A stretch of DNA of 64,000 bases from Ruminococcus sp. (GTDB taxonomy: Bacteria; Bacillota; Clostridia; Oscillospirales; Ruminococcaceae), in the NCBI GenBank assembly GCA_015066875.1, contig SVNM01000002.1, positions 23,868-87,867 on the forward strand, given 5' to 3'. The notes beneath the pieces were generated by a model that had not been told where the DNA came from, searched no databases, and worked only from the letters and a program-made list of their open reading frames with translations. Shown piece after piece: positions 1-64,000 of the stretch (positions are counted from its first letter, which is position 1; each line of letters begins with the position of its first letter). The position numbers and the translations under genes were made by a program.

Positions 1-893
1 ACCTTGAGCTGTTGCTTTCTTGCACGTTCAAGCTCAAGACGGCGGAGCTTCTCTGCTTCACTTTCCTTCTTGGAGAACTGCTGACGGTTTCTCTGGGCTG
101 ATTTCTGATTTATCTTCTGCTTCTTTGAAGAGTAGTTATCGTTCTTATGCTTATTTGATGTAGCCATCTGGTCATAGCGCTCGTTGTACTTATCAAGGTC
201 AACATAGCTTCCTCTTGTATCAACTGTACGGCGCTGTGTAGCTGTTGAAGCTGTTTCAGAGCTGAATGACGCATTGAACTTTGTCTTTTCTCCTCTGTCC
301 TGAGCCTTTGCAGCAGGCTTCTTGTCATTCTTCTTGTTCTTCTGAGACTTGTTCTGCTCTGCAGCCTTGGGAGCTTCCTTAACAGGCTCTGGCTTCTTCT
401 CCTCAGCCTTTGGAGCTTCCTTAACGGGCTCTGCCTTCTTCTCCTCAGCCTTGGGAGCCTCCTTAACAGGCTCTGGCTTCTTCTCCTCAGCCTTGGGAGC
501 TTCCTTAACGGGCTCTGGCTTCTTCTCCTCAGCCTTGGGAGCCTCCTTAACAGGCTCAGCCTTCTTTTCCTCAGTCTTGGAAGCCTTTTTCTCTGCCTTT
601 ACAGGCTTCTTTTCAGCCTTGGGCTTTTCAGTTTTTTCTGTCTTTTCAGTTTTCTTTTCTGTCTTCTTTTCAGCTACAGGCTTGGGGTCCTTCGCTGATG
701 CAAAATACTCGTCAAAGGATTTTACAGAGTGAAGCTTTGAATAATGCTCAAGAAGGATATTCATCTCATCCTGAGTAATGCTTGTAGAAGCCTTTTTCTT
801 TGTATCTCCTCTTTCAGCGAAAAACTCGATAAGCTCCTGTGAAGAAACGTTAAGGTCCTTCGCTGCGTCGCTAAGCTTTAATTTTTTTGTCAT
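1..893 (-). CDS. infB: Translation initiation factor IF-2, N-terminal part (cut by window edge)
   Basis: IF-2 is the GTPase that places initiator tRNA on the 30S subunit. Only about 297 codons are in the window; the gene leaves the left edge before the G domain. Residues 1-50 (start MTKKLKLSDAAKDLN) look like the IF2_N helical domain. A Lys/Glu/Pro-rich linker follows, with about five copies of a 14-residue unit (PKAEEKKPEPVKEA and variants). The ATG at 893 is supported by GGAGG at 904-908. It is the last gene of the rimP-nusA-rnpM-ylxQ-infB order usual in Firmicutes, which supports the name although the catalytic domain is not visible. Confidence 0.93.
   Translation of the reverse strand, partial: MTKKLKLSDAAKDLNVSSQELIEFFAERGDTKKKASTSITQDEMNILLEHYSKLHSVKSFDEYFASAKDPKPVAEKKTEKKTEKTEKTEKPKAEKKPVKAEKKASKTEEKKAEPVKEAPKAEEKKPEPVKEAPKAEEKKPEPVKEAPKAEEKKAEPVKEAPKAEEKKPEPVKEAPKAAEQNKSQKNKKNDKKPAAKAQDRGEKTKFNASFSSETASTATQRRTVDTRGSYVDLDKYNERYDQMATSNKHKNDNYSSKKQKINQKSAQRNRQQFSKKESEAEKLRRLELERARKQQLK
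369..580 (-). repeat. 42-bp tandem repeat inside infB
   Basis: About five near-identical 42-bp units (14 codons) encode PKAEEKKPEPVKEA-type repeats in the IF-2 linker. Units differ mainly by a Pro/Ala codon switch and synonymous changes. Such arrays can change copy number by slippage without shifting frame. Confidence 0.85.
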
Positions 894-979
894 AGGCCAA
901 AAACCTCCTATTATTCGTATTATCTATGTGGTATGTCAACTGTTCTGTATATTTCAACGCAATAAGCAGTTAAATATTG

Positions 980-1303
980 TTAATTGCCGTTTTCTTCGGC
1001 AAGCTGTGCAAACTTTCCGGCAAAACCGCTGTCGCAGACGCCTATAACCGCTGTCTGTTTTCCGCATAATCTGCCGATTTCCTCTTTTGTAACGGGGATA
1101 TTCACAAGCCTTATACTGTATTTATCACACATAAAGGCTGTTTCCTTCAGCGTTTTTGCTGAGGTATCGCTTGCTGTAAGCACACAGACGATTTTATTCT
1201 CCTTCATTGCCGTACATACGCTGTCAAAGCCCTTTACTGTTTTTCCCGCCTTGATGCATATGGTAAGGAGATTACTTATTTTCCGGATCTGCTCTGAGCT
1301 CAT
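980..1303 (-). CDS. ylxQ: L7Ae-family RNA-binding protein YlxQ
   Basis: A 107-residue protein of the ribosomal L7Ae/L30e fold, as in YlxQ, encoded between rnpM and infB in many Firmicutes. The family binds kink-turn RNA; the exact ligand of YlxQ is not settled. Visible family features are the N-terminal LLTICIKAGKTVKGFDSV segment and the central VLTASDTSAKT stretch. Start ATG at 1303 has GAGGTGATGGCTG before it. The start lies inside the 3' end of rnpM (32-bp overlap), which suggests translational coupling. Confidence 0.9.
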   Translation of the reverse strand: MSSEQIRKISNLLTICIKAGKTVKGFDSVCTAMKENKIVCVLTASDTSAKTLKETAFMCDKYSIRLVNIPVTKEEIGRLCGKQTAVIGVCDSGFAGKFAQLAEENGN

Positions 1304-1550
1304 CAGCCATCACCTCATACACGCTTTCATCAATTTTGCACGAGAATGATTTTTCAAGCTTTCTGCCCTTGCGAGCCTTTTCAAAGCACTCAATGCTTCT
1401 GCATATATATGCTCCTCTGCCTGCTTTTTTGCCTGTGAAGTCAAGGCTTATTTCGCCTTCCGGAGATTTCACCGCACGGATAAGCTCCTTTTTCGGCTTC
1501 ATTTCTCCGCACCCAAGGCACATTCTCATAGGTATTTTTTTCTGCTTCAT
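1272..1550 (-). CDS. rnpM: YlxR/RnpM family protein (DUF448), RNase P modulator
   Basis: A 92-residue YlxR-family protein. It has the signature MRMCLGCGEMKPKKELIR with the Cys pair near the N-terminus, then GKKAGRGAYICRS. B. subtilis YlxR (RnpM) binds RNase P RNA and modulates tRNA processing; the same role here is inference from family membership. The start ATG at 1550 follows GAGGAATAAT and lies four bases after the nusA stop, so it is translated from the same message. It overlaps ylxQ. Confidence 0.92.
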   Translation of the reverse strand: MKQKKIPMRMCLGCGEMKPKKELIRAVKSPEGEISLDFTGKKAGRGAYICRSIECFEKARKGRKLEKSFSCKIDESVYEVMADELRADPENK

Positions 1551-1553
1551 ATA

Positions 1554-2777
1554 TTATTCCTCAACAGAAGCAACTGTCTCCTCAACAGCAGTCTCCTCTG
1601 CAACAACAGCCTCTTCTGTTACAACCTCTTCCTCAGTGGGAGCTGTCTTTTCGGGGAGCTTGAAATCGGGGCTGATTTCAGGAGCCTCTTCACCTGTTAC
1701 TGTATCGAACTGGGGCTTGATATCGATCTTGAAGCCTGTAAGCTTTGCTGCAAGCTTTGCATTCTGTCCCTTATTTCCGATTGCAAGTGAAAGCTGGTTG
1801 TTGGGAACGATTACTGTACAGGTCTTTTCCTCTTCGGAAGTGATTACTGTCTTGAGAACCTCTGCGGGAGCAAGTGCTCTTGCGATGAACTCTTCAGGAA
1901 CTTCGCTGTAGGGAATGATGTCGATTTTTTCGCCTGAAAGCTCATTTACAACAGCTGAAATTCTTGAACGTCTTGCACCGATGCAGGCACCTACTGCGTC
2001 AACGTTGGGATCCTTTGACCATACTGCGATCTTTGTTCTTGAGCCTGCTTCTCTTGAGATTGACTTAACTTCAACAGTTCCGTCGTAGATTTCGGGAACC
2101 TCGATTTCAAAGAGTCTCTTTACAAGGTCCTTATGAGTACGTGAGATTTTTACAACAGGCTTCTTGTTCTTGTTTGCAATTCCTGTAATGTAAACCTTTA
2201 CCGACTTGCCTTCTTCAAGGTTTTCGCCGGGAATCTGCTCGTTTCTGAAGAGGTAGAGCTCTGTTCCCTCATAAACAACGGTAACAGTACCTCTGCCGGG
2301 CTCGATCTGTGAGATCTTAGCTGTGATGCACTCGTGCTCCTTAGACTCAAAGCGTGAAAGCATCTGTTCACGGTTGATCTCTCTCAGGTCGCCCTTGATT
2401 GACTGCTTTGCTGAAAGTGCAGCCATTCTGCCGAGCTTTGCGATATCTATTTCCTTAAGCATTGTTGCGCCTACGTAGATATCGGGATCAATTGTTCTTG
2501 CCTCGTCGATATTGATTTCATTCTCGTCGATAGGCTCGTCATCGATAACCTCCTGCACAATGAACATCTTGAATGTTTTTGTTGCGGGATCGATTTCCAC
2601 TCTGATGTTATCCTCGCTGTGGGGATAAGCCTTTCTTGCAGCCTTAAGCATTGCGGATTTTATCTTTTCGATAAGAATCTCTGTTTCAACGCTGTTTTCC
2701 TCACCCAAAAGCGCAAGTGCGTCGAAAAACTGTCCGAACTCACTTCCTGCCTTCTTTTCTGTCTTTTTCTTTGCCAT
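1554..2777 (-). CDS. nusA: Transcription termination/antitermination protein NusA
   Basis: A 407-residue NusA that binds RNA polymerase and nascent RNA to control pausing and termination. In order: N-terminal polymerase-binding domain (about 1-135), S1 domain (about 137-200, ISQIEPGRGTVTVVYEG), and two KH domains (about 205-345, with VGACIGARRSRISAV and LAIGNKGQNAKLAAKLTG). A C-terminal acidic tail of about 45 residues is rich in Glu, Val, Ala and Thr and replaces the extra repeats of proteobacterial NusA. Start ATG at 2777 follows GGAGGAATTAACGAA. It is second in the operon, 44 bp after rimP. Confidence 0.96.
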   Translation of the reverse strand: MAKKKTEKKAGSEFGQFFDALALLGEENSVETEILIEKIKSAMLKAARKAYPHSEDNIRVEIDPATKTFKMFIVQEVIDDEPIDENEINIDEARTIDPDIYVGATMLKEIDIAKLGRMAALSAKQSIKGDLREINREQMLSRFESKEHECITAKISQIEPGRGTVTVVYEGTELYLFRNEQIPGENLEEGKSVKVYITGIANKNKKPVVKISRTHKDLVKRLFEIEVPEIYDGTVEVKSISREAGSRTKIAVWSKDPNVDAVGACIGARRSRISAVVNELSGEKIDIIPYSEVPEEFIARALAPAEVLKTVITSEEEKTCTVIVPNNQLSLAIGNKGQNAKLAAKLTGFKIDIKPQFDTVTGEEAPEISPDFKLPEKTAPTEEEVVTEEAVVAEETAVEETVASVEE

Positions 2778-2821
2778 TTCGTTAATTCCTCCGATTCTGT
2801 ATTTTACTTGTTGGTATTGAT

Positions 2822-3295
2822 TTATTCAAACTCCATATAAAGCTTTACATACGAAATATCCGCAAGGGAATAGGTTTTTGCTTCTCCTTCGGTTTCGATT
2901 GTAACGCCCTCCTTATCGGCTGATACAAGATTGCCGATCACTTCCTTCAGATCGTCTACGCTTCTGATAAAGTGAATTCTCACCTCATCACCGACGCATA
3001 CCTCAAAGTGCTCTTCCTTTACAAGCTCTCTTTCAAGACCTGCCGAGCCTACCTCAAGCATATAGCTCTGTGATATGGGATCTTCCTTATCGAGAATGTC
3101 GTTGATAGGACGTGTTGCACGCTCGCAGTCGTCAATGGTAATACCCTCGTCCTGATCGATGAAAACTCTCAGATACCACAACGCGCCTTCTTTTTCATAG
3201 CATACGTCCCACAGAAAGTAACCAAGCTCATCGGTAATGGGTCTGATGAGGTCATAAACACGCTGTTCTGTGCTTCCGAACCTTTTGAATTTCAT
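2822..3295 (-). CDS. rimP: Ribosome maturation factor RimP
   Basis: A 157-residue RimP, needed for 30S subunit maturation. The N-terminal domain carries LGYFLWDVCYEKEGALWYL and VFIDQDEGITIDDCE. The central motif SYMLEVGSAGLERELVKEEHF is the family hallmark (normally S-PG--R-L), followed by an SH3-like C-terminal domain. Start ATG at 3295 is preceded by GGGAGGAAAAGGCGT. It is the first gene of the operon, downstream of a strong promoter and a leader hairpin. Confidence 0.95.
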   Translation of the reverse strand: MKFKRFGSTEQRVYDLIRPITDELGYFLWDVCYEKEGALWYLRVFIDQDEGITIDDCERATRPINDILDKEDPISQSYMLEVGSAGLERELVKEEHFEVCVGDEVRIHFIRSVDDLKEVIGNLVSADKEGVTIETEGEAKTYSLADISYVKLYMEFE

Positions 3296-3364
3296 ACGCC
3301 TTTTCCTCCCGGATATAAGCGGGAGTCTCCTTTCCTTAAAAGATGAATAGTCTTAATCAAAACG

Positions 3365-3388
3365 AAAGACCGGAAGGTTCCGGTCTTT
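3365..3388 (-). promoter_or_regulatory. Leader hairpin upstream of rimP
   Basis: A perfect 11-bp inverted repeat (AAAGACCGGAA, loop of 2, TTCCGGTCTTT) lies in the rimP 5' leader, about 20 bp after the -10 box. On the minus strand it is followed by CGTTTTG. This resembles a weak intrinsic terminator or RNA stabiliser ahead of the operon that makes NusA. Control by attenuation is an inference. Confidence 0.6.
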
Positions 3389-3409
3389 AGCTTAACTATC
3401 ATTACACAT

Positions 3410-3438
3410 ATTATACCACTTATATATATAAAAATCAA
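3410..3438 (-). promoter_or_regulatory. Sigma-A promoter of the rimP-nusA-infB operon
   Basis: On the minus strand TTGATT (3438-3433), 17-bp spacer, TATAAT (3415-3410). The transcript would start about 105 bases before rimP. Confidence 0.85.
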
Positions 3439-3578
3439 GTGTTTTTTTATTTTTTGAAAATTTTTGATTTTTCTCTCTGAAAAGTAAAAATATTTCACAC
3501 TATCTTAGTGATATTGCCGAAATTAACAGGGCAATTTTCGTCTAAATACTGATTTTCAGAGCAATATTCTTTTATTGC

Positions 3579-3607
3579 TTGACAGGGTTTTCAATTGAAT
3601 GTATAAT
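3579..3607 (+). promoter_or_regulatory. Sigma-A promoter of the solute-binding protein gene
   Basis: TTGACA (3579-3584), 17-bp spacer, TATAAT (3602-3607): consensus match. The promoter overlaps any upstream start at 3599, which rules that start out. Confidence 0.9.
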
Positions 3608-3655
3608 AGCATTAATAAGTGTACGCACTTTTATTACGAAAGGAGTTTTTTATTA

Positions 3656-5077
3656 ATGAACAATCTGAAAAGATTTCTTGCCGGAATCCTCTCAATTACG
3701 GCAATCATGACTGCTACTGTTTCCTGCAGTAAGGAGGAAGCAAGCTCTGAAAACAATGAGCATTATAAGTCTCAGGACGATATCGCTGTTGAGGCGGGCG
3801 ACGATATCAAGGGAGAAAATGATGCCGATATCACAGGTCAGACTATCTACTGGCTTGCTGATTACGACCTTAACCCTACAAACAATAACGACCGTTCCGT
3901 TGCTCTTTCACTTTTTGAGGACGTTTACGGCGGTAAAATAGAATGGATCCAGACAGATTCTGAAAACAAGTTCTCTACACTCGCTCAGAGACTTCTTGCA
4001 GGCGATCCTGTTGATATGTTCCCCTATGAGTGGGACGCTGTTCCTAACGGTGTTACAAAAAATCAGTATCAGCCCCTCGATCCCTACTACGATATCCTCG
4101 AAATGGATACAGAGCTCTGGGACGATATGACTGATGTTATCGATATGTTTGAGTATAACGACTCTCACTATGTTATCCCTTACGCTGTTTCCGATCCTCT
4201 GCTTATTACCTACAGCAGAAAGCTTATGGAAGCTGAAGGTCTTGATGATCCCCGTGAGCTTTACGAGGACGGCGAGTGGGATTGGGACGCTATGATGGAA
4301 ATGATGAACTCATTTGTTTCAAACGCTCCCGAGGGTGTTACAAGATACGGTATCAACGGCTGGTTCGGTCAGGCTGTTATGCAGTCTACAGGTGAAACTG
4401 TTGTCAAGTACGACGGCGAAAAGTTCATCAACAACATCAATAGCCCCGAAATCGAGAAGGCTCAGCTTCTCCTTCAGGAAATGGCTACAAATAACCTCTA
4501 TCAGCCCGGCTGGATAGGCTACTTCCCCGACGATCATAACACACTCTTCTTCGCTATGGCTAACTGGGCTCTTGGTGGTTCAAATGCCAAGAATCAGGAC
4601 GCTGACCTTATGGTTGTTCCTTTCCCCAAGTCTCCCGATGCTGATGATTACTACCTCTGCGCTAACTTCGCTGCTAAGATGCTGGTTGACGGCTCTGACA
4701 AGGGCGAGGCTGTTGCTACATACATCAAGTGCGAAAGACTTGCAGCTACTAATGAGGAATATATGGAAGTTGCTAAGCAGAAGGCTCTTATCGTTGAGCA
4801 GACTGCTTCAGGTATCACAAAGTCATATATTACCGAAGAGCAGTATGACGCTATTCAGGAATACCTTGATACAGACAACACAACTCCTGTCTTCGACTTC
4901 GGCTACGGTATGGGCGACAGAATGTACGGCGACGGCGAGTATACTTACGAGACAAGAGGCGTTATGAACAACCTCGAATCTACTCTCCTTGAGGGTAACG
5001 AAACTGTTGACTCATGGGCTACACTCCGTGACGCTTGGACAGGTGTTATCGACGAGGAAATCGCTAAGTTCAACTAA
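3656..5077 (+). CDS. Extracellular solute-binding lipoprotein (ABC sugar-type, family 1)
   Basis: A 473-residue substrate-binding lipoprotein of the ABC-importer type, probably for oligosaccharides. The signal peptide MNNLKRFLAGILSITAIM ends in a lipobox (TVSC) near residue 23. An acidic linker and a two-lobed SBP body follow, with QRLLAGDPVDMFPYEWDAV and a Trp-rich region (YEDGEWDWDAMMEMMN) typical of family 1 binding proteins. Start ATG at 3656 uses AAAGGAG at 3639-3645. An in-frame start at 3599 lies within the promoter and is rejected. Codon use resembles the highly expressed genes of the window. No permease or ATPase genes adjoin it, so its transport partner is elsewhere. Confidence 0.85.
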   Translation: MNNLKRFLAGILSITAIMTATVSCSKEEASSENNEHYKSQDDIAVEAGDDIKGENDADITGQTIYWLADYDLNPTNNNDRSVALSLFEDVYGGKIEWIQTDSENKFSTLAQRLLAGDPVDMFPYEWDAVPNGVTKNQYQPLDPYYDILEMDTELWDDMTDVIDMFEYNDSHYVIPYAVSDPLLITYSRKLMEAEGLDDPRELYEDGEWDWDAMMEMMNSFVSNAPEGVTRYGINGWFGQAVMQSTGETVVKYDGEKFINNINSPEIEKAQLLLQEMATNNLYQPGWIGYFPDDHNTLFFAMANWALGGSNAKNQDADLMVVPFPKSPDADDYYLCANFAAKMLVDGSDKGEAVATYIKCERLAATNEEYMEVAKQKALIVEQTASGITKSYITEEQYDAIQEYLDTDNTTPVFDFGYGMGDRMYGDGEYTYETRGVMNNLESTLLEGNETVDSWATLRDAWTGVIDEEIAKFN

Positions 5078-5089
5078 TTACTGAAAAAT

Positions 5090-5123
5090 AAAGCTGTGGG
5101 CGTTAACGCTCACAGCTTTTTTA
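5090..5123 (+). terminator. Intrinsic terminator after the solute-binding protein
   Basis: AAGCTGTGGGCG, loop TTAA, CGCTCACAGCTT, then a T run. The stem has one G-T wobble. Confidence 0.9.
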
Positions 5124-5126
5124 TGC

Positions 5127-5155
5127 ACAAAAAAGGGAGCCGAAAGCTCCCTTTT
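5127..5155 (-). terminator. Intrinsic terminator of the 5168-5962 gene
   Basis: Stem AAAAGGGAGC / GCTCCCTTTT with loop CGAAA. Read on the minus strand the stem ends in a T run (5132-5127). Confidence 0.85.
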
Positions 5156-5167
5156 GAATTATATTGC

Positions 5168-5962
5168 TTATTCCTTCACTATAGGAAGTGAGTTACCCTC
5201 TTCATCGTAGAAAACAATATTGTCGATGTAAAGATTCGACTCATTCTGAATTCCCCAGCGCATGATAAGGAAGTTTGCGTCTTCCATTTCATTCGACCAC
5301 TTGTGTCCGCCTGCAGCAAGAAGGAACTTGAACTTTACATGTACAGCACCTGACATATCAAAGTTGTACTCACCGCCCGAATACTCGCTGAAATCGTACC
5401 ATGTCTCGCCGTCAGCAATGATAGTTCCGCCACCGCCGCCGATCCAGCCGGGAGCCTTTACATTCTCGCCGAGCTCGTTTACAAGCTTATCTGCTGTTGC
5501 GTCGCCGTAAACGTCAAACTCAATGTAATTAACCTTATCCAGATTTTCTGCACCGATAAGCTGATTTGCGTGAATTTTAATCTTCTGAACCTTGCCATCA
5601 AGAGCAATTTCGCCTGAATCTGTGAATTTAAGCATTTTATTGCCCTGAACCTCTACAACAGAAAGCTCGCCTGTTGCGGCATAATCGTCATCAGTAACAA
5701 CCTCGGCAAATGAGAAATCATCATCATCAAAGGTTATTGCGTTGTCGTCTGTTGCCTCTGAAGGTACAGGAGGCACAAGCTCCTCTGTTGCAGCTTCTGT
5801 AGTTTCCTCCTCTGCAGCTGTATCTTCAGCAACTGTTGTATCTGCAATTGTTGTTTCGTTTACGCTTTCAGCCTCAGAGCTGCTTTCCTTTTCTCCACAG
5901 CCCGCTGAAGCCGCAAGCACTGAAAACACCATTGCGCTTGCGATAAGCTTTTTGTAATCCAT
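5168..5962 (-). CDS. Secreted lipoprotein with carbohydrate-binding-like domain
   Basis: A 264-residue protein of unknown function. The N-terminus is a lipoprotein signal (MDYKKLIASAMVFSVLAASAGC; Cys about residue 22), then a Glu/Thr/Ala-rich linker to about residue 70. The remaining ~190 residues are beta-rich with many Asp and aromatic residues (YIEFDVYGD, FLIMRWGIQNESNLYIDNIVFYDEEG), resembling cell-surface carbohydrate-binding modules of ruminococci; that function is inference. Start ATG at 5962 was chosen because AAAGGGAGG lies just upstream; the upstream in-frame start at 5989 lacks such a site. It has its own terminator. Confidence 0.7.
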   Translation of the reverse strand: MDYKKLIASAMVFSVLAASAGCGEKESSSEAESVNETTIADTTVAEDTAAEEETTEAATEELVPPVPSEATDDNAITFDDDDFSFAEVVTDDDYAATGELSVVEVQGNKMLKFTDSGEIALDGKVQKIKIHANQLIGAENLDKVNYIEFDVYGDATADKLVNELGENVKAPGWIGGGGGTIIADGETWYDFSEYSGGEYNFDMSGAVHVKFKFLLAAGGHKWSNEMEDANFLIMRWGIQNESNLYIDNIVFYDEEGNSLPIVKE

Positions 5963-5997
5963 CTTTAGCCCTCCCTTTAATGTGTACACCTATAATC

Positions 5998-6023
5998 AAT
6001 GCCCCCTGAAAACAGAGGGCATT
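5998..6023 (-). terminator. Hairpin between the two secreted-protein genes
   Basis: GCCCCCTG AAAA CAGAGGGC, extended by AAT/ATT. It lies downstream of the 6056 gene on the minus strand but has only a weak T tract, so it could be a terminator or an mRNA 3'-end stabiliser. Confidence 0.5.
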
Positions 6024-6055
6024 ATTATTTTCAAGATTTGTAAAGTGACTTTAAA

Positions 6056-6826
6056 TTAGTCCTTCTTTCTTGCTACGAATGCAGCCACGCCTGCGAGTGC
6101 GAGTGCTGAAGCAGCTACGCCTACGCCTGCAACGCCTGTGTTTGTAGAAGTCTCTGTCTTACCGCCGTTAGCAGCCTTAGTTGTTGTAGCGCCAGCCTTT
6201 GTAGTTGTTGTAGCGCCTGTTGTAGTTGTACCAGCAGCAGCTGTTGTTGTTGCAGCAGTTGTTGTGGGAGCTTCTGTAGGAGCCTCTGTAGGATCCTCAA
6301 CACCTGTCTTGATTGAGTTAACAACGATATCTACACCTGAACCAGCAACACCTGAGAAGTCACCGTAGTTGTAGCAGTTGATATCTGTCTGGAGAATGAG
6401 GCACTCAATGCTCTCAGAACCTTCAGCAAGGTTCCATGTTACTGAATAATTGCCATTACCGTTGAGCTGAACTGCATCGTCGCCAGCATCAGCAAGTGTC
6501 CAAACCTGTGCATTTGAACCTACGCTACCAGCAATCCAAGCGTTGAATGAATCACCATCGTTAAGACCGCTGATTGTGAAATCAATTGTGATGTTATCCT
6601 CAACAGCTGAGTTAGTATCGATATCTGTTACATTGGGCTGTGTCCAGATGTTGTAGATATTTCTACGCATTGACTTACCATCGTTATCTGTTGAAAGTGA
6701 ACCCTCTGACTGTGTGTAAGCAATCTCGCTTACAGCAGCGTTTGCGTTTGTAAGTGTCATAGCAGCGAATGCAGAAGCAGAAACTGCTGTTGCAGCCATA
6801 GCTGCAAAAATCTTCTTCATATTCAT
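6056..6826 (-). CDS. Secreted surface protein with Thr-rich linker and C-terminal membrane anchor
   Basis: A 256-residue protein not recognised by name. Signal peptide MNMKKIFAAMAATAVSASAF (cleavage near ANA). A beta-rich domain (about 30-160) contains NGNYSVTWNLAEGSESIECL, reminiscent of ruminococcal carbohydrate-binding domains. A Thr/Ala linker (about 165-220) follows, and the C-terminus has NTG then a hydrophobic helix and RKKD. That tail resembles a sorting signal but lacks a clear LPXTG or NPXTG, so sortase attachment is uncertain. Start ATG at 6826 follows AAGGAG; in-frame starts further upstream lack a ribosome site. It has its own promoter at 6901-6929. Confidence 0.72.
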   Translation of the reverse strand: MNMKKIFAAMAATAVSASAFAAMTLTNANAAVSEIAYTQSEGSLSTDNDGKSMRRNIYNIWTQPNVTDIDTNSAVEDNITIDFTISGLNDGDSFNAWIAGSVGSNAQVWTLADAGDDAVQLNGNGNYSVTWNLAEGSESIECLILQTDINCYNYGDFSGVAGSGVDIVVNSIKTGVEDPTEAPTEAPTTTAATTTAAAGTTTTGATTTTKAGATTTKAANGGKTETSTNTGVAGVGVAASALALAGVAAFVARKKD

Positions 6827-6900
6827 GGTAAAAAACTCCTTACTCATATACGACACATATAAAAACCTAAAAATGCCGTATGATATATTTTCATATTTTC

Positions 6901-6929
6901 ATTATAACATCAAATTGCACACATATCAA
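6901..6929 (-). promoter_or_regulatory. Sigma-A promoter of the 6056-6826 gene
   Basis: Minus strand TTGATA, 17-bp spacer, TATAAT (6906-6901). The untranslated leader is about 70 bases. Confidence 0.85.
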
Positions 6930-6979
6930 GTAGCAATTTACACAAAATTCACAAACCTCAGCTATACATAATTAACACT

Positions 6980-9900
6980 TTATCCATTATTTTTAGCCCT
7001 GTCGATTATGTCAACCACGTCCTTCATCATATCAAAGGGCTTGATTTTAGGGCTTATCTTCACCGATACATAGCTTTTTCCAGAGCCATTGAAGGTGATT
7101 TTACCCTTATAAGCAGACGAAAGTGCTGCAATCTGCTCCATTGCAAGATACTCGGTATAGAAGTACATTGCTGTGTTTTTCTGCGATATTTCGGTAATTC
7201 CAAGGTGTGCTGCCTTGTTTCTCAGCAGAGAGACCTCGATAAGTCCCACAACGGATTTCGGCGGATCTCCGTAACGGTCGATAAGCTCGTCAATAAGGTC
7301 GGTTTTGTCCTCGTTGGTGTTCACAAGCATTATCTTTCGGTACATATCGATTCGCTGATTAAGGCTTTCGATGTATTTTTCGGGAATATGCGCGTCAATC
7401 TGTATATCCACAAGGCACTCCGGGATTTTCTCAGGCTGTTTGCCCTTCTCCTCGGCAATGGCTTCAGATAAAAGTCTCAGATACATATCGTATCCCACGG
7501 CTTCCATATGACCGTGCTGTCTGCCACCGAGAATACTTCCCGCGCCACGTATTTCAAGGTCTCGCAGAGCTATTCTGAATCCGCTTCCGAACTGGGTGAA
7601 CTCTCTCATTGCGTCAAGTCTCTTGGAAGCTATTTCCGTCAGAACCTTATCCTTTTTGAAGGTGAAATACGCATAGCCTCGTCTGTTGGAGCGTCCCACA
7701 CGTCCTCTCAGCTGATAGAGCTGTGAAAGTCCGAAGCGGTCTGCGTCCTCAATTATAAGGGTGTTTACGTTGGGAACATCTACTCCCGTTTCAATAATTG
7801 TGGTGCACACGAGAATATCTATTTCGTGCTCTACAAGCTGTTCCCAGATATCAGACATCTCGTCCTCAGACATCTGACCGTGGGCGTAGGCTACTCTTGC
7901 ATCGGGAAGAAGCTCCTTAAGACGTGAAGCGCACGCCTGAATTGTCTCCACACGATTGTGAATATAGTAGACCTGACCGCCTCTGCGAAGCTCACGCACA
8001 ATAGCCTGAACAAGCGTGCCTATATTGTACTCGATTACATAGGTCTGAACAGGGTAGCGGTCCTGGGGTGGCTCCTCGATAACCGACATATCACGTATAC
8101 CGCTCATGGCCATATTAAGGGTTCTCGGTATGGGAGTCGCCGAAAGAGTAAGCACATCGACCCCGGAAAAGGTTTCCTTGAATTTTTCCTTGTGAGCTAC
8201 TCCGAAGCGCTGTTCCTCATCGATTATAGCAAGGCCTAAATCCTTGAAAACAACGTTTTTCTGTATGATTTTATGTGTACCTATAAGAAGGTCTATTCTT
8301 CCCGATTTAAGCTTTTTCAGTATCTCGGTCTGCTGTTTCGGAGTGCGGTATCTCGACAGAAGCTCGATATTCACGGGGAAGCCTTCAAATCTTCTGAGTG
8401 CTGTCTGATAGTGTTGCCACGCAAGGACTGTTGTGGGAACAAGTATTGCGCACTGCTTTCCAGCAAGCACGCACTTCATTGACGCTCTGAGAGCTACCTC
8501 GGTCTTTCCGAAACCAACATCTCCGCAGAGAAGACGCTCCATAGGACGTGGACGCTCCATATCCGCCTTGATTTCGGCTATGGACTGAAGCTGGTCATCG
8601 GTTTCCACGTAAGGAAAACGCTCCTCAAAATCGTGCTGTATCTCATCATCGGGATAAAAGGCAAAGCCCTTGCTCTGTTCACGCTTTGCATAAAGGGCAA
8701 TAAGCTCGTGAGCCATATCCTTTACCGCACGCTTTACATTGCCTCTTGTCCTCTGCCACTCGCCTGAGCTAAGCTTGTTGAGCTTTACTCCGCTGTCGTC
8801 ACGGGGACCTATATACTTTGATACAAGATCAAGCTGTGTTACGGGAATATAAAGCTTATCGGTGCCCGCATACTGAATAGTGATGTAATCCTTTGTAACT
8901 CCGTCGAATTCAAGCTTTCGTATGCCGATAAAACGACCTATACCGTGTCCCGAATGAACAACAAGGTCGCCTTCCTGAATATCGGCAAGACTGCGGATCT
9001 CCTCGCTTTTATTCTTTTTCTTCTTTCTCTTTTTCACCCCGGAGTTCATAGCTCTGCCCTGAGTGATCATTACAGTCTTTGTTTCGGGATACTCAAAGCC
9101 TCCGCTGAAGCTTCCTGACATAAGGCAGACTCTGCCGTGCTCTGCCTCAGTCTGCTCCGTAACTATGGAACAGGGAAAACCCATTTTCTCGATGTCCTGC
9201 TTTACTATGGGAAGAGTCTTTTCGCTTCCCGCAACAAGTATAACGCTGTAATTCCTGTTTATATAATCAGATAGATCCTCGGCAAGCTGTTTCATTTCTC
9301 CGCCCCAGGGAGCTGTCTGCATAGCTTCAAAGCTCACAAGACGGCGGAAGTCTATACGCTCGCCACCCTGCATAAAGGAGCTGAGATACAGACAGTTTTT
9401 CTTCGAGCAGATGTGCTGTATCTCGGAAAGCTCGGTGTAGTAGCCCTCAAGTCCCTTGCAGAGCTGTCCGTCCTCAATAAGAATTTTAACGTCCTCGTTG
9501 TGACGTGCGGTAACTCCCGTTGCGTTTTCCATAACGTCGGAATAGTCGCTGAAAACCACAGGACCGTCAATGTAGTCAAAAACAGTCGCTCTGTCGCTGT
9601 ACACAAGAGGATAATACTTATGGCTGTGCACAAGGATTTCTCCGCTTCTCAGCCTGTTCACATCGGCGCCAAGATTTTTCCTTACCGCTTCGGCACGCTT
9701 GCCTCTTGCCTTTTTACAGAGCTCCTCTATCTTTACAGCAAGCTCTTCGTTATCGTAAAGAACCTCGTTTGCGGGAGAAATATCCACGCTTTCAAGAGGC
9801 TCTGTTCTTCTCTGTGTATCAGTTTCAAACAGGGATATGGTATCAACCTCGTCTCCCCAGAACTCTATTCTTACGGGAGCAGATGACTGAACGGGGAAAA

Positions 9901-10441
9901 TATCAAGAATTGCTCCTCTTACTGAAAACTGCGAGGGGCCCTCAACCTTTTCGCATCGCTGATAGCCGTTTTCCGAAAGCTTTCTGCAAAGTCCGCCGAG
10001 GTCTGTTTCGCTTCCCTGTTCAATTCTTATTCCGGAAGTAATAAGTCTCTCTGCGGGAATTACAGGTTGCATTACAGCCTCAATACTCGCACAGAGAACT
10101 CCGCATTTTCCTGTCAGAGCTCTTGTAAGAGCCGATATACGCATATATTCATACTCTCTGTTTATGCCCTCTACAGGAGTGAAAACAAGCTCCTTGGAAG
10201 GAAAAAGCACCGCAGTTTCCTCGCCTGACATCATATTTATGTCGTCGCAGAGCTTCTTTGCTTCAGCTTCCGTGCCCGTCACCGCAAGTACAGTTTTCTT
10301 CCCCGTCAGAGCATATATCAGCTGAGCCCTGTGTATATGGGAAATGCCCGTTACTGAGACGGGCGTGATGTTTTTTTCAATTGCCTGAGCTATGCTTTTA
10401 TATCCCGCAAGCCCTGTAAAGGTCTGCCTGAAAATATTCAT
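6980..10441 (-). CDS. mfd: Transcription-repair coupling factor Mfd
   Basis: An 1153-residue SF2 translocase that displaces RNA polymerase stalled at DNA lesions and recruits UvrA; length is normal. In order: N-terminal UvrB-like domains (about 1-450), the CarD/RID polymerase-binding domain (about 485-555, GDLVVHSGHGIGRFIG), and helicase motifs I (LLCGDVGFGKTE, about 635) and II (IIDEEQRFGV, about 738). Motif VI follows (GRVGRSNRRGYAYF), then the C-terminal TRCF domain. Start ATG at 10441 follows GGGAGAACAGA. It lies 20 bp after pth, a common pairing in Firmicutes. No clear terminator is seen at 6940-6979. Confidence 0.97.
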   Translation of the reverse strand: MNIFRQTFTGLAGYKSIAQAIEKNITPVSVTGISHIHRAQLIYALTGKKTVLAVTGTEAEAKKLCDDINMMSGEETAVLFPSKELVFTPVEGINREYEYMRISALTRALTGKCGVLCASIEAVMQPVIPAERLITSGIRIEQGSETDLGGLCRKLSENGYQRCEKVEGPSQFSVRGAILDIFPVQSSAPVRIEFWGDEVDTISLFETDTQRRTEPLESVDISPANEVLYDNEELAVKIEELCKKARGKRAEAVRKNLGADVNRLRSGEILVHSHKYYPLVYSDRATVFDYIDGPVVFSDYSDVMENATGVTARHNEDVKILIEDGQLCKGLEGYYTELSEIQHICSKKNCLYLSSFMQGGERIDFRRLVSFEAMQTAPWGGEMKQLAEDLSDYINRNYSVILVAGSEKTLPIVKQDIEKMGFPCSIVTEQTEAEHGRVCLMSGSFSGGFEYPETKTVMITQGRAMNSGVKKRKKKKNKSEEIRSLADIQEGDLVVHSGHGIGRFIGIRKLEFDGVTKDYITIQYAGTDKLYIPVTQLDLVSKYIGPRDDSGVKLNKLSSGEWQRTRGNVKRAVKDMAHELIALYAKREQSKGFAFYPDDEIQHDFEERFPYVETDDQLQSIAEIKADMERPRPMERLLCGDVGFGKTEVALRASMKCVLAGKQCAILVPTTVLAWQHYQTALRRFEGFPVNIELLSRYRTPKQQTEILKKLKSGRIDLLIGTHKIIQKNVVFKDLGLAIIDEEQRFGVAHKEKFKETFSGVDVLTLSATPIPRTLNMAMSGIRDMSVIEEPPQDRYPVQTYVIEYNIGTLVQAIVRELRRGGQVYYIHNRVETIQACASRLKELLPDARVAYAHGQMSEDEMSDIWEQLVEHEIDILVCTTIIETGVDVPNVNTLIIEDADRFGLSQLYQLRGRVGRSNRRGYAYFTFKKDKVLTEIASKRLDAMREFTQFGSGFRIALRDLEIRGAGSILGGRQHGHMEAVGYDMYLRLLSEAIAEEKGKQPEKIPECLVDIQIDAHIPEKYIESLNQRIDMYRKIMLVNTNEDKTDLIDELIDRYGDPPKSVVGLIEVSLLRNKAAHLGITEISQKNTAMYFYTEYLAMEQIAALSSAYKGKITFNGSGKSYVSVKISPKIKPFDMMKDVVDIIDRAKNNG

Positions 10442-10461
10442 TCTGTTCTCCCTGTTTACCG

Positions 10462-11088
10462 CTATGAATTATGCTTGTTCATAGCCTCGTCTGTTTTTCC
10501 CTGAACCATAAGCTTTATGCACTCACAGGCATTTTCTGCTGACTGAGTCATCTTCTCAAGGTCCTCCTTGGAAAATTTGCCAAGCACCCAGTCCGCAAGA
10601 TTATAATCAGGGTGAGGCTTCTTGCCTACGCCCATTTTTACTCTTGGGAAATCGTCTCTGCCTGTAAGCTCGATAATGCTTCTTATGCCGTTGTGACCGC
10701 CGTGACTGCCCTTTCTGCGTATTCTCAGCTTTCCGGGCTCAAGAGAAATATCATCGTATATCACTATGAGCTTTTCTGTGGGGATTTTGTAGAACTCCAG
10801 CGCCTGTACAACAGATTCTCCGCTGAGATTCATAAATGTGTTGGGCTTTAAAAGCAGACATCTTTTGCCTCCGATAGTTGCCTCAGTAGTAAGAGCCTTG
10901 AATTTCATACGGTTTATCTGCACATTCTCCTGTTTTGCAAGAGCATCAAGCACGATAAAGCCCGCATTGTGTCTTGTATTCTCATACTGCATTCCCGGAT
11001 TGCCCAGTCCCGCGATTACATACTCTATTTTACCTCCGCCTGTCTGCGAATTTGAGGAAATCCTGTCGAATATATCAAAAATGCTCAT
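10462..11088 (-). CDS. pth: Peptidyl-tRNA hydrolase
   Basis: A 208-residue Pth that releases tRNA from stalled peptidyl-tRNA. Family motifs: VIAGLGNPGMQYENTRHNAGF (catalytic His at the end of TRHN), LLKPNTFMNLSGESV, IVIYDDISLEPGKLR, and KGSHGGHNGIRSI. About 20 residues precede the usual N-terminus; the ATG at 11088 is preceded by GGAGAGTTAAT, so this short extension appears real. First gene of pth-mfd with a promoter at 11121-11149. Confidence 0.95.
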   Translation of the reverse strand: MSIFDIFDRISSNSQTGGGKIEYVIAGLGNPGMQYENTRHNAGFIVLDALAKQENVQINRMKFKALTTEATIGGKRCLLLKPNTFMNLSGESVVQALEFYKIPTEKLIVIYDDISLEPGKLRIRRKGSHGGHNGIRSIIELTGRDDFPRVKMGVGKKPHPDYNLADWVLGKFSKEDLEKMTQSAENACECIKLMVQGKTDEAMNKHNS

Positions 11089-11120
11089 ATTAACTCTCCT
11101 TTACGTTATTCCAACTTATA

Positions 11121-11149
11121 ATTATATCACAACTGCTGTAAAAAAGCAA
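11121..11149 (-). promoter_or_regulatory. Sigma-A promoter of pth-mfd
   Basis: Minus strand TTGCTT, 17-bp spacer, TATAAT (11126-11121). Confidence 0.7.
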
Positions 11150-11183
11150 TATCGGGAAGGGCTAAAAGTTAAAAAATAAAAAT

Positions 11184-11237
11184 ATGTAAAGCCCCCTTGA
11201 CAAGAAATGTAAAGCGTGCTATACTCAAAATGTAAAG
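11184..11237 (+). promoter_or_regulatory. Promoter with three ATGTAAAG repeats (probable autoregulatory operator)
   Basis: The promoter TTGACA (11197-11202), 17 bp, TATACT (11220-11225) precedes the HTH gene. The octamer ATGTAAAG occurs at 11184, 11207 and 11230, exactly 23 bp apart: before the -35, in the spacer and after the -10. Even spacing around the promoter suggests binding by the downstream HTH protein; this is inference. Confidence 0.75.
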
Positions 11238-11267
11238 TGCACTAAACATTTTCAAGGAGGCGATAAG

Positions 11268-11477
11268 TTGCAGAATAAAATCAATGAGCTCCGTAAAGAA
11301 AGAAAAATCACTCAGCAGGAGCTTGCCGACGCTCTGAGCGTTACAAGACAGACAATTATATCACTCGAAAACGGAAAATATAATGCGTCCCTGATACTCG
11401 CACATAAAATTGCTCAATTTTTCGGGACGTCTATTGAGGAGATATTTATTTTTGAACAGGAGGAAGAAAATATATGA
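11268..11477 (+). CDS. Small Xre-family HTH regulator
   Basis: A 69-residue single-domain helix-turn-helix protein (INELRKERKITQQELADAL, then VTRQTIISLENGKYNASL), the type that represses its own operon. It starts at TTG (11268), supported by AAGGAGG at 11254-11260. The stop overlaps the start of the next gene, so the pair is co-translated. Xre regulator plus small membrane protein pairs are common in Firmicutes; the signal sensed is unknown. Confidence 0.88.
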   Translation: MQNKINELRKERKITQQELADALSVTRQTIISLENGKYNASLILAHKIAQFFGTSIEEIFIFEQEEENI

Positions 11478-11905
11478 AGGAATTTAAGGAAAAAATCCAA
11501 CACAAAATAAAGCTTTATTCATTGTTTATGGTTTGTATGGTGCTTATCTTTATATCGGGAATTACAATGTTTCAGACAGAATTCGACTTTGCTAAGGGTA
11601 TGATGACAGGCTTTTTTATCAGCATTATGGTGGGACTGATGTATTATATATCCCGTCTGAATGATGCTTTGAAAAACGAGGAAAAGTTGAAAGAAATGTA
11701 CATTGCCGAAACCGATGAGCGCAACCTCGCCATTGCTAAAGAAACCTCAAGCACAGCTACTCCGATTATAATGATGGGACTGGCTCTTTCAGCGCTTGTT
11801 GCAGGGTTTATAAACACAATTATCTGCATTACTCTTGTGGGAGCTCTTGCATTCTGCTCTGTTGTAATCGTTCTTTCAACAGCCTACTACAAAAGCAGAA
11901 TGTAA
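11474..11905 (+). CDS. Small membrane protein paired with HTH regulator
   Basis: A 143-residue protein with four predicted membrane helices in two hairpins (about 14-32, 40-58, 92-110, 115-135). Between them is a charged cytoplasmic loop containing IAETDERNLAIAKETSS. The TDERN motif recurs in uncharacterised membrane proteins encoded beside Xre regulators. Its start overlaps the regulator's last codon and stop (ATATATGA). Function unknown. It abuts the convergent phosphopantetheinyl transferase with no gap, and no terminator is visible. Confidence 0.75.
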   Translation: MKEFKEKIQHKIKLYSLFMVCMVLIFISGITMFQTEFDFAKGMMTGFFISIMVGLMYYISRLNDALKNEEKLKEMYIAETDERNLAIAKETSSTATPIIMMGLALSALVAGFINTIICITLVGALAFCSVVIVLSTAYYKSRM

Positions 11906-12433
11906 TCAGAGCTTCTCGCAGACCGATACAACAAACGCTCCGCCACTGAGGATATACTGCTTGAATGAATAACCTTCGATATTGGTGACTATCTCATCGC
12001 CTTCAAAGGAAAACTCAACAGTATTCATAGGGTATGAAACTCCTATGCCTATGGCTTTTACGTAGGACTCCTTAAGAGTCCACAGGCGGAAAAACAGCAA
12101 ATCACGCTCCTCTTCGGGAGCAGTTTCTATCAGAGTCTTTTCCCCTTCGGAAAAGGCTCTTTTTATTACGTTGGGACGGTATGCACGCACTCTTTCAGCG
12201 TCAACTCCGCACTCTTTTTTGCCCGATACCGCCACTGCTATACCCTCTGCGTGACTTACATTATAATGTATATCGTGACGCTCCTTCAGCGAGGGCTTGC
12301 CAAGCTCGCCGTACTCCACAGGAGTCTTTTCTGTATAATCAATTCCGTATGGCTTCAGGCACTCACGCAGAAGTCTGTGAGCATAGCCGTGCTGAGCCTC
12401 TTTCGGAAGCTTTTTCAATGATATAATAAGCAT
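11906..12433 (-). CDS. Sfp-type 4'-phosphopantetheinyl transferase
   Basis: A 175-residue Sfp-superfamily enzyme that moves the phosphopantetheine arm from CoA to carrier proteins. Hallmarks: GKPSL and YNVSHAEGIAVAV, the Mg-binding GVDAERVR, and FFRLWTLKESYVKAIGIG. It is shorter than Bacillus Sfp (about 224 residues), close to compact anaerobe versions. No carrier-protein gene is adjacent. Start ATG at 12433 follows GAGGTGGAAAT. The divergent phosphatase promoter lies just upstream. Confidence 0.88.
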   Translation of the reverse strand: MLIISLKKLPKEAQHGYAHRLLRECLKPYGIDYTEKTPVEYGELGKPSLKERHDIHYNVSHAEGIAVAVSGKKECGVDAERVRAYRPNVIKRAFSEGEKTLIETAPEEERDLLFFRLWTLKESYVKAIGIGVSYPMNTVEFSFEGDEIVTNIEGYSFKQYILSGGAFVVSVCEKL

Positions 12434-12450
12434 ATTTCCACCTCGGTTTT

Positions 12451-12480
12451 ATTATACATTATGTTATAAGTCTTTGTCAA
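12451..12480 (-). promoter_or_regulatory. Sigma-A promoter of the phosphopantetheinyl transferase
   Basis: Minus strand TTGACA, 18-bp spacer, TATAAT (12456-12451). Its -35 ends 5 bp from the divergent -35 at 12486. Confidence 0.85.
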
Positions 12481-12485
12481 TTCTC

Positions 12486-12514
12486 TTGATTTTTCCGCTG
12501 AGCAGTGTTATAAT
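12486..12514 (+). promoter_or_regulatory. Sigma-A promoter of the PHP phosphatase
   Basis: TTGATT, 17-bp spacer, TATAAT (12509-12514), divergent from the promoter at 12451-12480. Confidence 0.82.
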
Positions 12515-12544
12515 ATTTTCAGACTATTCTAAGGAGCGTTTCAG

Positions 12545-13309
12545 ATGCTTGCAAATTACCACACACATACACAGCGCTGTCATCACGCTAAGGGCGAGGA
12601 CAGAGAATATATCGAACAGGCTATAAAAGGCGGTATGAAAATTCTCGGCTTTTCCGACCATTGCCCCTGGATTTTCGATGACGGTCATGTTTCGGGTACG
12701 AGAATGACTCCCGCTGAGCTTGACGACTACTTTACATCGCTTACTGATTTAAAAAAGGAGTACTCTTCCGATATAAAAATTTTCATAGGCTTTGAGTCAG
12801 AGTATATCCCTGAGCTTATGGAGGCTCAGAATAAGCTTCTTGCAGATTATCCTGTGGATTATATGATCCTCGGCGAGCACTTTCTGAAAAGAGAGCCCTA
12901 TGGTCCATATACAGGCTTTGAATTTCCAGAGGAAGCTATGCTGAAAAAATACGTTGACCTTTGTATCGAGGGTATGGAAACAGGCAAATATCTCTATCTT
13001 GCTCACCCCGATCTGCTTAATTTTACTGGTCCGCAGGAGATTTATATAAAGCATTACACAAGACTCTGCAACTATTTAAAGGAACACAATATCCCCGTTG
13101 AGATAAATCAGCTGGGCGTTCAGCAGGGCAGACACTATCCCTCAGAGCTGTTCCTTTCCATTGCAAAAAAAGTGGGAAATACGGCAATTATCGGCTGTGA
13201 CGCTCATACTCCACAGGCTCTTTCAGACAAAAACGCTCACGATACCTGTAAAAAGCTTGCGGAAAAATACGGCCTTGAGCTTGTAAAGTCGCTTCCCTTG
13301 CCTTACTGA
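12545..13309 (+). CDS. PHP-family histidinol-phosphatase-like phosphoesterase
   Basis: A 254-residue PHP-domain enzyme. Metal-binding motifs are visible: NYHTHTQRCHHA at the N-terminus, LGFSDHCPW (about 35-45), FIGFESEY, ILGEHF, LAHPDLL and, near the C-terminus, IIGCDAHTP. Length and motifs fit HisK-type histidinol-phosphatase (last but one step of histidine synthesis). No other his genes adjoin, so a different phosphoester substrate is possible. Start ATG at 12545 follows AAGGAG. Confidence 0.82.
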   Translation: MLANYHTHTQRCHHAKGEDREYIEQAIKGGMKILGFSDHCPWIFDDGHVSGTRMTPAELDDYFTSLTDLKKEYSSDIKIFIGFESEYIPELMEAQNKLLADYPVDYMILGEHFLKREPYGPYTGFEFPEEAMLKKYVDLCIEGMETGKYLYLAHPDLLNFTGPQEIYIKHYTRLCNYLKEHNIPVEINQLGVQQGRHYPSELFLSIAKKVGNTAIIGCDAHTPQALSDKNAHDTCKKLAEKYGLELVKSLPLPY

Positions 13310-13355
13310 TCAACGCTGATTAGCCATATATAACAGCAGAACAGTATGCTCCCTC

Positions 13356-13384
13356 TTGACATTGACGGGATTATACGTTATAAT
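13356..13384 (+). promoter_or_regulatory. Sigma-A promoter of the cation-transporter operon
   Basis: TTGACA (13356-13361), 17-bp spacer, TATAAT (13379-13384). It leaves a leader of about 180 bases before the CorC/CNNM gene. Confidence 0.88.
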
Positions 13385-13415
13385 ATATTAAATTATTCCC
13401 GGAGGTGAAATCCTG

Positions 13416-13514
13416 ATGGACGGTGCCGTCGACGGCAGTTATCCCGATAATTACAGATTCAATATCGCTTTATATATGAAGTTCAGGCACGGTCTGCACC
13501 ATTGTTTGTGTTAG
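13416..13514 (+). CDS. Possible 32-residue leader peptide
   Basis: An ATG at 13416 preceded by GGAGG (13401-13405) opens a 32-codon frame that starts MDGAVDGSYPDNYRFN and ends HHCLC. It lies wholly within the leader of the CorC/CNNM gene. Its stop codon overlaps the 3' arm of a terminator-like hairpin. Architecture suggests a leader peptide for attenuation. The early Asp/Gly/Pro content could destabilise ribosomes; that idea is inference. Translation is unproven, and the spacing from GGAGG to ATG (10 bp) is slightly long. Confidence 0.45.
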   Translation: MDGAVDGSYPDNYRFNIALYMKFRHGLHHCLC

Positions 13515-13527
13515 GCTGTGTCTTTTT
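13486..13527 (+). promoter_or_regulatory. Candidate attenuator in the leader of the cation-transporter operon
   Basis: GGCACGGTC (13486-13494) pairs over its full length with GGCTGTGTC (13514-13522), allowing three G-U pairs, and TTTTT follows. A second possible pairing joins CCGATAAT (13444-13451) with ATTATCGG (13550-13557), which covers the ribosome site of the next gene. Two competing structures after an upstream ORF suggest conditional control. No known riboswitch class was recognised. Confidence 0.45.
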
Positions 13528-13569
13528 GTGCATATATGAAATTTTATTTATTATCGGAGGTTTTTTATT

Positions 13570-14895
13570 ATGTTAGGGCAGATTATTCTGCAAATCGTAC
13601 TTATCGCTCTTAACGCTGTTTTCGCCTGTGCGGAAATTGCCGTTATATCAATTAATGACGCTCGTCTCGATAAGCTTTCCGCAAGCGGTGACAAGCGTGC
13701 TGCAAGACTCAAGAAATTAACCGACCAGCCCGCACGCTTCCTTGCTACAATTCAGGTTGCCATTACTCTTTCAGGCTTTATCGGATCGGCTTTTGCTGCA
13801 GATAACTTCTCGGTTTATCTTGTTAAGGCGCTTGTAAAAACAGGTATTCCCGTTTCCGAAAAGGTGCTTGACTCTGTTTCGGTTGTGCTTATTACCCTTA
13901 TCCTTTCATATTTTACTCTCGTTTTCGGTGAGCTCGTTCCCAAAAGAGTAGCTATGAAAAATCCTGAAAAGCTCGGTCTTGCTATGTCAGGACTTATTTC
14001 TTTCATCTCAAAGCTTTTTGCGCCCCTTGTGGCTCTGCTTAATTTCTCAACAAACCTTGTGCTGAAGATTATGGGCATCGACCCCGACAGCGAGGAGGAT
14101 ACCGTTACCGAAGAGGAAATCATTATGATGTCTGACGCGGGCGCGGAAAAAGGTACTATCGATGAGGTTGAAAACAGAATCATCAAGAACGTTTTTGCTT
14201 TCGATGACCTTACTGCTGAGCAGATATGCACTCACAGAACTGACGTCTCGGTGCTGTGGGCTGAGGACTCAAGCGACGTATGGGAGGAAACTATCCACCG
14301 TACACGTCACTCGGTTTTCCCTGTATGCGGTGAAAGCGTTGATAATGTGATCGGTGTTCTCAATGCCAAGGATTACTTCCGCCTTGAGGATAAATCAAAG
14401 GAAAATATTATGAATTCTATCGTGCGTGAGCCTTATTTCGTTCACGAAAATATGAAGGCCGACCGCCTTTTTGACCAGATGAAGCGCAACGACGCCGACC
14501 ACTTTGCCGTTGTTGTCGATGAGTACGGCGGTATGAGCGGTATCATCACCGTTACTGACCTTGTTGAACAGCTTGTGGGCGAGTTTACAGACGATGAACA
14601 GGGCGAAGAGCCTAAGCTTGAACAGATTAACGACCAGATGTGGAATATCTACGGTATCGTGCCCTTAAACGAAGTTGCCGAGGCTCTTGAGATAAATCTC
14701 CCCGCCGATAAATACGATACCTTAGGCGGATATATTATTGCCAAGCTGGGAGAAATCCCCAAGGACGGCACTCAGGTAAAGCTTGATACGGATAAGCTTC
14801 ATATCGAGGTTCTTGAAATACTCCACCACCGTATTGAAAAATGCCGTGTGACTAAAATCACACCTTCCGAAGATACGGAAGAGGACAACGAATAA
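13570..14895 (+). CDS. CorC/HlyC-CNNM family divalent cation exporter
   Basis: A 441-residue membrane protein with a DUF21 (CNNM) transmembrane domain at about 1-190 (four hydrophobic segments, FGELVPKRVAMKNPEKLGL). It is followed by two CBS domains (about 200-335, FAVVVDEYGGMSGIITVTDLV) and a C-terminal CorC/HlyC domain (about 350-425). Such proteins (MpfA, PaeA, CNNM) export Mg2+ or Co2+; the older name hemolysin is misleading. Start ATG at 13570 follows TCGGAGG. A CDF transporter gene follows 32 bp downstream, so the operon handles divalent cations. Confidence 0.9.
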   Translation: MLGQIILQIVLIALNAVFACAEIAVISINDARLDKLSASGDKRAARLKKLTDQPARFLATIQVAITLSGFIGSAFAADNFSVYLVKALVKTGIPVSEKVLDSVSVVLITLILSYFTLVFGELVPKRVAMKNPEKLGLAMSGLISFISKLFAPLVALLNFSTNLVLKIMGIDPDSEEDTVTEEEIIMMSDAGAEKGTIDEVENRIIKNVFAFDDLTAEQICTHRTDVSVLWAEDSSDVWEETIHRTRHSVFPVCGESVDNVIGVLNAKDYFRLEDKSKENIMNSIVREPYFVHENMKADRLFDQMKRNDADHFAVVVDEYGGMSGIITVTDLVEQLVGEFTDDEQGEEPKLEQINDQMWNIYGIVPLNEVAEALEINLPADKYDTLGGYIIAKLGEIPKDGTQVKLDTDKLHIEVLEILHHRIEKCRVTKITPSEDTEEDNE

Positions 14896-14927
14896 TCCAC
14901 ACAAACGACTCCGGAAAGGGAGCTTTT

Positions 14928-16094
14928 ATGACACAACTTCTTGTAAAACATTTTGTAAAGGACAGCGAAAATACCACCGATATACAGGTTCGTGAACGCT
15001 ACGGCACCCTCAGCAGTATTGTGGGGATTTTCTGCAATATCCTGTTGTTTCTTCTGAAATACATAATGGGAACGCTTTCAAACTCAATTGCTATTGTTTC
15101 CGACGCTTTCAATAACCTTTCAGACAGCGCAAGCTGTATCGTTACCCTTATGGGCTATAAAATCTCCGCAAAGCCCGCCGATAAGGATCACCCCTTCGGT
15201 CACGGACGCATGGAGTATCTTACTTCCCTTATTATTGCTACTGTTATCATTGTTATGGGCGTTGAGCTTATGAAAAGCTCGGTTTCAAAGATAATCAGTC
15301 CCGAAGAGGTTGAATTCCGTGCAGTTGTCCTTATATCGCTGATTTTGTCTGTTGCGGTAAAGCTGTGGCTATCTCGTTTCAACACTGTGCTGGGAAAGAA
15401 AATTAACTCTACGGTTATGCTTGCAACTGCCAAGGACAGCAAAAACGATGTTGTGGCTACGGCAATTACAATCGTTTCCCTTATCTGCTCGTTGTTTACC
15501 GACCTGCCTGTTGACGGAGTTATCGGTATTATAGTCTCACTTTTCGTTCTTAAAGCAGGTATCGAAATCATAAGAGATACCGTTGATGAGCTTCTCGGCA
15601 AGCCTGCTGACGCCGAAATCACCCGTCAGATCTGCAATATAGTCTGCCGTGACAGCCGTATAATCGGTATCCACGACCTTATTATCCATAACTACGGGCC
15701 GGGAAATATGTTCGGAAGCTGTCACGCCGAGATACGAAGCGATGAGGACTTTATCTCCGCTCACGACCTTATCGACCGCATTGAGCACGAAATCCACAAT
15801 AAGCTGAAAATTTCAATGTCTATCCATATGGACCCCATTGAGACCGACAACGCTCAGATAAATCACTGCAAAACCGTTGTTTCGGGTATTCTCAGAAAAA
15901 TCAGTCCTCGGCTCAGCTTCCACGATTTCCGTGCCGTTACAGGCGATACGCATACAAATCTCATCTTTGACGTTGTTATCCCCTTTGATATGGAGCTGAG
16001 CAACAGCGAAATCAAAAATCAAATCGACAACGCTCTGGCAGATGAGCCTGTAAAATACTACACAGTTATCACTTTCGACAGAGAATATACCTGA
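14928..16094 (+). CDS. Cation diffusion facilitator (CDF) family efflux protein
   Basis: A 388-residue CDF transporter that exchanges divalent metal for protons. Six helices occupy about 30-220. Metal-site motifs are SDAFNNLSDSASC (helix 2) and the helix-5 stretch DSKNDVVAT. HPFGHGRMEYL follows helix 2. The cytoplasmic C-terminal domain (about 225-388) is longer than the ~80-residue norm and carries a second module after residue 310. Metal specificity cannot be read with certainty. Start ATG at 14928 follows AAAGGGAG. Confidence 0.88.
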   Translation: MTQLLVKHFVKDSENTTDIQVRERYGTLSSIVGIFCNILLFLLKYIMGTLSNSIAIVSDAFNNLSDSASCIVTLMGYKISAKPADKDHPFGHGRMEYLTSLIIATVIIVMGVELMKSSVSKIISPEEVEFRAVVLISLILSVAVKLWLSRFNTVLGKKINSTVMLATAKDSKNDVVATAITIVSLICSLFTDLPVDGVIGIIVSLFVLKAGIEIIRDTVDELLGKPADAEITRQICNIVCRDSRIIGIHDLIIHNYGPGNMFGSCHAEIRSDEDFISAHDLIDRIEHEIHNKLKISMSIHMDPIETDNAQINHCKTVVSGILRKISPRLSFHDFRAVTGDTHTNLIFDVVIPFDMELSNSEIKNQIDNALADEPVKYYTVITFDREYT

Positions 16095-16457
16095 CAGGAC
16101 GCTTGAGGGTATTGCTCATATGGAAACTTTATACGTATTTATCGGGGGAACCTTTCTGAAGAAAGTTTCCCCCCGAACCCCCTACAAAGACTTTTTAGTC
16201 TAATTTCAGCCCCATAGGGTGCACACAACAACCAAAACAGAAATCCAAGTATTTCTCCGTGTGTACCCTATGGGGCTGAAATTAAAACTTGAAAGTTTTA
16301 GGAAAGGAGTTTGAGGATGACTCCCCGCAGTGCGGGGAGATGTCCGAAGGACAGAGGGGACAGGCTCCCGTTGGGAGACCCTTTTTCAAAAGGGTTTTCC
16401 TCAATATTACATATGAATTTCTGTACGAACAATAACTTTAATGCGTCCTGTTTTTTT
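16094..16457 (+). repeat. Foldback element copy 1, nested in the terminator of the CDF gene
   Basis: Outer stem ACAGGACGC (16094-16102) pairs with GCGTCCTGT (16443-16451), followed by T7: an intrinsic terminator whose loop is about 340 bases. Inside is the repeat: stem CGGGGG..CCCCCCG around CTTTCTGAAGAAAG, and a central palindrome of about 25 bp (AATTTCAGCCCCATAGGG.. with its complement at 16261-16283). The AAAACTTGAAAGTTTT hairpin, a GC-rich module (16318-16360) and CCCTTTTTCAAAAGGG follow. No coding potential. It separates the CDF gene from the cellobiose phosphorylase promoter. Confidence 0.88.
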
Positions 16458-16486
16458 ACTATTTTAAGGAAATGTACAAAAAACTC

Positions 16487-16515
16487 TTGCAACATCGGAT
16501 AATTAATGGTATAAT
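16487..16515 (+). promoter_or_regulatory. Sigma-A promoter of cellobiose phosphorylase
   Basis: TTGCAA, 17-bp spacer, TATAAT (16510-16515). Confidence 0.82.
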
Positions 16516-16558
16516 TGAAATAGCTTTATGCTCGATTAAAGTAAAAGGAGAATTTTTA

Positions 16559-18973
16559 ATGAAATACGGATTTTTCGACCTTGCCAACAAGGAGTATGTT
16601 ATCACTAATCCTGATACTCCCGCTCCCTGGGCAAACTATTTAGGTGACCCCGAATACGGCGCTATGATTTCAAACAACGCTGCAGGCTACAGCTTTGTAA
16701 AATCCGGTGCCAACGGACGTATCTCACGTTTCCGTTTCAATTCCGATATGGCTCTTCCCGGAAGATACATCTACATCAGAGATAATGACGTAAGCGATTA
16801 CTGGTCAGCTTCATGGCAACCTGTGGGCAAGCCCCTCGATCAGTACAAGAGCGAGTGCCGTCACGGTACTGCTTACACTGTTATCTCAGCTGAGTATTCC
16901 GACATCAAGTCTGAGACAACTTACTACGTTCCCTATGGAAAAACTTATGAAGTATGGCGTGCTAAGGTTACAAACAACAGTGACAAGGACAGAAACCTCT
17001 CCCTCTACGGTTTCGTTGAATTCACTAACGAAAACAACTATGAACAGGATCAGGTAAACCTTCAGTACACTCTCTTTATCACACGTACAAGCTTTGAGGA
17101 AAACAAGATCCTTCAGCATATCAACGAAAACAGCGGTAAGGACGAGACAGGCTCTAACCACCGCGAGCGTTTCTTCGGTATGGTAGGTGCTCCCGTTTCA
17201 GCTTACAACGGAAGCCTCTCAAGCTTTATCGGTCCTTACAGAACTTACTCAAATCCTATCGCTGTTGAGCGTGGCAAGTGCGACAACGTTATGAATTTCA
17301 ACTCAAACGCTTGCGGAGCTCTTCAGAGCGATCTTACTCTCAAGCCCGGCGAGACTGCTGAGCTTATCTATATCCTCGGTCAGCGTGACAACGCTCAGGC
17401 TACTGCTATTCTCAACGAATACAAGGAAGCAGGCAAGGTTGACGCTGAAATCAAACAGCTTAAGGATTACTGGCACGGCCAGCTCTCAAACTTCCAGGTT
17501 GAGACTCCTTCAGAAGAATTCAACAATATGATCAACGTCTGGAACGCTTACCAGTGCTTCATCACTTTCATCTGGTCAAGAGCTGCTTCATTCGTTTACT
17601 GCGGTCTCAGAAACGGCTATGGCTACCGCGATACAGTTCAGGATATTCAGGGTATTATCCACCTTGATCCCGAAATGGCTGCTGATAAGATCCGCTTTAT
17701 GCTCTCTGCTCAGGTAAGCAACGGTGGCGGACTTCCCCTTGTTAAGTTCAGCCATAATGCAGGCCACGAGACTTGTCCCGATGAACAGGACGAGAACAGC
17801 GTTTACGCAAAGGAAACAGGTCACCCCTCTTACCGTGCTGACGACGCTCTCTGGCTCTTCCCTACTATCGTTAAGTACATCGGCGAAAGCGGAAACACTG
17901 CTTTCCTCGACGAGGTTATCACTTACGCTGAAGAAGGCGGTGGCGAGGCTACTGTTTATGAGCACCTCAAGAACGCTATCCGTTTCTCTATGGAGCGTCT
18001 CGGCGATCACGATATGCCTGCAGGCCTCCACGCTGACTGGAATGACTGTCTCCGTCTGGGCGCTAAGGGCGAGTCTACTTTCGTAGCATTCCAGCTTTAC
18101 TACGCTATGTCTACAATCAGAGAAATGGCTGTTTCAAAGAATGATACAGACTATGTCGCTTACATCGATGAGGTTCAGGCTAAGCTTGCTTCTACTCTCG
18201 AAAAGTGCTGGGACGAGGACCGCTTTATCCGTGGTATCCGTGAGGACGGCGTTATCGTAGGAGCTAAGAAGGATCCTGAGGCTAATATGTGGCTCAACCC
18301 CCAGAGCTGGAGCGTTATCTCTAAGTTTGCTTCTGCTGAACAAGCTGAAAAGGCTATGAACAGCGTTCACGATATCCTTAATACTCCTTACGGAGCTAAG
18401 CTTCTTGAGCCTCCTTACAAGGAGCATTACTTCAACGGAGCTCTTATGCACATCTTCAATGCCGATACAAAGGAAAACGGCGGTATCTTCTCACAGTCAC
18501 AGGGCTGGCTTATCCTTGCAGAGTCACTTCTCGGTCACGGTAACCGTGCTTTTGAGTACTTTATGGAAAGCTCTCCCGCTTCAATGAACGATAAGGCTGA
18601 GATACGTGTTCTTGAGCCGTACGTTCACGGTCAGTTCACTGAGTCAAAGGCTTCACCCTATGAGGGACGTTCACACGTACACTGGCTCACAGGTACAGCT
18701 TCAACTGTTATGGTTGGCTGTGTTGAGGGTATCTGCGGTATGAGAACAAATCTTGAGGGACTTTGCATTGATCCTTCCATCCCTTCAGAGTGGGAAGGCT
18801 TCAAGATCATCAAGAACTTCCGTGGTAAGAAGCTCAACATTACAATTGACAACTCTGCTCACGTTGAAAGCGGTGTCAAGGAGGTTATCCTCAACGGACA
18901 GAAGCTTGACAGCAACTTTATTTCAGCTGATAAGCTCAACGATACAAACGAGATCACTGTTGTTCTTGGTTAA
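16559..18973 (+). CDS. cbpA: Cellobiose phosphorylase (GH94)
   Basis: An 804-residue cytoplasmic GH94 enzyme that splits cellobiose with phosphate into glucose 1-phosphate and glucose, saving ATP during cellulose use. Length fits the family (about 810). Visible: the N-terminal beta-sandwich beginning MKYGFFDLANKEYV, an (alpha/alpha)6 barrel from about residue 320, YRDTVQDIQGI, GHPSYRADDALW and HADWNDCLRLG. The Asp of DWND (about 491) corresponds to the general acid. Start ATG at 16559 follows AAAAGGAG; an in-frame start 87 bp upstream overlaps the promoter. Codons are those of highly expressed genes. Cellodextrin phosphorylase is less likely given the N-terminal sequence. Confidence 0.93.
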   Translation: MKYGFFDLANKEYVITNPDTPAPWANYLGDPEYGAMISNNAAGYSFVKSGANGRISRFRFNSDMALPGRYIYIRDNDVSDYWSASWQPVGKPLDQYKSECRHGTAYTVISAEYSDIKSETTYYVPYGKTYEVWRAKVTNNSDKDRNLSLYGFVEFTNENNYEQDQVNLQYTLFITRTSFEENKILQHINENSGKDETGSNHRERFFGMVGAPVSAYNGSLSSFIGPYRTYSNPIAVERGKCDNVMNFNSNACGALQSDLTLKPGETAELIYILGQRDNAQATAILNEYKEAGKVDAEIKQLKDYWHGQLSNFQVETPSEEFNNMINVWNAYQCFITFIWSRAASFVYCGLRNGYGYRDTVQDIQGIIHLDPEMAADKIRFMLSAQVSNGGGLPLVKFSHNAGHETCPDEQDENSVYAKETGHPSYRADDALWLFPTIVKYIGESGNTAFLDEVITYAEEGGGEATVYEHLKNAIRFSMERLGDHDMPAGLHADWNDCLRLGAKGESTFVAFQLYYAMSTIREMAVSKNDTDYVAYIDEVQAKLASTLEKCWDEDRFIRGIREDGVIVGAKKDPEANMWLNPQSWSVISKFASAEQAEKAMNSVHDILNTPYGAKLLEPPYKEHYFNGALMHIFNADTKENGGIFSQSQGWLILAESLLGHGNRAFEYFMESSPASMNDKAEIRVLEPYVHGQFTESKASPYEGRSHVHWLTGTASTVMVGCVEGICGMRTNLEGLCIDPSIPSEWEGFKIIKNFRGKKLNITIDNSAHVESGVKEVILNGQKLDSNFISADKLNDTNEITVVLG

Positions 18974-18993
18974 TTCTCAATATAACAAAATAA

Positions 18994-19020
18994 GACGCTT
19001 CCGAATGGAAGCGTCTTTGT
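18994..19020 (+). terminator. Intrinsic terminator of cellobiose phosphorylase
   Basis: GACGCTTCC, loop GAAT, GGAAGCGTC, then TTTGTGTTT. Confidence 0.88.
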
Positions 19021-19035
19021 GTTTGATTGCGGATA

Positions 19036-19875
19036 TCATTCATCACTGATTACTGCACCTGAAAGGTCAACGTTTACGTTACCACCAAGCTGTGAAAAAA
19101 TCTTGTTAAGAGTTTTCTGTGAAATAACTGAGCCCGAAAGATCGATGTTCACATCGCTAAAACGGTTGTTTTCATCACAATTATCCGTGCACTGATTCAA
19201 TTCATTACGAAACTGCTCATAGGAATAATCCTCAAGTTCAGCGTATTTGTCGAGCTCAAGCGCAGGCATAACTCTTGCAACGGCGTGCATAGCTATGAAA
19301 GAAAATGCAAAGTTCTCAAAATCGCCTGTATTAAAGGTGATTTCGTAAACTCTCAGCATATCGCCGTCCTTGCTCTTCTTGCTGAGAAGTGGCTTATACG
19401 AACTCTTAGCGAGCTGATAAGTATGACGTTCCTCCCATATATTTTCGGGAGCAATTACAAATTGCAGAGTTTCGTCACAGGTGTTGCAAACTCCTCCACC
19501 AACAGCAAATCTGAATACATAATCTGTGTTCTTTTCAAGCTTTTTTTCACACAAAATCTGAGTCCAGCTCCATTGCCAATCGCCGATTTCAAAACCTTCC
19601 GTATTATTACCGAAATCATCGGTGATGAACATACGCGAGCCTACGTTGCCGTCGCATCTCTGGTCGAATTTAAACTCTCTTGCGTTGAAATTTATTATAT
19701 TCATATTAATATCCTCCGAATTTTCAATTTCGGTCGAACAACGGTCAGTCAGGCGAATTTCACAGTCGCCGACAAGCTCTGCCCGACCGTTTTTCACCAG
19801 TCCCTTTACTCTTTTGGGATAAGTGTAGCCAATAATATTACCGTTTTCGTCAGTAACCTTAATGTTTTTTGTCAT
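19036..19875 (-). CDS. Uncharacterised protein, N-terminal DENG..IGYTYPKRVKGL motif
   Basis: A 279-residue protein of unknown function. The first ~35 residues (KVTDENGNIIGYTYPKRVKG, then LVKNGRAEL) form a basic motif that I associate with uncharacterised Clostridia proteins. A beta-rich middle has aromatic and Asp residues (GDWQWSWTQILCEKKL) and Cys pairs (VCNTCDE). The tail repeats VNIDLSGSVIS and VNVDLSGAVIS. Start ATG at 19875 follows GGGGGAGGATACCC. The frame is open for 65 more codons upstream but runs through the promoter (19945-19973) and a terminator, so the longer form is rejected. Confidence 0.72.
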   Translation of the reverse strand: MTKNIKVTDENGNIIGYTYPKRVKGLVKNGRAELVGDCEIRLTDRCSTEIENSEDINMNIINFNAREFKFDQRCDGNVGSRMFITDDFGNNTEGFEIGDWQWSWTQILCEKKLEKNTDYVFRFAVGGGVCNTCDETLQFVIAPENIWEERHTYQLAKSSYKPLLSKKSKDGDMLRVYEITFNTGDFENFAFSFIAMHAVARVMPALELDKYAELEDYSYEQFRNELNQCTDNCDENNRFSDVNIDLSGSVISQKTLNKIFSQLGGNVNVDLSGAVISDE

Positions 19876-19944
19876 GGGTATCCTCCCCCTGCTACAAACG
19901 ATTATATAGTGCTGTTTTTTGTTATGGGTGCCTTCCCCGATTTC

Positions 19945-19973
19945 ATTATAACGCAGACAGCTAAAAAAGTCAA
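19945..19973 (-). promoter_or_regulatory. Sigma-A promoter of the 19036-19875 gene
   Basis: Minus strand TTGACT, 17-bp spacer, TATAAT (19950-19945). Confidence 0.83.
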
Positions 19974-19974
19974 C

Positions 19975-20024
19975 AAAAAAAACAGCCTTAACCGACACCC
20001 TCTCAAAAAGTCGGTTAAGACTGT
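19975..20024 (-). terminator. Strong minus-strand terminator with no recognised gene upstream
   Basis: A 15-bp stem, ACAGTCTTAACCGAC / GTCGGTTAAGGCTGT on the minus strand (one wobble), with a T8 run at 19982-19975. It sits directly before the -35 of the next gene. What it terminates is unclear: the 700 bp upstream hold no convincing gene. Confidence 0.75.
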
Positions 20025-20761
20025 ATTTCGCGGTAATCCGAGCACCCTCTATACTCTTCTCACCATTCACGACAATGGCACTTCCGATGTGCTTTATATC
20101 CTTCAGCCGTACTTGATAGTTTTCTGCGATAATTTAAGCTACTGAAGCTGATTTAGGCGAATTAAACATATTATAGGCATTAATGTTTAACAACAGCTTT
20201 CTGCACGGTTTCTTGGTGTGACGTTTTGTACCGGTGGTACCGACGGAGTTTAAATCGGTACAGGGCTGACACGGGATATAATCTGTCGTATAATTTGCAG
20301 GACACATAAAATATGTATCAATGTAATTATGTTGCCGATTGTGAAATTTACCGTTTTCTCAATCAACAATTGTATTATATAGTAAATTTAGCACATATTC
20401 AATTGACTATATTGCCTATATTTCTCACTTTATTGCGAAAGAAAATTATAATTTTTATATTATTATTCTATGAATTATATTTTTGTTTTATTTCGTTCAT
20501 TTTGAATTAATTTAATTTTAGATTAACACCATATGTATAAATTATATATTATATATAATAGTTTTTCGCCTGTATTACGTTGTTTCAGCAATTGCACTCA
20601 TTTCACGGATTTTAAATTTCAAAATCAAGCGCTAATTCGCACAGACCTCTCGCACTCCTCAAAAAGAATTGATTTACTTTTTTACTTAACAGTTTTGCGT
20701 AATTTAAGCAAAAAAATTTTTGAGATTTTTCTTCTTTACCCCCTTGACGCCCGGTTTTTGC
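20025..20761. other. Gene-poor AT-rich stretch
   Basis: No supported gene. At 20025-20150 a minus-strand open frame of about 50 codons has protein-like composition (SLNRLFERVSVKAV) but no start, and may be a gene remnant. At 20237-20271 there are GTACCG repeats and a 7-bp stem (GTACCGA / TCGGTAC). From about 20300 to 20740 the sequence is strongly AT-rich compared with its surroundings, with only short chance frames. Confidence 0.6.
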
Positions 20762-20762
20762 A

Positions 20763-20797
20763 CAAAAAATAACTCGGAATCACTATGACTCCGAGTT
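20763..20797 (-). terminator. Terminator of the 20803-21513 gene
   Basis: AACTCGGA (20771-20778) pairs with TCCGAGTT (20790-20797). T-rich tracts on both sides allow use in both directions. Confidence 0.8.
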
Positions 20798-20802
20798 TTT
20801 GT

Positions 20803-21513
20803 TTATATAATTCCTTCAGATGCACTCTGAATAAGATTTTCGTAATATTCCTTGCTCCAGTCAAACTCAAAATGATCAAAAAGCTTAAGACAACTCTTTG
20901 CATTCTCAACCGCAGCGGCAACTCCGTCCTCATCACCTGCGCAGGCATATATATACACAGCTGTAACAAGGATCTGAAGAAGCTTTACATCGTTTCTGCC
21001 CTTTGGCTTGTATCCGAAGTTGAGAAGCTTGAATGCCTCAGCATACTTCTTCGCAGCACAATCCACCAGTGCAAGCACTATATACATATCCGCCTGCTCC
21101 TGAGTAGTCTTTTTCTTCTGAGCGTGAGTCTGAATAAAGTTGATATTCTCTGTTCTGAAATCCTCTGCGTCACGCCAGTTCTTCTGCTTGCTGAGTATAG
21201 CCAGCTTTTCCAGACAATAACTGTATCTGTCATCACTGCCCATTTTCTTTTCCTCAAGCATATCGAGATAAAACTCTGTATTATTATAATCAAAAATCTT
21301 GCTGTAAAGCGATGCCGCAAGAATAACGTCCTCTGTTGCAGGCTTTTTACAGTCGTCAACAAAAACCGTAGCAAACTCGTCGCACAGCCCCTTTGTATAT
21401 CCGAACTGGCAATACTGCTGATAAAGCTCATCGTATTTCTTCAGGTCCGAACTGAACGACGGAAGAAGAGCTTTGGTAAATTTTAGTTTTTTTCTTTCTG
21501 AAGTTGATAGCAT
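20803..21513 (-). CDS. Uncharacterised alpha-helical, TPR-like protein
   Basis: A 236-residue soluble protein, not recognised. It has no signal peptide or membrane segment. Its helical pattern with alternating Ala and aromatic residues (ADMYIVLALVDCAAKKYAEA, then FKLLNFGY) resembles degenerate tetratricopeptide repeats at about 110-210, which would imply a scaffold role. It is rich in Lys, Glu and Tyr and has several Cys. Start ATG at 21513 follows GGGGAGGGCAATTT. It is monocistronic, with its own promoter and terminator. Confidence 0.7.
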   Translation of the reverse strand: MLSTSERKKLKFTKALLPSFSSDLKKYDELYQQYCQFGYTKGLCDEFATVFVDDCKKPATEDVILAASLYSKIFDYNNTEFYLDMLEEKKMGSDDRYSYCLEKLAILSKQKNWRDAEDFRTENINFIQTHAQKKKTTQEQADMYIVLALVDCAAKKYAEAFKLLNFGYKPKGRNDVKLLQILVTAVYIYACAGDEDGVAAAVENAKSCLKLFDHFEFDWSKEYYENLIQSASEGII

Positions 21514-21545
21514 AAATTGCCCTCCCCTAAAGCCTTAGTACATCA

Positions 21546-21574
21546 ATTCTAACATAAATTTTATTCACAGTCAA
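21546..21574 (-). promoter_or_regulatory. Sigma-A promoter of the 20803-21513 gene
   Basis: Minus strand TTGACT, 17-bp spacer, TAGAAT (21551-21546). Confidence 0.75.
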
Positions 21575-21738
21575 TATTACTTTGGCACTTATCGCCAAAA
21601 TTGTTGATATGCACAAAAATCAAGCCTGATTTTCTCTTTATTAATAAATTTAACCGTTCGCAGATTTAAGTTTATTTCAATGTTTTGTGCTATAATATAG
21701 GTATACTCGGAAATTGTCCCTTGAAGGAGGATTGCTAC

Positions 21739-22407
21739 GTGAAAATTCTTGTTGTTGAAGATGAGGCTCAGCTGGCTGACGCTCTGACCGAAATCCTCAA
21801 ACGTAATAAATACATTGTTGATACCGCCTATAATGGCATCGACGGCTGTGACAGCGCTCTTACAGGCGTTTACGACTGCATCGTTCTTGACGTTATGCTT
21901 CCCGGTATGAATGGTCTTGAAATACTCAGAAATATCCGCGCAGAAAAGCTTTCCACGCCTGTTCTGCTACTCACTGCAAGAAGCGAGGTCGAGGATAAAA
22001 TCAACGGTCTTGACTGCGGTGCAGACGATTACCTCACCAAGCCCTTTGTCACAGGCGAGCTTCTTGCAAGAATACGTGCTCTTACAAGAAGAAAAGGCGA
22101 GATTTTCGACGAAAGTAAGCTCACCTTCAATGGTCTTGAGCTTAACAAGAACTCCAACTCTGTTATTTACAACGGCAACGATGTAAAGCTCAGCCTTAAG
22201 GAATATCAGATTATGGAGCTTTTAATGGCAAATCCAAGACAAATTCTGCCGAAAGAACGAATTATCGAGAAAATCTGGGGCTTTGAAAGCGATGTCGAGT
22301 ACAACAACATCGAGGTTTACATATCCTTTCTCAGAAAAAAGCTCAGCTCTATCGGCACCGATACCCAGATCAGAACCGCACGTGGCATAGGCTATTCTCT
22401 GGAATAA
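21739..22407 (+). CDS. OmpR/PhoB-family response regulator
   Basis: A 222-residue regulator with a receiver domain (1-120: VKILVVEDEAQ, phospho-acceptor Asp in CIVLDVMLPGMNG, LLLTARSEVEDKI, DYLTKPF). A winged-helix DNA-binding domain follows (about 128-220: LSLKEYQIMELLMANP, VEVYISFLRKK-like recognition region, IRTARGIGYSLE). Start is GTG at 21739, fixed by AAGGAGG at 21724-21730. A TATAAT lies at 21691-21696 with a poor -35. It is encoded just ahead of its probable sensor kinase. Confidence 0.93.
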   Translation: MKILVVEDEAQLADALTEILKRNKYIVDTAYNGIDGCDSALTGVYDCIVLDVMLPGMNGLEILRNIRAEKLSTPVLLLTARSEVEDKINGLDCGADDYLTKPFVTGELLARIRALTRRKGEIFDESKLTFNGLELNKNSNSVIYNGNDVKLSLKEYQIMELLMANPRQILPKERIIEKIWGFESDVEYNNIEVYISFLRKKLSSIGTDTQIRTARGIGYSLE

Positions 22408-22431
22408 CCGCAAACAAAGAAAGGTGAATTT

Positions 22432-24384
22432 ATGTTTAAAAAGGTTCAGCTGAAGCTTTTTGCAATTATTACAAGCATACTTCTTGCTGTCTTTATCGCT
22501 CTGCTTGCTTCTATAAATCTTATTATGGAAGCCGTTATGCAAAGACAGTCTATCGTTGTGCTCAGACAGATCGCTTCAAGCATAGAATACGACGAGAAGA
22601 CCTCTTCGTTTACTTATTTTCCTGAACACAATGAGCCTCCCAAACCCGATGATAGAATTCCCGTTCAGGAGACTACAGATAATACTACTCAGCAGAATAC
22701 TCAGGGCAATACAGGAAGCAGTACTGCTCCCTCGGAAAATCCCACTACAGGCACACAGCCCGGTACAAGCAACACTGCTCCCACCGAGCCTTCAACTCAG
22801 CAGACCACTTCTGCTACAGAACAGACTACAGAGCCAACACAGGATACAACAGTTGCTCCCGAAGAGCCCGCTACTCCGCCGTTTGAACAAGACGAGCCGT
22901 TTCCACCGCCTATGCGTCCCGAATGGCCGGAACAGTTGCCTACCGACGAAAATCAGCAGAGACCCGAATTTCCCTGGGAGGACGACGACAAAAACAATAA
23001 CAACAATAATAATAACAACCACTGGAATGAGCACGATTACGACGAAAATTACGACAAGTACTGGCGTGATGACGGCTATTATTACTACCCTATGCCCGAT
23101 CAGAGCATTAACTCAGATGAGGCCTGCAACGACATTTACTGTCCCTACTGCAGTGAAGGACTTTACAAGGATTGTCCCGAATATGAGTATAACACAACTC
23201 CTACAGGCGCTGTTTTCGATGAGGATAACATCTCACAGCAGTCAGCTGTAGGCAGTCCTTCCGTGCTTAACGGCTTTACCGTAAGCAAGGGCAATAACAC
23301 CGTATCAGTTCCCGTACAGAGCACTCCCCACAAAATCGTCTATATGGCAGATTCCGTTGATATGAGAAATCCCGCTCCTGTGCCGAAATCTCTCGGCTCT
23401 ATCGACTTCTTTGTTATTATGGCCGATCAGAACGGAAATTTCCTTGCCTCGCTCAACAACGATACTCTCAGCAGTGACACCGCCCAATCCTACATAAGCG
23501 CTATTATGGGGGAAAAGGCTTCAAGCGGTATGCTCAATTCATATCAGTTCTGCAGTCTCGAAAAGGACAACGGCACAATTATGGTTTTCACCGATAAAAC
23601 TGCCGAAATGGATATGCTCAAACAGCTCACCCGAACTACTATCCTTATCGGAGCAGTAAGCTTTGTGCTCCTTTCGCTGATCGCTTTCTTCCTTTCAAAG
23701 AAGAGTATTCAGCCTATCAAGGAAGCTTTTGAGAAGCAGAAGCAGTTTGTATCCGACGCAAGCCACGAGCTGAAAACTCCTCTTACTATCATTTCCGCAA
23801 ACGCAGACGTTCTTTCAGACGAAATCGGAAGCAACAAGTGGCTTACCTATATCAAGGCTCAGACAGAGCGTATGAATATCCTTGTTAACGACCTGCTTAA
23901 TCTTACACGTCTTGAAAACAATACCGCAGACTTTATCTGTAGCGACTTTGATTTAAGCAAGGCTGTGGAGAATACCGCACTCCCCTTTGAGTGTCAGGCT
24001 TTCGAAACAGGCAAGAAGTTCGTTATCGACGTTCAGGAAGGACTCAGCCTTAACGGAAGCGAGCGTCACGTAAAACAGATGGTTGCCATTTTCATCGATA
24101 ACGCTCTGAAATATTCCGACGAAAACGGAACAGTAAGCGTTACTCTTACCTCAAGCGGAGATAAAAAGCTACTCTCTGTATTCAATACGGGACAGGGACT
24201 CAGATCAGGCGAAGAGGATAAAATCTTCGAGCGTTTCTACCGAAGCGACGACTCACGTGCACGTGCTACAGGCGGTTACGGTCTCGGTCTTGCCATAGCA
24301 AAATCAATCATCGACAAGCACAGGTTCAAGGTTAATATCGAAAACCACGAGGGTGAAAGCATCTGCTTTAACATTCTTATGTAA
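22432..24384 (+). CDS. Sensor histidine kinase with long Pro/Thr/Asn-rich ectodomain
   Basis: A 650-residue membrane kinase. Helices at about 7-30 and 401-422 bracket an unusually long extracellular part. That part has a Thr/Pro/Gln-rich linker (about 70-150), an Asn run of nine (about 188-196) and a Cys-bearing stretch at about 232-247 (ACNDIYCPYCSEGLYKDC). A cytoplasmic HisKA domain (SDASHELKTPLTII, His about 446) and HATPase_c domain (IFIDNALKYSDENG; GGYGLGLAIAKSI) follow. It would phosphorylate the preceding regulator. The ectodomain matches no sensor family I know; Cys4 metal binding is possible. Confidence 0.9.
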   Translation: MFKKVQLKLFAIITSILLAVFIALLASINLIMEAVMQRQSIVVLRQIASSIEYDEKTSSFTYFPEHNEPPKPDDRIPVQETTDNTTQQNTQGNTGSSTAPSENPTTGTQPGTSNTAPTEPSTQQTTSATEQTTEPTQDTTVAPEEPATPPFEQDEPFPPPMRPEWPEQLPTDENQQRPEFPWEDDDKNNNNNNNNNHWNEHDYDENYDKYWRDDGYYYYPMPDQSINSDEACNDIYCPYCSEGLYKDCPEYEYNTTPTGAVFDEDNISQQSAVGSPSVLNGFTVSKGNNTVSVPVQSTPHKIVYMADSVDMRNPAPVPKSLGSIDFFVIMADQNGNFLASLNNDTLSSDTAQSYISAIMGEKASSGMLNSYQFCSLEKDNGTIMVFTDKTAEMDMLKQLTRTTILIGAVSFVLLSLIAFFLSKKSIQPIKEAFEKQKQFVSDASHELKTPLTIISANADVLSDEIGSNKWLTYIKAQTERMNILVNDLLNLTRLENNTADFICSDFDLSKAVENTALPFECQAFETGKKFVIDVQEGLSLNGSERHVKQMVAIFIDNALKYSDENGTVSVTLTSSGDKKLLSVFNTGQGLRSGEEDKIFERFYRSDDSRARATGGYGLGLAIAKSIIDKHRFKVNIENHEGESICFNILM

Positions 24385-24389
24385 GACGA

Positions 24390-24413
24390 TTCCCCTGAGT
24401 TTTTTCAGGGGAA
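24390..24413 (+). terminator. Hairpin after the histidine kinase
   Basis: TTCCCCTGA / TCAGGGGAA with loop GTTTTT, followed by a weak T-rich tract. It may only partly terminate before the next gene, whose start is 24 bp further on. Confidence 0.6.
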
Positions 24414-24436
24414 TTGCTCTTTCTGAAGGAGGATTT

Positions 24437-24907
24437 ATGGATACAAAAACTATTATAGCTCTATTCTGCTCGGTTATAGCCACGATTATTGCATATTTCG
24501 TTCTCGATACGGCTTTTCCGCGTGCATCTCTGCCCGTATCAATCGTTTTCGGACTTTTTTTCTATGTTATACTCTACCCTGTTCTGTGGATTTCAGAGAA
24601 AAAACGTGCGCAGAAGGTCGCTCAGGCAGAAGCTCATCTTCCCGATGACGTGATCTGCATAACAGATGGCAACGTAATCTACGACCATTGCGTGAAAAAC
24701 TGCCGTCTTTACCTCTACAGCAACGAGCTTCTCTTCCTTTGTCTTGATGACAATCCCGTTTCTCTCAACAGGATTTCCGTCTGCAATATCGCTTTCTGCT
24801 CAGGCGAGGGCAACTCTCTCAATATACATATGAAAAACAGCGAGGTTATCTGTGTAAGCTCTGCCGAAGCTCAGAAGCTTCACAGCGCTCTGGAATTGCT
24901 GTTATAA
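24437..24907 (+). CDS. Small membrane protein with cytoplasmic PH-like domain
   Basis: A 156-residue protein, not recognised by name. Two membrane helices at about 4-22 and 31-51 are followed by a soluble ~100-residue region of alternating beta strands (VIYDHCVKNCRLYLYSNELL) resembling a GRAM/PH-like fold. Start ATG at 24437 follows AAGGAGG; the longer in-frame start lies inside the kinase gene. It is probably the third gene of the two-component operon. Its terminator holds foldback element copy 2. Confidence 0.68.
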   Translation: MDTKTIIALFCSVIATIIAYFVLDTAFPRASLPVSIVFGLFFYVILYPVLWISEKKRAQKVAQAEAHLPDDVICITDGNVIYDHCVKNCRLYLYSNELLFLCLDDNPVSLNRISVCNIAFCSGEGNSLNIHMKNSEVICVSSAEAQKLHSALELLL

Positions 24908-24910
24908 AAT

Positions 24911-25279
24911 AAGGACTGCTGTTAAGGGTACTGTCTATACGGAAGTATTATGCGTATTTAGTGGGGGAACCTTTCTGAAGAAAGTTTGTGCCTGACAGGC
25001 ACCCGTCCCCTCTGTCAGCTTCGCTGACATCTCCCCACACTGTGGGGAGTCACCCACACCCCCTACAAAGACTTTTGAGTCTAATTTAAGCCCCATAGGG
25101 TACACACGGAGAAATAATTAAATTTCTTCTTTACTTGGTGTGTGTACCCTATGGGGCTTAAATTAAAACTTGAAAGTTTTAGGAAAGGAGTTTGAGGGAT
25201 AACCCTTTTTCAAAAGGGTTTCCCTCAATAATTCACGTAAATACTTCTATATGGACAGCCCCCTTAGCGGTCCTTTTTT
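24911..25279 (+). repeat. Foldback element copy 2, nested in a terminator
   Basis: Outer stem AAGGACTGCT (24911-24920) pairs with AGCGGTCCTT (25266-25275), then a T run; GTTAAGGG continues pairing with CCCTT. Inner arms match copy 4 closely (GAAGTATTATGCGTATTTAG against GTAAATACTTC). The core holds GTGGGGG, CTTTCTGAAGAAAG, a GC-rich module (24988-25055), GACTTTTGAGTC, and the long palindrome AATTTAAGCCCCATAGGG.. with its complement (25140-25165). AAAACTTGAAAGTTTT and CCCTTTTTCAAAAGGG complete it. It separates convergent genes and has no coding content. Confidence 0.9.
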
Positions 25280-25282
25280 CTT

Positions 25283-25729
25283 TTATTGAAGCACGTGAGT
25301 TGCCCAGTAAATCATTCCGTAAATTACTGACGCAGAGCAACCGTAGAGTATCACAGGTCCTGCAATGGTGAAGATTTTAGCACCCACGCCGGTAATCAGT
25401 CCCTCAGACTGAGCTTCTATAGCTGATGAGCTTATGGCATTGGAAAAGCCTGTTATAGGCACCAATGTTCCTGCTCCCGCGTGTTTGGCAAGCTTTTCGT
25501 AGAGTCCCAGCCCCGTGAAAAGCGAGCTTAATCCCACAAGAATAATCGACGTCCACGCAGAAGCCGAATTCTGTTCAGCTCCCAGCTTTTCAAAGAAAAT
25601 CATAAGAAGCTGTCCCAGTGTGCATATTGCTCCGCCCACAAGAAAAGCCACAGGAATATTCACCTTTGAATTTGATTTAGGCGAAGCCTTTTTTGTCATT
25701 TCGCTGTACATTTCAGGTGTTACATTCAT
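25283..25729 (-). CDS. spoVAC: Stage V sporulation protein AC
   Basis: A 148-residue SpoVAC, a spore inner-membrane protein needed for dipicolinic acid uptake and release. Diagnostic motifs: VAFLVGGAICTLGQLLMIFF, LTGLGLYEKL-like segment (FTGLGLYEKLAKHAGAGTLV), VPITGFSNAISSSAIEAQSE, and GAKIFTIAGPVILYG. Five hydrophobic segments are visible. Start ATG at 25729 follows GGAGGCGGTAAA; the longer frame runs through a terminator and is rejected. SpoVAD and SpoVAE, which normally follow, are absent here. Confidence 0.92.
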   Translation of the reverse strand: MNVTPEMYSEMTKKASPKSNSKVNIPVAFLVGGAICTLGQLLMIFFEKLGAEQNSASAWTSIILVGLSSLFTGLGLYEKLAKHAGAGTLVPITGFSNAISSSAIEAQSEGLITGVGAKIFTIAGPVILYGCSASVIYGMIYWATHVLQ

Positions 25730-25775
25730 TTTACCGCCTCCGCAGTTATTTTCTGCCACGCAAGCGGATTTATTC

Positions 25776-25896
25776 AAAAAAATAGCAGAGCCGTAAGCTC
25801 TGCTTTTCCAGAAAAATAAAACAAAATAAATATGTGTAGAACAAAAGAAAGGAGACAACAAAACGAGTGTTTAATACATAAAGAGTATTTAACACT
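25776..25896 (-). ncRNA. Candidate small RNA (or attenuated leader) upstream of spoVAC
   Basis: Promoter at 25931-25903. The predicted start (about 25896) coincides with a 12-bp hairpin (AGTGTTAAATAC / GTATTTAACACT, one mismatch). A C/U-rich unpaired stretch containing GTCTCCTTTCTTTTG follows, then the terminator AGCAGAG CTTACGG CTCTGCT with T7. The C/U stretch is complementary to ribosome sites of the form GAAAGGAG. Transcripts reading through would continue into spoVAC, so this could instead be its leader. Confidence 0.5.
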
Positions 25897-25902
25897 ACAG
25901 TT

Positions 25903-25931
25903 ATTATACATAATTTCGCGATTCAAGTCAA
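25903..25931 (-). promoter_or_regulatory. Sigma-A-like promoter upstream of the spoVAC region
   Basis: Minus strand TTGACT, 17-bp spacer, TATAAT (25908-25903). Confidence 0.8.
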
Positions 25932-26222
25932 GCCAAATCAACAAAATTTTACCGCTTTTCATAAATTTCTGTCGTTTTGTACAATTATTCCCAAGGCTTT
26001 TTTCCTATTATATACAATTAATTGCATCGTTTTTGCTTTTTCGCATAGCTTTAATTAATGTGCTTAATTATTGCAAAACACCCTATATCTTCCTTTTCTC
26101 TGTAAGTACTTACTAATAAACAAATTTATGTACCGCCTGACGGGGAATATACGTGATTTTTTACAAAAAAGGTATTTACAAAACATTTGATTTGTGTTAT
26201 TATAATAGGTGAAGTTATGTGC

Positions 26223-26273
26223 GTCCTGTTATGCCGTTTATCCGCTCTTTATGAACGTCTGTGGCACAAGGAC
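26223..26273 (+). promoter_or_regulatory. Possible structured leader of nifJ
   Basis: The ~110-base leader between TATAAT (26201-26206) and nifJ can pair GTCC (26223-26226) with GGAC (26270-26273) and TGCC (26232-26235) with GGCA (26263-26266). The best -35 (TTTACA at 26175) has a long 20-bp spacer. No known riboswitch was recognised. Confidence 0.3.
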
Positions 26274-26315
26274 TCTATATAACCCCTAATCAAATTTTTT
26301 AGGAGGATTTTTCCA

Positions 26316-29300
26316 ATGGCAATCAAAAGAAAAATGAAAACCATGGATGGTAACAACGCAGCTGCTTGGGCTTCATATCCCTTTACTGACCTTGCTGCTA
26401 TTTACCCCATCACACCTTCTTCAGTTATGGCTGAAGTTACTGACCAGTGGTCTGCTAAGAACAAGAAGAACCTGTTCGGCGATCCCGTTACTGTTGTAGA
26501 GATGCAGTCTGAGGCCGGTGCTGCAGGTACTGTTCACGGCTCTATCTCAGCAGGTGCTCTTACTACTACTTACACTGCTTCACAGGGACTTCTCCTTATG
26601 ATCCCTAATATGTACAAGATCGCAGGCGAGCTCGTTCCTAACGTAATTCACGTTTCTGCAAGATGCGTTTCTTCACACGCTCTTAACATCTTCGGCGATC
26701 ACTCTGATATCTACGCTTGCCGTCAGACAGGTTACGCTATGCTCTGTTCTTCTAACCCCCAGGAGGTTATGGATCTCGGTGCTGTTGCTCACCTTTCTAC
26801 TATCAAGGGTAGGGTTCCTTTCCTTCACTTCTTCGACGGTTTCCGTACATCACACGAAATCCAGAAGATCGAAACATGGGCTGATGAGGATCTTAAGTCA
26901 CTCATCGATATGGACGCTGTAAAGGCTTTCAGAGACAACGCTCTTAATCCTGAGCACCCTGTTCTCCGTGGTACAGCTCAGAACCCCGACATCTTCTTCC
27001 AGGCTCGTGAGGCTTGCAATAAGTACTATGATGCTCTTCCTGCTGTTGTTGAAGACTATATGAACAAGGTTAACGACCTTATCGGTACTGACTACAAGCT
27101 CTTCAACTACTACGGTGCTACTGATGCAGAGCACGTTATCATCGCTATGGGTTCTGTTAACGATACTATCGAAGAGACTATCGATTACCTCAACGCTAAC
27201 GGCGGTAAGTACGGTCTCGTTAAGGTTCGTCTCTACAGACCTTTCGTTGCTGATAAGCTCGTTGAAGCTATCCCCGACAGCGTAAAGAGAATTTCTGTTC
27301 TCGACAGAACAAAGGAGCCCGGCTCACTCGGCGAGCCTCTCTACCTCGACGTTGTTGCTGCTCTTAAGGATACTAAGTTCAATAATACTCCTGTATTCTC
27401 AGGCAGATACGGTCTCGGTTCTAAGGACACTGTTCCCGCTCAGATCGTTGCTGTATTCAAGAACGAGACAAAGAAGAGATTTACTATCGGTATCAAGGAC
27501 GATGTTACTAACCTTTCACTCGACCTTGGCGAAAACCCCGATACTGCTCCTGCAGGCACTACTGCTTGTAAGTTCTGGGGTCTCGGTTCAGACGGTACTG
27601 TTGGTGCTAACAAGAACTCTATCAAGATCATCGGCGACCACACAGACCTCTACGCTCAGGCTTACTTTGCATATGACTCAAAGAAGTCAGGCGGTGTAAC
27701 AATCTCACACCTCCGTTTCGGTAAGACACCTATCAAGTCAACTTACCTTATCAACAAGGCTGACTTCGTTGCTTGTCACAACCAGAGCTATATCGACAAG
27801 TACGATATGGTTTCAGATATCAAGCCCGGCGGTACTTTCCTCCTCAATACAATCTGGGATATGGAAGGTCTTGAGGCTAATCTCCCCGGCCAGGTTAAGA
27901 GATATCTCGCTAAGAATAATATCAATTTCTATACTATCGATGGCGTTAAGCTCGGTAAGGAAACAGGTATGGGCACAAGAATCAACACAATTCTCCAGTC
28001 TGCTTTCTTCAAGCTCGCTAACATCATTCCCTTTGAGGACGCTCTCAAGTACATGAAGGACGCTGCTGAGGCTTCTTACAGCAAGAAGGGTCAGGATATC
28101 GTTGAAAAGAACTGGAATGCTATCGACGCCGGTCACCAGAACATCGTTAAGATCGATATCCCCGCTTCATGGGCTGACGCTGAGGATACTCAGATGGGTA
28201 TGGCTGCTGTTACTAACGATAACAAGACTCTTCAGGATTACGTTAATAACATTCAGATCCCCTGCAACGCTCAGAAGGGTGATACTCTCCCCGTTTCTAC
28301 TTTCGTAGATATGGCTGACGGTACATTCCCCCAGGGCTCTGCTGCTTTCGAAAAGAGAGGTATCGCTGTTGACGTTCCTGAGTGGATTCCTGCAAATTGT
28401 ATCCAGTGTAACCAGTGTGCTTACGTTTGTCCTCACGCTGTAATCAGACCTGTTGCTCTTACAGAAGAAGAGGCTGCTAATGCTCCTGCTGACGCTAAGA
28501 TCGTTGACTTCAAGCCCGCTATGAACGGCCTTAAGTATATGATGACTGTTTCTACTCTCGATTGTACAGGCTGTGGCGTTTGTGCTAACGTTTGTCCCGC
28601 TAAGGAGAAGGCTCTCGTTATGAAGCCTATCGCTTCTCAGATGGATCAGCAGAAGGTATTTGCTTACGGTACTACTATCGACGAAAAGGCTGAGGTTGCT
28701 GCTAAGTTCAAGGCTGATACAGTTAAGGGCTCACAGTTCAGACAGCCCCTCCTCGAATTCTCAGGCGCTTGTGCAGGTTGTGGTGAAACACCTTACGCTA
28801 AGCTCGTTACTCAGCTCTTCGGTGAGAGAATGTACATCGCTAACGCTACAGGTTGTTCTTCAATCTGGGGTGGATCTGCTCCTTCAACTCCTTATACATT
28901 CAATAAGAGAGGTCAGGGTCCTGCTTGGTCTAACTCACTCTTCGAGGATAACGCTGAGTTCGGTTACGGTATGTACCTCGCTACTCAGACTCTCAGAACA
29001 AGAGTTGCTGAAAAGGTTAAGGCTCTCGGTGAAAAGGCTGAAAATGCAGACGTAAAGGCTGCTATCGCTGAGTATTTCGATACTTACAACAACGGCTCAC
29101 TCAACGGTGCTGCTACTGATAAGCTTGTTGCTGCTCTCGAAGCTTGCGGATGCGACGATGCTAAGGCTATCCTCGCTGACAAGGACTTCCTCAGCAAGAA
29201 GTCACAGTGGATCTTCGGTGGTGACGGCTGGGCTTACGATATCGGCTTCGGCGGTCTCGACCACGTTCTCGCTTCAGGTAAGAATGTAAACGTTCTCGTA

Positions 29301-29861
29301 TTCGATACTGAGGTTTACTCAAATACAGGTGGACAGGCTTCTAAGTCAACTCCTACAGGTGCTATCGCTCAGTTCGCTGCTGCTGGTAAGGCTGTTAAGA
29401 AGAAGGATCTCGCCGGCATCGCTATGAGCTATGGCTATGTTTACGTTGCTCACGTTGCTATGGGTGCTAATATGAACCAGTGTATCAAGGCATTTGCAGA
29501 GGCTGAGGCTTATGATGGTCCTTCAATCATCATCGCTTACGCTCCTTGTATCAACCACGGTATCAAGACCGGTATGGCTACTGCTCAGGCAGAAGAGAAG
29601 AAGGCTGTTGAGGCCGGATACTGGCACCTCTACAGATACAATCCTGCTCTTAAGGAAGAGGGTAAGAATCCTTTCACACTCGATTCCAAGGCTCCTAATA
29701 CTGACGAGTATAAGAACTTCCTTATGGGTGAAGTTCGTTACAATGCTCTTGCAAGACAGAATCCTGAAAGAGCTGAGGCTCTCTTCAACGACGCTGTTGA
29801 GAATGCTAAGGACAGATACGATTACCTTACAAGACTCGTTACACTTTACGGTCAGGACTAA
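26316..29861 (+). CDS. nifJ: Pyruvate:ferredoxin (flavodoxin) oxidoreductase
   Basis: An 1181-residue homodimeric PFOR that converts pyruvate and CoA to acetyl-CoA and CO2 and reduces ferredoxin, the main pyruvate exit of fermenting anaerobes. In order: pyruvate-binding domain I (IYPITPSSVMAEVTDQW), domain II, domain III, and two 4Fe-4S ferredoxin motifs (CIQCNQCAYVCPHA about 695; CTGCGVCANVCP about 750). The TPP-binding domain carries the fourth-cluster motif CAGCGETPYAKLV. Full length for the one-chain form. Start ATG at 26316 follows TAGGAGG. Codon choice is strongly biased (GCT, CTC, ATC, AAG), as expected for a very abundant enzyme. Confidence 0.97.
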   Translation: MAIKRKMKTMDGNNAAAWASYPFTDLAAIYPITPSSVMAEVTDQWSAKNKKNLFGDPVTVVEMQSEAGAAGTVHGSISAGALTTTYTASQGLLLMIPNMYKIAGELVPNVIHVSARCVSSHALNIFGDHSDIYACRQTGYAMLCSSNPQEVMDLGAVAHLSTIKGRVPFLHFFDGFRTSHEIQKIETWADEDLKSLIDMDAVKAFRDNALNPEHPVLRGTAQNPDIFFQAREACNKYYDALPAVVEDYMNKVNDLIGTDYKLFNYYGATDAEHVIIAMGSVNDTIEETIDYLNANGGKYGLVKVRLYRPFVADKLVEAIPDSVKRISVLDRTKEPGSLGEPLYLDVVAALKDTKFNNTPVFSGRYGLGSKDTVPAQIVAVFKNETKKRFTIGIKDDVTNLSLDLGENPDTAPAGTTACKFWGLGSDGTVGANKNSIKIIGDHTDLYAQAYFAYDSKKSGGVTISHLRFGKTPIKSTYLINKADFVACHNQSYIDKYDMVSDIKPGGTFLLNTIWDMEGLEANLPGQVKRYLAKNNINFYTIDGVKLGKETGMGTRINTILQSAFFKLANIIPFEDALKYMKDAAEASYSKKGQDIVEKNWNAIDAGHQNIVKIDIPASWADAEDTQMGMAAVTNDNKTLQDYVNNIQIPCNAQKGDTLPVSTFVDMADGTFPQGSAAFEKRGIAVDVPEWIPANCIQCNQCAYVCPHAVIRPVALTEEEAANAPADAKIVDFKPAMNGLKYMMTVSTLDCTGCGVCANVCPAKEKALVMKPIASQMDQQKVFAYGTTIDEKAEVAAKFKADTVKGSQFRQPLLEFSGACAGCGETPYAKLVTQLFGERMYIANATGCSSIWGGSAPSTPYTFNKRGQGPAWSNSLFEDNAEFGYGMYLATQTLRTRVAEKVKALGEKAENADVKAAIAEYFDTYNNGSLNGAATDKLVAALEACGCDDAKAILADKDFLSKKSQWIFGGDGWAYDIGFGGLDHVLASGKNVNVLVFDTEVYSNTGGQASKSTPTGAIAQFAAAGKAVKKKDLAGIAMSYGYVYVAHVAMGANMNQCIKAFAEAEAYDGPSIIIAYAPCINHGIKTGMATAQAEEKKAVEAGYWHLYRYNPALKEEGKNPFTLDSKAPNTDEYKNFLMGEVRYNALARQNPERAEALFNDAVENAKDRYDYLTRLVTLYGQD

Positions 29862-29926
29862 TTTCTCCTGATACTCAATAAAAAGTCGTTCTGCAAGGAA
29901 GGCGCAAATCCTGCAGATATGATAAG

Positions 29927-29960
29927 TCCCCGTCTCGTACAGAGGCGGGGATACTTTTTT
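29927..29960 (+). terminator. Intrinsic terminator of nifJ
   Basis: TCCCCGTCTC, loop GTACA, GAGGCGGGGA, followed by TACTTTTTT. Confidence 0.9.
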
Positions 29961-29962
29961 AT

Positions 29963-30002
29963 ATAAAAATAAGCGGTTCAAGGAGGAACTTCCCTGAACC
30001 GC
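29963..30002 (-). terminator. Terminator of the 30022-30876 lipoprotein gene
   Basis: GCGGTTCA (29973-29980) pairs with TGAACCGC (29995-30002). On the minus strand it is followed by TTATTTTTATA. A T run on the other side allows use in both directions. Confidence 0.82.
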
Positions 30003-30021
30003 ACTTTTTTCTGCTTATGAA

Positions 30022-30876
30022 TTATTCTCTTGTAAGCTCTACAACGTCGCCTGTTTCATCAGCCATTGTAAGTGTGTCGCCTGAAATTACGTAACCGCAT
30101 ACTGCAGAATCTTCGTCCATATCAGAGAACAGAGGTGAATCACCTGCAAAAATCTCAATATTCTTTCCGTCTGCTGCATATTCGCACATATCATACTCGA
30201 TAATGAATGCTGTGCCGTCAAGAACGATTGTTGTTTCTGCACCTGCCATACCGTCTGAGAACATTGCTGAAAGCTCGTCATAAAGCATTCCGCCTGTAAG
30301 AACGTACTCGCCGTCAAGTGTTGACTCGTCAGCATCGCCTGTTCTTTCCATTTCCATTACGAACATTGACTCTTCTGCAGTTGCTCCCTCAACATTTACT
30401 GAAACAACCTCGCCGTCATACTCAACAGGAATTTCAACGCCTGACATTACAAGATTCATACCCTCAAAATACATAATTGATGAGTAATCCATTGAAACGC
30501 CCATAATGCCGTCATCGTCGAAGGTGAAGCTGAAGCCCATTTCATCGCTGTACCAGTTTCCTACGAGAGCATCATCAATTGTTCCTGCTTCAACATTTGT
30601 AATGTCGTCAGGATCGATTTCAACATCAGCGGGCTCATCGGAATCTGTATCCTCTTCTGTAGGCTCTTCTTCCTCATCTTCAGTAGTTTCTTCTTCCTCT
30701 TCTTCCTCAGTTGTCTCTTCTTCGTCCTCTTCAGTCGTTTCCTCTTCATCGTCTTCCTTTTCAGAAACACTGCTTGACTTTGTATCCTCCTTATCAGACT
30801 CCTTCTTATCGCCACAGCCTGTAGCACAGACAGTCATAAGTGAAAGTGAAAGTATAAGTGCAAGTAATTTTTTCAT
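30022..30876 (-). CDS. Acidic lipoprotein of unknown function
   Basis: A 284-residue predicted lipoprotein. Signal MKKLLALILSLSLMTVCATG with lipobox Cys about residue 21. Residues about 30-95 are an extreme Glu/Asp/Thr low-complexity linker. The rest (about 100-284) looks like two lipocalin-like or META-like beta repeats: LVGNWYSDEMGFSFTFDDDG, then LDGEYVLTGG and ISGDTLTMADETGDVVELT, a pattern seen in Clostridia surface proteins. Start ATG at 30876 follows GGAGGG. No neighbour suggests its role. Confidence 0.75.
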   Translation of the reverse strand: MKKLLALILSLSLMTVCATGCGDKKESDKEDTKSSSVSEKEDDEEETTEEDEEETTEEEEEEETTEDEEEEPTEEDTDSDEPADVEIDPDDITNVEAGTIDDALVGNWYSDEMGFSFTFDDDGIMGVSMDYSSIMYFEGMNLVMSGVEIPVEYDGEVVSVNVEGATAEESMFVMEMERTGDADESTLDGEYVLTGGMLYDELSAMFSDGMAGAETTIVLDGTAFIIEYDMCEYAADGKNIEIFAGDSPLFSDMDEDSAVCGYVISGDTLTMADETGDVVELTRE

Positions 30877-30910
30877 ATATGTAACCCTCCATAATTATTT
30901 TTACTCCGTC

Positions 30911-30939
30911 ATTATAGCACGATTAGTTATATTTTTCAA
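30911..30939 (-). promoter_or_regulatory. Sigma-A promoter of the acidic lipoprotein gene
   Basis: Minus strand TTGAAA, 17-bp spacer, TATAAT (30916-30911). Confidence 0.83.
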
Positions 30940-31089
30940 GCATAATTTTTCTGTGATATTTATTCATTATGCAAAACAGAGCCTTTATTGTTGATTTTTG
31001 ACATTAATCACACTGCTTTTTAGTTGCTTTTCACTAAAATTTCTTTTTTACAGGTCACATAATTCTACAGCAGGCTTTCAGCGGAATTA

Positions 31090-31118
31090 TTGACTTTACA
31101 CTGTTTTAATGCTAAAAT
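31090..31118 (+). promoter_or_regulatory. Sigma-A promoter of the riboswitch-ATPase unit
   Basis: TTGACT (31090-31095), 17-bp spacer, TAAAAT (31113-31118), immediately before the riboswitch aptamer. Confidence 0.82.
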
Positions 31119-31228
31119 ATAGGTAATAAAGGGGAGTAGCTTTACTGCGGATTTTCTGCAGAGTGTCCGTTTCGTCAATACACGCAGTCATCGGAGACTG
31201 TCGGGCGGACAGAGGTTTTTGCCTTAAG
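31119..31228 (+). ncRNA. yybP-ykoY (manganese) riboswitch aptamer
   Basis: The class signature AAAGGGGAGTAGC is at 31128-31140 and the second conserved loop TCAATAC at 31175-31181. GTCCG (31165-31169) pairs with CGGAC (31206-31210), and CAGTC/GACTG forms the distal hairpin. This class binds Mn2+ and usually switches on Mn exporters. It lies between a promoter and a terminator ahead of a P-type ATPase, a known target type. Identified by motif reading, not by a covariance search. Confidence 0.88.
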
Positions 31229-31230
31229 CA

Positions 31231-31272
31231 AGACTTTTATTGCACTTTTTTGTGCAATAAAGGTCTTTTTTT
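31231..31272 (+). terminator. Riboswitch-linked intrinsic terminator
   Basis: AGACTTTTATTGCAC (31231-31245) pairs with GTGCAATAAAGGTCT (31252-31266), then a run of T. It is the expression platform of the manganese riboswitch; ligand binding is expected to prevent it forming. Confidence 0.88.
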
Positions 31273-31364
31273 GTTGCTCTTTTTGCTACTGTCCCGGCTC
31301 ATTACGGCTGGCGTTGCCGGAAAACGCAGTTCTCTTTCCGTGAGAACAGAAACGGAGTGCTCTT

Positions 31365-33939
31365 ATGAATTATTTTAATCAGGACGAAAAAACTGTTCTT
31401 GAAGCACTGGGAACCTCTCGTGAAAACGGTCTCAGTGACGCTCAGGTAACAGAAAGCCGTGAAAAACACGGCGCAAATGTAATTGCCGAAGAAAAGCCCA
31501 AAAGCATTTTCAAGGTTTTTCTTGAACAGTTTGCAGACCTTCTCGTAATTATCCTTATCATCGCGTCAATTATCTCTATGCTTACCGATAACGCCGAAAG
31601 TGCCATTGTTATCCTTGTGGTTATCACTATGAACGCTATCCTCGGTACTGTACAGCACGTTAAGGCTCAGAAGTCTCTGGCAAGCCTTAAAGCTATGAGC
31701 TCGCCCAATGCAAGAGTAATCAGAAACGGTCAGCAGGTTGAAATCCCCGCTTCTGAGGTCGTTGTAGGCGATATTCTTCTCATCGAAGCCGGAAACGTTG
31801 CCTCTGCTGACGGACGTATCCTTGAGTCTGCTTCTCTTCAGGTAAACGAAAGTGCTCTTACAGGTGAGTCACTTAACATTCTCAAATCCACAGAAAAAAT
31901 CGACAAAGAAGAGTTACCTCTCGGTGACAGAGTGAATATGATTTACTCAGGCTCTAATATCTCCAACGGACGAGGCGTTGTTGCTGTTACAGGCGTTGGT
32001 ATGGATACCGAGATTGGTAAAATTGCCTCACTTATGCAGAATGCCAAGAAAAAGACCACTCCGCTTCAGGCAAGCCTCAATCAGTTCAGCAAAATTCTTT
32101 CCTTCGTTATTATAGGAATTTGTATCGTTGTTTTTCTGCTTACAAAATTTATCAACGGACAGGCTTTGGACGATGCTCTTATGTTTGCTATCGCTCTTGC
32201 TGTTGCAGCTATTCCAGAAGCTCTCAGCTCTATTATTACTATATCCCTTGCTATCGGTACACAGAAAATGTCCAGGCAGAAGGCTATTATCAAGGACCTT
32301 AAGGCTGTTGAGGGACTGGGCTGTGTTTCAATTATCTGCTCAGACAAGACAGGTACTCTCACACAGAATAAAATGACTGTACGTGATACAACAGCTCCCA
32401 CCTTCAAGGCTACTCAGGAGCTTAAGCTGGCTATGGCACTCTGTAACGATGCCGCTATGTCTGAAAACGGCTGGCTGGGAGATCCTACAGAAACTGCTCT
32501 TTCAGCTTACCTTACCGAAGCTGAATATAATAAAATCCGTACAGAAAATCCTCGTATCGACGAAATTCCCTTCGACAGCGACAGAAAGCTTATGACTACC
32601 GTGCATATGTTCGGTTCTGAGCGTACCGCTTACACCAAGGGCGCTATGGACGTGCTTCTGCCCAGACTCAGATATGTCGTTGAGGATGAGGATATCCGTC
32701 CTATCAATCCTGAGGATCTTGAAGAAATCAGAAAGGCAAACCTTGAATATTCCGAAAACGGTATGCGTGTTCTGGCTTTTGCAAAGAAAATCCTTAATAG
32801 ACTCTGCTATAACTCTTGAGGACGAGTGCGATTACGCTTATGTAGGTCTTGTCGCTATGACCGATCCTCCCCGTGAGGAAAGCAAGACTGCCGTTGCAGA
32901 CTGTATCTCCGCAGGCATCAAGCCTATTATGATCACAGGCGACCACAAGCTTACCGCTATGGCTATCGCTAAGGAAATCGGTATCTTCAAGGAAGGCGAC
33001 AAGTGCCTTGACGGTACCGAGCTCGACGCTATTTCAGATGAAGAGCTTTCTGCTCAGCTTGAACAGATCTCTGTTTACGCAAGAGTTTCTCCTGTTCATA
33101 AAATCAGAATTGTTGACCTGTGGCAACAGAAAAACAAGGTAGTTGCTATGACAGGTGACGGTGTAAACGACGCTCCCGCACTTAAAAAGGCTGATATCGG
33201 TGTTGCTATGGGTATCACAGGTACCGAGGTTTCAAAGGACGCTGCTTCTATGATACTTGCCGACGACAACTTTGCTACCATTGTTAAGGCTGTTGCTAAC
33301 GGACGCTGTATCTACGGTAATATCAAAAACGCTATAAAGTTCCTGCTCGCAGGAAATACTGCTGCAATTATCGTGGTTCTTATTACTACTTTCTTCAATC
33401 TGCCACTGCCCTTTACTCCTGTACATCTTCTCTTCATCAACCTTCTTACCGACTCGCTTCCCGCTCTTGCCCTTTGTATGGAGCCTATGCAACCCGGTGT
33501 TATGAATGAAAAGCCACGTTCATCAAACGAATCTATCCTCAATAAGGAAACAGGCGTTTATATCCTCTTCCACAGTATCGTTATCGCTGTCTGTGTAATG
33601 ATCGCATTTATGATAGGCAATCAGGTTTCCGGAACTCTTGCAAGTACTATGGCTTTTGCTGTTCTTTGTCTTGCACGTCTCTTTGAGGGATTTGACAGCA
33701 GAGGTAAGTATTCTCTTGCTAAGCTTGGCTTTACAACCAATATGTTCTCTGTCGGAGCTTTCCTCGCAGGTGCAGGCTTCCTTGCCTGTGCGCTGTTTAT
33801 TACTCCCCTTCACGGCTTTATGAACATCGACAGTGCTTTCACAATGACAAATGCTCTTCAGGTTCTCGGTCTTGCATTTGTTCCCTTTGCAGTTACCCAG
33901 ATAGCAAGAATGATCAGAGAGGCTGTTACAAAGAAATAA
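31365..33939 (+). pseudogene. Calcium/manganese-type P-type ATPase, split by a single frameshift
   Basis: A P2A-type cation ATPase of about 857 residues if repaired. The first frame (31365-32819) holds the N-terminal cation domain, actuator loop (NESALTGES) and phosphorylation site CSDKTGTLTQNKM (Asp about 325). It stops at 32817-32819 after VLAFAKK. The next frame continues at SLIDSAITLEDECDYAYVG, then TDPPRE, hinge MTGDGVNDAPALKKADIGVAMG and the C-terminal helices to 33939. Removing one A from the run at 32787-32790 restores one open frame. This is either a true mutation or a sequencing error. Downstream of a Mn riboswitch, so Mn2+ or Ca2+ export is likely. Confidence 0.88.
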
Positions 33940-33952
33940 TCACACCTTGACG

Positions 33953-33979
33953 GACGATGCATAATCGTCTGCCTTTTTT
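33953..33979 (+). terminator. Intrinsic terminator of the P-type ATPase
   Basis: GACGAT (33953-33958) pairs with ATCGTC (33964-33969), followed by TGCCTTTTTT. Confidence 0.75.
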
Positions 33980-34060
33980 ATGCCGTCAGCTCCAGGCTTG
34001 GCAATGTCACCAAAAAATATACTGATAATATGTTACATATGCAAAAAAATTAAAAAATAC

Positions 34061-34089
34061 GTGACTTTTATGCGGTAATGTGTTATAAT
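34061..34089 (+). promoter_or_regulatory. Promoter of the VanY-like gene
   Basis: GTGACT, 17-bp spacer, TATAAT (34084-34089). Confidence 0.75.
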
Positions 34090-34143
34090 TATTCTGTAGG
34101 AGAGTTTTCTCCCGAATACCAAATAAAAAGAGAGGAATTCAGA

Positions 34144-35250
34144 ATGGACAGCAATTATTACAACCGCAGACCAAGAAAAAGAGTCACCAGAAAAATGGCT
34201 CGCAGACGACAGCTTACAGCTCTTGCCGTAATACTTATCCTATTAATTGTAGGTATAGCTCTTATCTGTAATGCCTGCTCGAAAAATGACGATGACAAGG
34301 GCGATACAAAGCCTTCGGTTACTACAACTACCACAACCACAATTACTACCACAACCACAACTACAACTACTGTTCCCGTAGTTACCGCAGATCCCAACGA
34401 CCCCAATACTATTACAGGTCTTACCCTCGATAAGTACTCTGTTGAAGTTCAGGTGGGTGAAAAGGATATGCCCTGGGTTACAATGACTCCCGCTTCTTCT
34501 ACAGAAAAGGGCGAGATCTGGGTAAGCTCTGATCCCACTATCGCTACTGTAGACCATATAGGAAACATTACAGGCGTTTCTCCCGGAAGCTGTTTTGTTA
34601 CCGTTACATCAGAAAATAATCCCGCAATCTATGCTGAGGTCAAGGTTACTGTTTACGGCGAAACAGGTGGAATTGCCCAGACTTCTGAGACTCCCACCAA
34701 CGCTGACACTACCGAGGCTCCTTCAGCTTCATCTGCTGAGCTTACCTATATAAACGGAATTTTAATCGCCAACAAGACATATGCTCTTCCGGCTGATTAT
34801 GCTCCCGGACTTGACAAAACAACTGAATCACAATTCAACGCCCTTTCTGCTGCTGCCGCAGCAGAGGGGCTCAATATTTGGCTGGCGTCGGGATATCGTG
34901 ACTACGATTATCAGAAACGTATCTACAATAACTATTCCAGCATCTACGGAAGTGATACTGCTGATACCTTTTCGGCTCGTCCGGGACATTCCGAACATCA
35001 GACAGGTCTTGCCATTGATGTAAACTCTATCGACGACTCCTTTGCAGGAACTCCCGAAGCTGAATGGCTTGCAGTGCACGCTCACGAATATGGCTTTATT
35101 ATCCGCTATCCCAAGGGCAAGGAGCATATCACAGGCTATAAGTACGAGCCCTGGCATATCCGCTATCTCGGTGTGGATACCGCAACTAAGGTTTACAACA
35201 GCGGTCTTACTCTTGAAGAATATCTTGGAATTACCTCTTCATATCAATAA
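34144..35250 (+). CDS. D-alanyl-D-alanine carboxypeptidase, VanY/M15B family, with Big_2 domain
   Basis: A 368-residue membrane-anchored peptidase that trims D-Ala from peptidoglycan stem peptides. An Arg/Lys-rich N-terminus and one membrane helix (about 20-42) are followed by a Thr run (about 59-78). Next come a bacterial Ig-like (Big_2) domain (about 90-180, WVSSDPTIATVDHIGNITGV), a second linker, and an M15B domain (about 215-360). Zn-ligand motifs: RPGHSEHQTGLAID and EPWHIRYLG; substrate motif ASGYRDYDYQ. Start ATG at 34144 follows AGAGGAATTCAGA. Monocistronic. Confidence 0.9.
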   Translation: MDSNYYNRRPRKRVTRKMARRRQLTALAVILILLIVGIALICNACSKNDDDKGDTKPSVTTTTTTTITTTTTTTTTVPVVTADPNDPNTITGLTLDKYSVEVQVGEKDMPWVTMTPASSTEKGEIWVSSDPTIATVDHIGNITGVSPGSCFVTVTSENNPAIYAEVKVTVYGETGGIAQTSETPTNADTTEAPSASSAELTYINGILIANKTYALPADYAPGLDKTTESQFNALSAAAAAEGLNIWLASGYRDYDYQKRIYNNYSSIYGSDTADTFSARPGHSEHQTGLAIDVNSIDDSFAGTPEAEWLAVHAHEYGFIIRYPKGKEHITGYKYEPWHIRYLGVDTATKVYNSGLTLEEYLGITSSYQ

Positions 35251-35264
35251 TAAAAGTGTTTAAG

Positions 35265-35289
35265 CTCCCTTATGGGAGTTTATTTTTTG
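35265..35289 (+). terminator. Intrinsic terminator of the VanY-like gene
   Basis: CTCCC, loop TTAT, GGGAG, then TTTATTTTTT. A further hairpin TTCAACCG CTTT CGGTTGAA lies at about 35359-35378 before the phage-like genes. Confidence 0.75.
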
Positions 35290-35444
35290 CTGTTTATAAC
35301 AAAGACTTCACATTGTTTTTGTGCAACTATACAAATCTGAAATTTATTTTTTTCTTATTCAACCGCTTTCGGTTGAACGACGCCTCTTTTTTGAGCTCTT
35401 GTGAACGGTAGTTATCCGCTAAGAACCAAAAGGAGGTCTTTTTT

Positions 35445-35936
35445 ATGTCAGATAACACTCTCCAGCAGAAAAGAAAAGCCTTCTGCTGTAATTACGTTCT
35501 TCTTGGAAATGTTGCCGAGGCTTCTGTAAGGGCAGGCTTTGACAAGTCTACAGCTCTGCTCGACGGTATCGACTGCCTTCGCTCTGCTTCCTGCCAAAGA
35601 CTGATTTCACGGCTGAGAGGTGCTCTTTCAGACGGCGGAAATGTCACTGCGGGGCTCAAGCGACTGGCTTTCGGCAACTGCTGTGACGCTGTTTACCTTG
35701 TTTTTGCAGACGAGCTTCCTCCCGCTGACGTAATTGCCGGGCTTGACCTGTTCAACGTTTCGGAAATCAAACGTGTCAAGGGCGGAGGCGTCGAGGTAAA
35801 ATTCTTCGACAGACAGAAGGCTCTGGAAAAGCTCTTTGAGCTGGAAAACTCTTACTCAGATCGTGACAGTGCAGTTTCTCTCATTGAGGCTCTTACCGAC
35901 AATCCCGCAAGGGAGGCTGATTTCTTTGAAGATTAA
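35445..35936 (+). CDS. Phage terminase small subunit-like protein
   Basis: A 163-residue protein resembling small terminase subunits, which recognise phage DNA for packaging. The N-terminal region LQQKRKAFCCNYVLLGNVAE, then ASVRAGFDKS follows the Terminase_2 HTH pattern (normally N-A-A-A-RAGY). The C-terminal part is helical with FFDRQKALEKLFELE. Identification leans on position directly before the large subunit, whose TTG start overlaps its end. Start ATG at 35445 follows AAAGGAGG. First gene of the phage-derived cassette. Confidence 0.78.
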   Translation: MSDNTLQQKRKAFCCNYVLLGNVAEASVRAGFDKSTALLDGIDCLRSASCQRLISRLRGALSDGGNVTAGLKRLAFGNCCDAVYLVFADELPPADVIAGLDLFNVSEIKRVKGGGVEVKFFDRQKALEKLFELENSYSDRDSAVSLIEALTDNPAREADFFED

Positions 35937-37173
35937 AAGGCTTTCGGATAAGCAGAAGCTCACTATGAACTGGTGGTCTAAGCCCGAATATCAGGGCTAT
36001 GACGCTATAATCTGCGACGGAGCCGTAAGAAGCGGTAAAACTCTTTCAATGTCGCTGGGATTTGTCTTCTGGGCTTCGGTATCCTTCAACGGCAGTACCT
36101 TCGCTATGTGCGGAAAAACCGTAACCTCGCTGAGAAGAAACGTTGTTACTCCCCTTATGAGTATGCTTTCAGAGCTGGGGTTTACCTGCTGTGAAAAGGT
36201 TAGCCGAAGCTATATCGACATTACTCTGCTGGGAAGGACCAACCGCTTTTATCTGTTCGGTGGCAAGGACGAGGGCTCGGCTTCGCTTATTCAGGGCATT
36301 ACTCTTTCGGGAGTTTTCCTTGACGAAGTTGCTCTTATGCCACGCTCCTTCGTAGAACAGGCTCTGGCAAGATGCTCGGTAAACGGTTCAAAGCTGTGGT
36401 TCAACTGCAATCCCGATAATCCCGCACACTGGTTCTACACAGAGTGGATCAGAAAGGCTGAGCAAAAGCGTGCCCTTTACCTCCACTTTACTATGGAGGA
36501 CAACCCTTCGCTGTCGCAAAAGCTGAAAAACCGATACAAGAGACTCTATTCAGGAGCCTTCTACGAAAGGTTTGTGCTGGGCAGATGGACTGCGTCAGAA
36601 GGTATCGTCTACCCAATGTTCAATCGTGAAAGCCACGTTTTTTCGGGAGATATCAGCTGTGAAAGGTATGTCATTTCCTGTGATTACGGTACGGTAAATC
36701 CCTCTTCCTTCGGCTTATGGGGCTATAGCAACGGAAAATGGCACCGCATACGTGAATACTACTATTCCTCAAGACGTGAAGGTATTTCACGCACTGATGA
36801 GGAGCATTATTCGGCTCTGAAAAAGCTTGCAGACGGTCTTTCAATCGAAAAAGTCATTGTAGACCCTTCCGCCTCAAGCTTTATCGAGTGTATCCGCAGA
36901 CACGGGAAATTCAGAGTCGTTAAGGCAGATAACGATGTTGTTACGGGTATCAGACGTGTGTGTGCCGTTTTAAAGCAGAATCAGCTTATGATTTCAGATT
37001 CCTGCACCGATATTTTAAGAGAGTTTTCACTGTACCGCTGGAATGAAAAATCAGCAGGCGACTTTCCCGTTAAGGAAAACGATCACGCTATGGACGATAT
37101 GCGGTATTTCGTTTCGGAAATGCTTTCAGACAAATCCGATGACGGATTTTTTGCACTTTCAGTTTCAAGATAA
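35926..37173 (+). CDS. Phage terminase large subunit (PBSX/Terminase_3-type)
   Basis: A 415-residue packaging ATPase-nuclease. Walker A region CDGAVRSGKTLSMSLG (about 33-48), Walker B LSGVFLDEVALM (about 128), and TNRFYLFGGKDEGSASLIQG. The nuclease domain has YVISCDYGTVNPSSFGLWG (about 247) and KVIVDPSASSF. Both catalytic halves look intact. The start is taken as TTG at 35926, 9 bases after GGGAGG, giving an 11-bp overlap with the small subunit. The longer in-frame ATG at 35836 lies deep in the previous gene. Confidence 0.9.
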   Translation: MKIKRLSDKQKLTMNWWSKPEYQGYDAIICDGAVRSGKTLSMSLGFVFWASVSFNGSTFAMCGKTVTSLRRNVVTPLMSMLSELGFTCCEKVSRSYIDITLLGRTNRFYLFGGKDEGSASLIQGITLSGVFLDEVALMPRSFVEQALARCSVNGSKLWFNCNPDNPAHWFYTEWIRKAEQKRALYLHFTMEDNPSLSQKLKNRYKRLYSGAFYERFVLGRWTASEGIVYPMFNRESHVFSGDISCERYVISCDYGTVNPSSFGLWGYSNGKWHRIREYYYSSRREGISRTDEEHYSALKKLADGLSIEKVIVDPSASSFIECIRRHGKFRVVKADNDVVTGIRRVCAVLKQNQLMISDSCTDILREFSLYRWNEKSAGDFPVKENDHAMDDMRYFVSEMLSDKSDDGFFALSVSR

Positions 37174-37219
37174 CCACTATAAGATAACTACTGTTCAATT
37201 CTCTTATTAAGGAGGAAAA

Positions 37220-38395
37220 ATGAAGCTTTTCAGAAAAAAAGAAAAAAACGGCTCTGTTGCAAAAAAGTCTCAGACAATTTATGCGCCTGAGCTTTACGGA
37301 GCTCAACGCTCATGCAGTGATGAATTCTCTCTTCCTGCCTCTGCCGAGTCTTTTGAAATGGAGCTCTACGACAGGCTGAGGTACTCTGTGCCCATTATCG
37401 ACGCTTCTCTTATGAAAATCGTCCGCCTTACAGGAGGCTTCCGTGTAATCTGCTCTGACGAAAAATATCAGAGCCAGCTGGATACGTTCCTTTCCGAAGT
37501 TCCTGTTGGCAATACAGGCAAGTCTATAAACGCTTTTGCAGATTGCTTTCTTGATAATCTTCTTACCTACGGAAGCGCTGTTGCTGAGCTTGTACCCGAT
37601 ATTCAGGGCAGATGCATCGCCGGAATTTACACTGGAAATCCCACCAACGTTAAGATTGTCACAGGGAAAAATCCCTTTGTCCGCCGTTACTGTGTAAAGC
37701 AGAGCGACGGCTCATACTCGGAAATCAGACACCCTGAGAGAATTCTCTATTCTTCCCTTACAGGCGGACATTCAGTGCTTCGCGGACTTCCCGCACTCAG
37801 CGGTATTCTTATGAAGATTTACCGCTGTATCGGTCAGAATTTTGACCGTGCAGGCAATGTGCGCTATGCCGTAACCTACCGCCCCTCAGGTGATGTGGGT
37901 GATGTTACTGCCTCTAAGGAGCGTGCTCTGCAGATTGCCCGTGAGTGGTCTGACGGTATGAACTGTGCCAAGTACGGACAGGTTAAGGACTTTATTGCTG
38001 TGGGAGATATCGACATCAAGGTTATCGGTGCCGAAAACCAGATGTTTGATACAAATATTCCCGTTCGTCAGCTTCTTGAACAGCTTATTGCCAAGCTTTC
38101 GATACCACCTTTTCTGCTTGGTCTCAGCTGGAGCTCTACCGAAAGAATGTCCTCACAGCAGGCGGATATTCTCACCACAGAGCTTGAATACTACAGACGA
38201 ATTCTCACACCCGTTATCCGTGATATAGGCAACGCCTACCTCTGCTCAAGAGGCTACAACGCTGTTTGCCGTGTTGAGTGGGATAACATCAATCTTCAGG
38301 ACGAACAGGCTCTTGCAGATGCTCGTCTTAAAAACGCTCAGGCAAGGGAAATCGAAATGCGTCTTGCGGGCGTTTCAGAAGAAAACAACGATTAA
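37220..38395 (+). CDS. Phage portal protein
   Basis: A 391-residue portal-like protein, the dodecameric ring through which phage DNA enters the head. Features: MELYDRLRYSVPIIDASLMK near the start, the central LLTYGSAVAELVPD, and the C-terminal SIPPFLLGLSWSSTERMSSQ with QADILTTELEYYRRIL, a typical SPP1/HK97-portal helical stretch. Position after the terminase supports it. Start ATG at 37220 follows TAAGGAGG. No frameshift or internal stop. Confidence 0.86.
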   Translation: MKLFRKKEKNGSVAKKSQTIYAPELYGAQRSCSDEFSLPASAESFEMELYDRLRYSVPIIDASLMKIVRLTGGFRVICSDEKYQSQLDTFLSEVPVGNTGKSINAFADCFLDNLLTYGSAVAELVPDIQGRCIAGIYTGNPTNVKIVTGKNPFVRRYCVKQSDGSYSEIRHPERILYSSLTGGHSVLRGLPALSGILMKIYRCIGQNFDRAGNVRYAVTYRPSGDVGDVTASKERALQIAREWSDGMNCAKYGQVKDFIAVGDIDIKVIGAENQMFDTNIPVRQLLEQLIAKLSIPPFLLGLSWSSTERMSSQQADILTTELEYYRRILTPVIRDIGNAYLCSRGYNAVCRVEWDNINLQDEQALADARLKNAQAREIEMRLAGVSEENND

Positions 38396-38416
38396 TTTTT
38401 TATGGAGGATATTTTT

Positions 38417-39376
38417 ATGTATAACGAAATCAGACTTGAAAAAGGACTTTATAATCTCAGCGGTAAAAGCTTTACTTCAGCTCTTGAAGAGCTTGACCCC
38501 TCTTCTGCTTACTGCGGAACACCTCTTGAAAAGCTTGATGCCTATGAGCGTCAGCTTAAGCGCTTCAACATCAGAATTTCAGGCCCTGAGTGTGACCGCG
38601 TTGAAAAATTCTTCTCTTCAACAGAATCTGCCGTACTCTTCCCCGAATTCATCGCCCGCAATATCAGAAAGGGCTTTGATGAGACAGTTATGTCTTCTGT
38701 ATGCGCAGTAAAGACCGTCTGTGGCTGTGGACAGTATCTTGGCTGTACTCTTGATGACAGCGCAGAGTATATTACTTCTCAGGAAGGCTCAGTTCTGCCC
38801 TCTGCTTCAGTAAGAGAAAGCGATACCGCTACTGTGCTTGCCAAGTACGGCAGACTTATCAGCGCTTCATACGAAGCTGTACGTCAGCAGAGACTTGACG
38901 TTTTCGGAGTTATGCTCAGAAGCATCGGCGTAAAACTTGCCTCTTCAGTAACTAAAAAGGCTGTTGAAATCCTTGCAGGCGATACAGCTTCAATCACAAC
39001 AGCTTCTCTTACCTACGCTGACCTTGCAAAGCTTTACGGCGAGTTCAACTGCTTTGATATGAACACAATTATCGTATCTCCCGCAGTTGCTTCAAATATT
39101 ATTGCTATGGAACAGCTTTCGGATACTACTGCCGATAAGGACGGCAAGCTTATGCTTCCCTTCGGCTGTGAGCTTGTAAAGACCTCTTCTGCCGATGACA
39201 ACAAGATTATCGGTATCGACAGAAACTTTGCCCTTGAGTTCATCACAAGCTCTGACCTTGTTATGGAGACTGATAAGCTCATCGACCGCCAGCTTGACCA
39301 GATCACTGTTTCTATCACCTGCGGTTTCAGAAAGCTTACTCCTGACGCTGTCAAGGTGCTTGAAATCACTGCCTGA
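38417..39376 (+). CDS. Phage major capsid protein-like
   Basis: A 319-residue protein in the capsid position. It has an N-terminal helical region, a middle FPEFIARNIRKGFDETVMSS segment, and a C-terminal region with FDMNTIIVSPAVASNIIAME and LDQITVSITCGFRKLTPDAV, like HK97-fold capsids that end with a receptor-like beta domain. I infer the HK97 fold from position, size and pattern, not from a confirmed match. Start ATG at 38417 is preferred to 38402 because GGAGG (38404-38408) would otherwise lie inside the gene. Confidence 0.75.
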   Translation: MYNEIRLEKGLYNLSGKSFTSALEELDPSSAYCGTPLEKLDAYERQLKRFNIRISGPECDRVEKFFSSTESAVLFPEFIARNIRKGFDETVMSSVCAVKTVCGCGQYLGCTLDDSAEYITSQEGSVLPSASVRESDTATVLAKYGRLISASYEAVRQQRLDVFGVMLRSIGVKLASSVTKKAVEILAGDTASITTASLTYADLAKLYGEFNCFDMNTIIVSPAVASNIIAMEQLSDTTADKDGKLMLPFGCELVKTSSADDNKIIGIDRNFALEFITSSDLVMETDKLIDRQLDQITVSITCGFRKLTPDAVKVLEITA

Positions 39377-39439
39377 TATTATTCTTGATTACGGCGAAGG
39401 AGCTTCAATGCTCCTTCTGCCATTTTTTAGGAGGTTTTT

Positions 39440-40294
39440 ATGATCAACAATCAGCTTGAAAAAATCAACAGGTTAACACGCCGTCCCCTTACTGCCGATG
39501 AGGTCTATATTTTCAGCGTTGTGCTCTGCGATAACGAAACAGACCGCGACTGTGAATGTTTCTCAGATGAAGCCTTAAGCCAGCTTCAGAAGCTTTTTAT
39601 CGGCAAAACAGGCATTTCAGACCACGATCCCAGGGCTTCTAACCAGAATGCAAGAATTTTCGATACTGAGCTTGTTACAGATGACTCACGCACAACTAAA
39701 AACGGCAAGCCCTACAAGTATCTCAAGGCTTCTGTCTATATGGTGAGAACTGATGAAAACCGCTCGCTTATTGCTGAAATCGACGGCGGAATTAAGAAAG
39801 AGGTAAGCATTTCCTGTTCAGCTTCAAGAAAAATCTGCTCAGTCTGTGGCTGTGACAAGACAAAAACAGGCTGTGCTCACGTTAAAGGCAAGACCTATAA
39901 CGGAAAGCTTTGCCACACCATTCTCGATAACATCACCGACGCTTATGAGTGGAGCTTTGTTGCTGTGCCCGCTCAGATTTCTGCCGGAGTTACAAAGAAG
40001 CTCAGCTTTGACGAGAATGTTCAGTCTGCTTCGCCCTCCTCTGACGCTGTTGCCGATATCAAGGCGTGCAATGATGAGCTCAGACGCGATATCTGCCGTC
40101 TTGCTTTTTTTGCCGGAGGAAAAACTGCCTCTGATACAGCCGTGATATCCGCAGAAAATCTCACAACAAAACAGCTTATAGCAATGAAAAAGTCCTTTGA
40201 GGAAAAGCTTAACGGCGTTTCCTGTGAGATACAGCTCTATTCGGGAGTAAACAGCTCTGACAACGGCTCACAGGACGCTTTTTCAATGAAATAG
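39440..40294 (+). CDS. Phage head-associated protein, possible prohead protease
   Basis: A 284-residue protein. The N-terminal part (DEVYIFSVVLCDNETDRDCE, KTGISDHDPRASNQNARIFD) and the middle part have a Cys/His cluster (CSVCGCDKTKTGCAHVKGK, then CHTIL). EWSFVAVPAQISAGVTKKL follows. These resemble phage head-maturation proteases with a late Cys-rich insert. The catalytic residues cannot be assigned with confidence. It lies after the capsid gene rather than before it, an unusual order. Start ATG at 39440 follows AGGAGG. Confidence 0.6.
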   Translation: MINNQLEKINRLTRRPLTADEVYIFSVVLCDNETDRDCECFSDEALSQLQKLFIGKTGISDHDPRASNQNARIFDTELVTDDSRTTKNGKPYKYLKASVYMVRTDENRSLIAEIDGGIKKEVSISCSASRKICSVCGCDKTKTGCAHVKGKTYNGKLCHTILDNITDAYEWSFVAVPAQISAGVTKKLSFDENVQSASPSSDAVADIKACNDELRRDICRLAFFAGGKTASDTAVISAENLTTKQLIAMKKSFEEKLNGVSCEIQLYSGVNSSDNGSQDAFSMK

Positions 40295-40308
40295 GAGGTG
40301 CTTTCTAT

Positions 40309-40689
40309 ATGAATTTTGAAGCTGTAAAGGCTCTTTTTGCTCTTTTTACAGGCCTTGAGGATACGGAAAAGTATCTGCCCATTCTGAACTTCGCCGTAAG
40401 GGAGACAACTGATATGCTTGCTTCGCCCAAGTACGCTTCAGACAGCCGTATCGAGTTTCTCTGCGCTTCTGTGGCAAATTACCGATTTGCTCAGATTGAA
40501 TCTGCACGAGGCTACACTCAGTCCACCTATGCAGGAAATATCTCTGCTGTGAAAAAAGACAGCGGAGCTCTTAAATATGCCTGTGACCTTGTGAAAGACT
40601 ATATGACAGTTTGCAGAAGTCTTCTGAAAACCTCGGATTTTGTGTTTATCAGCTCTGACACGCAAGCGTATGACGCAGAGGAGGTTTAA
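40309..40689 (+). CDS. Phage head-tail connector-like protein
   Basis: A 126-residue helical protein located where head-tail connector (gp6-like) proteins are encoded. It has a conserved-looking pattern of paired helices (ALFTGLEDTEKYLPILNFAV, then ASDSRIEFLCASVANYRFAQ). Assignment rests mainly on position and size. Start ATG at 40309 follows GGAGG with a long gap. It overlaps nothing; the next gene starts 5 bp after its stop. Confidence 0.55.
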   Translation: MNFEAVKALFALFTGLEDTEKYLPILNFAVRETTDMLASPKYASDSRIEFLCASVANYRFAQIESARGYTQSTYAGNISAVKKDSGALKYACDLVKDYMTVCRSLLKTSDFVFISSDTQAYDAEEV

Positions 40690-40693
40690 GTTT

Positions 40694-41101
40694 ATGATTA
40701 AGGATATACTCAATCAGATAAGTTCATCTCTTTCATCTTTCGGAGTTAACAGCGTTTACACTGCCTTTGACAATATTCCCATAAGCAAGAAGGAATCACG
40801 CTATATCGTGGTTTCCGTTGACAGCTTTGAAACTGCTTCGCCTATTTTTTCAGACCTTAGCATTTTCCTTCCCTATAAGGCTGTAGCAGAGCTTTCTGTG
40901 ATTGCTCCCTGTACGTCTTCTCTTGCAGAGCTTTACGATTATTTCGATTCAAAGCTTCTTCCTCTTATGGACAAGCTTGGCTCGCTTACAAGTGCTCTCA
41001 GGGGAGTTTCAATGAAGTATGACTCCAACATAAACCGCCTTGTTATGAAAATTCAGCTTTCCGTTTCAGGCATTTCACGTATCGAAAGGAGCGATGTGTA
41101 A
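40694..41101 (+). CDS. Phage-like minor structural protein (tail-completion type)
   Basis: A 135-residue protein of mixed alpha/beta pattern (MIKDILNQISSSLSSFGV; KESRYIVVSVDSFETASPIF), with the size and place of phage tail-completion or tail-terminator proteins. Not recognised by family. Start ATG at 40694 follows GGAGG with 9-bp spacing; an earlier in-frame start lies inside the previous gene. Its stop overlaps the region of the next ribosome site. Confidence 0.55.
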   Translation: MIKDILNQISSSLSSFGVNSVYTAFDNIPISKKESRYIVVSVDSFETASPIFSDLSIFLPYKAVAELSVIAPCTSSLAELYDYFDSKLLPLMDKLGSLTSALRGVSMKYDSNINRLVMKIQLSVSGISRIERSDV

Positions 41102-41102
41102 T

Positions 41103-41504
41103 ATGACCGCCCAGAATTACGACTCGGTAACTCTCAGAAAGGCATATCCCGTGCGTGTGGGAGATTTCGTTATGTACTGCGAAAGCTTCAGGGCTGAGGG
41201 CACAGCTGATTTCTCTCAGCAGTCTACGGTAAACGGTGATACGGTTATCTCGTCATCTGCAAGAAGAGCTCTTAAAATCACTGTAAAGGGCAGAATTATC
41301 GACGTTTATCAGCCACTTAGAATTATCCTCAAAACCGACAGCTTTCAGTCTGCGGGAGGTAAATGCAATGTAGAGTACCGTGGACTCGTCTTTAATCAGT
41401 GCAGTGTGGAAAACTTCATTGCCGAGGATAAGGGTGACGATTACATCTATGCTACAATAACTCTGCTTACTTCCGATACTGCCCACGAAAAAGAGGTGAG
41501 CTGA
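41103..41504 (+). CDS. Phage-like structural protein of unknown type
   Basis: A 133-residue beta-rich protein (YPVRVGDFVMYCESFRAEGT; RALKITVKGRIIDVYQPL; DDYIYATITLLTSD). The periodic strands are like tail or baseplate proteins, but no family is recognised. Start ATG at 41103 is favoured over 41094, which is only 2 bases after AAAGGAG. The stop is one base before the next start, so the genes are coupled. Confidence 0.55.
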   Translation: MTAQNYDSVTLRKAYPVRVGDFVMYCESFRAEGTADFSQQSTVNGDTVISSSARRALKITVKGRIIDVYQPLRIILKTDSFQSAGGKCNVEYRGLVFNQCSVENFIAEDKGDDYIYATITLLTSDTAHEKEVS

Positions 41505-41505
41505 T

Positions 41506-42432
41506 ATGAACGTCAGGCTTGTTCTTATTAAAACCGACGGCTCTCAGATAACCGAAAACAATATCCTTTCCTTTACCTTCAGGAAAGAGATGTACCTTGC
41601 CTATACTTTGCTCAATGCACGTTTTATGGCTGAAAACGCGGACCTTTCCGATATCGCTCAGGTGCTTTTTTATGCCGGTGAAAAGCTTATTCATCACGGT
41701 CTGCTTGACTCTGCAAGACTCTCACGCAATGAGGCGGGAAGCTTCGTTTCCCTTTCTTCAAGAGGCTTTACCTCTCAGCTTTGCCAGAATCAGATTGAGC
41801 CCGGTCTTGTGGATAATATCTCCGTCAACACTCTTATGGACGGCTACTATGCCCTTCCCTTTGTGACTCACGAGGATAATTCCGACACAAGCAGTTATAT
41901 CTACATCAGGAATAACTCAACTATGTGGGACGGAATTGTAAACCTTTCCTGTAAGCTTACAGGGATTTATCCCTACATAAGAGGTACAAACTGCGTGAGA
42001 ATTACCGATGAGCAGTCGCCCGCAAGCTTCACCTACACTGATGACAATATCATTGAATCGGGCGTTGATGAAGAGTACAAAGCGCTTCTCAGCCATTTTC
42101 ATATGTCTGATATCAACGGGGATTTCGGTGTATATTACCTTGAAAATCAGTCAGCTCTTGCCCATAACATAGTCCGCCACAAATTTTTCGAGCTCGATAT
42201 GCAGTTTCTTTACAATCCCTCTCAGGCTCTTGATTACAGAAGCAAGTATTCCTCAAGAGCAAGCAAGTGCTGTTATGTAAAGTACTCAGGCTACAACGGC
42301 GAGGACCTTTCTGATGTTATGTCCTTCGGTGAGCTTGAAAACGTGCGTATCTGCAGAATTATCATACACGGCGACAGCAATGGCATTACCACCGAAACAG
42401 GCACCTTCTTTGACGGCTTCCGCCAGCAGTAA
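41506..42432 (+). CDS. Phage baseplate hub/tail-associated protein (XkdQ-like)
   Basis: A 308-residue protein resembling the hub proteins of contractile-tail phages (XkdQ/gpD-like). A beta N-terminal domain (LVLIKTDGSQITENNILSFT) leads to the region GEKLIHHGLLDSARLSRNEA, where a small-beta-barrel hub motif would be. SVNTLMDGYYALPF and a C-terminal split beta domain follow. It is the last phage-like gene: no tail tube, sheath, tape measure, fibre, holin or lysin gene is present. Start ATG at 41506 follows GAGGTGAGCTGAT. Confidence 0.6.
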   Translation: MNVRLVLIKTDGSQITENNILSFTFRKEMYLAYTLLNARFMAENADLSDIAQVLFYAGEKLIHHGLLDSARLSRNEAGSFVSLSSRGFTSQLCQNQIEPGLVDNISVNTLMDGYYALPFVTHEDNSDTSSYIYIRNNSTMWDGIVNLSCKLTGIYPYIRGTNCVRITDEQSPASFTYTDDNIIESGVDEEYKALLSHFHMSDINGDFGVYYLENQSALAHNIVRHKFFELDMQFLYNPSQALDYRSKYSSRASKCCYVKYSGYNGEDLSDVMSFGELENVRICRIIIHGDSNGITTETGTFFDGFRQQ

Positions 42433-42447
42433 CATAAGCTCTGCCGT

Positions 42448-42498
42448 TTTCATATAATATGGTATCAGATATTTTTTCTACGGAGCTATTATATGAAA
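42448..42498 (+). promoter_or_regulatory. Perfect 12-bp inverted repeat covering the FeoA start codon
   Basis: TTTCATATAATA (42448-42459) and TATTATATGAAA (42487-42498) are perfect complements. The second arm includes the ATG (42493-42495) and the loop holds the CGGAG ribosome site. The first arm also contains TATAAT. It could be a translation-blocking hairpin or a dyad operator. Confidence 0.6.
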
Positions 42499-42729
42499 GA
42501 TTTATGTTCCCTCAGTTCGCTTACAGAGGGCGGAAAATGCATTGTCCGCAGACTTTCCGACGATGTGAAAATGAGAAATCGTCTTTCTTCCCTCGGTCTT
42601 ATCGAAGGCACCTGTGTTACCTGTATGATGAAAAGCTTTTCCGGCGACCTTTCCGCCTTTCTTATCCGCGGAGCTGTTATCGCCCTTCGCAATAAAGACT
42701 CTGAAAAAATTATGGCAGAGCCTATATAA
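42493..42729 (+). CDS. feoA: FeoA-domain protein
   Basis: A 78-residue FeoA-type SH3-like domain (LCSLSSLTEGGKCIVRRLSD; RNRLSSLGLIEGTCVTCMM; FLIRGAVIALRNKDSEKI). FeoA assists the FeoB Fe2+ transporter; isolated FeoA-domain proteins are common in Clostridia. No feoB adjoins, so an iron role is plausible but unproven. Start ATG at 42493 follows CGGAG. It lies between the phage-like cassette and a convergent symporter gene. Confidence 0.85.
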   Translation: MKDLCSLSSLTEGGKCIVRRLSDDVKMRNRLSSLGLIEGTCVTCMMKSFSGDLSAFLIRGAVIALRNKDSEKIMAEPI

Positions 42730-42734
42730 TAATT

Positions 42735-42775
42735 AAAAGCCGTATTCTCACTGTTATGTGGAGAATACGGCTTTT
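42735..42775 (+). terminator. Bidirectional terminator between feoA and the symporter
   Basis: AAAAGCCGTATTCTC pairs with GAGAATACGGCTTTT over 15 bp, with a T run at each end. It serves both convergent genes. Confidence 0.9.
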
Positions 42776-42803
42776 TCTGCTTATTAATGTATCCGTTATG
42801 CGA

Positions 42804-44561
42804 TTATGCAAGCTTGTTGCTGATTGCATACTGTGCTGAGTAGCTTCTGTACTTATCAAAGTATTCTGTGCTGTCGTTACGGATATCACGAAGTCCCTCG
42901 TGAAGATTGATATCGTTGTGTGCTGATTCGATTACACAGCCCGCAATATTTGAACAGTGGTCGGAAATACGCTCAAGATTGTGGAGAAGGTCTGACCATA
43001 CAAAGCCCGCTTCAATAGAGCAGTTACCCTGCTGAAGTCTTACAATATGGTTTGTTCTGAGACGCTCCTTGATATCGTCGATAACCTGCTCAAGAGGCTC
43101 TACGCAGTATGCGGATTCAAAGTCGTTTTCGGCAAATGCCTTCTGTGTAAGGTCGATTATCTCCTTGACAGCCTTTACCATTACGTCAAATTCCTTCTGA
43201 GCTTCTGCTGTAAAGACAATATCCTTCATTCTCAGCTCTTCGGCAGACTCGATAATGTTTACGCTGTGGTCTGAAATTCTTTCAAAATCGCCTATCATCT
43301 TGAACAGCTTTGTTGATTCAAGAGCGTCGCTTTCTGTAGCACGGTATCTGCCGAGCTTTACAAGGAAGGAACCTATGATATCCTCGTAATGATCGGTTTT
43401 ATTCTCGATTTCTCTGATTTCAGATGCCTTTTCGTCATCGTAGTTATCAAGCATTTCAAGGCTTGTTTTAAGTCCGTCTATAGCTAAAGTTCCCATTTCG
43501 TTTACTATCTCGTTGCAACGTCCGAGAGCGATGGGAGGCGTTGCAAGAAGTCTTTCGTCGAGCACAACAGCTTTTTCAGCTGAATCTGTTTCAGGAATAA
43601 GCTTGTATGCAATTTTCTCAAGAAGTCCTGACATAGGAAGGAGAAGCGCTGTACAAAGCACATTGAATATTGAATGACATACAGCTATTCCGAAAAGCGT
43701 TGCAGATTCACCGAGAAGTGCAGGATTAATTACTGCCTTTACAATGCTGAATACTATAAGCCATACTACTGTTCCCACAACGTTGAATGAAAGATGTACT
43801 AAAGCTGCACGTCTTGCGTTTTTGTTTGCTCCTACAGATGAAAGAAGGGCAGTAACACAAGTTCCGATATTCTGTCCCATAATAATCGGGATAGTTGCAC
43901 CGTAGGTTACACAGCCTGTAACTGCAAGCGCCTGAAGAATACCTACTGAAGCCGAGCTTGACTGGATAATTGCTGTGAGTACTGCACCTGCAAGCACGCC
44001 GAGGACAGGGTTTGTGAACATTACAAAGAGATTTGTGAATTCAGGAACATCGCGAAGTCCCGCTACAGCACCTGACATAGCGTCCATACCGAACATAAGT
44101 GTTGCGAAACCGAGAAGGATTGTTCCGATATCGTTTTTCTTGCTGTCCTTGCAGAACATATAGAAAATAATACCGATAAGTGCAAGTACAGGGGTAAACG
44201 ATGTGGGCTTCAAAAGCTGTACAACGGGATTGTCGCTGTCAATTCCGCCAAGACTTAAAATCCACGCTGTTACTGTTGTACCAACGTTTGCTCCCATAAT
44301 TACGTTAATTGCCTGTTTTAAAGTCATAATTCCAGAGTTTACAAAGCCTACTACCATTACTGTTGTAGCAGATGAGCTCTGGATTACGGCTGTTACGCCA
44401 AGACCTGTAAGAAATCCTGTTGCTTTGTTTTTGGTAAGCTTGCCGAGAATATCTCTCAGTTTTCCGCCTGCGCTTCTTTCAAGCGCCTGGCCCATAACGT
44501 TCATTCCGAACAAAAAGAGACATAAGCCTCCCACAAGACTTAAGGCATCGAATATTGTCAT
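42804..44561 (-). CDS. Na+/phosphate cotransporter family protein with PhoU-like domain
   Basis: A 585-residue NptA/YjbB-type symporter. The N-terminal half has two Na_Pi_cotrans repeats, each with a QSSSA motif (VTAVIQSSSATTVMVVGFVN about 57; AVLTAIIQSSSASVGILQAL about 190), within about nine membrane helices. The C-terminal half (about 350-570) is a PhoU-like helical domain (IEDxT-type LDNYDDEKASEIREIENK; GDFERISDHSVNIIE). Start ATG at 44561 follows AAAGGAAG. Phosphate uptake is the likely role; the promoter carries a Pho-box-like repeat. Confidence 0.92.
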   Translation of the reverse strand: MTIFDALSLVGGLCLFLFGMNVMGQALERSAGGKLRDILGKLTKNKATGFLTGLGVTAVIQSSSATTVMVVGFVNSGIMTLKQAINVIMGANVGTTVTAWILSLGGIDSDNPVVQLLKPTSFTPVLALIGIIFYMFCKDSKKNDIGTILLGFATLMFGMDAMSGAVAGLRDVPEFTNLFVMFTNPVLGVLAGAVLTAIIQSSSASVGILQALAVTGCVTYGATIPIIMGQNIGTCVTALLSSVGANKNARRAALVHLSFNVVGTVVWLIVFSIVKAVINPALLGESATLFGIAVCHSIFNVLCTALLLPMSGLLEKIAYKLIPETDSAEKAVVLDERLLATPPIALGRCNEIVNEMGTLAIDGLKTSLEMLDNYDDEKASEIREIENKTDHYEDIIGSFLVKLGRYRATESDALESTKLFKMIGDFERISDHSVNIIESAEELRMKDIVFTAEAQKEFDVMVKAVKEIIDLTQKAFAENDFESAYCVEPLEQVIDDIKERLRTNHIVRLQQGNCSIEAGFVWSDLLHNLERISDHCSNIAGCVIESAHNDINLHEGLRDIRNDSTEYFDKYRSYSAQYAISNKLA

Positions 44562-44607
44562 AACTTTCTTCCTTTCAAAATTTACATTGTTTTTTCAAAC
44601 CTTTAAC

Positions 44608-44640
44608 ATTATAGCACAAAGCGGGTAAAGATGCGGTAAA
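44608..44640 (-). promoter_or_regulatory. Promoter with PhoP-box-like repeat upstream of the Na/Pi symporter
   Basis: Minus strand TTTACC (44640-44635), 5 bp, TTTACC (44629-44624), 10 bp, TATAAT (44613-44608). There is no good -35 hexamer at 17 bp. Two direct repeats 11 bp apart replacing the -35 are the layout of Bacillus PhoP-activated promoters (TT-ACA-type repeats). Confidence 0.6.
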
Positions 44641-44673
44641 GAAAAAGCGTCCGTGCTGTTTTTCACGGACGCT
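44641..44673 (-). terminator. Terminator of the KdpE-like gene
   Basis: AGCGTCCGTG (44646-44655) pairs with CACGGACGCT (44664-44673). Minus-strand T run at 44645-44642. It ends the two-component transcript before the symporter promoter. Confidence 0.85.
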
Positions 44674-44684
44674 CATAATATTAA

Positions 44685-45377
44685 TCATTTGTCTGAAAAA
44701 TTCATCTTATATCCCACGCCAAGCTCGTTTGCTATGTAATTGCTTCCGCCCGGCACCGAGCCTATCTTTTTGCGGATATTCGCCATATTCACCTGAAGCT
44801 TCTTTACGCTTCCCATATCGTTATAGCCCCATATTGCCGATACTATTGCGGTATATGTCATTACCTTTCCGCAGTGCTGAGAAAGCAGGGCGATTATATT
44901 GTACTCTGTCTGGGTGAGCTTTATTTCCTTTCCGTCTATGGTTACGGTTCTTGCGTCGTAATCTATTGTAAGTCCGCCTGTGGTAAAGGTACTGTTCTGT
45001 ACGGATCTGCGTGTATTTCTCAGAGCAGACCTTACACGTGCAGAAAACTCTGCCGAACCAAAGGGCTTTGTTACGTAGTCGTTTGCTCCGCCGTCAAGAG
45101 CTCTTACCTTATCGTATTCATCGTTTCTTGCAGAAAGAATTATGACGGGCACCGATGAGGTTTTTCTTATATCTCTGAGAATTTCCATTCCGTCGCCATC
45201 GGGAAGTCCCAGATCAAGCACCACAAGATCGGGATTATGGGAAAGGAACATCATCTTTCCGTTTTTACAGCTGTCTGCGGTAATAACACTGAACTCGCCC
45301 GTTTCAAGAAGAGTGCAGACAAATGTGCGTATATTTTCCTCATCTTCTATCAGAAGAATTTTGTATTTATTACTCAT
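44685..45377 (-). CDS. KdpE-like response regulator
   Basis: A 230-residue OmpR-family regulator. Receiver domain: KILLIEDEENIRTFV, phospho-Asp in LVVLDLGLPDGDGMEIL, IILSARNDEYDKVRAL, DYVTKPF. Winged-helix domain: LTQTEYNIIALLSQHCGKVM, LQVNMANIRKKIG, VGYKMNFS. The receiver (GLPDGDG) is KdpE-like. The ATG at 45377 overlaps the kinase stop as ATGA; the TTG further upstream is too close to GGAGG. Kdp potassium pump genes are not nearby. Confidence 0.9.
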   Translation of the reverse strand: MSNKYKILLIEDEENIRTFVCTLLETGEFSVITADSCKNGKMMFLSHNPDLVVLDLGLPDGDGMEILRDIRKTSSVPVIILSARNDEYDKVRALDGGANDYVTKPFGSAEFSARVRSALRNTRRSVQNSTFTTGGLTIDYDARTVTIDGKEIKLTQTEYNIIALLSQHCGKVMTYTAIVSAIWGYNDMGSVKKLQVNMANIRKKIGSVPGGSNYIANELGVGYKMNFSDK

Positions 45378-46429
45378 AAACAATCCGCCTCCTCAATATC
45401 AAGGGTAAATCGGAACACTGCTCCGCCACCTCGCTTGTTTTTTGCTGTTATCTCTCCGCCGTGAGCCTTTATAATTGTAGCACAGACAGAAAGTCCTATT
45501 CCGCTGTTGCGCTTTGTATCTGTAGGAGCTGTACTGCTTCCGTGAATTCCCGTGAATATCCCCTTAAGCCTTTCGGGAGCTATTCCACAGCCGTTATCTG
45601 AAATTTCAAACACAGCCTTTTTCTCCTCAACCCAGACCTTGAATAATATCTCGGTCATTCCCTGCGCGTGGTTTATGGCATTATTGAGAATGTTGAATAT
45701 CACCTGCTGTATAAGAAGCGGGTCCATAGGCACAATAACAAAGTCATCGGGCATTTCAAGCTTTACGGGTATCTGCGGGAAATTTCCGCTGAATTTTCTC
45801 AATACAGCGTCAACAAGCTCGTCAAGCACTATGGGAGTCTTGTTAAGCTCTACATTACCGCTGTCAAGCCTTGTTACTGAAAGTAGATTTTCAACCATTC
45901 CCGTAAGCCACTCAGAATCTTCCTTTATTCCGCACAGAAGCCTGATTTTCTGCTCATCTGAAAGGCTGTCGTAATTATCTATTATAGTAGAGCTTGAGCC
46001 GTATATGGTCGTAAGGGGCGTTCTCATATCGTGTGATACGGCACGCAGTAAATTTGCACGCATACTTTCCTTTTCGCTTTCCGCCTTGATAAAAGCCCTG
46101 TCACGCAGTCCTGTTGTGAGAACTCCCGTAACAAGAGCTACCACTATCATTATTACCGCAGAAACAATATTTTCAGTAGCAGTAAAGCAAAAGCTGAAAT
46201 ACGGAAAGTCAAAGGCAAAATTCACCGCAAGAACACTGACAACCGATGCGATAATTCCGTATATATAACCCTCTGTAAACGACGAAACAAGGAATACTCC
46301 CAGCACAAATACCGAGGGAATAAGTGTGCGGTTATCTAAAACAAAGTATATTCCCAGACTTGTAAGAAATGCTGTGCTTGTAATCAGAAACGTAAGCACT
46401 ATATTTTTTAATGTTGTCTTTTTCACCAT
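45374..46429 (-). CDS. KdpD-like sensor histidine kinase lacking the N-terminal KdpD/USP domains
   Basis: A 351-residue kinase with four tightly packed helices (DUF4118-type, about 8-105), HisKA (SHDMRTPLTTIYGSSSTIID) and HATPase_c (ILNNAINHAQGMTEI; SDNGCGIAPERLKGIFTG; NSGIGLSVCATIIKAHGGEI). This equals the C-terminal half of KdpD without the cytoplasmic KdpD and USP-like domains. Start is taken as ATG 46429; a GTG at 46444 or 46426 is also possible. First gene of a two-gene operon, divergent from the ThrE-type genes. Confidence 0.88.
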   Translation of the reverse strand: MVKKTTLKNIVLTFLITSTAFLTSLGIYFVLDNRTLIPSVFVLGVFLVSSFTEGYIYGIIASVVSVLAVNFAFDFPYFSFCFTATENIVSAVIMIVVALVTGVLTTGLRDRAFIKAESEKESMRANLLRAVSHDMRTPLTTIYGSSSTIIDNYDSLSDEQKIRLLCGIKEDSEWLTGMVENLLSVTRLDSGNVELNKTPIVLDELVDAVLRKFSGNFPQIPVKLEMPDDFVIVPMDPLLIQQVIFNILNNAINHAQGMTEILFKVWVEEKKAVFEISDNGCGIAPERLKGIFTGIHGSSTAPTDTKRNSGIGLSVCATIIKAHGGEITAKNKRGGGAVFRFTLDIEEADCL

Positions 46430-46462
46430 AGCTCCCACCTTCACAGATTTTCACTTAAAATA

Positions 46463-46491
46463 AATATATCATATCTTCGCCAAAATTTCAA
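46463..46491 (-). promoter_or_regulatory. Promoter of the KdpD/E-like pair
   Basis: Minus strand TTGAAA, 17-bp spacer, TATATT (46468-46463). Confidence 0.7.
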
Positions 46492-46515
46492 CTAAGATTT
46501 ATGCCCGCACTGTAA

Positions 46516-46544
46516 TTGACTTGTACTTATTTTTTCTGTATAAT
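46516..46544 (+). promoter_or_regulatory. Promoter of the ThrE-type exporter pair
   Basis: TTGACT, 17-bp spacer, TATAAT (46539-46544), with 24 bp between its -35 and that of the divergent promoter. Confidence 0.83.
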
Positions 46545-46576
46545 AAAGTTAACCTGTTTTTCGGAGGTGGAATTAT

Positions 46577-47332
46577 ATGAATAAACTGCTTGACAGCGTT
46601 ATGGACCTTGGCGAGCAGATGCTTATAAACGGCGGTGAGGTTCACAGAGTCGAGGATAGTCTCAAGCGTATTTTCAGCGCATATAACGCAGAACGTACCG
46701 ATGTTTTTATCATTACAAGCAGTATGGTGGTAACCGTTCACGATAAGGACGGCAATTCATATACTCAGACAAGACGTATTACAGATACGGGTACTGATTT
46801 TGAAAAGCTCCACCGTCTTAACGAGCTTTCAAGGAAAATATGCAGTGAAAGGCTTTCTGCTGAGGAAATCAAGACTGAGCTTGATAAAATCCCCTGCTGT
46901 CTGAAATATCCTCTGTGGCTTGAATTTCTCTGCTATGCTCTTATTTCGGGAATTTTCACCTTGTCTGTAGGAGGCGGTATTGCTGAAACTGTGGTATCAT
47001 TTCTGTCGGGTGTGCTTATCAGACTTGTTATTCTTGCCTGTGACAAATCCATAAACAGCAAAATTTTCGCTAAGTTTATCTCTGCATTTTTAGCCTCGGC
47101 TGTAGCTTATATCGCCTTCGGGATTGATCTGGTGCCCGCTGTTGACAGAATTATCATCGGCAATATTATGACTCTTGTTCCCGGTATCGGTATCACCAAT
47201 GCTCTGAGAGATCTTCTTGTGGGCGACAGTATGGCGGGACTTCTTCGTACTATTGAGGCAGTAATTACTGCTCTTGCAATCACTGCGGGATACTTTGCTG
47301 TGGTATTCCTTACAGGAGGTGCTCAGTTATGA
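46577..47332 (+). CDS. Threonine/serine exporter family protein, N-terminal-type subunit (DUF1212)
   Basis: A 251-residue protein like the first half of ThrE. A soluble start carries the family motif MLINGGEVHRVEDSLKRI and an alpha/beta region (VFIITSSMVVTVHDKDG). About five membrane helices follow (about 120-250), with IGNIMTLVPGIGITNALRDL. Here ThrE is split into two genes, the usual Firmicutes form. Start ATG at 46577 follows CGGAGG. It overlaps the second subunit by 4 bp. Amino acid export is inference from ThrE. Confidence 0.88.
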   Translation: MNKLLDSVMDLGEQMLINGGEVHRVEDSLKRIFSAYNAERTDVFIITSSMVVTVHDKDGNSYTQTRRITDTGTDFEKLHRLNELSRKICSERLSAEEIKTELDKIPCCLKYPLWLEFLCYALISGIFTLSVGGGIAETVVSFLSGVLIRLVILACDKSINSKIFAKFISAFLASAVAYIAFGIDLVPAVDRIIIGNIMTLVPGIGITNALRDLLVGDSMAGLLRTIEAVITALAITAGYFAVVFLTGGAQL

Positions 47333-47799
47333 CCTACGCTGAAATTATTAAAATCATCGCAGGACTGAGCGGTTCACTCTGCTTCGGTATCCTGTTCAAT
47401 ATGCACGGAAAAAAGCTTTACGCTTCTGCTTTCGGCGGACTTATGGCTTCGGTTCTTTCACTGATTATGGAAACTCCTGTTGCTGATGAGCCTGTACGAT
47501 ATTTTATGATTTCTGCCATTATCTCACTTTATTCCGAGATTATCGCACGTATCCTCAAGACTCCCGCAACACCTGTTATCACAACATCGCTTATTCCTCT
47601 TATTCCGGGAGGCTCGCTTTACTATACCATGTCCTATGCCTTTGAAAGCGACTTCAATATGTTCGTTGGCAAAGCATCAAGCACCCTTAAGCTCGCCTCT
47701 GCCCTTGCGCTGGGAATTATCCTCGTTACAACTGTTTTCCGCGTTGTAACCGCTAATCAGTGCGTTCAGCGGAAAAGTATACAGCATAATAAAAGCTGA
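47329..47799 (+). CDS. Threonine/serine exporter family protein, C-terminal-type subunit (DUF3815)
   Basis: A 156-residue membrane protein matching the second half of ThrE. It has about four to five helices with GSLCFGILFNMHGKKLYASA near the start and TTSLIPLIPGGSLYYTMSYA in the middle, the paired P-G-x loop of the family. The ATGA overlap with the preceding gene indicates coupling. Its stop codon lies inside the outer stem of the terminator that carries foldback element copy 3. Confidence 0.87.
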   Translation: MTYAEIIKIIAGLSGSLCFGILFNMHGKKLYASAFGGLMASVLSLIMETPVADEPVRYFMISAIISLYSEIIARILKTPATPVITTSLIPLIPGGSLYYTMSYAFESDFNMFVGKASSTLKLASALALGIILVTTVFRVVTANQCVQRKSIQHNKS

Positions 47800-48160
47800 C
47801 GCTTAACAGCGATGCTCTAACAGGAGAATTTATACGTTTATTGAGGAAAACCCTTTTGAAAAAGTGTTTTCCTCAAACTCCTTTCCTAAAACTTTCAAGT
47901 TTTAATTTAAGCCCCATAGGGTGCACACATCAAGTAAAGAAGAAATTTAAAAATTTCTCCGTGTGTACCCTATGGGGCTTAAATTAGACTCAAAAGTCTT
48001 TGTAGGGGTGTGGGTGACTCCCCACAGTGTGGGGAGATGTCAGCGAAGCTGACAGAGGGGACGGGTGCCTGTCAGGCATAAACTTTCTTCAGAAAGGTTC
48101 CCCCACTAAATACATATATTCTCCTATTAAGAGTACCAACGTTAACGGTCAGCTTTTTTT
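47794..48160 (-). repeat. Foldback element copy 3, nested in a terminator, reverse orientation
   Basis: Outer stem AGCTGAC (47794-47800) pairs with GTCAGCT (48148-48154), then T7; CTTAAC/GTTAAC extends it. Read on the minus strand the element matches the others: GTGGGGG and CTTTCTGAAGAAAG (about 48105-48080), GC-rich module (about 48075-48010), GACTTTTGAGTC and the long AATTTAAGCCCCATAGGG palindrome (about 47985-47905). AAAACTTGAAAGTTTT and CTTTTTCAAAAGGG follow. It separates the convergent ThrE-type and tmk genes. T-rich flanks on both sides suit bidirectional termination. Confidence 0.9.
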
Positions 48161-48824
48161 ATAATATATCACCAATCAGACGGCGTACCTCCTGTGAGAT
48201 ATCCTCTGCACTTCTCATAGACTCGCCCTCGATGCACTCTACAGTTTTCCAGCCGAGATACTCTGCGCAGTAATCTGCTGTAATTCTTGAACGCATAAGA
48301 TAATCAAGGTCGGCTTCGTGGATATCCTTACGGCTTTCGTCCCCCGAATAACGCTTGCTCATAAGCTTCTGTCCCATTTCGGGATCTACACGAAGGTAAA
48401 TCACCGCATCGGGTGCAGGAATTCCGAGAAGCTCATACTCATAGGAAAAAAGCCACTTCAGGAAGCCTTCCCTCTGGTTTTCCGCAAGCTTTGAGCACTG
48501 GTGGATTGCATTTGAGGTTGTATATCGGTCGCAGATGACAACCCCGCCGTTTTCGTAAAACTCTGCCCACTTGCTTTTATAGCTTGCGTATCTGTCAACT
48601 GCATAAAAGCTTGACGCAGCATATGGATTTACCGAATCGGCACTGCTACCGAAATCTCCCTTAAGATACATTTTTATAAGCGCTGAAGAGTCGCTTTCAT
48701 AATCGGGAAACGAAACCTTCTGCACGTTTTTTCCCTCTTCGATAAGCTTATCAAAAAGCAATGCGCTTTGTGTAGCCTTTCCGCTTCCGTCAAGGCCTTC
48801 AATTACAATTATTTTTCCATTCAT
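48159..48824 (-). CDS. tmk: Thymidylate kinase
   Basis: A 221-residue dTMP kinase-like P-loop enzyme. P-loop VIEGLDGSGKATQSALLFDK, DRY motif YAVDRYASYK, CDRYTTSNAIHQ, LRVDPEMGQKLMSKR. It is of the longer branch with GxxGSGKAT and an altered LID. dTMP phosphorylation is the likely role. Start ATG at 48824 has only a weak ribosome site (GGAAAAGATAG). Its promoter is at 48883-48911; the 3' end touches element copy 3. Confidence 0.87.
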   Translation of the reverse strand: MNGKIIVIEGLDGSGKATQSALLFDKLIEEGKNVQKVSFPDYESDSSALIKMYLKGDFGSSADSVNPYAASSFYAVDRYASYKSKWAEFYENGGVVICDRYTTSNAIHQCSKLAENQREGFLKWLFSYEYELLGIPAPDAVIYLRVDPEMGQKLMSKRYSGDESRKDIHEADLDYLMRSRITADYCAEYLGWKTVECIEGESMRSAEDISQEVRRLIGDIL

Positions 48825-48882
48825 AGCAACTATCTTTTCCGTTTAAATTTTTTTCTGCGGAGACTCCGCCACATCTACTCCG

Positions 48883-48911
48883 ATTTTATCATATTGCCAT
48901 ACTTTTGTCAA
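48883..48911 (-). promoter_or_regulatory. Sigma-A promoter of tmk
   Basis: Minus strand TTGACA, 17-bp spacer, TAAAAT (48888-48883). It lies beside the T-rich end of element copy 4. Confidence 0.8.
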
Positions 48912-48919
48912 GGCGACTT

Positions 48920-49237
48920 TGCAAAACAAAACCCGGTTATCTTAAGGAGAGTATCCGTATAGAAGTATTATGTATATTTAGTGGGGGAACCTTTCTGAAG
49001 AAAGTTTGCCCCCCACACCCCCTACAAAGACTTTTGAGTCTAATTTAAGCCCCATAGGGTACACACAACAAGCAAAAAAGAAATCCAAGTATTTCTCTGT
49101 GTGTACCCTATGGGGCTTAAATTAAAACTTGAAAGTTTTAGGAAAGGAGTTTGAGGGATAACCCTTTTTCAAAAGGGTTTCCCTCAATAATTCACGTAAA
49201 TAATTCTATATGGATAGTACCCTTAAAGACAACCGGG
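48920..49237 (+). repeat. Foldback element copy 4, nested in the terminator of the CapD-like gene
   Basis: Outer stem CCCGGTT (48932-48938) pairs with AACCGGG (49231-49237); read on the minus strand it ends in TTTTGTTTT, the terminator of the 49247 gene. TATCTTAAGG..GTATCC pairs on with GGATAGTACCCTTAA. The core is the shortest copy, lacking the GC-rich module: GTGGGGG..CCCCCCAC around CTTTCTGAAGAAAG, GACTTTTGAGTC, the long AATTTAAGCCCCATAGGG palindrome, AAAACTTGAAAGTTTT, and CCCTTTTTCAAAAGGG. Its arms match copy 2 almost base for base. Element orientation is opposite to the terminated gene. Confidence 0.9.
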
Positions 49238-49246
49238 AATTTTACT

Positions 49247-51145
49247 TTACGCAGTAACCATAACCTTGCTGTTGAACTCTTCGGGAGTCACAAAGGTGGG
49301 AACGATATCGTGAAGTGCCTTTATTGCCAGCTTTTCGTCATTTTTTGACGCTACATCGCGGAGATACGAAAGCTTTTCAGCAAAGGTTGACTCATCAATA
49401 TCAATCTGCTTGCCTATGTAAATGAGCTTGTTGGAGGTCTTTTCAAGTCCCTCCTCATTCATAAGAAGCTCCTCCTTGATTTTCTCACCGGGTCTCAGAC
49501 CTGTAAATTCAATGGGAACATCTTTATAAGGAACCTTTCCGTACATACGGATAAGATTTTCCGCAAGAGCAACAATACGAACAGGCTGTCCCATATCAAG
49601 GACGAAGATCTCACCGCCCTGAGCGATAGCGGCAGCCTCCATAACAAGGCTTACTGCTTCAGGGATTGTCATAAAGTATCTGATGATATCAGGGTGAGTA
49701 ACTGTAACAGGCTTGCCCTGCTCTATCTGACGCTTGAAAAGCGGGATTACCGAGCCGTTTGAGCCAAGAACGTTACCAAATCTTGTTGTTACAAACTCTG
49801 TCTTGCCCTCTTTCTGCTGAGAGAGATACTGTACGATCATTTCACAGCAACGCTTTGAAGCTCCCATAACGTTTGTGGGATTAACAGCCTTATCGGTAGA
49901 AATCATTACAAAACGCTCTACCTCGTGATACTGAGCAAGAGTAGCCACATTAAATGTACCGATGATATTATTCTTGATAGCTTCCATCGGTGAAACCTCC
50001 ATCAGCGGAACGTGCTTATGTGCTGCTGCGTGGAAAACTATCTGAGGCTTATAGCGCTCCATAATCTGATTTATTCTGTAGTAATCGCGTACAGAAGCGA
50101 TAAGCGTCACAAGGTTAAGCTCACCGCTGTACTCCATAAGGAGCTCCTGCTGAATCTCATATGCGTTATTCTCGTAGATATCAACGATAATAACCTGTTC
50201 GGGATTATACTTGGCAATCTGACGTACAAGCTCAGAACCGATAGAACCGCCTCCGCCTGTAACCATACACACCTTACCGTTGATAAAGTTCTTGATATCG
50301 CGGTTATCGAACTTAATAGGCTCACGTCCGAGAAGGTCCTCAACCTTGATATCACGTATCTGATTGATAAGTGTAGGCTCTTCCGCATCGAGAAGAAGGT
50401 TGCTGATAAAGGGGATTATCTTCACTGCCACCTTTGTAGCTGAGCAGAGGTTAAGAATACGCTGACGCTCTTCTTCAAGACAGGAAGGAATTGCGAAAAT
50501 AATCTGGTCGATTTTATATTCCTTTACGTACTTGTCGATTTCCTGTGTTTTTCCCACAACGAGTACGCCTTCGATAGTAGTGCCTATCTTAGCGTCATCG
50601 TCATCAATAATACAGACGGGATTATAGATTGCAGCTTCCTTTTCCTCCTCATAAACCGAGGCACGTGCATTGTGGATTTCCTTAAGCATCATCTGTGCAG
50701 CCTTACCGCCACCGATGAACATTGTACGCTTGCAGTTGCTCATCTCGCCTGTTTTGGTAAGCTTGATGAAGGTCGTCTTGAAAAGATAACGGAAAAGGCA
50801 TATTCCGATTATACTTATTACAGCGTGGATAATACTGTATTTAAGATAGACCTTATCAACCACAACTGCATATATGACACAGCTTAATGACATTCCTATC
50901 AATACGCCATACACACAGGAAAGGTAATCTTTTGACTTGAAATATCTCCAGAGCTTGCTGTATGCTCCGCACACAAACAACGCCAGCAGACAGCATATTG
51001 TACTGATAACAACTGAAATTCCGATAACCTTACGGCTTTCGCCCACCATATATCCGGTCATCATAGAAGAAATTGCGATAATAAACGCATCTGCAATTGC
51101 AAGAGCAATTTTTCTGAATTTAAAGTTCTGTATTATAGCCTTCAT
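49247..51145 (-). CDS. CapD/FlaA1-type nucleoside-diphosphate-sugar epimerase/dehydratase
   Basis: A 632-residue membrane enzyme of surface polysaccharide synthesis. Four helices at about 10-130, a CoA-binding-like domain (about 140-270, TMFIGGGKAAQMMLKEIHN), then an extended SDR domain with NAD motif VTGGGGSIGSELVRQIAKY (about 293). FHAAAHKHVPLMEVSPMEAI is the altered catalytic region, and STDKAVNPTNVMGASKR, TRFGNVLGSNGSV follow. The typical substrate is UDP-GlcNAc, giving a UDP-4-keto-6-deoxy sugar. Start ATG at 51145 follows AAAGGAAAG. It lies 42 bp after glmS, which supplies the UDP-GlcNAc precursor. Confidence 0.92.
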   Translation of the reverse strand: MKAIIQNFKFRKIALAIADAFIIAISSMMTGYMVGESRKVIGISVVISTICCLLALFVCGAYSKLWRYFKSKDYLSCVYGVLIGMSLSCVIYAVVVDKVYLKYSIIHAVISIIGICLFRYLFKTTFIKLTKTGEMSNCKRTMFIGGGKAAQMMLKEIHNARASVYEEEKEAAIYNPVCIIDDDDAKIGTTIEGVLVVGKTQEIDKYVKEYKIDQIIFAIPSCLEEERQRILNLCSATKVAVKIIPFISNLLLDAEEPTLINQIRDIKVEDLLGREPIKFDNRDIKNFINGKVCMVTGGGGSIGSELVRQIAKYNPEQVIIVDIYENNAYEIQQELLMEYSGELNLVTLIASVRDYYRINQIMERYKPQIVFHAAAHKHVPLMEVSPMEAIKNNIIGTFNVATLAQYHEVERFVMISTDKAVNPTNVMGASKRCCEMIVQYLSQQKEGKTEFVTTRFGNVLGSNGSVIPLFKRQIEQGKPVTVTHPDIIRYFMTIPEAVSLVMEAAAIAQGGEIFVLDMGQPVRIVALAENLIRMYGKVPYKDVPIEFTGLRPGEKIKEELLMNEEGLEKTSNKLIYIGKQIDIDESTFAEKLSYLRDVASKNDEKLAIKALHDIVPTFVTPEEFNSKVMVTA

Positions 51146-51187
51146 AATTCTTTCCTTTCATCGAATTATGTTCAGTGTTCCGCAGTT

Positions 51188-53026
51188 TTATTCTACAGTT
51201 ACACTCTTGGCAAGATTTCTCGGCTTATCTACATCATAGCCTCTTGCAACGGATACATAGTATCCCAGAAGCTGAAGCGGAATTACCGAAAGACTTCCTG
51301 TAAACAGAGGATCTGTATCGGGAACATACACTGTAAAGTCAGCAGTATCCTCCATTGCATAGTTTCCGTATGTAGTAAGACCGAAGAGATTAGCTCCACG
51401 GCTCTTAACCTCTACCATATTGCTTACTGTTTTCTCGTAAAGGTAAGGCTGAGTGCTTACACCGATTACAACAGTGCCGTCCTCAATAAGGCTGATAGGA
51501 CCGTGCTTGAGCTCACCAGCAGCGTAAGCTTCTGAGTGAATATAGCTGATTTCCTTCATTTTAAGGCTTCCTTCAAGGCTGATAGCGTAGTCGATACCTC
51601 TGCCGATAAAGAAAGCGTCGTTTACAGTATTGAGCTTATTTGCATACCACTGCATTCTTTCCTTATCCTCAAGGATTTTCTCAACCTTACCGGGAAGTGT
51701 CTGTATTTCATTGAGGAGCTGTGCAAAGCGTTCCTCTGAGATTTCATTTCTTGCCTTTGCAAACTTCATAGCCAGCAGATAGCTTGCAACAAGCTGACAG
51801 CTGTAAGCCTTTGTTGTTGCAACAGAGATTTCAGGACCTGCAAGAGTATAGAACACATTATCAGCTTCTCTTGCGATTGAAGAGCCGACAACATTTACAA
51901 TACCCATTGTCTTGATTCCGTTGTTCTTTGCTTCTCTGAGAGCAGCAAGAGTATCAGCAGTCTCACCTGACTGGCTGATCACTATCATAAGGCTGTTCTT
52001 GACAAGCTTCATTTTTCTGTAGCGGAACTCTGAAGCAAGCTCTACACGGACAGGAATACTTGTAAGCTCTTCGATAACATACTGTGCAGCCATTCCCACG
52101 TGGTAAGCTGAACCGCAGGCTACAATGTAAATCTGGCTTACATTCTGCATTTCCTCATCTGTCATTCCGATTTCGTGGAAAGTAATTGTATCATTCTTTA
52201 CAACAGAGTTGATTGTATTCTTGATCACCTCAGGCTGTTCGTGAATTTCCTTGAGCATAAAGTGCTCATAGCCACCCTTTTCCGCAGCTTCTGCGTCCCA
52301 TTCGATTTCTGTAAGAGGCTTTTCGATTTCCTCTCTGTCGATATTATAGAAAGTAGCCTTGCCCTTTTCAAGCTTAGCAATTTCCATATTTCCGATATAG
52401 TAAACGCTTCTTGCATACTTAAGGATCGCGGGAACATCTGAAGCAACGTATGTTTCACCGTTTGCAATACCGATGATCATGGGGCTTTCCTTACGTGCAG
52501 TATAAATCTCGCCTGCATAGTCCTTGAACATAAGGCAGAGGGCATATGAACCGCGGATACGGTACATAGCACGCGCGATAGCGTCGACAGGACCAAGACT
52601 GTACTTCTTGTAGTAGTAATCAACAAGCTTGATAGCAACCTCTGTATCTGTCTGAGAGTTGAATGTATATCCGCCCTTTGAAAGCTTTTCCTTAAGCTCC
52701 TGATAATTCTCGATAATACCGTTATGCACACCGATAACGTTTTCGTCATCGCTTGCATGGGGGTGCGCATTAAGAACAGAAGGCTCGCCGTGAGTAGCCC
52801 AGCGTGTATGGCCTATACCACAGCTTCCCTTAACGCTCTGTCCCTGATTTGTTTTTTCGGCAAGCTCTTTCAGCTTACCCTTTGCCTTTATAATTTCAGC
52901 ATCATTTTCGCCGTCTCTTACAGCGATACCTGCCGAGTCATAACCTCTGTACTCAAGTTTTGACAGACCGTTAAGAAGAATAGGTGCTGCCTGATTGTTT
53001 CCTGTAAAGCCCACAATTCCGCACAT
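51188..53026 (-). CDS. glmS: Glutamine-fructose-6-phosphate aminotransferase (isomerising)
   Basis: A 612-residue GlmS that makes glucosamine 6-phosphate from fructose 6-phosphate and glutamine, first step of amino-sugar synthesis. N-terminal glutaminase: MCGIVGFTGN (catalytic Cys2), GIGHTRWATHGEPS, NAHPHASDD, GVHNGIIENY. Two SIS domains: VACGSAYHVGMAAQYVIEEL, ISQSGETADTLAALREAKN, and C-terminal KPRNLAKSVTVE. Full length. The ~160-base leader shows no glmS ribozyme signature. Start ATG at 53026 has AAAGGA upstream at a long distance. Confidence 0.97.
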   Translation of the reverse strand: MCGIVGFTGNNQAAPILLNGLSKLEYRGYDSAGIAVRDGENDAEIIKAKGKLKELAEKTNQGQSVKGSCGIGHTRWATHGEPSVLNAHPHASDDENVIGVHNGIIENYQELKEKLSKGGYTFNSQTDTEVAIKLVDYYYKKYSLGPVDAIARAMYRIRGSYALCLMFKDYAGEIYTARKESPMIIGIANGETYVASDVPAILKYARSVYYIGNMEIAKLEKGKATFYNIDREEIEKPLTEIEWDAEAAEKGGYEHFMLKEIHEQPEVIKNTINSVVKNDTITFHEIGMTDEEMQNVSQIYIVACGSAYHVGMAAQYVIEELTSIPVRVELASEFRYRKMKLVKNSLMIVISQSGETADTLAALREAKNNGIKTMGIVNVVGSSIAREADNVFYTLAGPEISVATTKAYSCQLVASYLLAMKFAKARNEISEERFAQLLNEIQTLPGKVEKILEDKERMQWYANKLNTVNDAFFIGRGIDYAISLEGSLKMKEISYIHSEAYAAGELKHGPISLIEDGTVVIGVSTQPYLYEKTVSNMVEVKSRGANLFGLTTYGNYAMEDTADFTVYVPDTDPLFTGSLSVIPLQLLGYYVSVARGYDVDKPRNLAKSVTVE

Positions 53027-53191
53027 AATTATATCATATCCTTTATTAAGATTAATTCAGCACTTCAAAACATCTTTTTTCACTGCATTAAGCCCTTGTT
53101 TTCAAATCACAATGAAGCGTTTTATAAACAGCATATGCTGAACAATATGCTTTTATTTCGGCTTATGCAAAAAGATATTCCATACTGTTTT

Positions 53192-53221
53192 ATTATACCA
53201 CACTATCAGGCACATTGTCAA
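53192..53221 (-). promoter_or_regulatory. Sigma-A promoter of glmS
   Basis: Minus strand TTGACA, 18-bp spacer, TATAAT (53197-53192). It is nearly identical, spacer included, to the LysR gene promoter at 56144-56173. Confidence 0.85.
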
Positions 53222-53295
53222 GCACAACAGCCTATTATCAACCGGTATTTTATTCACTTTTCTGTTCCTGTTATTTCCTTGATACCCGGCTGTAA

Positions 53296-53327
53296 TAAAA
53301 ATCAAGCCGGACATCTCTGCCCGGCTT
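53296..53327 (-). terminator. Terminator after the TRAP-like genes
   Basis: AAGCCGG (53304-53310) pairs with CCGGCTT (53321-53327). On the minus strand it is followed by GATTTTTATT. Confidence 0.78.
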
Positions 53328-53348
53328 TTGTCTGATTTTACAAAAGAC

Positions 53349-53657
53349 TTACTTGTTTTCAGCCTTGTTTTCTTTTTTCAGCTTTCCGCCCCAGTACTTA
53401 ATGGGATTTACCCAGTTCGCCTCGCCTCTTAAGTAAATAAGAAGGAATGATGCAAGTGTTGTATATGTTGAAAGCTTGATTAAATTTGCGTAAAACTCTT
53501 CCTTCAGCCATGTGCACATCTCAGCAGCTGTATCTCCGCCGATGATAAATGCTGCCATATAGCCAAAGAATCCCAGACCGCCCACGAAAAGGCAGATCAG
53601 AAGTGCAATACCAATGATATATTCAAGTACAGATGCAATTTTCTTACAAACGTTCAT
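53349..53657 (-). CDS. Small membrane protein of a TRAP-like transporter (DctQ-like)
   Basis: A 102-residue protein with about three hydrophobic segments (VLEYIIGIALLICLFVGG, GFFGYMAAFIIGG, TYTTLASFLLIYLRG) and a Lys-rich tail. It follows the large permease, as a DctQ-like small subunit would, but is shorter than usual DctQ (about 160). The role is inferred from position. Start ATG at 53657 follows GGAGG by 9 bp; the TTG at 53666 is too close to it. Confidence 0.65.
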   Translation of the reverse strand: MNVCKKIASVLEYIIGIALLICLFVGGLGFFGYMAAFIIGGDTAAEMCTWLKEEFYANLIKLSTYTTLASFLLIYLRGEANWVNPIKYWGGKLKKENKAENK

Positions 53658-53671
53658 ATCGTGCAACCTCC

Positions 53672-55069
53672 TTATAATCCGATGATCGGGAGCCAGCCAA
53701 GAAGTACAATTACTTCAAGGAAATACTGTCCTGCTACCCACCATAAGTCGTTTTTGATTGTCTTTCCGGGATCAGACTCTGCAATTGACATACCTGCATA
53801 CATACCAAGCGCAAGAGGAGGTGTGATACCGCACATTACTCCGCAGAAGCAAGGAAGCATTGCTGCAACAAGTACAGGATCTACGCCCTGTGCATAGAAG
53901 AGGCTGATAAACAGTGAACCGAAAATTGATACCAGTGATGATCCGGGGATAACCATTCCCATAAAGCAAGTGATAAGGGGAATTACAAATGCAAGACCTA
54001 ACTTGCCCATATTAAGGTCTTCAAGGAATAAGCCGAGCTCTGTTGTAGCGTCGATATCAGCAAACATTGCACCGATCATATAACCAAAGAGACATGTACC
54101 TACTGTTGTTGCAATACCCTTTGCACTGCCACTCATCATCTTTACAAGATTATTGAATGAAACCTTAGACTTGTCCTTGAAGAGCATTACTATTACCGCA
54201 TAAATTGCTGCAATACCTGCTACGAAGAACAGAAGCGAGCTTGAATAGCTCTTTGCGCCTGCCTTGCCAAGACGGTCAACGAAAATTGCCATCTCAGGGA
54301 AAGCTGTTGCGTTATTGAAGAAGAAGTCAACCATAAAAGGAGCAAGAATGATTACAGGAAGGAGAAGTCCCTGCCAGTTTTCCTTGAAAGTTGTCTTGAT
54401 GTTAGGAATTTTGTCTGCTTCCATAGGCTTTATCTTATAGTACTTGCAGAAAATGAATACTGTGAGGAGCTTTGATAAGATAAACCAGAGTGAACATCCC
54501 CAGCACACTACCCAGAATGAGCCGATTGACATTGTGTCTTCTACGCCCTGTGCTGCCCAGAATGCTGTAAGAGCTCCCAGAGCTGCCACGATATTTGATG
54601 AAGGAGGAATCATATTTCCAAGATAGCTTGCGTTACTTTCTACGTTTGCAGCAAGCTCAGGGGGATAGCCTGATTCCTTCATTGCCTTGATTGTGATTAC
54701 GCCTGTTGACATTACGTTACCGGGGCCTGAACCTGAAAGGGCGCCCATAAAGCCTGATGCAACAACAGCTGCATAGCCTGCGCCTCCCGGAAGCTTACCC
54801 AGAAGGGCAAGAATAAGGTTTACCGCTCCGTCGATGATCTTTGTCTTTGTCATAAGACCTGACATACAGATAAATACCACCATTGAATAAAGCAGTGAAG
54901 TTGTGAGTCCTGCATCGATATAGTCGCCGATGTGGTTCCATGTACCTGTTACGGCAACAAGAACGATGAAGGATACGCCCATTGATTCCCAGATTGGTCT
55001 CTTAAGAAGAATAAACCAAACGCAGATAACAACAAGCATTACGATTAAGTAAATGATTGACATTGGCAT
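53672..55069 (-). CDS. TRAP-type large permease (DctM-like)
   Basis: A 465-residue integral membrane protein of the DctM/ion-transporter superfamily with about 12 helices. Family stretches: GFMGALSGSGPGNVMSTGVI, ANVESNASYLGNMIPPSSNI and, in the second half, CFMGMVIPGSSLVSIFGSLF and CFCGVMCGITPPLALGMYAG. The G-P-S pattern of the two discontinuous helices is clear. The substrate, probably an organic acid, is unknown. No DctP binding protein is encoded here. Start ATG at 55069 follows GGAGG; the GTG at 55090 lies before the ribosome site. Confidence 0.87.
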   Translation of the reverse strand: MPMSIIYLIVMLVVICVWFILLKRPIWESMGVSFIVLVAVTGTWNHIGDYIDAGLTTSLLYSMVVFICMSGLMTKTKIIDGAVNLILALLGKLPGGAGYAAVVASGFMGALSGSGPGNVMSTGVITIKAMKESGYPPELAANVESNASYLGNMIPPSSNIVAALGALTAFWAAQGVEDTMSIGSFWVVCWGCSLWFILSKLLTVFIFCKYYKIKPMEADKIPNIKTTFKENWQGLLLPVIILAPFMVDFFFNNATAFPEMAIFVDRLGKAGAKSYSSSLLFFVAGIAAIYAVIVMLFKDKSKVSFNNLVKMMSGSAKGIATTVGTCLFGYMIGAMFADIDATTELGLFLEDLNMGKLGLAFVIPLITCFMGMVIPGSSLVSIFGSLFISLFYAQGVDPVLVAAMLPCFCGVMCGITPPLALGMYAGMSIAESDPGKTIKNDLWWVAGQYFLEVIVLLGWLPIIGL

Positions 55070-55131
55070 TTTAATTTCCTCCTTACGCACGTTATAATGT
55101 TTTGATTATATCTCTGCGGAAATTTAAGGCT

Positions 55132-56046
55132 TTAATTCAAAGCCTTAAACATTCCGATAAGATCCTCTATTGGTTTTGAAAGATACTGCTTTTTTCTGTA
55201 TATTACAGCAATATCACGAAAGGCAACCTCCTGCTTTATTGAGAAGAAAGCTGTCTGAAGATTTGCCTGATTGGTCAGCCCCGATGGAACAAGCGAAGCA
55301 CACACACCTGAATCTACTATTGAAAGCAGAGCTTCATTACTGCTTACCTCGATTTTCTCACGGATACACACCCTGTTGCGATTAAGAAGGCTGTCTGTAA
55401 CCTCACGCATGGGCATATATTCGCTGAGCATTGCAAACCATTCATTATTTATAAGATTTATATCAACTATGGGATATCTTCTTGCAGGATCAAAAACCGC
55501 TTCTCTTGAAAGCTTTGCACAAAGCTCACTGCTTCGGTTGACCGCTATAACAATTTCTTCCCTGTGTATGGGAATAACAGAAAATTTCTCATCATCAACA
55601 GGAAGCGCTATAATGCATATGTCAAACTCTCCGCGCTCAGCAGATTTTATAAGCTCTTTTCCCGAACGCTCCTTTACAACAAGCTTTATCCCCGGATACA
55701 GCTGATCAAACTTTTTCAGCACACCCGGCATAAAATGAACGCTTCGGTAGGGTGAAATTCCTATTGAGATCGTTCCGCCCCTGTAATGAGAAATATCGCT
55801 CAGCTGATTAGCCATCTGATGCTCAAGGTCAAGAATTTTCCGCCCTGCATCTATGTAAATCTGCCCTGCATCTGTCAGTCTCACCTCGCCGTTTGCTCTT
55901 TCAAACAACGGCATACCAATCTGCTTTTCGATATTCTTTATATACTGGCTTAAAGAAGGCTGAGAAATATTCAAAGCCTCTGCAGCGCCTGAAAAGGTGC
56001 CTATCTGTGACAGCAACAGCACATATTTGAATTGTTTGAGATTCAT
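55132..56046 (-). CDS. LysR-family transcriptional regulator
   Basis: A 304-residue LysR regulator. N-terminal winged HTH (MNLKQFKYVLLLSQIGTFSG, AAEALNISQPSLSQYIKNIE) and a periplasmic-binding-like effector domain (about 90-300, GTISIGISPYRSVHFMPGVL; RGEFDICIIALPV). It is most like CynR/CysB-group activators that respond to small acids. It lies 62 bp upstream of the TRAP-like permease on the same strand, so it probably controls that transporter. Start ATG at 56046 follows GAGGTAAT. Confidence 0.92.
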   Translation of the reverse strand: MNLKQFKYVLLLSQIGTFSGAAEALNISQPSLSQYIKNIEKQIGMPLFERANGEVRLTDAGQIYIDAGRKILDLEHQMANQLSDISHYRGGTISIGISPYRSVHFMPGVLKKFDQLYPGIKLVVKERSGKELIKSAERGEFDICIIALPVDDEKFSVIPIHREEIVIAVNRSSELCAKLSREAVFDPARRYPIVDINLINNEWFAMLSEYMPMREVTDSLLNRNRVCIREKIEVSSNEALLSIVDSGVCASLVPSGLTNQANLQTAFFSIKQEVAFRDIAVIYRKKQYLSKPIEDLIGMFKALN

Positions 56047-56143
56047 ATTACCTCACCATTTTTCAAGGTATCTGTGACAATATGACCATAACAAAGCGTA
56101 CTTCACGAAATACCGCAGTATTCCAAACATACGCAACGGGGTT

Positions 56144-56173
56144 ATTATATCATACTATCAAGCACCTTGTCAA
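56144..56173 (-). promoter_or_regulatory. Sigma-A promoter of the LysR-TRAP operon
   Basis: Minus strand TTGACA, 18-bp spacer, TATAAT (56149-56144). Confidence 0.85.
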
Positions 56174-56215
56174 GTATCATTTTCAACTAATTATGACAGA
56201 TTTTTCACTGTTTTT

Positions 56216-57436
56216 TCAGTCAAGAGTTATTATGTCGTGTCTGATAAGGTCAATTCCCTCAGTGCTGACAGCCTTGACGCGTGATCCCGCAAGTGTATGA
56301 AGTCTTACAAGCTCCTGCTTTGTATCGGCCTTGACTGAGAAGTAAGCTACTCTGTCGCCACTGCATGAAGCCTGACCAAACTCAAAGCCCTGTGGCTTAT
56401 ATATCTCATAGTGATCGATGATGCCCTCTTCAAGAAGCTCCTCAAAGCCTTCAACGTGATCAAGAACGCCCTTGTTGCAGTAAATGAACTCATCAATGAT
56501 GTATCCGCCGAAACGATTTACCTCGCACTTTGGCTTTTCGCCGATTGTAAGGTCTGCAACAGCCTTTACAACATCAAATCCCGAAACTACGGGCATAAGA
56601 CGATATTTGATTCCTCCGCCTGTTCTTGCACAGAACTCTATTACGTTGATACGCTCGCCGTCTATTTTCATCTGAATAAGCATAGGTGTATCCTTAAGAC
56701 CGAAAGCGTCTGCAATCTGCTGTCCCACATATGTCACACGCTTTTCCATTTCTTCAGACAATTCCGAAGGATATCTTCCGCGACAGATTACAAAGCCATC
56801 GTAATCGGGAATTTTATCAAGAACTCGTGCACAGAGAAGCTTTGCCTCGCCGTTTTCGATATAGTAGTCAACGCTGTATTCTTCTCCGCCGATGAACTCC
56901 TCAACAATTGCATTGCCTGTACGGCTTAAAGTCACTGCGTTTTCAAATGCTGTAAGAAGCTCTGCCTCGTTTTCAACACGCTTTACACCTCTTGAGCTGT
57001 AGCAGTCTACAGGCTTTACGATCATAGGGTATGTCATTCCTGCGATATCCTCTGCGGTAAGCTCTGTACGGACGATATGCTTTGCTGTAGGAACGTTGTT
57101 CTCTACAAAAATACGCTTCATATACTCCTTGCTGGAAACATTTTTTGCTGTTTCGTAATCAATATAGCAAGGAAGGCCAAGCTCCTCACAAATCTGAGCA
57201 GCCACCAGAAGCATCTGATCGGCACAAACGGAAATTATAAAGTCTACCTTTTCATCTACGGCAATCTTTCTTATTCCTTCTATATCAAGAGTTGATACCG
57301 AATAGAATTTATCTGCTACAACCGCTGCGGGAGCCTTGGGATTTCTGTCTGCCACAAGAACCGTGTATCCGCGCTCTTTCAGAACCTTTACAAGATATTC
57401 CTGCGGTCTGCCTGCACATAATATCAATGCTTTCAT
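56216..57436 (-). CDS. ATP-grasp ligase (surface-glycan operon, third paralogue)
   Basis: A 406-residue ATP-grasp enzyme, which joins a carboxylate to an amine or thiol through an acyl phosphate. An N-terminal Rossmann-like domain (ALILCAGRPQEYLVKVLKER) precedes the ATP-grasp core: PMIVKPVDCYSSRGVKRVEN (ATP loop), VEEFIGGEEYSVDYY, and the Mg site INVIEFCARTGGGIKYRL. The substrate is unknown. It is the last gene of the glycan operon, after rmlB. Start ATG at 57436 follows AGAGGAAAAAACA. No clear terminator follows. Confidence 0.85.
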   Translation of the reverse strand: MKALILCAGRPQEYLVKVLKERGYTVLVADRNPKAPAAVVADKFYSVSTLDIEGIRKIAVDEKVDFIISVCADQMLLVAAQICEELGLPCYIDYETAKNVSSKEYMKRIFVENNVPTAKHIVRTELTAEDIAGMTYPMIVKPVDCYSSRGVKRVENEAELLTAFENAVTLSRTGNAIVEEFIGGEEYSVDYYIENGEAKLLCARVLDKIPDYDGFVICRGRYPSELSEEMEKRVTYVGQQIADAFGLKDTPMLIQMKIDGERINVIEFCARTGGGIKYRLMPVVSGFDVVKAVADLTIGEKPKCEVNRFGGYIIDEFIYCNKGVLDHVEGFEELLEEGIIDHYEIYKPQGFEFGQASCSGDRVAYFSVKADTKQELVRLHTLAGSRVKAVSTEGIDLIRHDIITLD

Positions 57437-57488
57437 TGTTTTTTCCTCTTATTTGAATTTTATTTAAACCCTGTCTTACATTACAGGC

Positions 57489-58508
57489 TTACTTGTTGCC
57501 ATACATCTTTTCGTAATAGTTCTGATAATCGCCTGAAATGATAGTCTCCCACCACTCCTTGTTATCAAGATACCACTGAATAGTCTTTTTAATGCCGTCG
57601 GCAAATTTTGTTTCAGGAAGCCAGCCAAGCTCGTTGTGAATCTTTGTAGGGTCAATTGCATAACGCATATCGTGTCCCTTACGGTCTGCCACAAAGGTAA
57701 TGAGAGACTCAGGCTTTCCAAGCTCCTTACAGATGAGCTTTACTATATCAATGTTTTTCATTTCGTTGTGTCCGCCGACGTTATAAACCTCGCCGACCTT
57801 GCCCTTATGGATAATAAGGTCGATTGCACGGCAGTGATCCTCTACATAAAGCCAGTCACGCACGTTAAGTCCCTCGCCGTAAACGGGCAGAGCCTTATCT
57901 GCAAGCGCATTTGCTATCATAAGGGGGATCAGCTTTTCAGGGAAGTGGTACGGACCATAGTTGTTTGAACATCTTGAAATTGTCACAGGAAGCCCGTATG
58001 TTCTGTAATATGCCATTACAAGCAGATCTGCGCCTGCCTTTGATGAGCTGTACGGACTGCTTGTGTGGATAGGTGTATCCTCTGTAAAGAACAGGTCAGG
58101 TCTGTCAAGGGGAAGATCACCGTAAACCTCATCAGTTGAAACCTGATGATAGCGCTGGATTCCGTACTTACGACAAGCGTCCATAAGAACCTGAGTTCCG
58201 AGAATATTTGTGCGAAGGAATATTTCAGGGTCCTCAATAGAACGGTCAACGTGGGATTCTGCCGCAAAGTTGACGATAATATCAGGCTTTTCCTCTTCAA
58301 AAAGCTTATACACGCCTTCTCTGTCGCAGATATCAAGCTTTACAAATCTGAAGTTGGGATTCTCCATTACAGGCTCAAGTGTGGAAAGATTACCTGCATA
58401 TGTAAGCTTATCAAGACATACTATACGATATTCGGGATATGTATCAAGCATATGGAATACAAAATTTGAACCAATAAATCCGGCTCCTCCGGTTACGATA
58501 ATCGTCAT
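57489..58508 (-). CDS. rfbB: dTDP-glucose 4,6-dehydratase
   Basis: A 339-residue RmlB that turns dTDP-glucose into dTDP-4-keto-6-deoxyglucose. NAD motif TIIVTGGAGFIGSNFVFHML, NFAAESHVDRSIEDPE, catalytic region STDEVYGDL and YSSSKAGADLLVMAYYRTYG (Tyr/Lys), and SNNYGPYHFPEKLIPLMI. Start ATG at 58508 follows TTGGAGTGATATT; the ORF-extended start overlaps rmlA. No rmlC or rmlD is adjacent, so the product is not the rhamnose donor as far as seen here. Confidence 0.95.
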   Translation of the reverse strand: MTIIVTGGAGFIGSNFVFHMLDTYPEYRIVCLDKLTYAGNLSTLEPVMENPNFRFVKLDICDREGVYKLFEEEKPDIIVNFAAESHVDRSIEDPEIFLRTNILGTQVLMDACRKYGIQRYHQVSTDEVYGDLPLDRPDLFFTEDTPIHTSSPYSSSKAGADLLVMAYYRTYGLPVTISRCSNNYGPYHFPEKLIPLMIANALADKALPVYGEGLNVRDWLYVEDHCRAIDLIIHKGKVGEVYNVGGHNEMKNIDIVKLICKELGKPESLITFVADRKGHDMRYAIDPTKIHNELGWLPETKFADGIKKTIQWYLDNKEWWETIISGDYQNYYEKMYGNK

Positions 58509-58521
58509 AATATCACTCCAA

Positions 58522-59406
58522 TTATAATAAAAATCTATCTTCGGCAACCTGCTTCAGATATTCGCCATAGGGCGATTTGCCGTAATTTTCGGCTGTTTCA
58601 ATAAGCTGGTCGTGTGTTATCCATTTTTTATGATAGGCTATTTCCTCAGGTGAAGAAATCACAACGCCCTGTCTGTTCTGAACTGTCTGTACAAATGAAG
58701 AAGCTTCCATAAGGCTTTCCATTGTACCCGTATCGAGCCACGCAAAGCCTCTGCCCAGTATCTGAACCTTCAATGCGTCCTCTTCAAGATATATTCTGTT
58801 AAGGTCGGTAATTTCAAGCTCGCCTCTTGCTGAAGGCTTGACAGTCTTTGCCTTTTCGCTTACTCCGGCAGGATAGAAATAAAGACCTGTTATTGCGTAA
58901 TTTGACTTTGGCTGAGCAGGCTTTTCCTCAACAGAAACAACATCTCTTGACTCGTTGAATTCAACTATTCCGAATCTTTCGGGATCCTTGACATAGTATC
59001 CGAAAATTGTTGCCTTGCCGTTTTCCGCATTTGCCACAGCGTCTCTGAGATTCTTGCTGAACCAACCGCCATAGAATATGTTATCGCCCAGAATCATCGC
59101 ACAGGAATCATCACCGATAAATTCCTCGCCTATGAGAAATGCCTGGGCAAGTCCGTCGGGACTGGGCTGTACTGCATATGACAGGTTGATTCCCATACTG
59201 CTTCCATCACCCAGAAGGTCTCTGAAGCGGGGTGTATCAACAGGAGTTGAGATAATAAGGATATCCTTTATGCCGGCAAGCATCAGCGTTGACAGCGGAT
59301 AGAATATCATCGGCTTATCATAAACCGGAAGAAGCTGTTTTGAAGTTACTTTTGTCAATGGATAAAGTCTTGTACCGGATCCTCCGGCAAGGATAATGCC
59401 TTTCAT
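58522..59406 (-). CDS. rfbA: Glucose-1-phosphate thymidylyltransferase
   Basis: A 294-residue RmlA that makes dTDP-glucose. Signature [20 protein letters not shown], then [29 protein letters not shown], and [16 protein letters not shown]. Length is standard. The ATG at 59406 shares bases with the stop of the aminotransferase gene (TGATG), so the two are coupled. Glucose 1-phosphate could also come from the cellobiose phosphorylase in this window; that link is inference. Confidence 0.96.
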
Positions 59407-60518
59407 CAGGATTTCCTCCTCTGATCTAAGATTATATCACATATACGGTCAACGTCGCTGATTTCAAGATCTGCATACAACGGCAGAGTAAGAACTCGCT
59501 CTGCAATATACTCAGCGACAGGAGTTTTTTCTGCTGACGCTGTTGGAAGATCACGATAGCACTCAAAGCTGTTTGTAAGCGGGAAAAAGTATTTACGGGC
59601 AATTATGTCATTTTCTCCCAGAGCACTGAATACTTCGTTTCTGTCGAACTCACAGCCGTCAAATACCACAGGGAAATACGCATAGTTTGACTTTACGCCC
59701 TTCTGTGCGGGACAAAGCTTTATGCCCTTTACGCCTGAAAGTCTTTTCACATACTGCTCTACCACCTTCTGACGCTTTGCAATTTCTTCTTCTATATGTC
59801 TGAGGTTGCATATTCCCATAGAAGCCTGAAACTCGCTCATCTTGGCATTTCCGCCTACATAGCTTACGCTTTCCTGTCCGCTTATGCCGAAGTTTCTCAT
59901 TTCTGTAAGCTTCTGTTCAAGCGCGTCATCTGAAAAGGTAACAGCTCCGCCCTCGATTGTATTGAAAACCTTTGTTGCATGGAAGCTGAACATGGAAGCA
60001 TCACCGAATTCAGCAACGCTTACGCCGTTCTTTACCACTCCGAATGCGTGAGCCGAATCATATATAACCTTAAGATTATGCTTCTTTGCAATTCTTTCGA
60101 TTTCCTCTGTATCACAGAGGTTTCCGTAAACGTGAACAGGAACTATTGCCACTGTTTTTTCTGTTATGAGCGCTTCGATTTTTGAAGCGTCCATAGTATA
60201 GTCGACGTCATTTATATCGCAGAATACGGGAATCAGTCCGTTACGCACAATAGCGTGTGTGGTAGAAGCAAATGTGAATGGAGTTGTTATCACTTCGCTT
60301 CCCTGCGGAAATTCCATTACTGCAAGTATGTTTTCAAGGGCTAAATGTCCGTTGGTATAGAGCGCTACATGGGGAACATTGAGATAGCTCTCAAGCTCTG
60401 CCTGAAAACGGCGGTGCTTTACGCCCATATTGGTGAGCCAACGGCTTTCCCACAAGTCTTTGATCTCCTCACAGTACTCCTCATAAAGAGGCATTGAGGA
60501 ACGGGTTACATTTATCAT
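59406..60518 (-). CDS. DegT/DnrJ/EryC1-family sugar-nucleotide aminotransferase (VioA-like)
   Basis: A 370-residue PLP enzyme. It starts [20 protein letters not shown] and has [14 protein letters not shown], a start typical of dTDP-4-amino-4,6-dideoxyglucose (viosamine) transaminases. The PLP region has [27 protein letters not shown], and the Schiff-base Lys in [10 protein letters not shown]. With RmlA and RmlB next door it most likely aminates dTDP-4-keto-6-deoxyglucose at C4. Start ATG at 60518. Confidence 0.88.
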
Positions 60519-60554
60519 ATCATTTACACCTGTTTCGTGAAAGTAAGCGTTCTG

Positions 60555-61853
60555 TTAATCTACAGCACGGCTTTCGGTAAAATATCTTGTCTTGATAAGC
60601 GATTTTCCCTGTGCATTTTCAATCCTCAGCACCTTGGGAAAGCTGTTGGCGCGCTGGCAGAGCGTCTCAATATCCGGAGCCTTGAACCATACTGTTCCGA
60701 CTACCTGTAATGTAGTTCCGCCCTTGCCTATAGTTCCGCCCGGAACTATATCCTGTACAACTTCGATAACGCCTTCCCGCTTGGCAAGCTCTTCAAAGCC
60801 TTCAGAAACCGCCACAACCTCGCCGGGTCTGCCTATAAGATGTGTCATTCCGCAGTATTCAGGGAAATAAGGAGTCTCATTATCAGCATTATAATCTTTA
60901 ACACTGCCTGTAACGGCAAATTCAATCAGAAGCTTCAGACTGTCGATGCCATTCTGGTCGTCAATGAGAAGATAGTGGTGTCCGCCACTTGGACGATAGC
61001 ACATCTCGCACATATAGAATCCGTCTTCATCAACGAATGACTGCAGGCTTAACATTCCGTGGCGGAATCCGTTTTTCTTCAGCATTTCCTTAACAGCCTC
61101 GTCCATTTCTCTGACATAGCGGTCGGTATACTTTGAAGGATAAATCAGATCGCCTGTAATATATGATTCTTCCTCTTCCGAATAGTAGTTTACGCGGTCA
61201 CAGATAGAAGAAAGGTATGCCTTTCCGTCAATCAGCTGGTAGGAAATACCGATGCCGTCGCAAGCCATAAATTTCTGACAGATTACATTTTTTGAAGGAG
61301 AGTAGGAAAGTGCATATGCATATGCATCAGGCAATTCAGCCTCGCTTTCGCACTTGATTACTCCTCTTGAGCCGGCATTGTCAGCGGGCTTAAGCATAAG
61401 CGGATAGCCGTTTTTGCCTGCAAAAGCCAGAGCCTCTTCATAGGTATATGCGTTTGTTCCGGGAATAGTAGTTACACCTGAACCATCGCAGGCCTGCTGG
61501 AAGCACATCTTATCAGTTGCGATATCAAAGGTATGAGCGTCGCCGTAGCAAGGAAGTCCTGCTTTTTCGCATATTTCTCTGTAATAAGAAAGGTATGAAT
61601 CTGAAAATCCTGTAAGAACACCGTCAACCTTTTTATCCTTTATATACTGCACAACCGCGTCGATATCCGCAAGGCTGATATCCGCATATTCATCAGCGAT
61701 CTGCTTTGCGGGAGCCTCCTCCAACTTTTTAAAATCTGTTACAAGAACATAAATACCCATTTCCTGTGCAGTTTGGACCACACCCGCAAGATTTGGTGTA
61801 CTACCCAGAATAAGCAATCGCTTGTTCTGCAAATTTTTGTTATCCTGTTCCAT
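60555..61853 (-). CDS. ATP-grasp ligase (surface-glycan operon, second paralogue)
   Basis: A 432-residue ATP-grasp enzyme. N-terminal domain RLLILGSTPNLAGVVQTAQE; core motifs PLMLKPADNAGSRGVIKCES, CQKFMACDGIGISYQL, and YMCEMCYRPSGGHHYLLI where the usual E-N-R/E-x-N Mg site appears altered. Start ATG at 61853 follows GGAGG by 8 bp; an ATG 36 bp upstream lacks a site. It is diverged from the other two, so it probably has a different substrate. Confidence 0.83.
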   Translation of the reverse strand: MEQDNKNLQNKRLLILGSTPNLAGVVQTAQEMGIYVLVTDFKKLEEAPAKQIADEYADISLADIDAVVQYIKDKKVDGVLTGFSDSYLSYYREICEKAGLPCYGDAHTFDIATDKMCFQQACDGSGVTTIPGTNAYTYEEALAFAGKNGYPLMLKPADNAGSRGVIKCESEAELPDAYAYALSYSPSKNVICQKFMACDGIGISYQLIDGKAYLSSICDRVNYYSEEEESYITGDLIYPSKYTDRYVREMDEAVKEMLKKNGFRHGMLSLQSFVDEDGFYMCEMCYRPSGGHHYLLIDDQNGIDSLKLLIEFAVTGSVKDYNADNETPYFPEYCGMTHLIGRPGEVVAVSEGFEELAKREGVIEVVQDIVPGGTIGKGGTTLQVVGTVWFKAPDIETLCQRANSFPKVLRIENAQGKSLIKTRYFTESRAVD

Positions 61854-61949
61854 ATTATTTCCCTCCGACATTGCTTCTTGATACGGCATGATAATCTGCG
61901 CACTTCACAGCCACGTGATAACCGCCGATTTCCCGCATAGCTTCTCCTC

Positions 61950-63149
61950 TTATTTAAGTACGACCTTCACATACTCGCTCTGAGCGCTGAGGACCTTGTC
62001 AAGCTGTTCCTGAGTATCAAAGCGAAGAACCAGTGTTCCGATAGCTTCATTTGCGCCTGAGAATCCGCCCACAGCTGTGCCTGATTCGATCCAGAGATCA
62101 CGCTCGATAATATTTTCGCTGATTTCATCTGAAATCCACAGTGAATCAAAGACTCCCGCCTTTTCGCTGTGAAGGATTATTTCTGCCCAACATCCGTTAT
62201 AGGCCTTCTGCTCAACGCCTTCCACAGGGTCGCCCACTGATGCACGTACTGCATTTGTGATAAGGTCAACACCTGTAGCATAGCGAAGCATCTCTGCAAG
62301 ACGGTTTCCGCCACCACGTGGAGAAACCTCCATAATATATGCCTTGCCGTTTGTACACTCTCTTACCTCGATATTGTATATTGAAGTTTTCATATCAAGC
62401 AGAGTAAGAAGTCGCTGGATTTCGCCCTTAAGCTCTTCCTGATGCTCCTGTGAAATTGTACTCGGCCAGCTGTATGCCGAGGGAGTATATGGGTTTTCAC
62501 AGTTTTCATCAAAGCGCTGTGACGAAAATGAAACGAATTTCAGCTCGCCGTTAACGGAAAAGCTGTCTGTATCTGAAGAATGACCTGTTTTTTCAAGAAA
62601 ATCCTCAATAATGAACTCATCGCTGTGAGAGAATGAAAGGGCATATTCGATGCTTTCCTTAAGCTTTGAAGGATCATCTACCTTTGTAACGCCCTTGCTT
62701 CCTGCTGAATCTGTAGGCTTTACGATTACAGGCCAGTTAAAGTAATCTGTATCGCCAAGGGCTTCTTCCACTGACTTATATCCCTTTGCATTAGGCACGG
62801 TAAAGTTGTTGTCAGCAAGGAATTTTCTGAATTTTCCCTTATTCTGTAAAATGCTTACGGATTCATATGAACCGCTGTGAGGAAGTCCCATTTTCTCCGC
62901 AACATAGGCTGCCGTAGCAACACCCGGATCACAGGCAAAGGAAAGAACACCGTCTATTTCAAGCTTTCTTGCTGCTTCAAGAACAGCGTCCTTATCTATA
63001 ATGCTCACATTGCAATACTCATCTGAATACTTATGGGCAATATTATCAGGCAGATAATCACAGGTAATTACATAATATCCAAGATTGTGTGCTGCCTCGA
63101 TTACAGGCAGAATATATCTTGATCCGCCAAGCAATAATAATCTTTTCAT
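61950..63149 (-). CDS. ATP-grasp ligase (surface-glycan operon, first paralogue)
   Basis: A 399-residue ATP-grasp enzyme of the carbamoyl-phosphate-synthetase-like group. N-terminal KRLLLLGGSRYILPVIEAAH, substrate-domain VLSFACDPGVATAAYVAEKM, ATP loop PVIVKPTDSAGSKGVTKVDD, IIEDFLEK, and the Mg site AYIMEVSPRGGGNRLAEML. Start ATG at 63149 follows TAGGAGTATATTTT. It lies 32 bp after the flippase. An amino-acid or acyl ligase acting on sugar amines is a plausible role. Confidence 0.85.
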   Translation of the reverse strand: MKRLLLLGGSRYILPVIEAAHNLGYYVITCDYLPDNIAHKYSDEYCNVSIIDKDAVLEAARKLEIDGVLSFACDPGVATAAYVAEKMGLPHSGSYESVSILQNKGKFRKFLADNNFTVPNAKGYKSVEEALGDTDYFNWPVIVKPTDSAGSKGVTKVDDPSKLKESIEYALSFSHSDEFIIEDFLEKTGHSSDTDSFSVNGELKFVSFSSQRFDENCENPYTPSAYSWPSTISQEHQEELKGEIQRLLTLLDMKTSIYNIEVRECTNGKAYIMEVSPRGGGNRLAEMLRYATGVDLITNAVRASVGDPVEGVEQKAYNGCWAEIILHSEKAGVFDSLWISDEISENIIERDLWIESGTAVGGFSGANEAIGTLVLRFDTQEQLDKVLSAQSEYVKVVLK

Positions 63150-63181
63150 AAAATATACTCCTAACCAACCTTATTATGATC

Positions 63182-64000
63182 TTATTTTGACACTGATTTC
63201 TTTTTCTTCAGCAGATTTGTTATCATATCCTTAAGCATTGTGTATCCCACAGGCTTGAAAACAAGTGAAATAACAGCATAGACTACTATACCTGTTATTA
63301 CCTGTATGATAAGCGTAACCATTGACGGTAAATTCAAAAGCTGAATAAGCAGTACGCACGCAAACATCACCAATGATGATATGAGCGAAGGAACCATATC
63401 CTTCATCTGTTCGAAATAGGAATAGCCTATCAGCTTTTTATTGGGAAATGCGTTGACAAAACAACCGATTACTGATGTAATAGCTCCTGTCAGAGCGATT
63501 GCTATAGGTGAATCAAAGAATACAACTGCTATAATAAGAGCGATAATGCCGTAAATCTTTTTTATAACCTCAAGTTTCAGGAAAATATCGCTTCTTCCCA
63601 TTGCGTTTATCGCCTGAAGATTACAGGTATTTACAGGATAAAAGGCAAATGTAAAGCAGTATATCTGAAGATATGGCACGCATGGAAGCCACTTTTCTGT
63701 TAAAAGCAGTACTACAAGAGGCTCAGCTGTTGCTGCAAGACCGGCCATTATAGGCGTTATCAAATATGCGCTTGCCTTTATGGAGTTTCTCATAAACATC
63801 TTAAGACCGGCTTTGTCGTCCTGTTTTGTTGACATAGCGGGAAGCATTACGCTCTGAAGCGTTCCGTTTACCGCATTATTGATAAACTGTGGAAAATGCT
63901 TTCCCTTGTTATAGTATCCAAGAGTCGCACTGTCGTACTTTCTTCCGATTACAAGGCTTCTCAGGTCCTGGTAAAGTGTATCTGAGACTTGAAACAAGAA
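63182..64000 (-). CDS. Polysaccharide flippase (Wzx/MOP superfamily), C-terminal part, cut by window edge
   Basis: The last ~272 residues of a lipid-linked oligosaccharide flippase; the start is beyond the right edge. It contains the MOP-family segment LRSLVIGRKYDSATLGYYNK, GKHFPQFINNAVNGTLQSVM, LPAMSTKQDD, and about seven membrane helices to a Lys-rich C-terminus (LLKKKKSVSK). It begins the visible part of the glycan operon and would export the lipid-linked unit. Family assignment is secure despite truncation. Confidence 0.88.
   Translation of the reverse strand, partial: FLFQVSDTLYQDLRSLVIGRKYDSATLGYYNKGKHFPQFINNAVNGTLQSVMLPAMSTKQDDKAGLKMFMRNSIKASAYLITPIMAGLAATAEPLVVLLLTEKWLPCVPYLQIYCFTFAFYPVNTCNLQAINAMGRSDIFLKLEVIKKIYGIIALIIAVVFFDSPIAIALTGAITSVIGCFVNAFPNKKLIGYSYFEQMKDMVPSLISSLVMFACVLLIQLLNLPSMVTLIIQVITGIVVYAVISLVFKPVGYTMLKDMITNLLKKKKSVSK

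Follow-up and report, generated by a model that had tools for sequence, protein, structure and literature searches.

A vertically inherited DNA-packaging cassette, probably of the gene-transfer-agent kind, in Ruminococcus and related gut Clostridia, with a reduced tail in one host clade

The nine genes of the cassette

The stretch of DNA analysed here, which we call the window (64,000 nucleotides), belongs to a 2.25 Mb draft genome that is 88% complete. An ORF scan of the window places nine close-set reading frames on the forward strand at 35445-42432 with zero internal stops, i.e. the packed row of intact genes described in the initial annotation is indeed present (Table 1). Close named relatives of the locus belong to Ruminococcus, for the most part to R. 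flavefaciens.

Table 1. Genes of the cassette, with window positions and the evidence for each assignment.
Gene	Assignment	Position	Strand	Evidence
g1	TerS, small terminase subunit	35445..35936	+	PF03592 5e-10, profile positions 2-127 of 141; median omega 0.16
g2	TerL, large terminase subunit	35836..37173	+	PF03237 3e-16; phrog_2 7e-47
g3	portal	37220..38395	+	phrog_30703 4e-132
g4	major capsid protein	38402..39376	+	PF25209 2e-10; phrog_3922 1e-67
g5	scaffold/prohead-protease-like, putative	39440..40294	+	phrog_16951 6e-96 (unknown function), sole family match
g6	candidate head-tail connector	40309..40689	+	position; profile match 2.7e-20 to the long-form equivalent
g7	candidate tail terminator/neck protein	40691..41101	+	profile match 9e-6 to the long-form pre-sheath gene
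g8	tail-tube/tube-initiator fold, predicted one-ring adaptor	41094..41504	+	AlphaFold model pLDDT 87; Foldseek
g9	predicted tail hub, 308 aa	41506..42432	+	profile match 6e-24 to the long-form hub

Of the gene names given in the initial annotation, those of TerS, TerL, portal and capsid are borne out by family models. The capsid and portal profiles retrieved nothing relevant among the PDB sequences. Since the PF03592 match of TerS starts at profile position 2, the protein keeps the N-terminal part of its domain. The true start of TerL is probably close to the TerS stop. The three nuclease aspartates of TerL (ORF residues 283, 343 and 420) are unchanged in 71 of 71 genomes, and in the same 71 genomes the Walker A lysine and the Walker B DE are invariant or nearly so. 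The model of g5 (pLDDT 83) consists of a beta domain and a long C-terminal helix; a fold search against the PDB gave no match at E<=0.001, therefore the label 'protease-like' stays putative. In the lineages examined g5 adjoins the capsid gene or is one gene off, and the order of the two is reversed in the R. flavefaciens group.

The genes g6-g9 gave no convincing match to family models. Sequence comparison supports g9 as a hub indirectly, as the hub gene of the long-form cassettes described below, a relative of g9, matches phrog_177 ('baseplate hub', 3e-15). With Foldseek, g8 matches diffocin baseplate chains (4e-6) and the RcGTA virion chain 6tba_50 (4e-4). The claim that tail genes are missing needs a slight correction, since g8 is a tube-like ring protein and g9 a hub. 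A curiosity of one relative is a tandem repeat within the cassette: the gap between TerL and portal contains two near-identical ORFs of 65-68 aa (L082:9572-9953).

Chromosomal surroundings

The neighbours of the cassette are ordinary chromosomal genes, as stated earlier: a VanY carboxypeptidase, a P-type ATPase and PFOR upstream, and FeoA, a Na/Pi cotransporter, a two-component system and ThrE downstream, the FeoA-like gene (42493-42729) lying directly after the hub gene. The cation-transporting P-type ATPase gene just upstream (31365-33939) is split into two overlapping frames (484 + 421 aa), whereas it is a single ORF of 862 aa in the relative L104; the split is either a frameshift or an assembly error.

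Several features of a mobile element were searched for. Integrase and replication genes are absent from the cassette and the adjoining flanks, and the cassette contains no lysis or receptor-binding gene. A tRNA search of the window found none, and a search for att-like direct repeats also found none, the best pair being 26 nt long at 77% identity; on integrase, replication and lysis genes and on the repeats the initial annotation holds. Its statement on host-like codon use is confirmed as well, since the pooled distance of the cassette (0.061) is inside the range of host genes (0.055-0.167); the TerL of another prophage in the same genome is at 0.159. A second terminase-like match in this genome (L002, on contig G000:C105) was rejected as a part of the system, as it is an ordinary prophage terminase next to a different portal. 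Two relatives carry a tyrosine-integrase-like gene about 0.6 kb upstream of the cassette (L098:5768-6940 and L101:6497-7669; the integrases are 68% identical), probably the end of a conjugative element.

Distribution

The portal gene, present in one copy per genome, was found in 111 of the 120 genomes sampled from the genus (63 of 65 good ones), in 67 of 149 from the family (53 of 111 good ones) and in 70 of 394 from the order (67 of 314 good ones), where the bearers belong to families f1, f2, f7, f14, f15 and f24. In a class-wide sample there was no convincing match beyond the order, only two borderline ones with E about 1e-4. The cassette recurs in relatives, and its chromosomal position is shared with the closest relative and among the members of a subclade. 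Its presence in just one strain, which the initial annotation had named as a refutation, is excluded. As half of the good genomes of the family do not have it, the cassette is dispensable outside the genus. Of 66 named loci, 54 have the full set of nine genes. Three of the 12 incomplete ones break off behind gene four, where the contig apparently ends; in another the MCP is masked, and the remaining eight lack one or two genes.

Among 50,697 phage records we found no isolated phage with a close copy of the cassette. The only close relatives are five unverified faecal scaffolds (38-48% identity), and the largest of these (L160; MT835508.1, 'Bacteriophage sp.', 46.7 kb, faecal) is bacterial chromosome, with rnf and spc ribosomal genes around a short cassette. 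Its inclusion in the phage set reflects either contamination or packaged host DNA. Homologues also occur on IMG/VR contigs, as would be expected if the cassette were the head part of a phage lineage, still undiscovered and restricted to this order, whose early genes are frequently lost; the similarity of the cassettes would then stem from repeated infection. However, these contigs are short, reaching 15.5 kb at most, and what they contain is the cassette; the longest starts with a large ORF that is not phage-like. Together with the missing isolated carrier, the single copy per genome and the tree congruence presented next, this makes a recurrently infecting phage lineage highly improbable.

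Inheritance and selection

We compared a cassette tree built from portal and TerL with a single-gene host tree (rpoB) for 71 genomes of 6 families. The trees have 31 of 68 splits in common, as against a random mean of 0.2, and of the 28 cassette splits with a support of >=0.95, 19 are also present in the rpoB tree and one is contradicted. The Mantel correlation between cassette and rpoB is 0.78 (the highest value in 999 permutations was 0.15), and it is 0.81 within family f1 and 0.84 within f24. The cassette is inherited vertically with its host across the order. Within subclades the cassettes also adjoin the same chromosomal genes: trmL adjoins TerS in three genera, coaD and rsmD follow the hub in L106, L107, L110-L112 and G114, feoA is the next gene downstream of the hub in 30 of 63 named loci, and a P-type ATPase is located upstream both in the window and in its closest relative, L104.

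Selection was estimated from pairs with 0.1<dS<1.2 among genomes of the R. flavefaciens group and neighbouring ones. The median dN/dS (omega) is between 0.10 and 0.28 for all nine genes, i.e. the purifying selection for which the initial annotation had proposed a test on capsid and terminase acts on the whole cassette.

These results bear on the possibility that the cassette is the remnant of a decaying prophage, kept by chance. Phage structural genes without the rest of the phage are what such a remnant would leave behind. Nevertheless, purifying selection acts on the nine genes, descent is vertical throughout the order, nearly all loci have the full gene set, codon usage is host-like, and the relatives show neither neutral evolution nor frequent stop codons, so we regard a remnant as extremely improbable. 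The preference of the initial annotation for a domesticated module over a decaying prophage is supported by recurrence, purifying selection and host-congruent trees, and no detached baseplate J gene was found in the genome (88% complete). That the nine genes are intact and pass from parent to offspring throughout Ruminococcus and many relatives suggests that the bacteria use the cassette themselves. Quite probably, it encodes a DNA-packaging particle of the gene-transfer-agent (GTA) kind that has been domesticated and is passed on vertically.

Long and short forms

The cassettes of the relatives fall into three classes. In class A, the capsid and connector genes are followed by genes for a sheath (phrog_279, 6e-28), tube, LysM protein, hub, spike, gp25, baseplate J, gpI and fibre. 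Class B is without the sheath. Class C, the form found in the window, has only g6-g9 beyond the head genes, and no sheath gene was found in short-form loci. By profile, g6, g7 and g9 are homologous to the connector, pre-sheath and hub genes of class A, respectively (Table 1). A baseplate-J profile had no match in the window genome, detached or otherwise; in the class C clade its only finds were a weak fragment, in G127, and a gene of G132 that lies on another contig.

In the host tree, the class C genomes studied in detail group together as a single clade. The window form, a derivative with a reduced tail, is restricted to this clade, and the big tail loss probably happened once. From its wide spread we infer that class A is ancestral, and the cassette most likely goes back to a contractile-tailed phage that was captured by an ancestor of the order. 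Two further loci should be mentioned in this context. In the class A locus L127 the gene at the tape-measure position (15390-15782) is just 130 aa long, so that its contractile tail would be expected to be extremely short. In L303 (G403, family f24) the cassette seems to stop after TerS, TerL, portal, g5, capsid, g6 and g7; here another family may have lost the tail independently.

A head and terminase set with almost no tail genes is also characteristic of capsid-forming satellites (cfPICI-like), so that the cassette could be read as the head and packaging genes of a mobile island which borrows its tails from helper phages. The ordinary prophage terminase on another contig of the same genome would agree with this. 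However, in other genera the operon of the relatives itself includes a sheath and a baseplate, the window is without integrase, replication gene and att repeats, and the near-universal presence in the genus and the vertical inheritance evident from tree congruence speak against mobility. We find a satellite very unlikely and keep to a domesticated particle maintained by the host.

Scattered genes in sub-megabase genomes

In two very small genomes, G068 (0.7 Mb) and G088 (0.9 Mb), the GTA-like genes are at unlinked loci and largely intact (L124, L126, L308, L309 and L310). G068 has three unlinked stretches, namely the portal, the capsid with g5, and the rest, while in G088 the portal is apart from decoration, g5 and capsid. 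The flanks are cellular genes such as ABC transporters and TsaE. Portal and capsid are full length in both genomes, as is TerL in G068; between the two genomes the portals are 57.8% and the capsids 58.9% identical. On the other hand, three proteins of G068 are truncated: TerS, which is down to 107 aa and has no N-terminal part, baseplate J and gpI. An operon that is broken up while its proteins are still intact is what a host-maintained system predicts.

A proposed function and its alternative

We propose that a small capsid would assemble with g5 at its core and be filled with DNA by TerS and TerL through the portal, that g6-g7 would seal the neck, and that g8-g9 would provide a minimal one-ring adaptor and hub in place of a real tail. 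The cargo is presumably host DNA in capsid-sized pieces, since an origin is missing, as are genes for integration, replication and regulation, and nothing points to independent spread. The packaged pieces might be freed by rare lysis and then taken up by relatives. Three points weigh against this reading: the cassette encodes no lysis or receptor-binding protein, half of the good genomes in the family do without it, and its TerS retains the N-terminal portion of the domain, unlike what is described for the TerS of FpGTA (see below). Particle production, host DNA cargo, release and transfer by Ruminococcus are what we infer from the gene content and its history.

The particle may also serve a use other than gene transfer, such as kin killing, DNA disposal or altruistic lysis, while still packaging host DNA. 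Of the tail just a ring and a hub are left: the cassette encodes neither baseplate nor fibre nor sheath, and baseplate J is missing from the genome. There is also a precedent in PBSX, whose particles take up 13 kb of B. subtilis DNA but do not inject it (PMC7667829). The authors who described FpGTA, the GTA of Faecalibacterium prausnitzii, likewise leave non-transfer roles open and do not show delivery into recipient cells (PMC12946183). Yet class C has neither sheath nor tube, so a contractile killing particle is unlikely; the strict conservation of the portal and of the TerL catalytic residues suggests that filling with DNA matters, and the hub and tube-like ring were kept. All in all, we consider a use other than transfer unlikely, and continue with gene transfer as the preferred function.

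A broader hypothesis, towards which we lean only slightly, is that the cassettes represent an ancient GTA lineage that spans an order of gut Clostridia and is probably older than the split of the families. Its tail would have been lost stepwise, from contractile to sheath-less and then, in the ancestor of the Ruminococcus clade, to capsid, connector, one ring and hub. The lineage would now be near-core in Ruminococcus and scattered in sub-megabase genomes, and the 4.6 kb DNA packets of R. callidus, a species of the genus Ruminococcus, would originate from it. A particle holding 4.6 kb could not spread its own genes, as the cassette is 7 kb long.

To our knowledge, GTAs are documented in few lineages, and the sole experimentally supported one of gut bacteria dates from 2026 and concerns one genus. 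If the hypothesis is true, a dominant fibre-degrading genus would have, near-universally, a standing, cell-encoded route of DNA exchange in gut and rumen, and the three classes would form a natural series showing how much tail a DNA-delivery particle needs.

Comparison with known systems

It is instructive to compare the cassette with other head-and-packaging systems. Capsid-forming PICIs resemble the window form in having head, portal and terminase genes without a tail. They are mobile, however, and carry integrase, replication and regulatory genes as well as att sites; of these, no integrase, replication module or att site was found at the window cassette. PBSX is a domesticated phage element of a gram-positive host that packages random host DNA, and the long-form relatives of the window cassette have a sheath, a LysM protein, a hub and a baseplate. 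But PBSX has regulatory and lysis genes and forms a contractile particle that kills, whereas the window form has no sheath, tube, baseplate or lysis genes.

RcGTA and the other alphaproteobacterial GTAs also consist of chromosomal, vertically inherited head and packaging genes, which in some hosts are dispersed, as in G068 and G088, and the fold of g8 is shared with a chain of the RcGTA virion. The differences are in the host phylum and in the tail, which is full and non-contractile in RcGTA, as opposed to at most one tube-like ring and a hub in the window form.

Another related system is FpGTA, published in January 2026 (Nat Commun, PMC12946183). According to that report, FpGTA I, with genes for TerS, TerL, portal, scaffold and capsid, forms 40 nm particles containing 8.4-8.9 kb of host DNA, and R. 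callidus DNA is packaged as 4.6 kb pieces for which the text consulted gives no locus (PMC12946183). Host DNA as the presumed cargo of the window cassette would be in line with both observations. Compared by gene content rather than by sequence, FpGTA and the window cassette are alike in belonging to gut Clostridia, in having TerS, TerL, portal, scaffold and capsid in one operon, and in being without replication genes. The FpGTA accessions RCH50851.1 (portal) and RCH50849.1 (capsid) suggest one intervening gene, as in the R. bicirculans-type cassettes of this work. On the other hand, FpGTA I has ten ORFs in 10.5 kb while the window cassette has nine in 7 kb, and FpGTA includes another operon, for baseplate, fibre, RBP, holin and endolysin; in the window genome (88% complete), a search with a baseplate-J profile gave no match. 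The TerS of FpGTA is described as having no obvious DNA-binding domain; that of the window keeps the N-terminal part of its domain.

The traits of a GTA that are present at the cassette are chromosomal head and packaging genes without replication or integration genes, vertical inheritance and purifying selection. Order-wide vertical inheritance, tail reduction and gene scattering are new here, and the packaging of 4.6 kb pieces in R. callidus, so far unexplained, now has a named gene cluster as a candidate.
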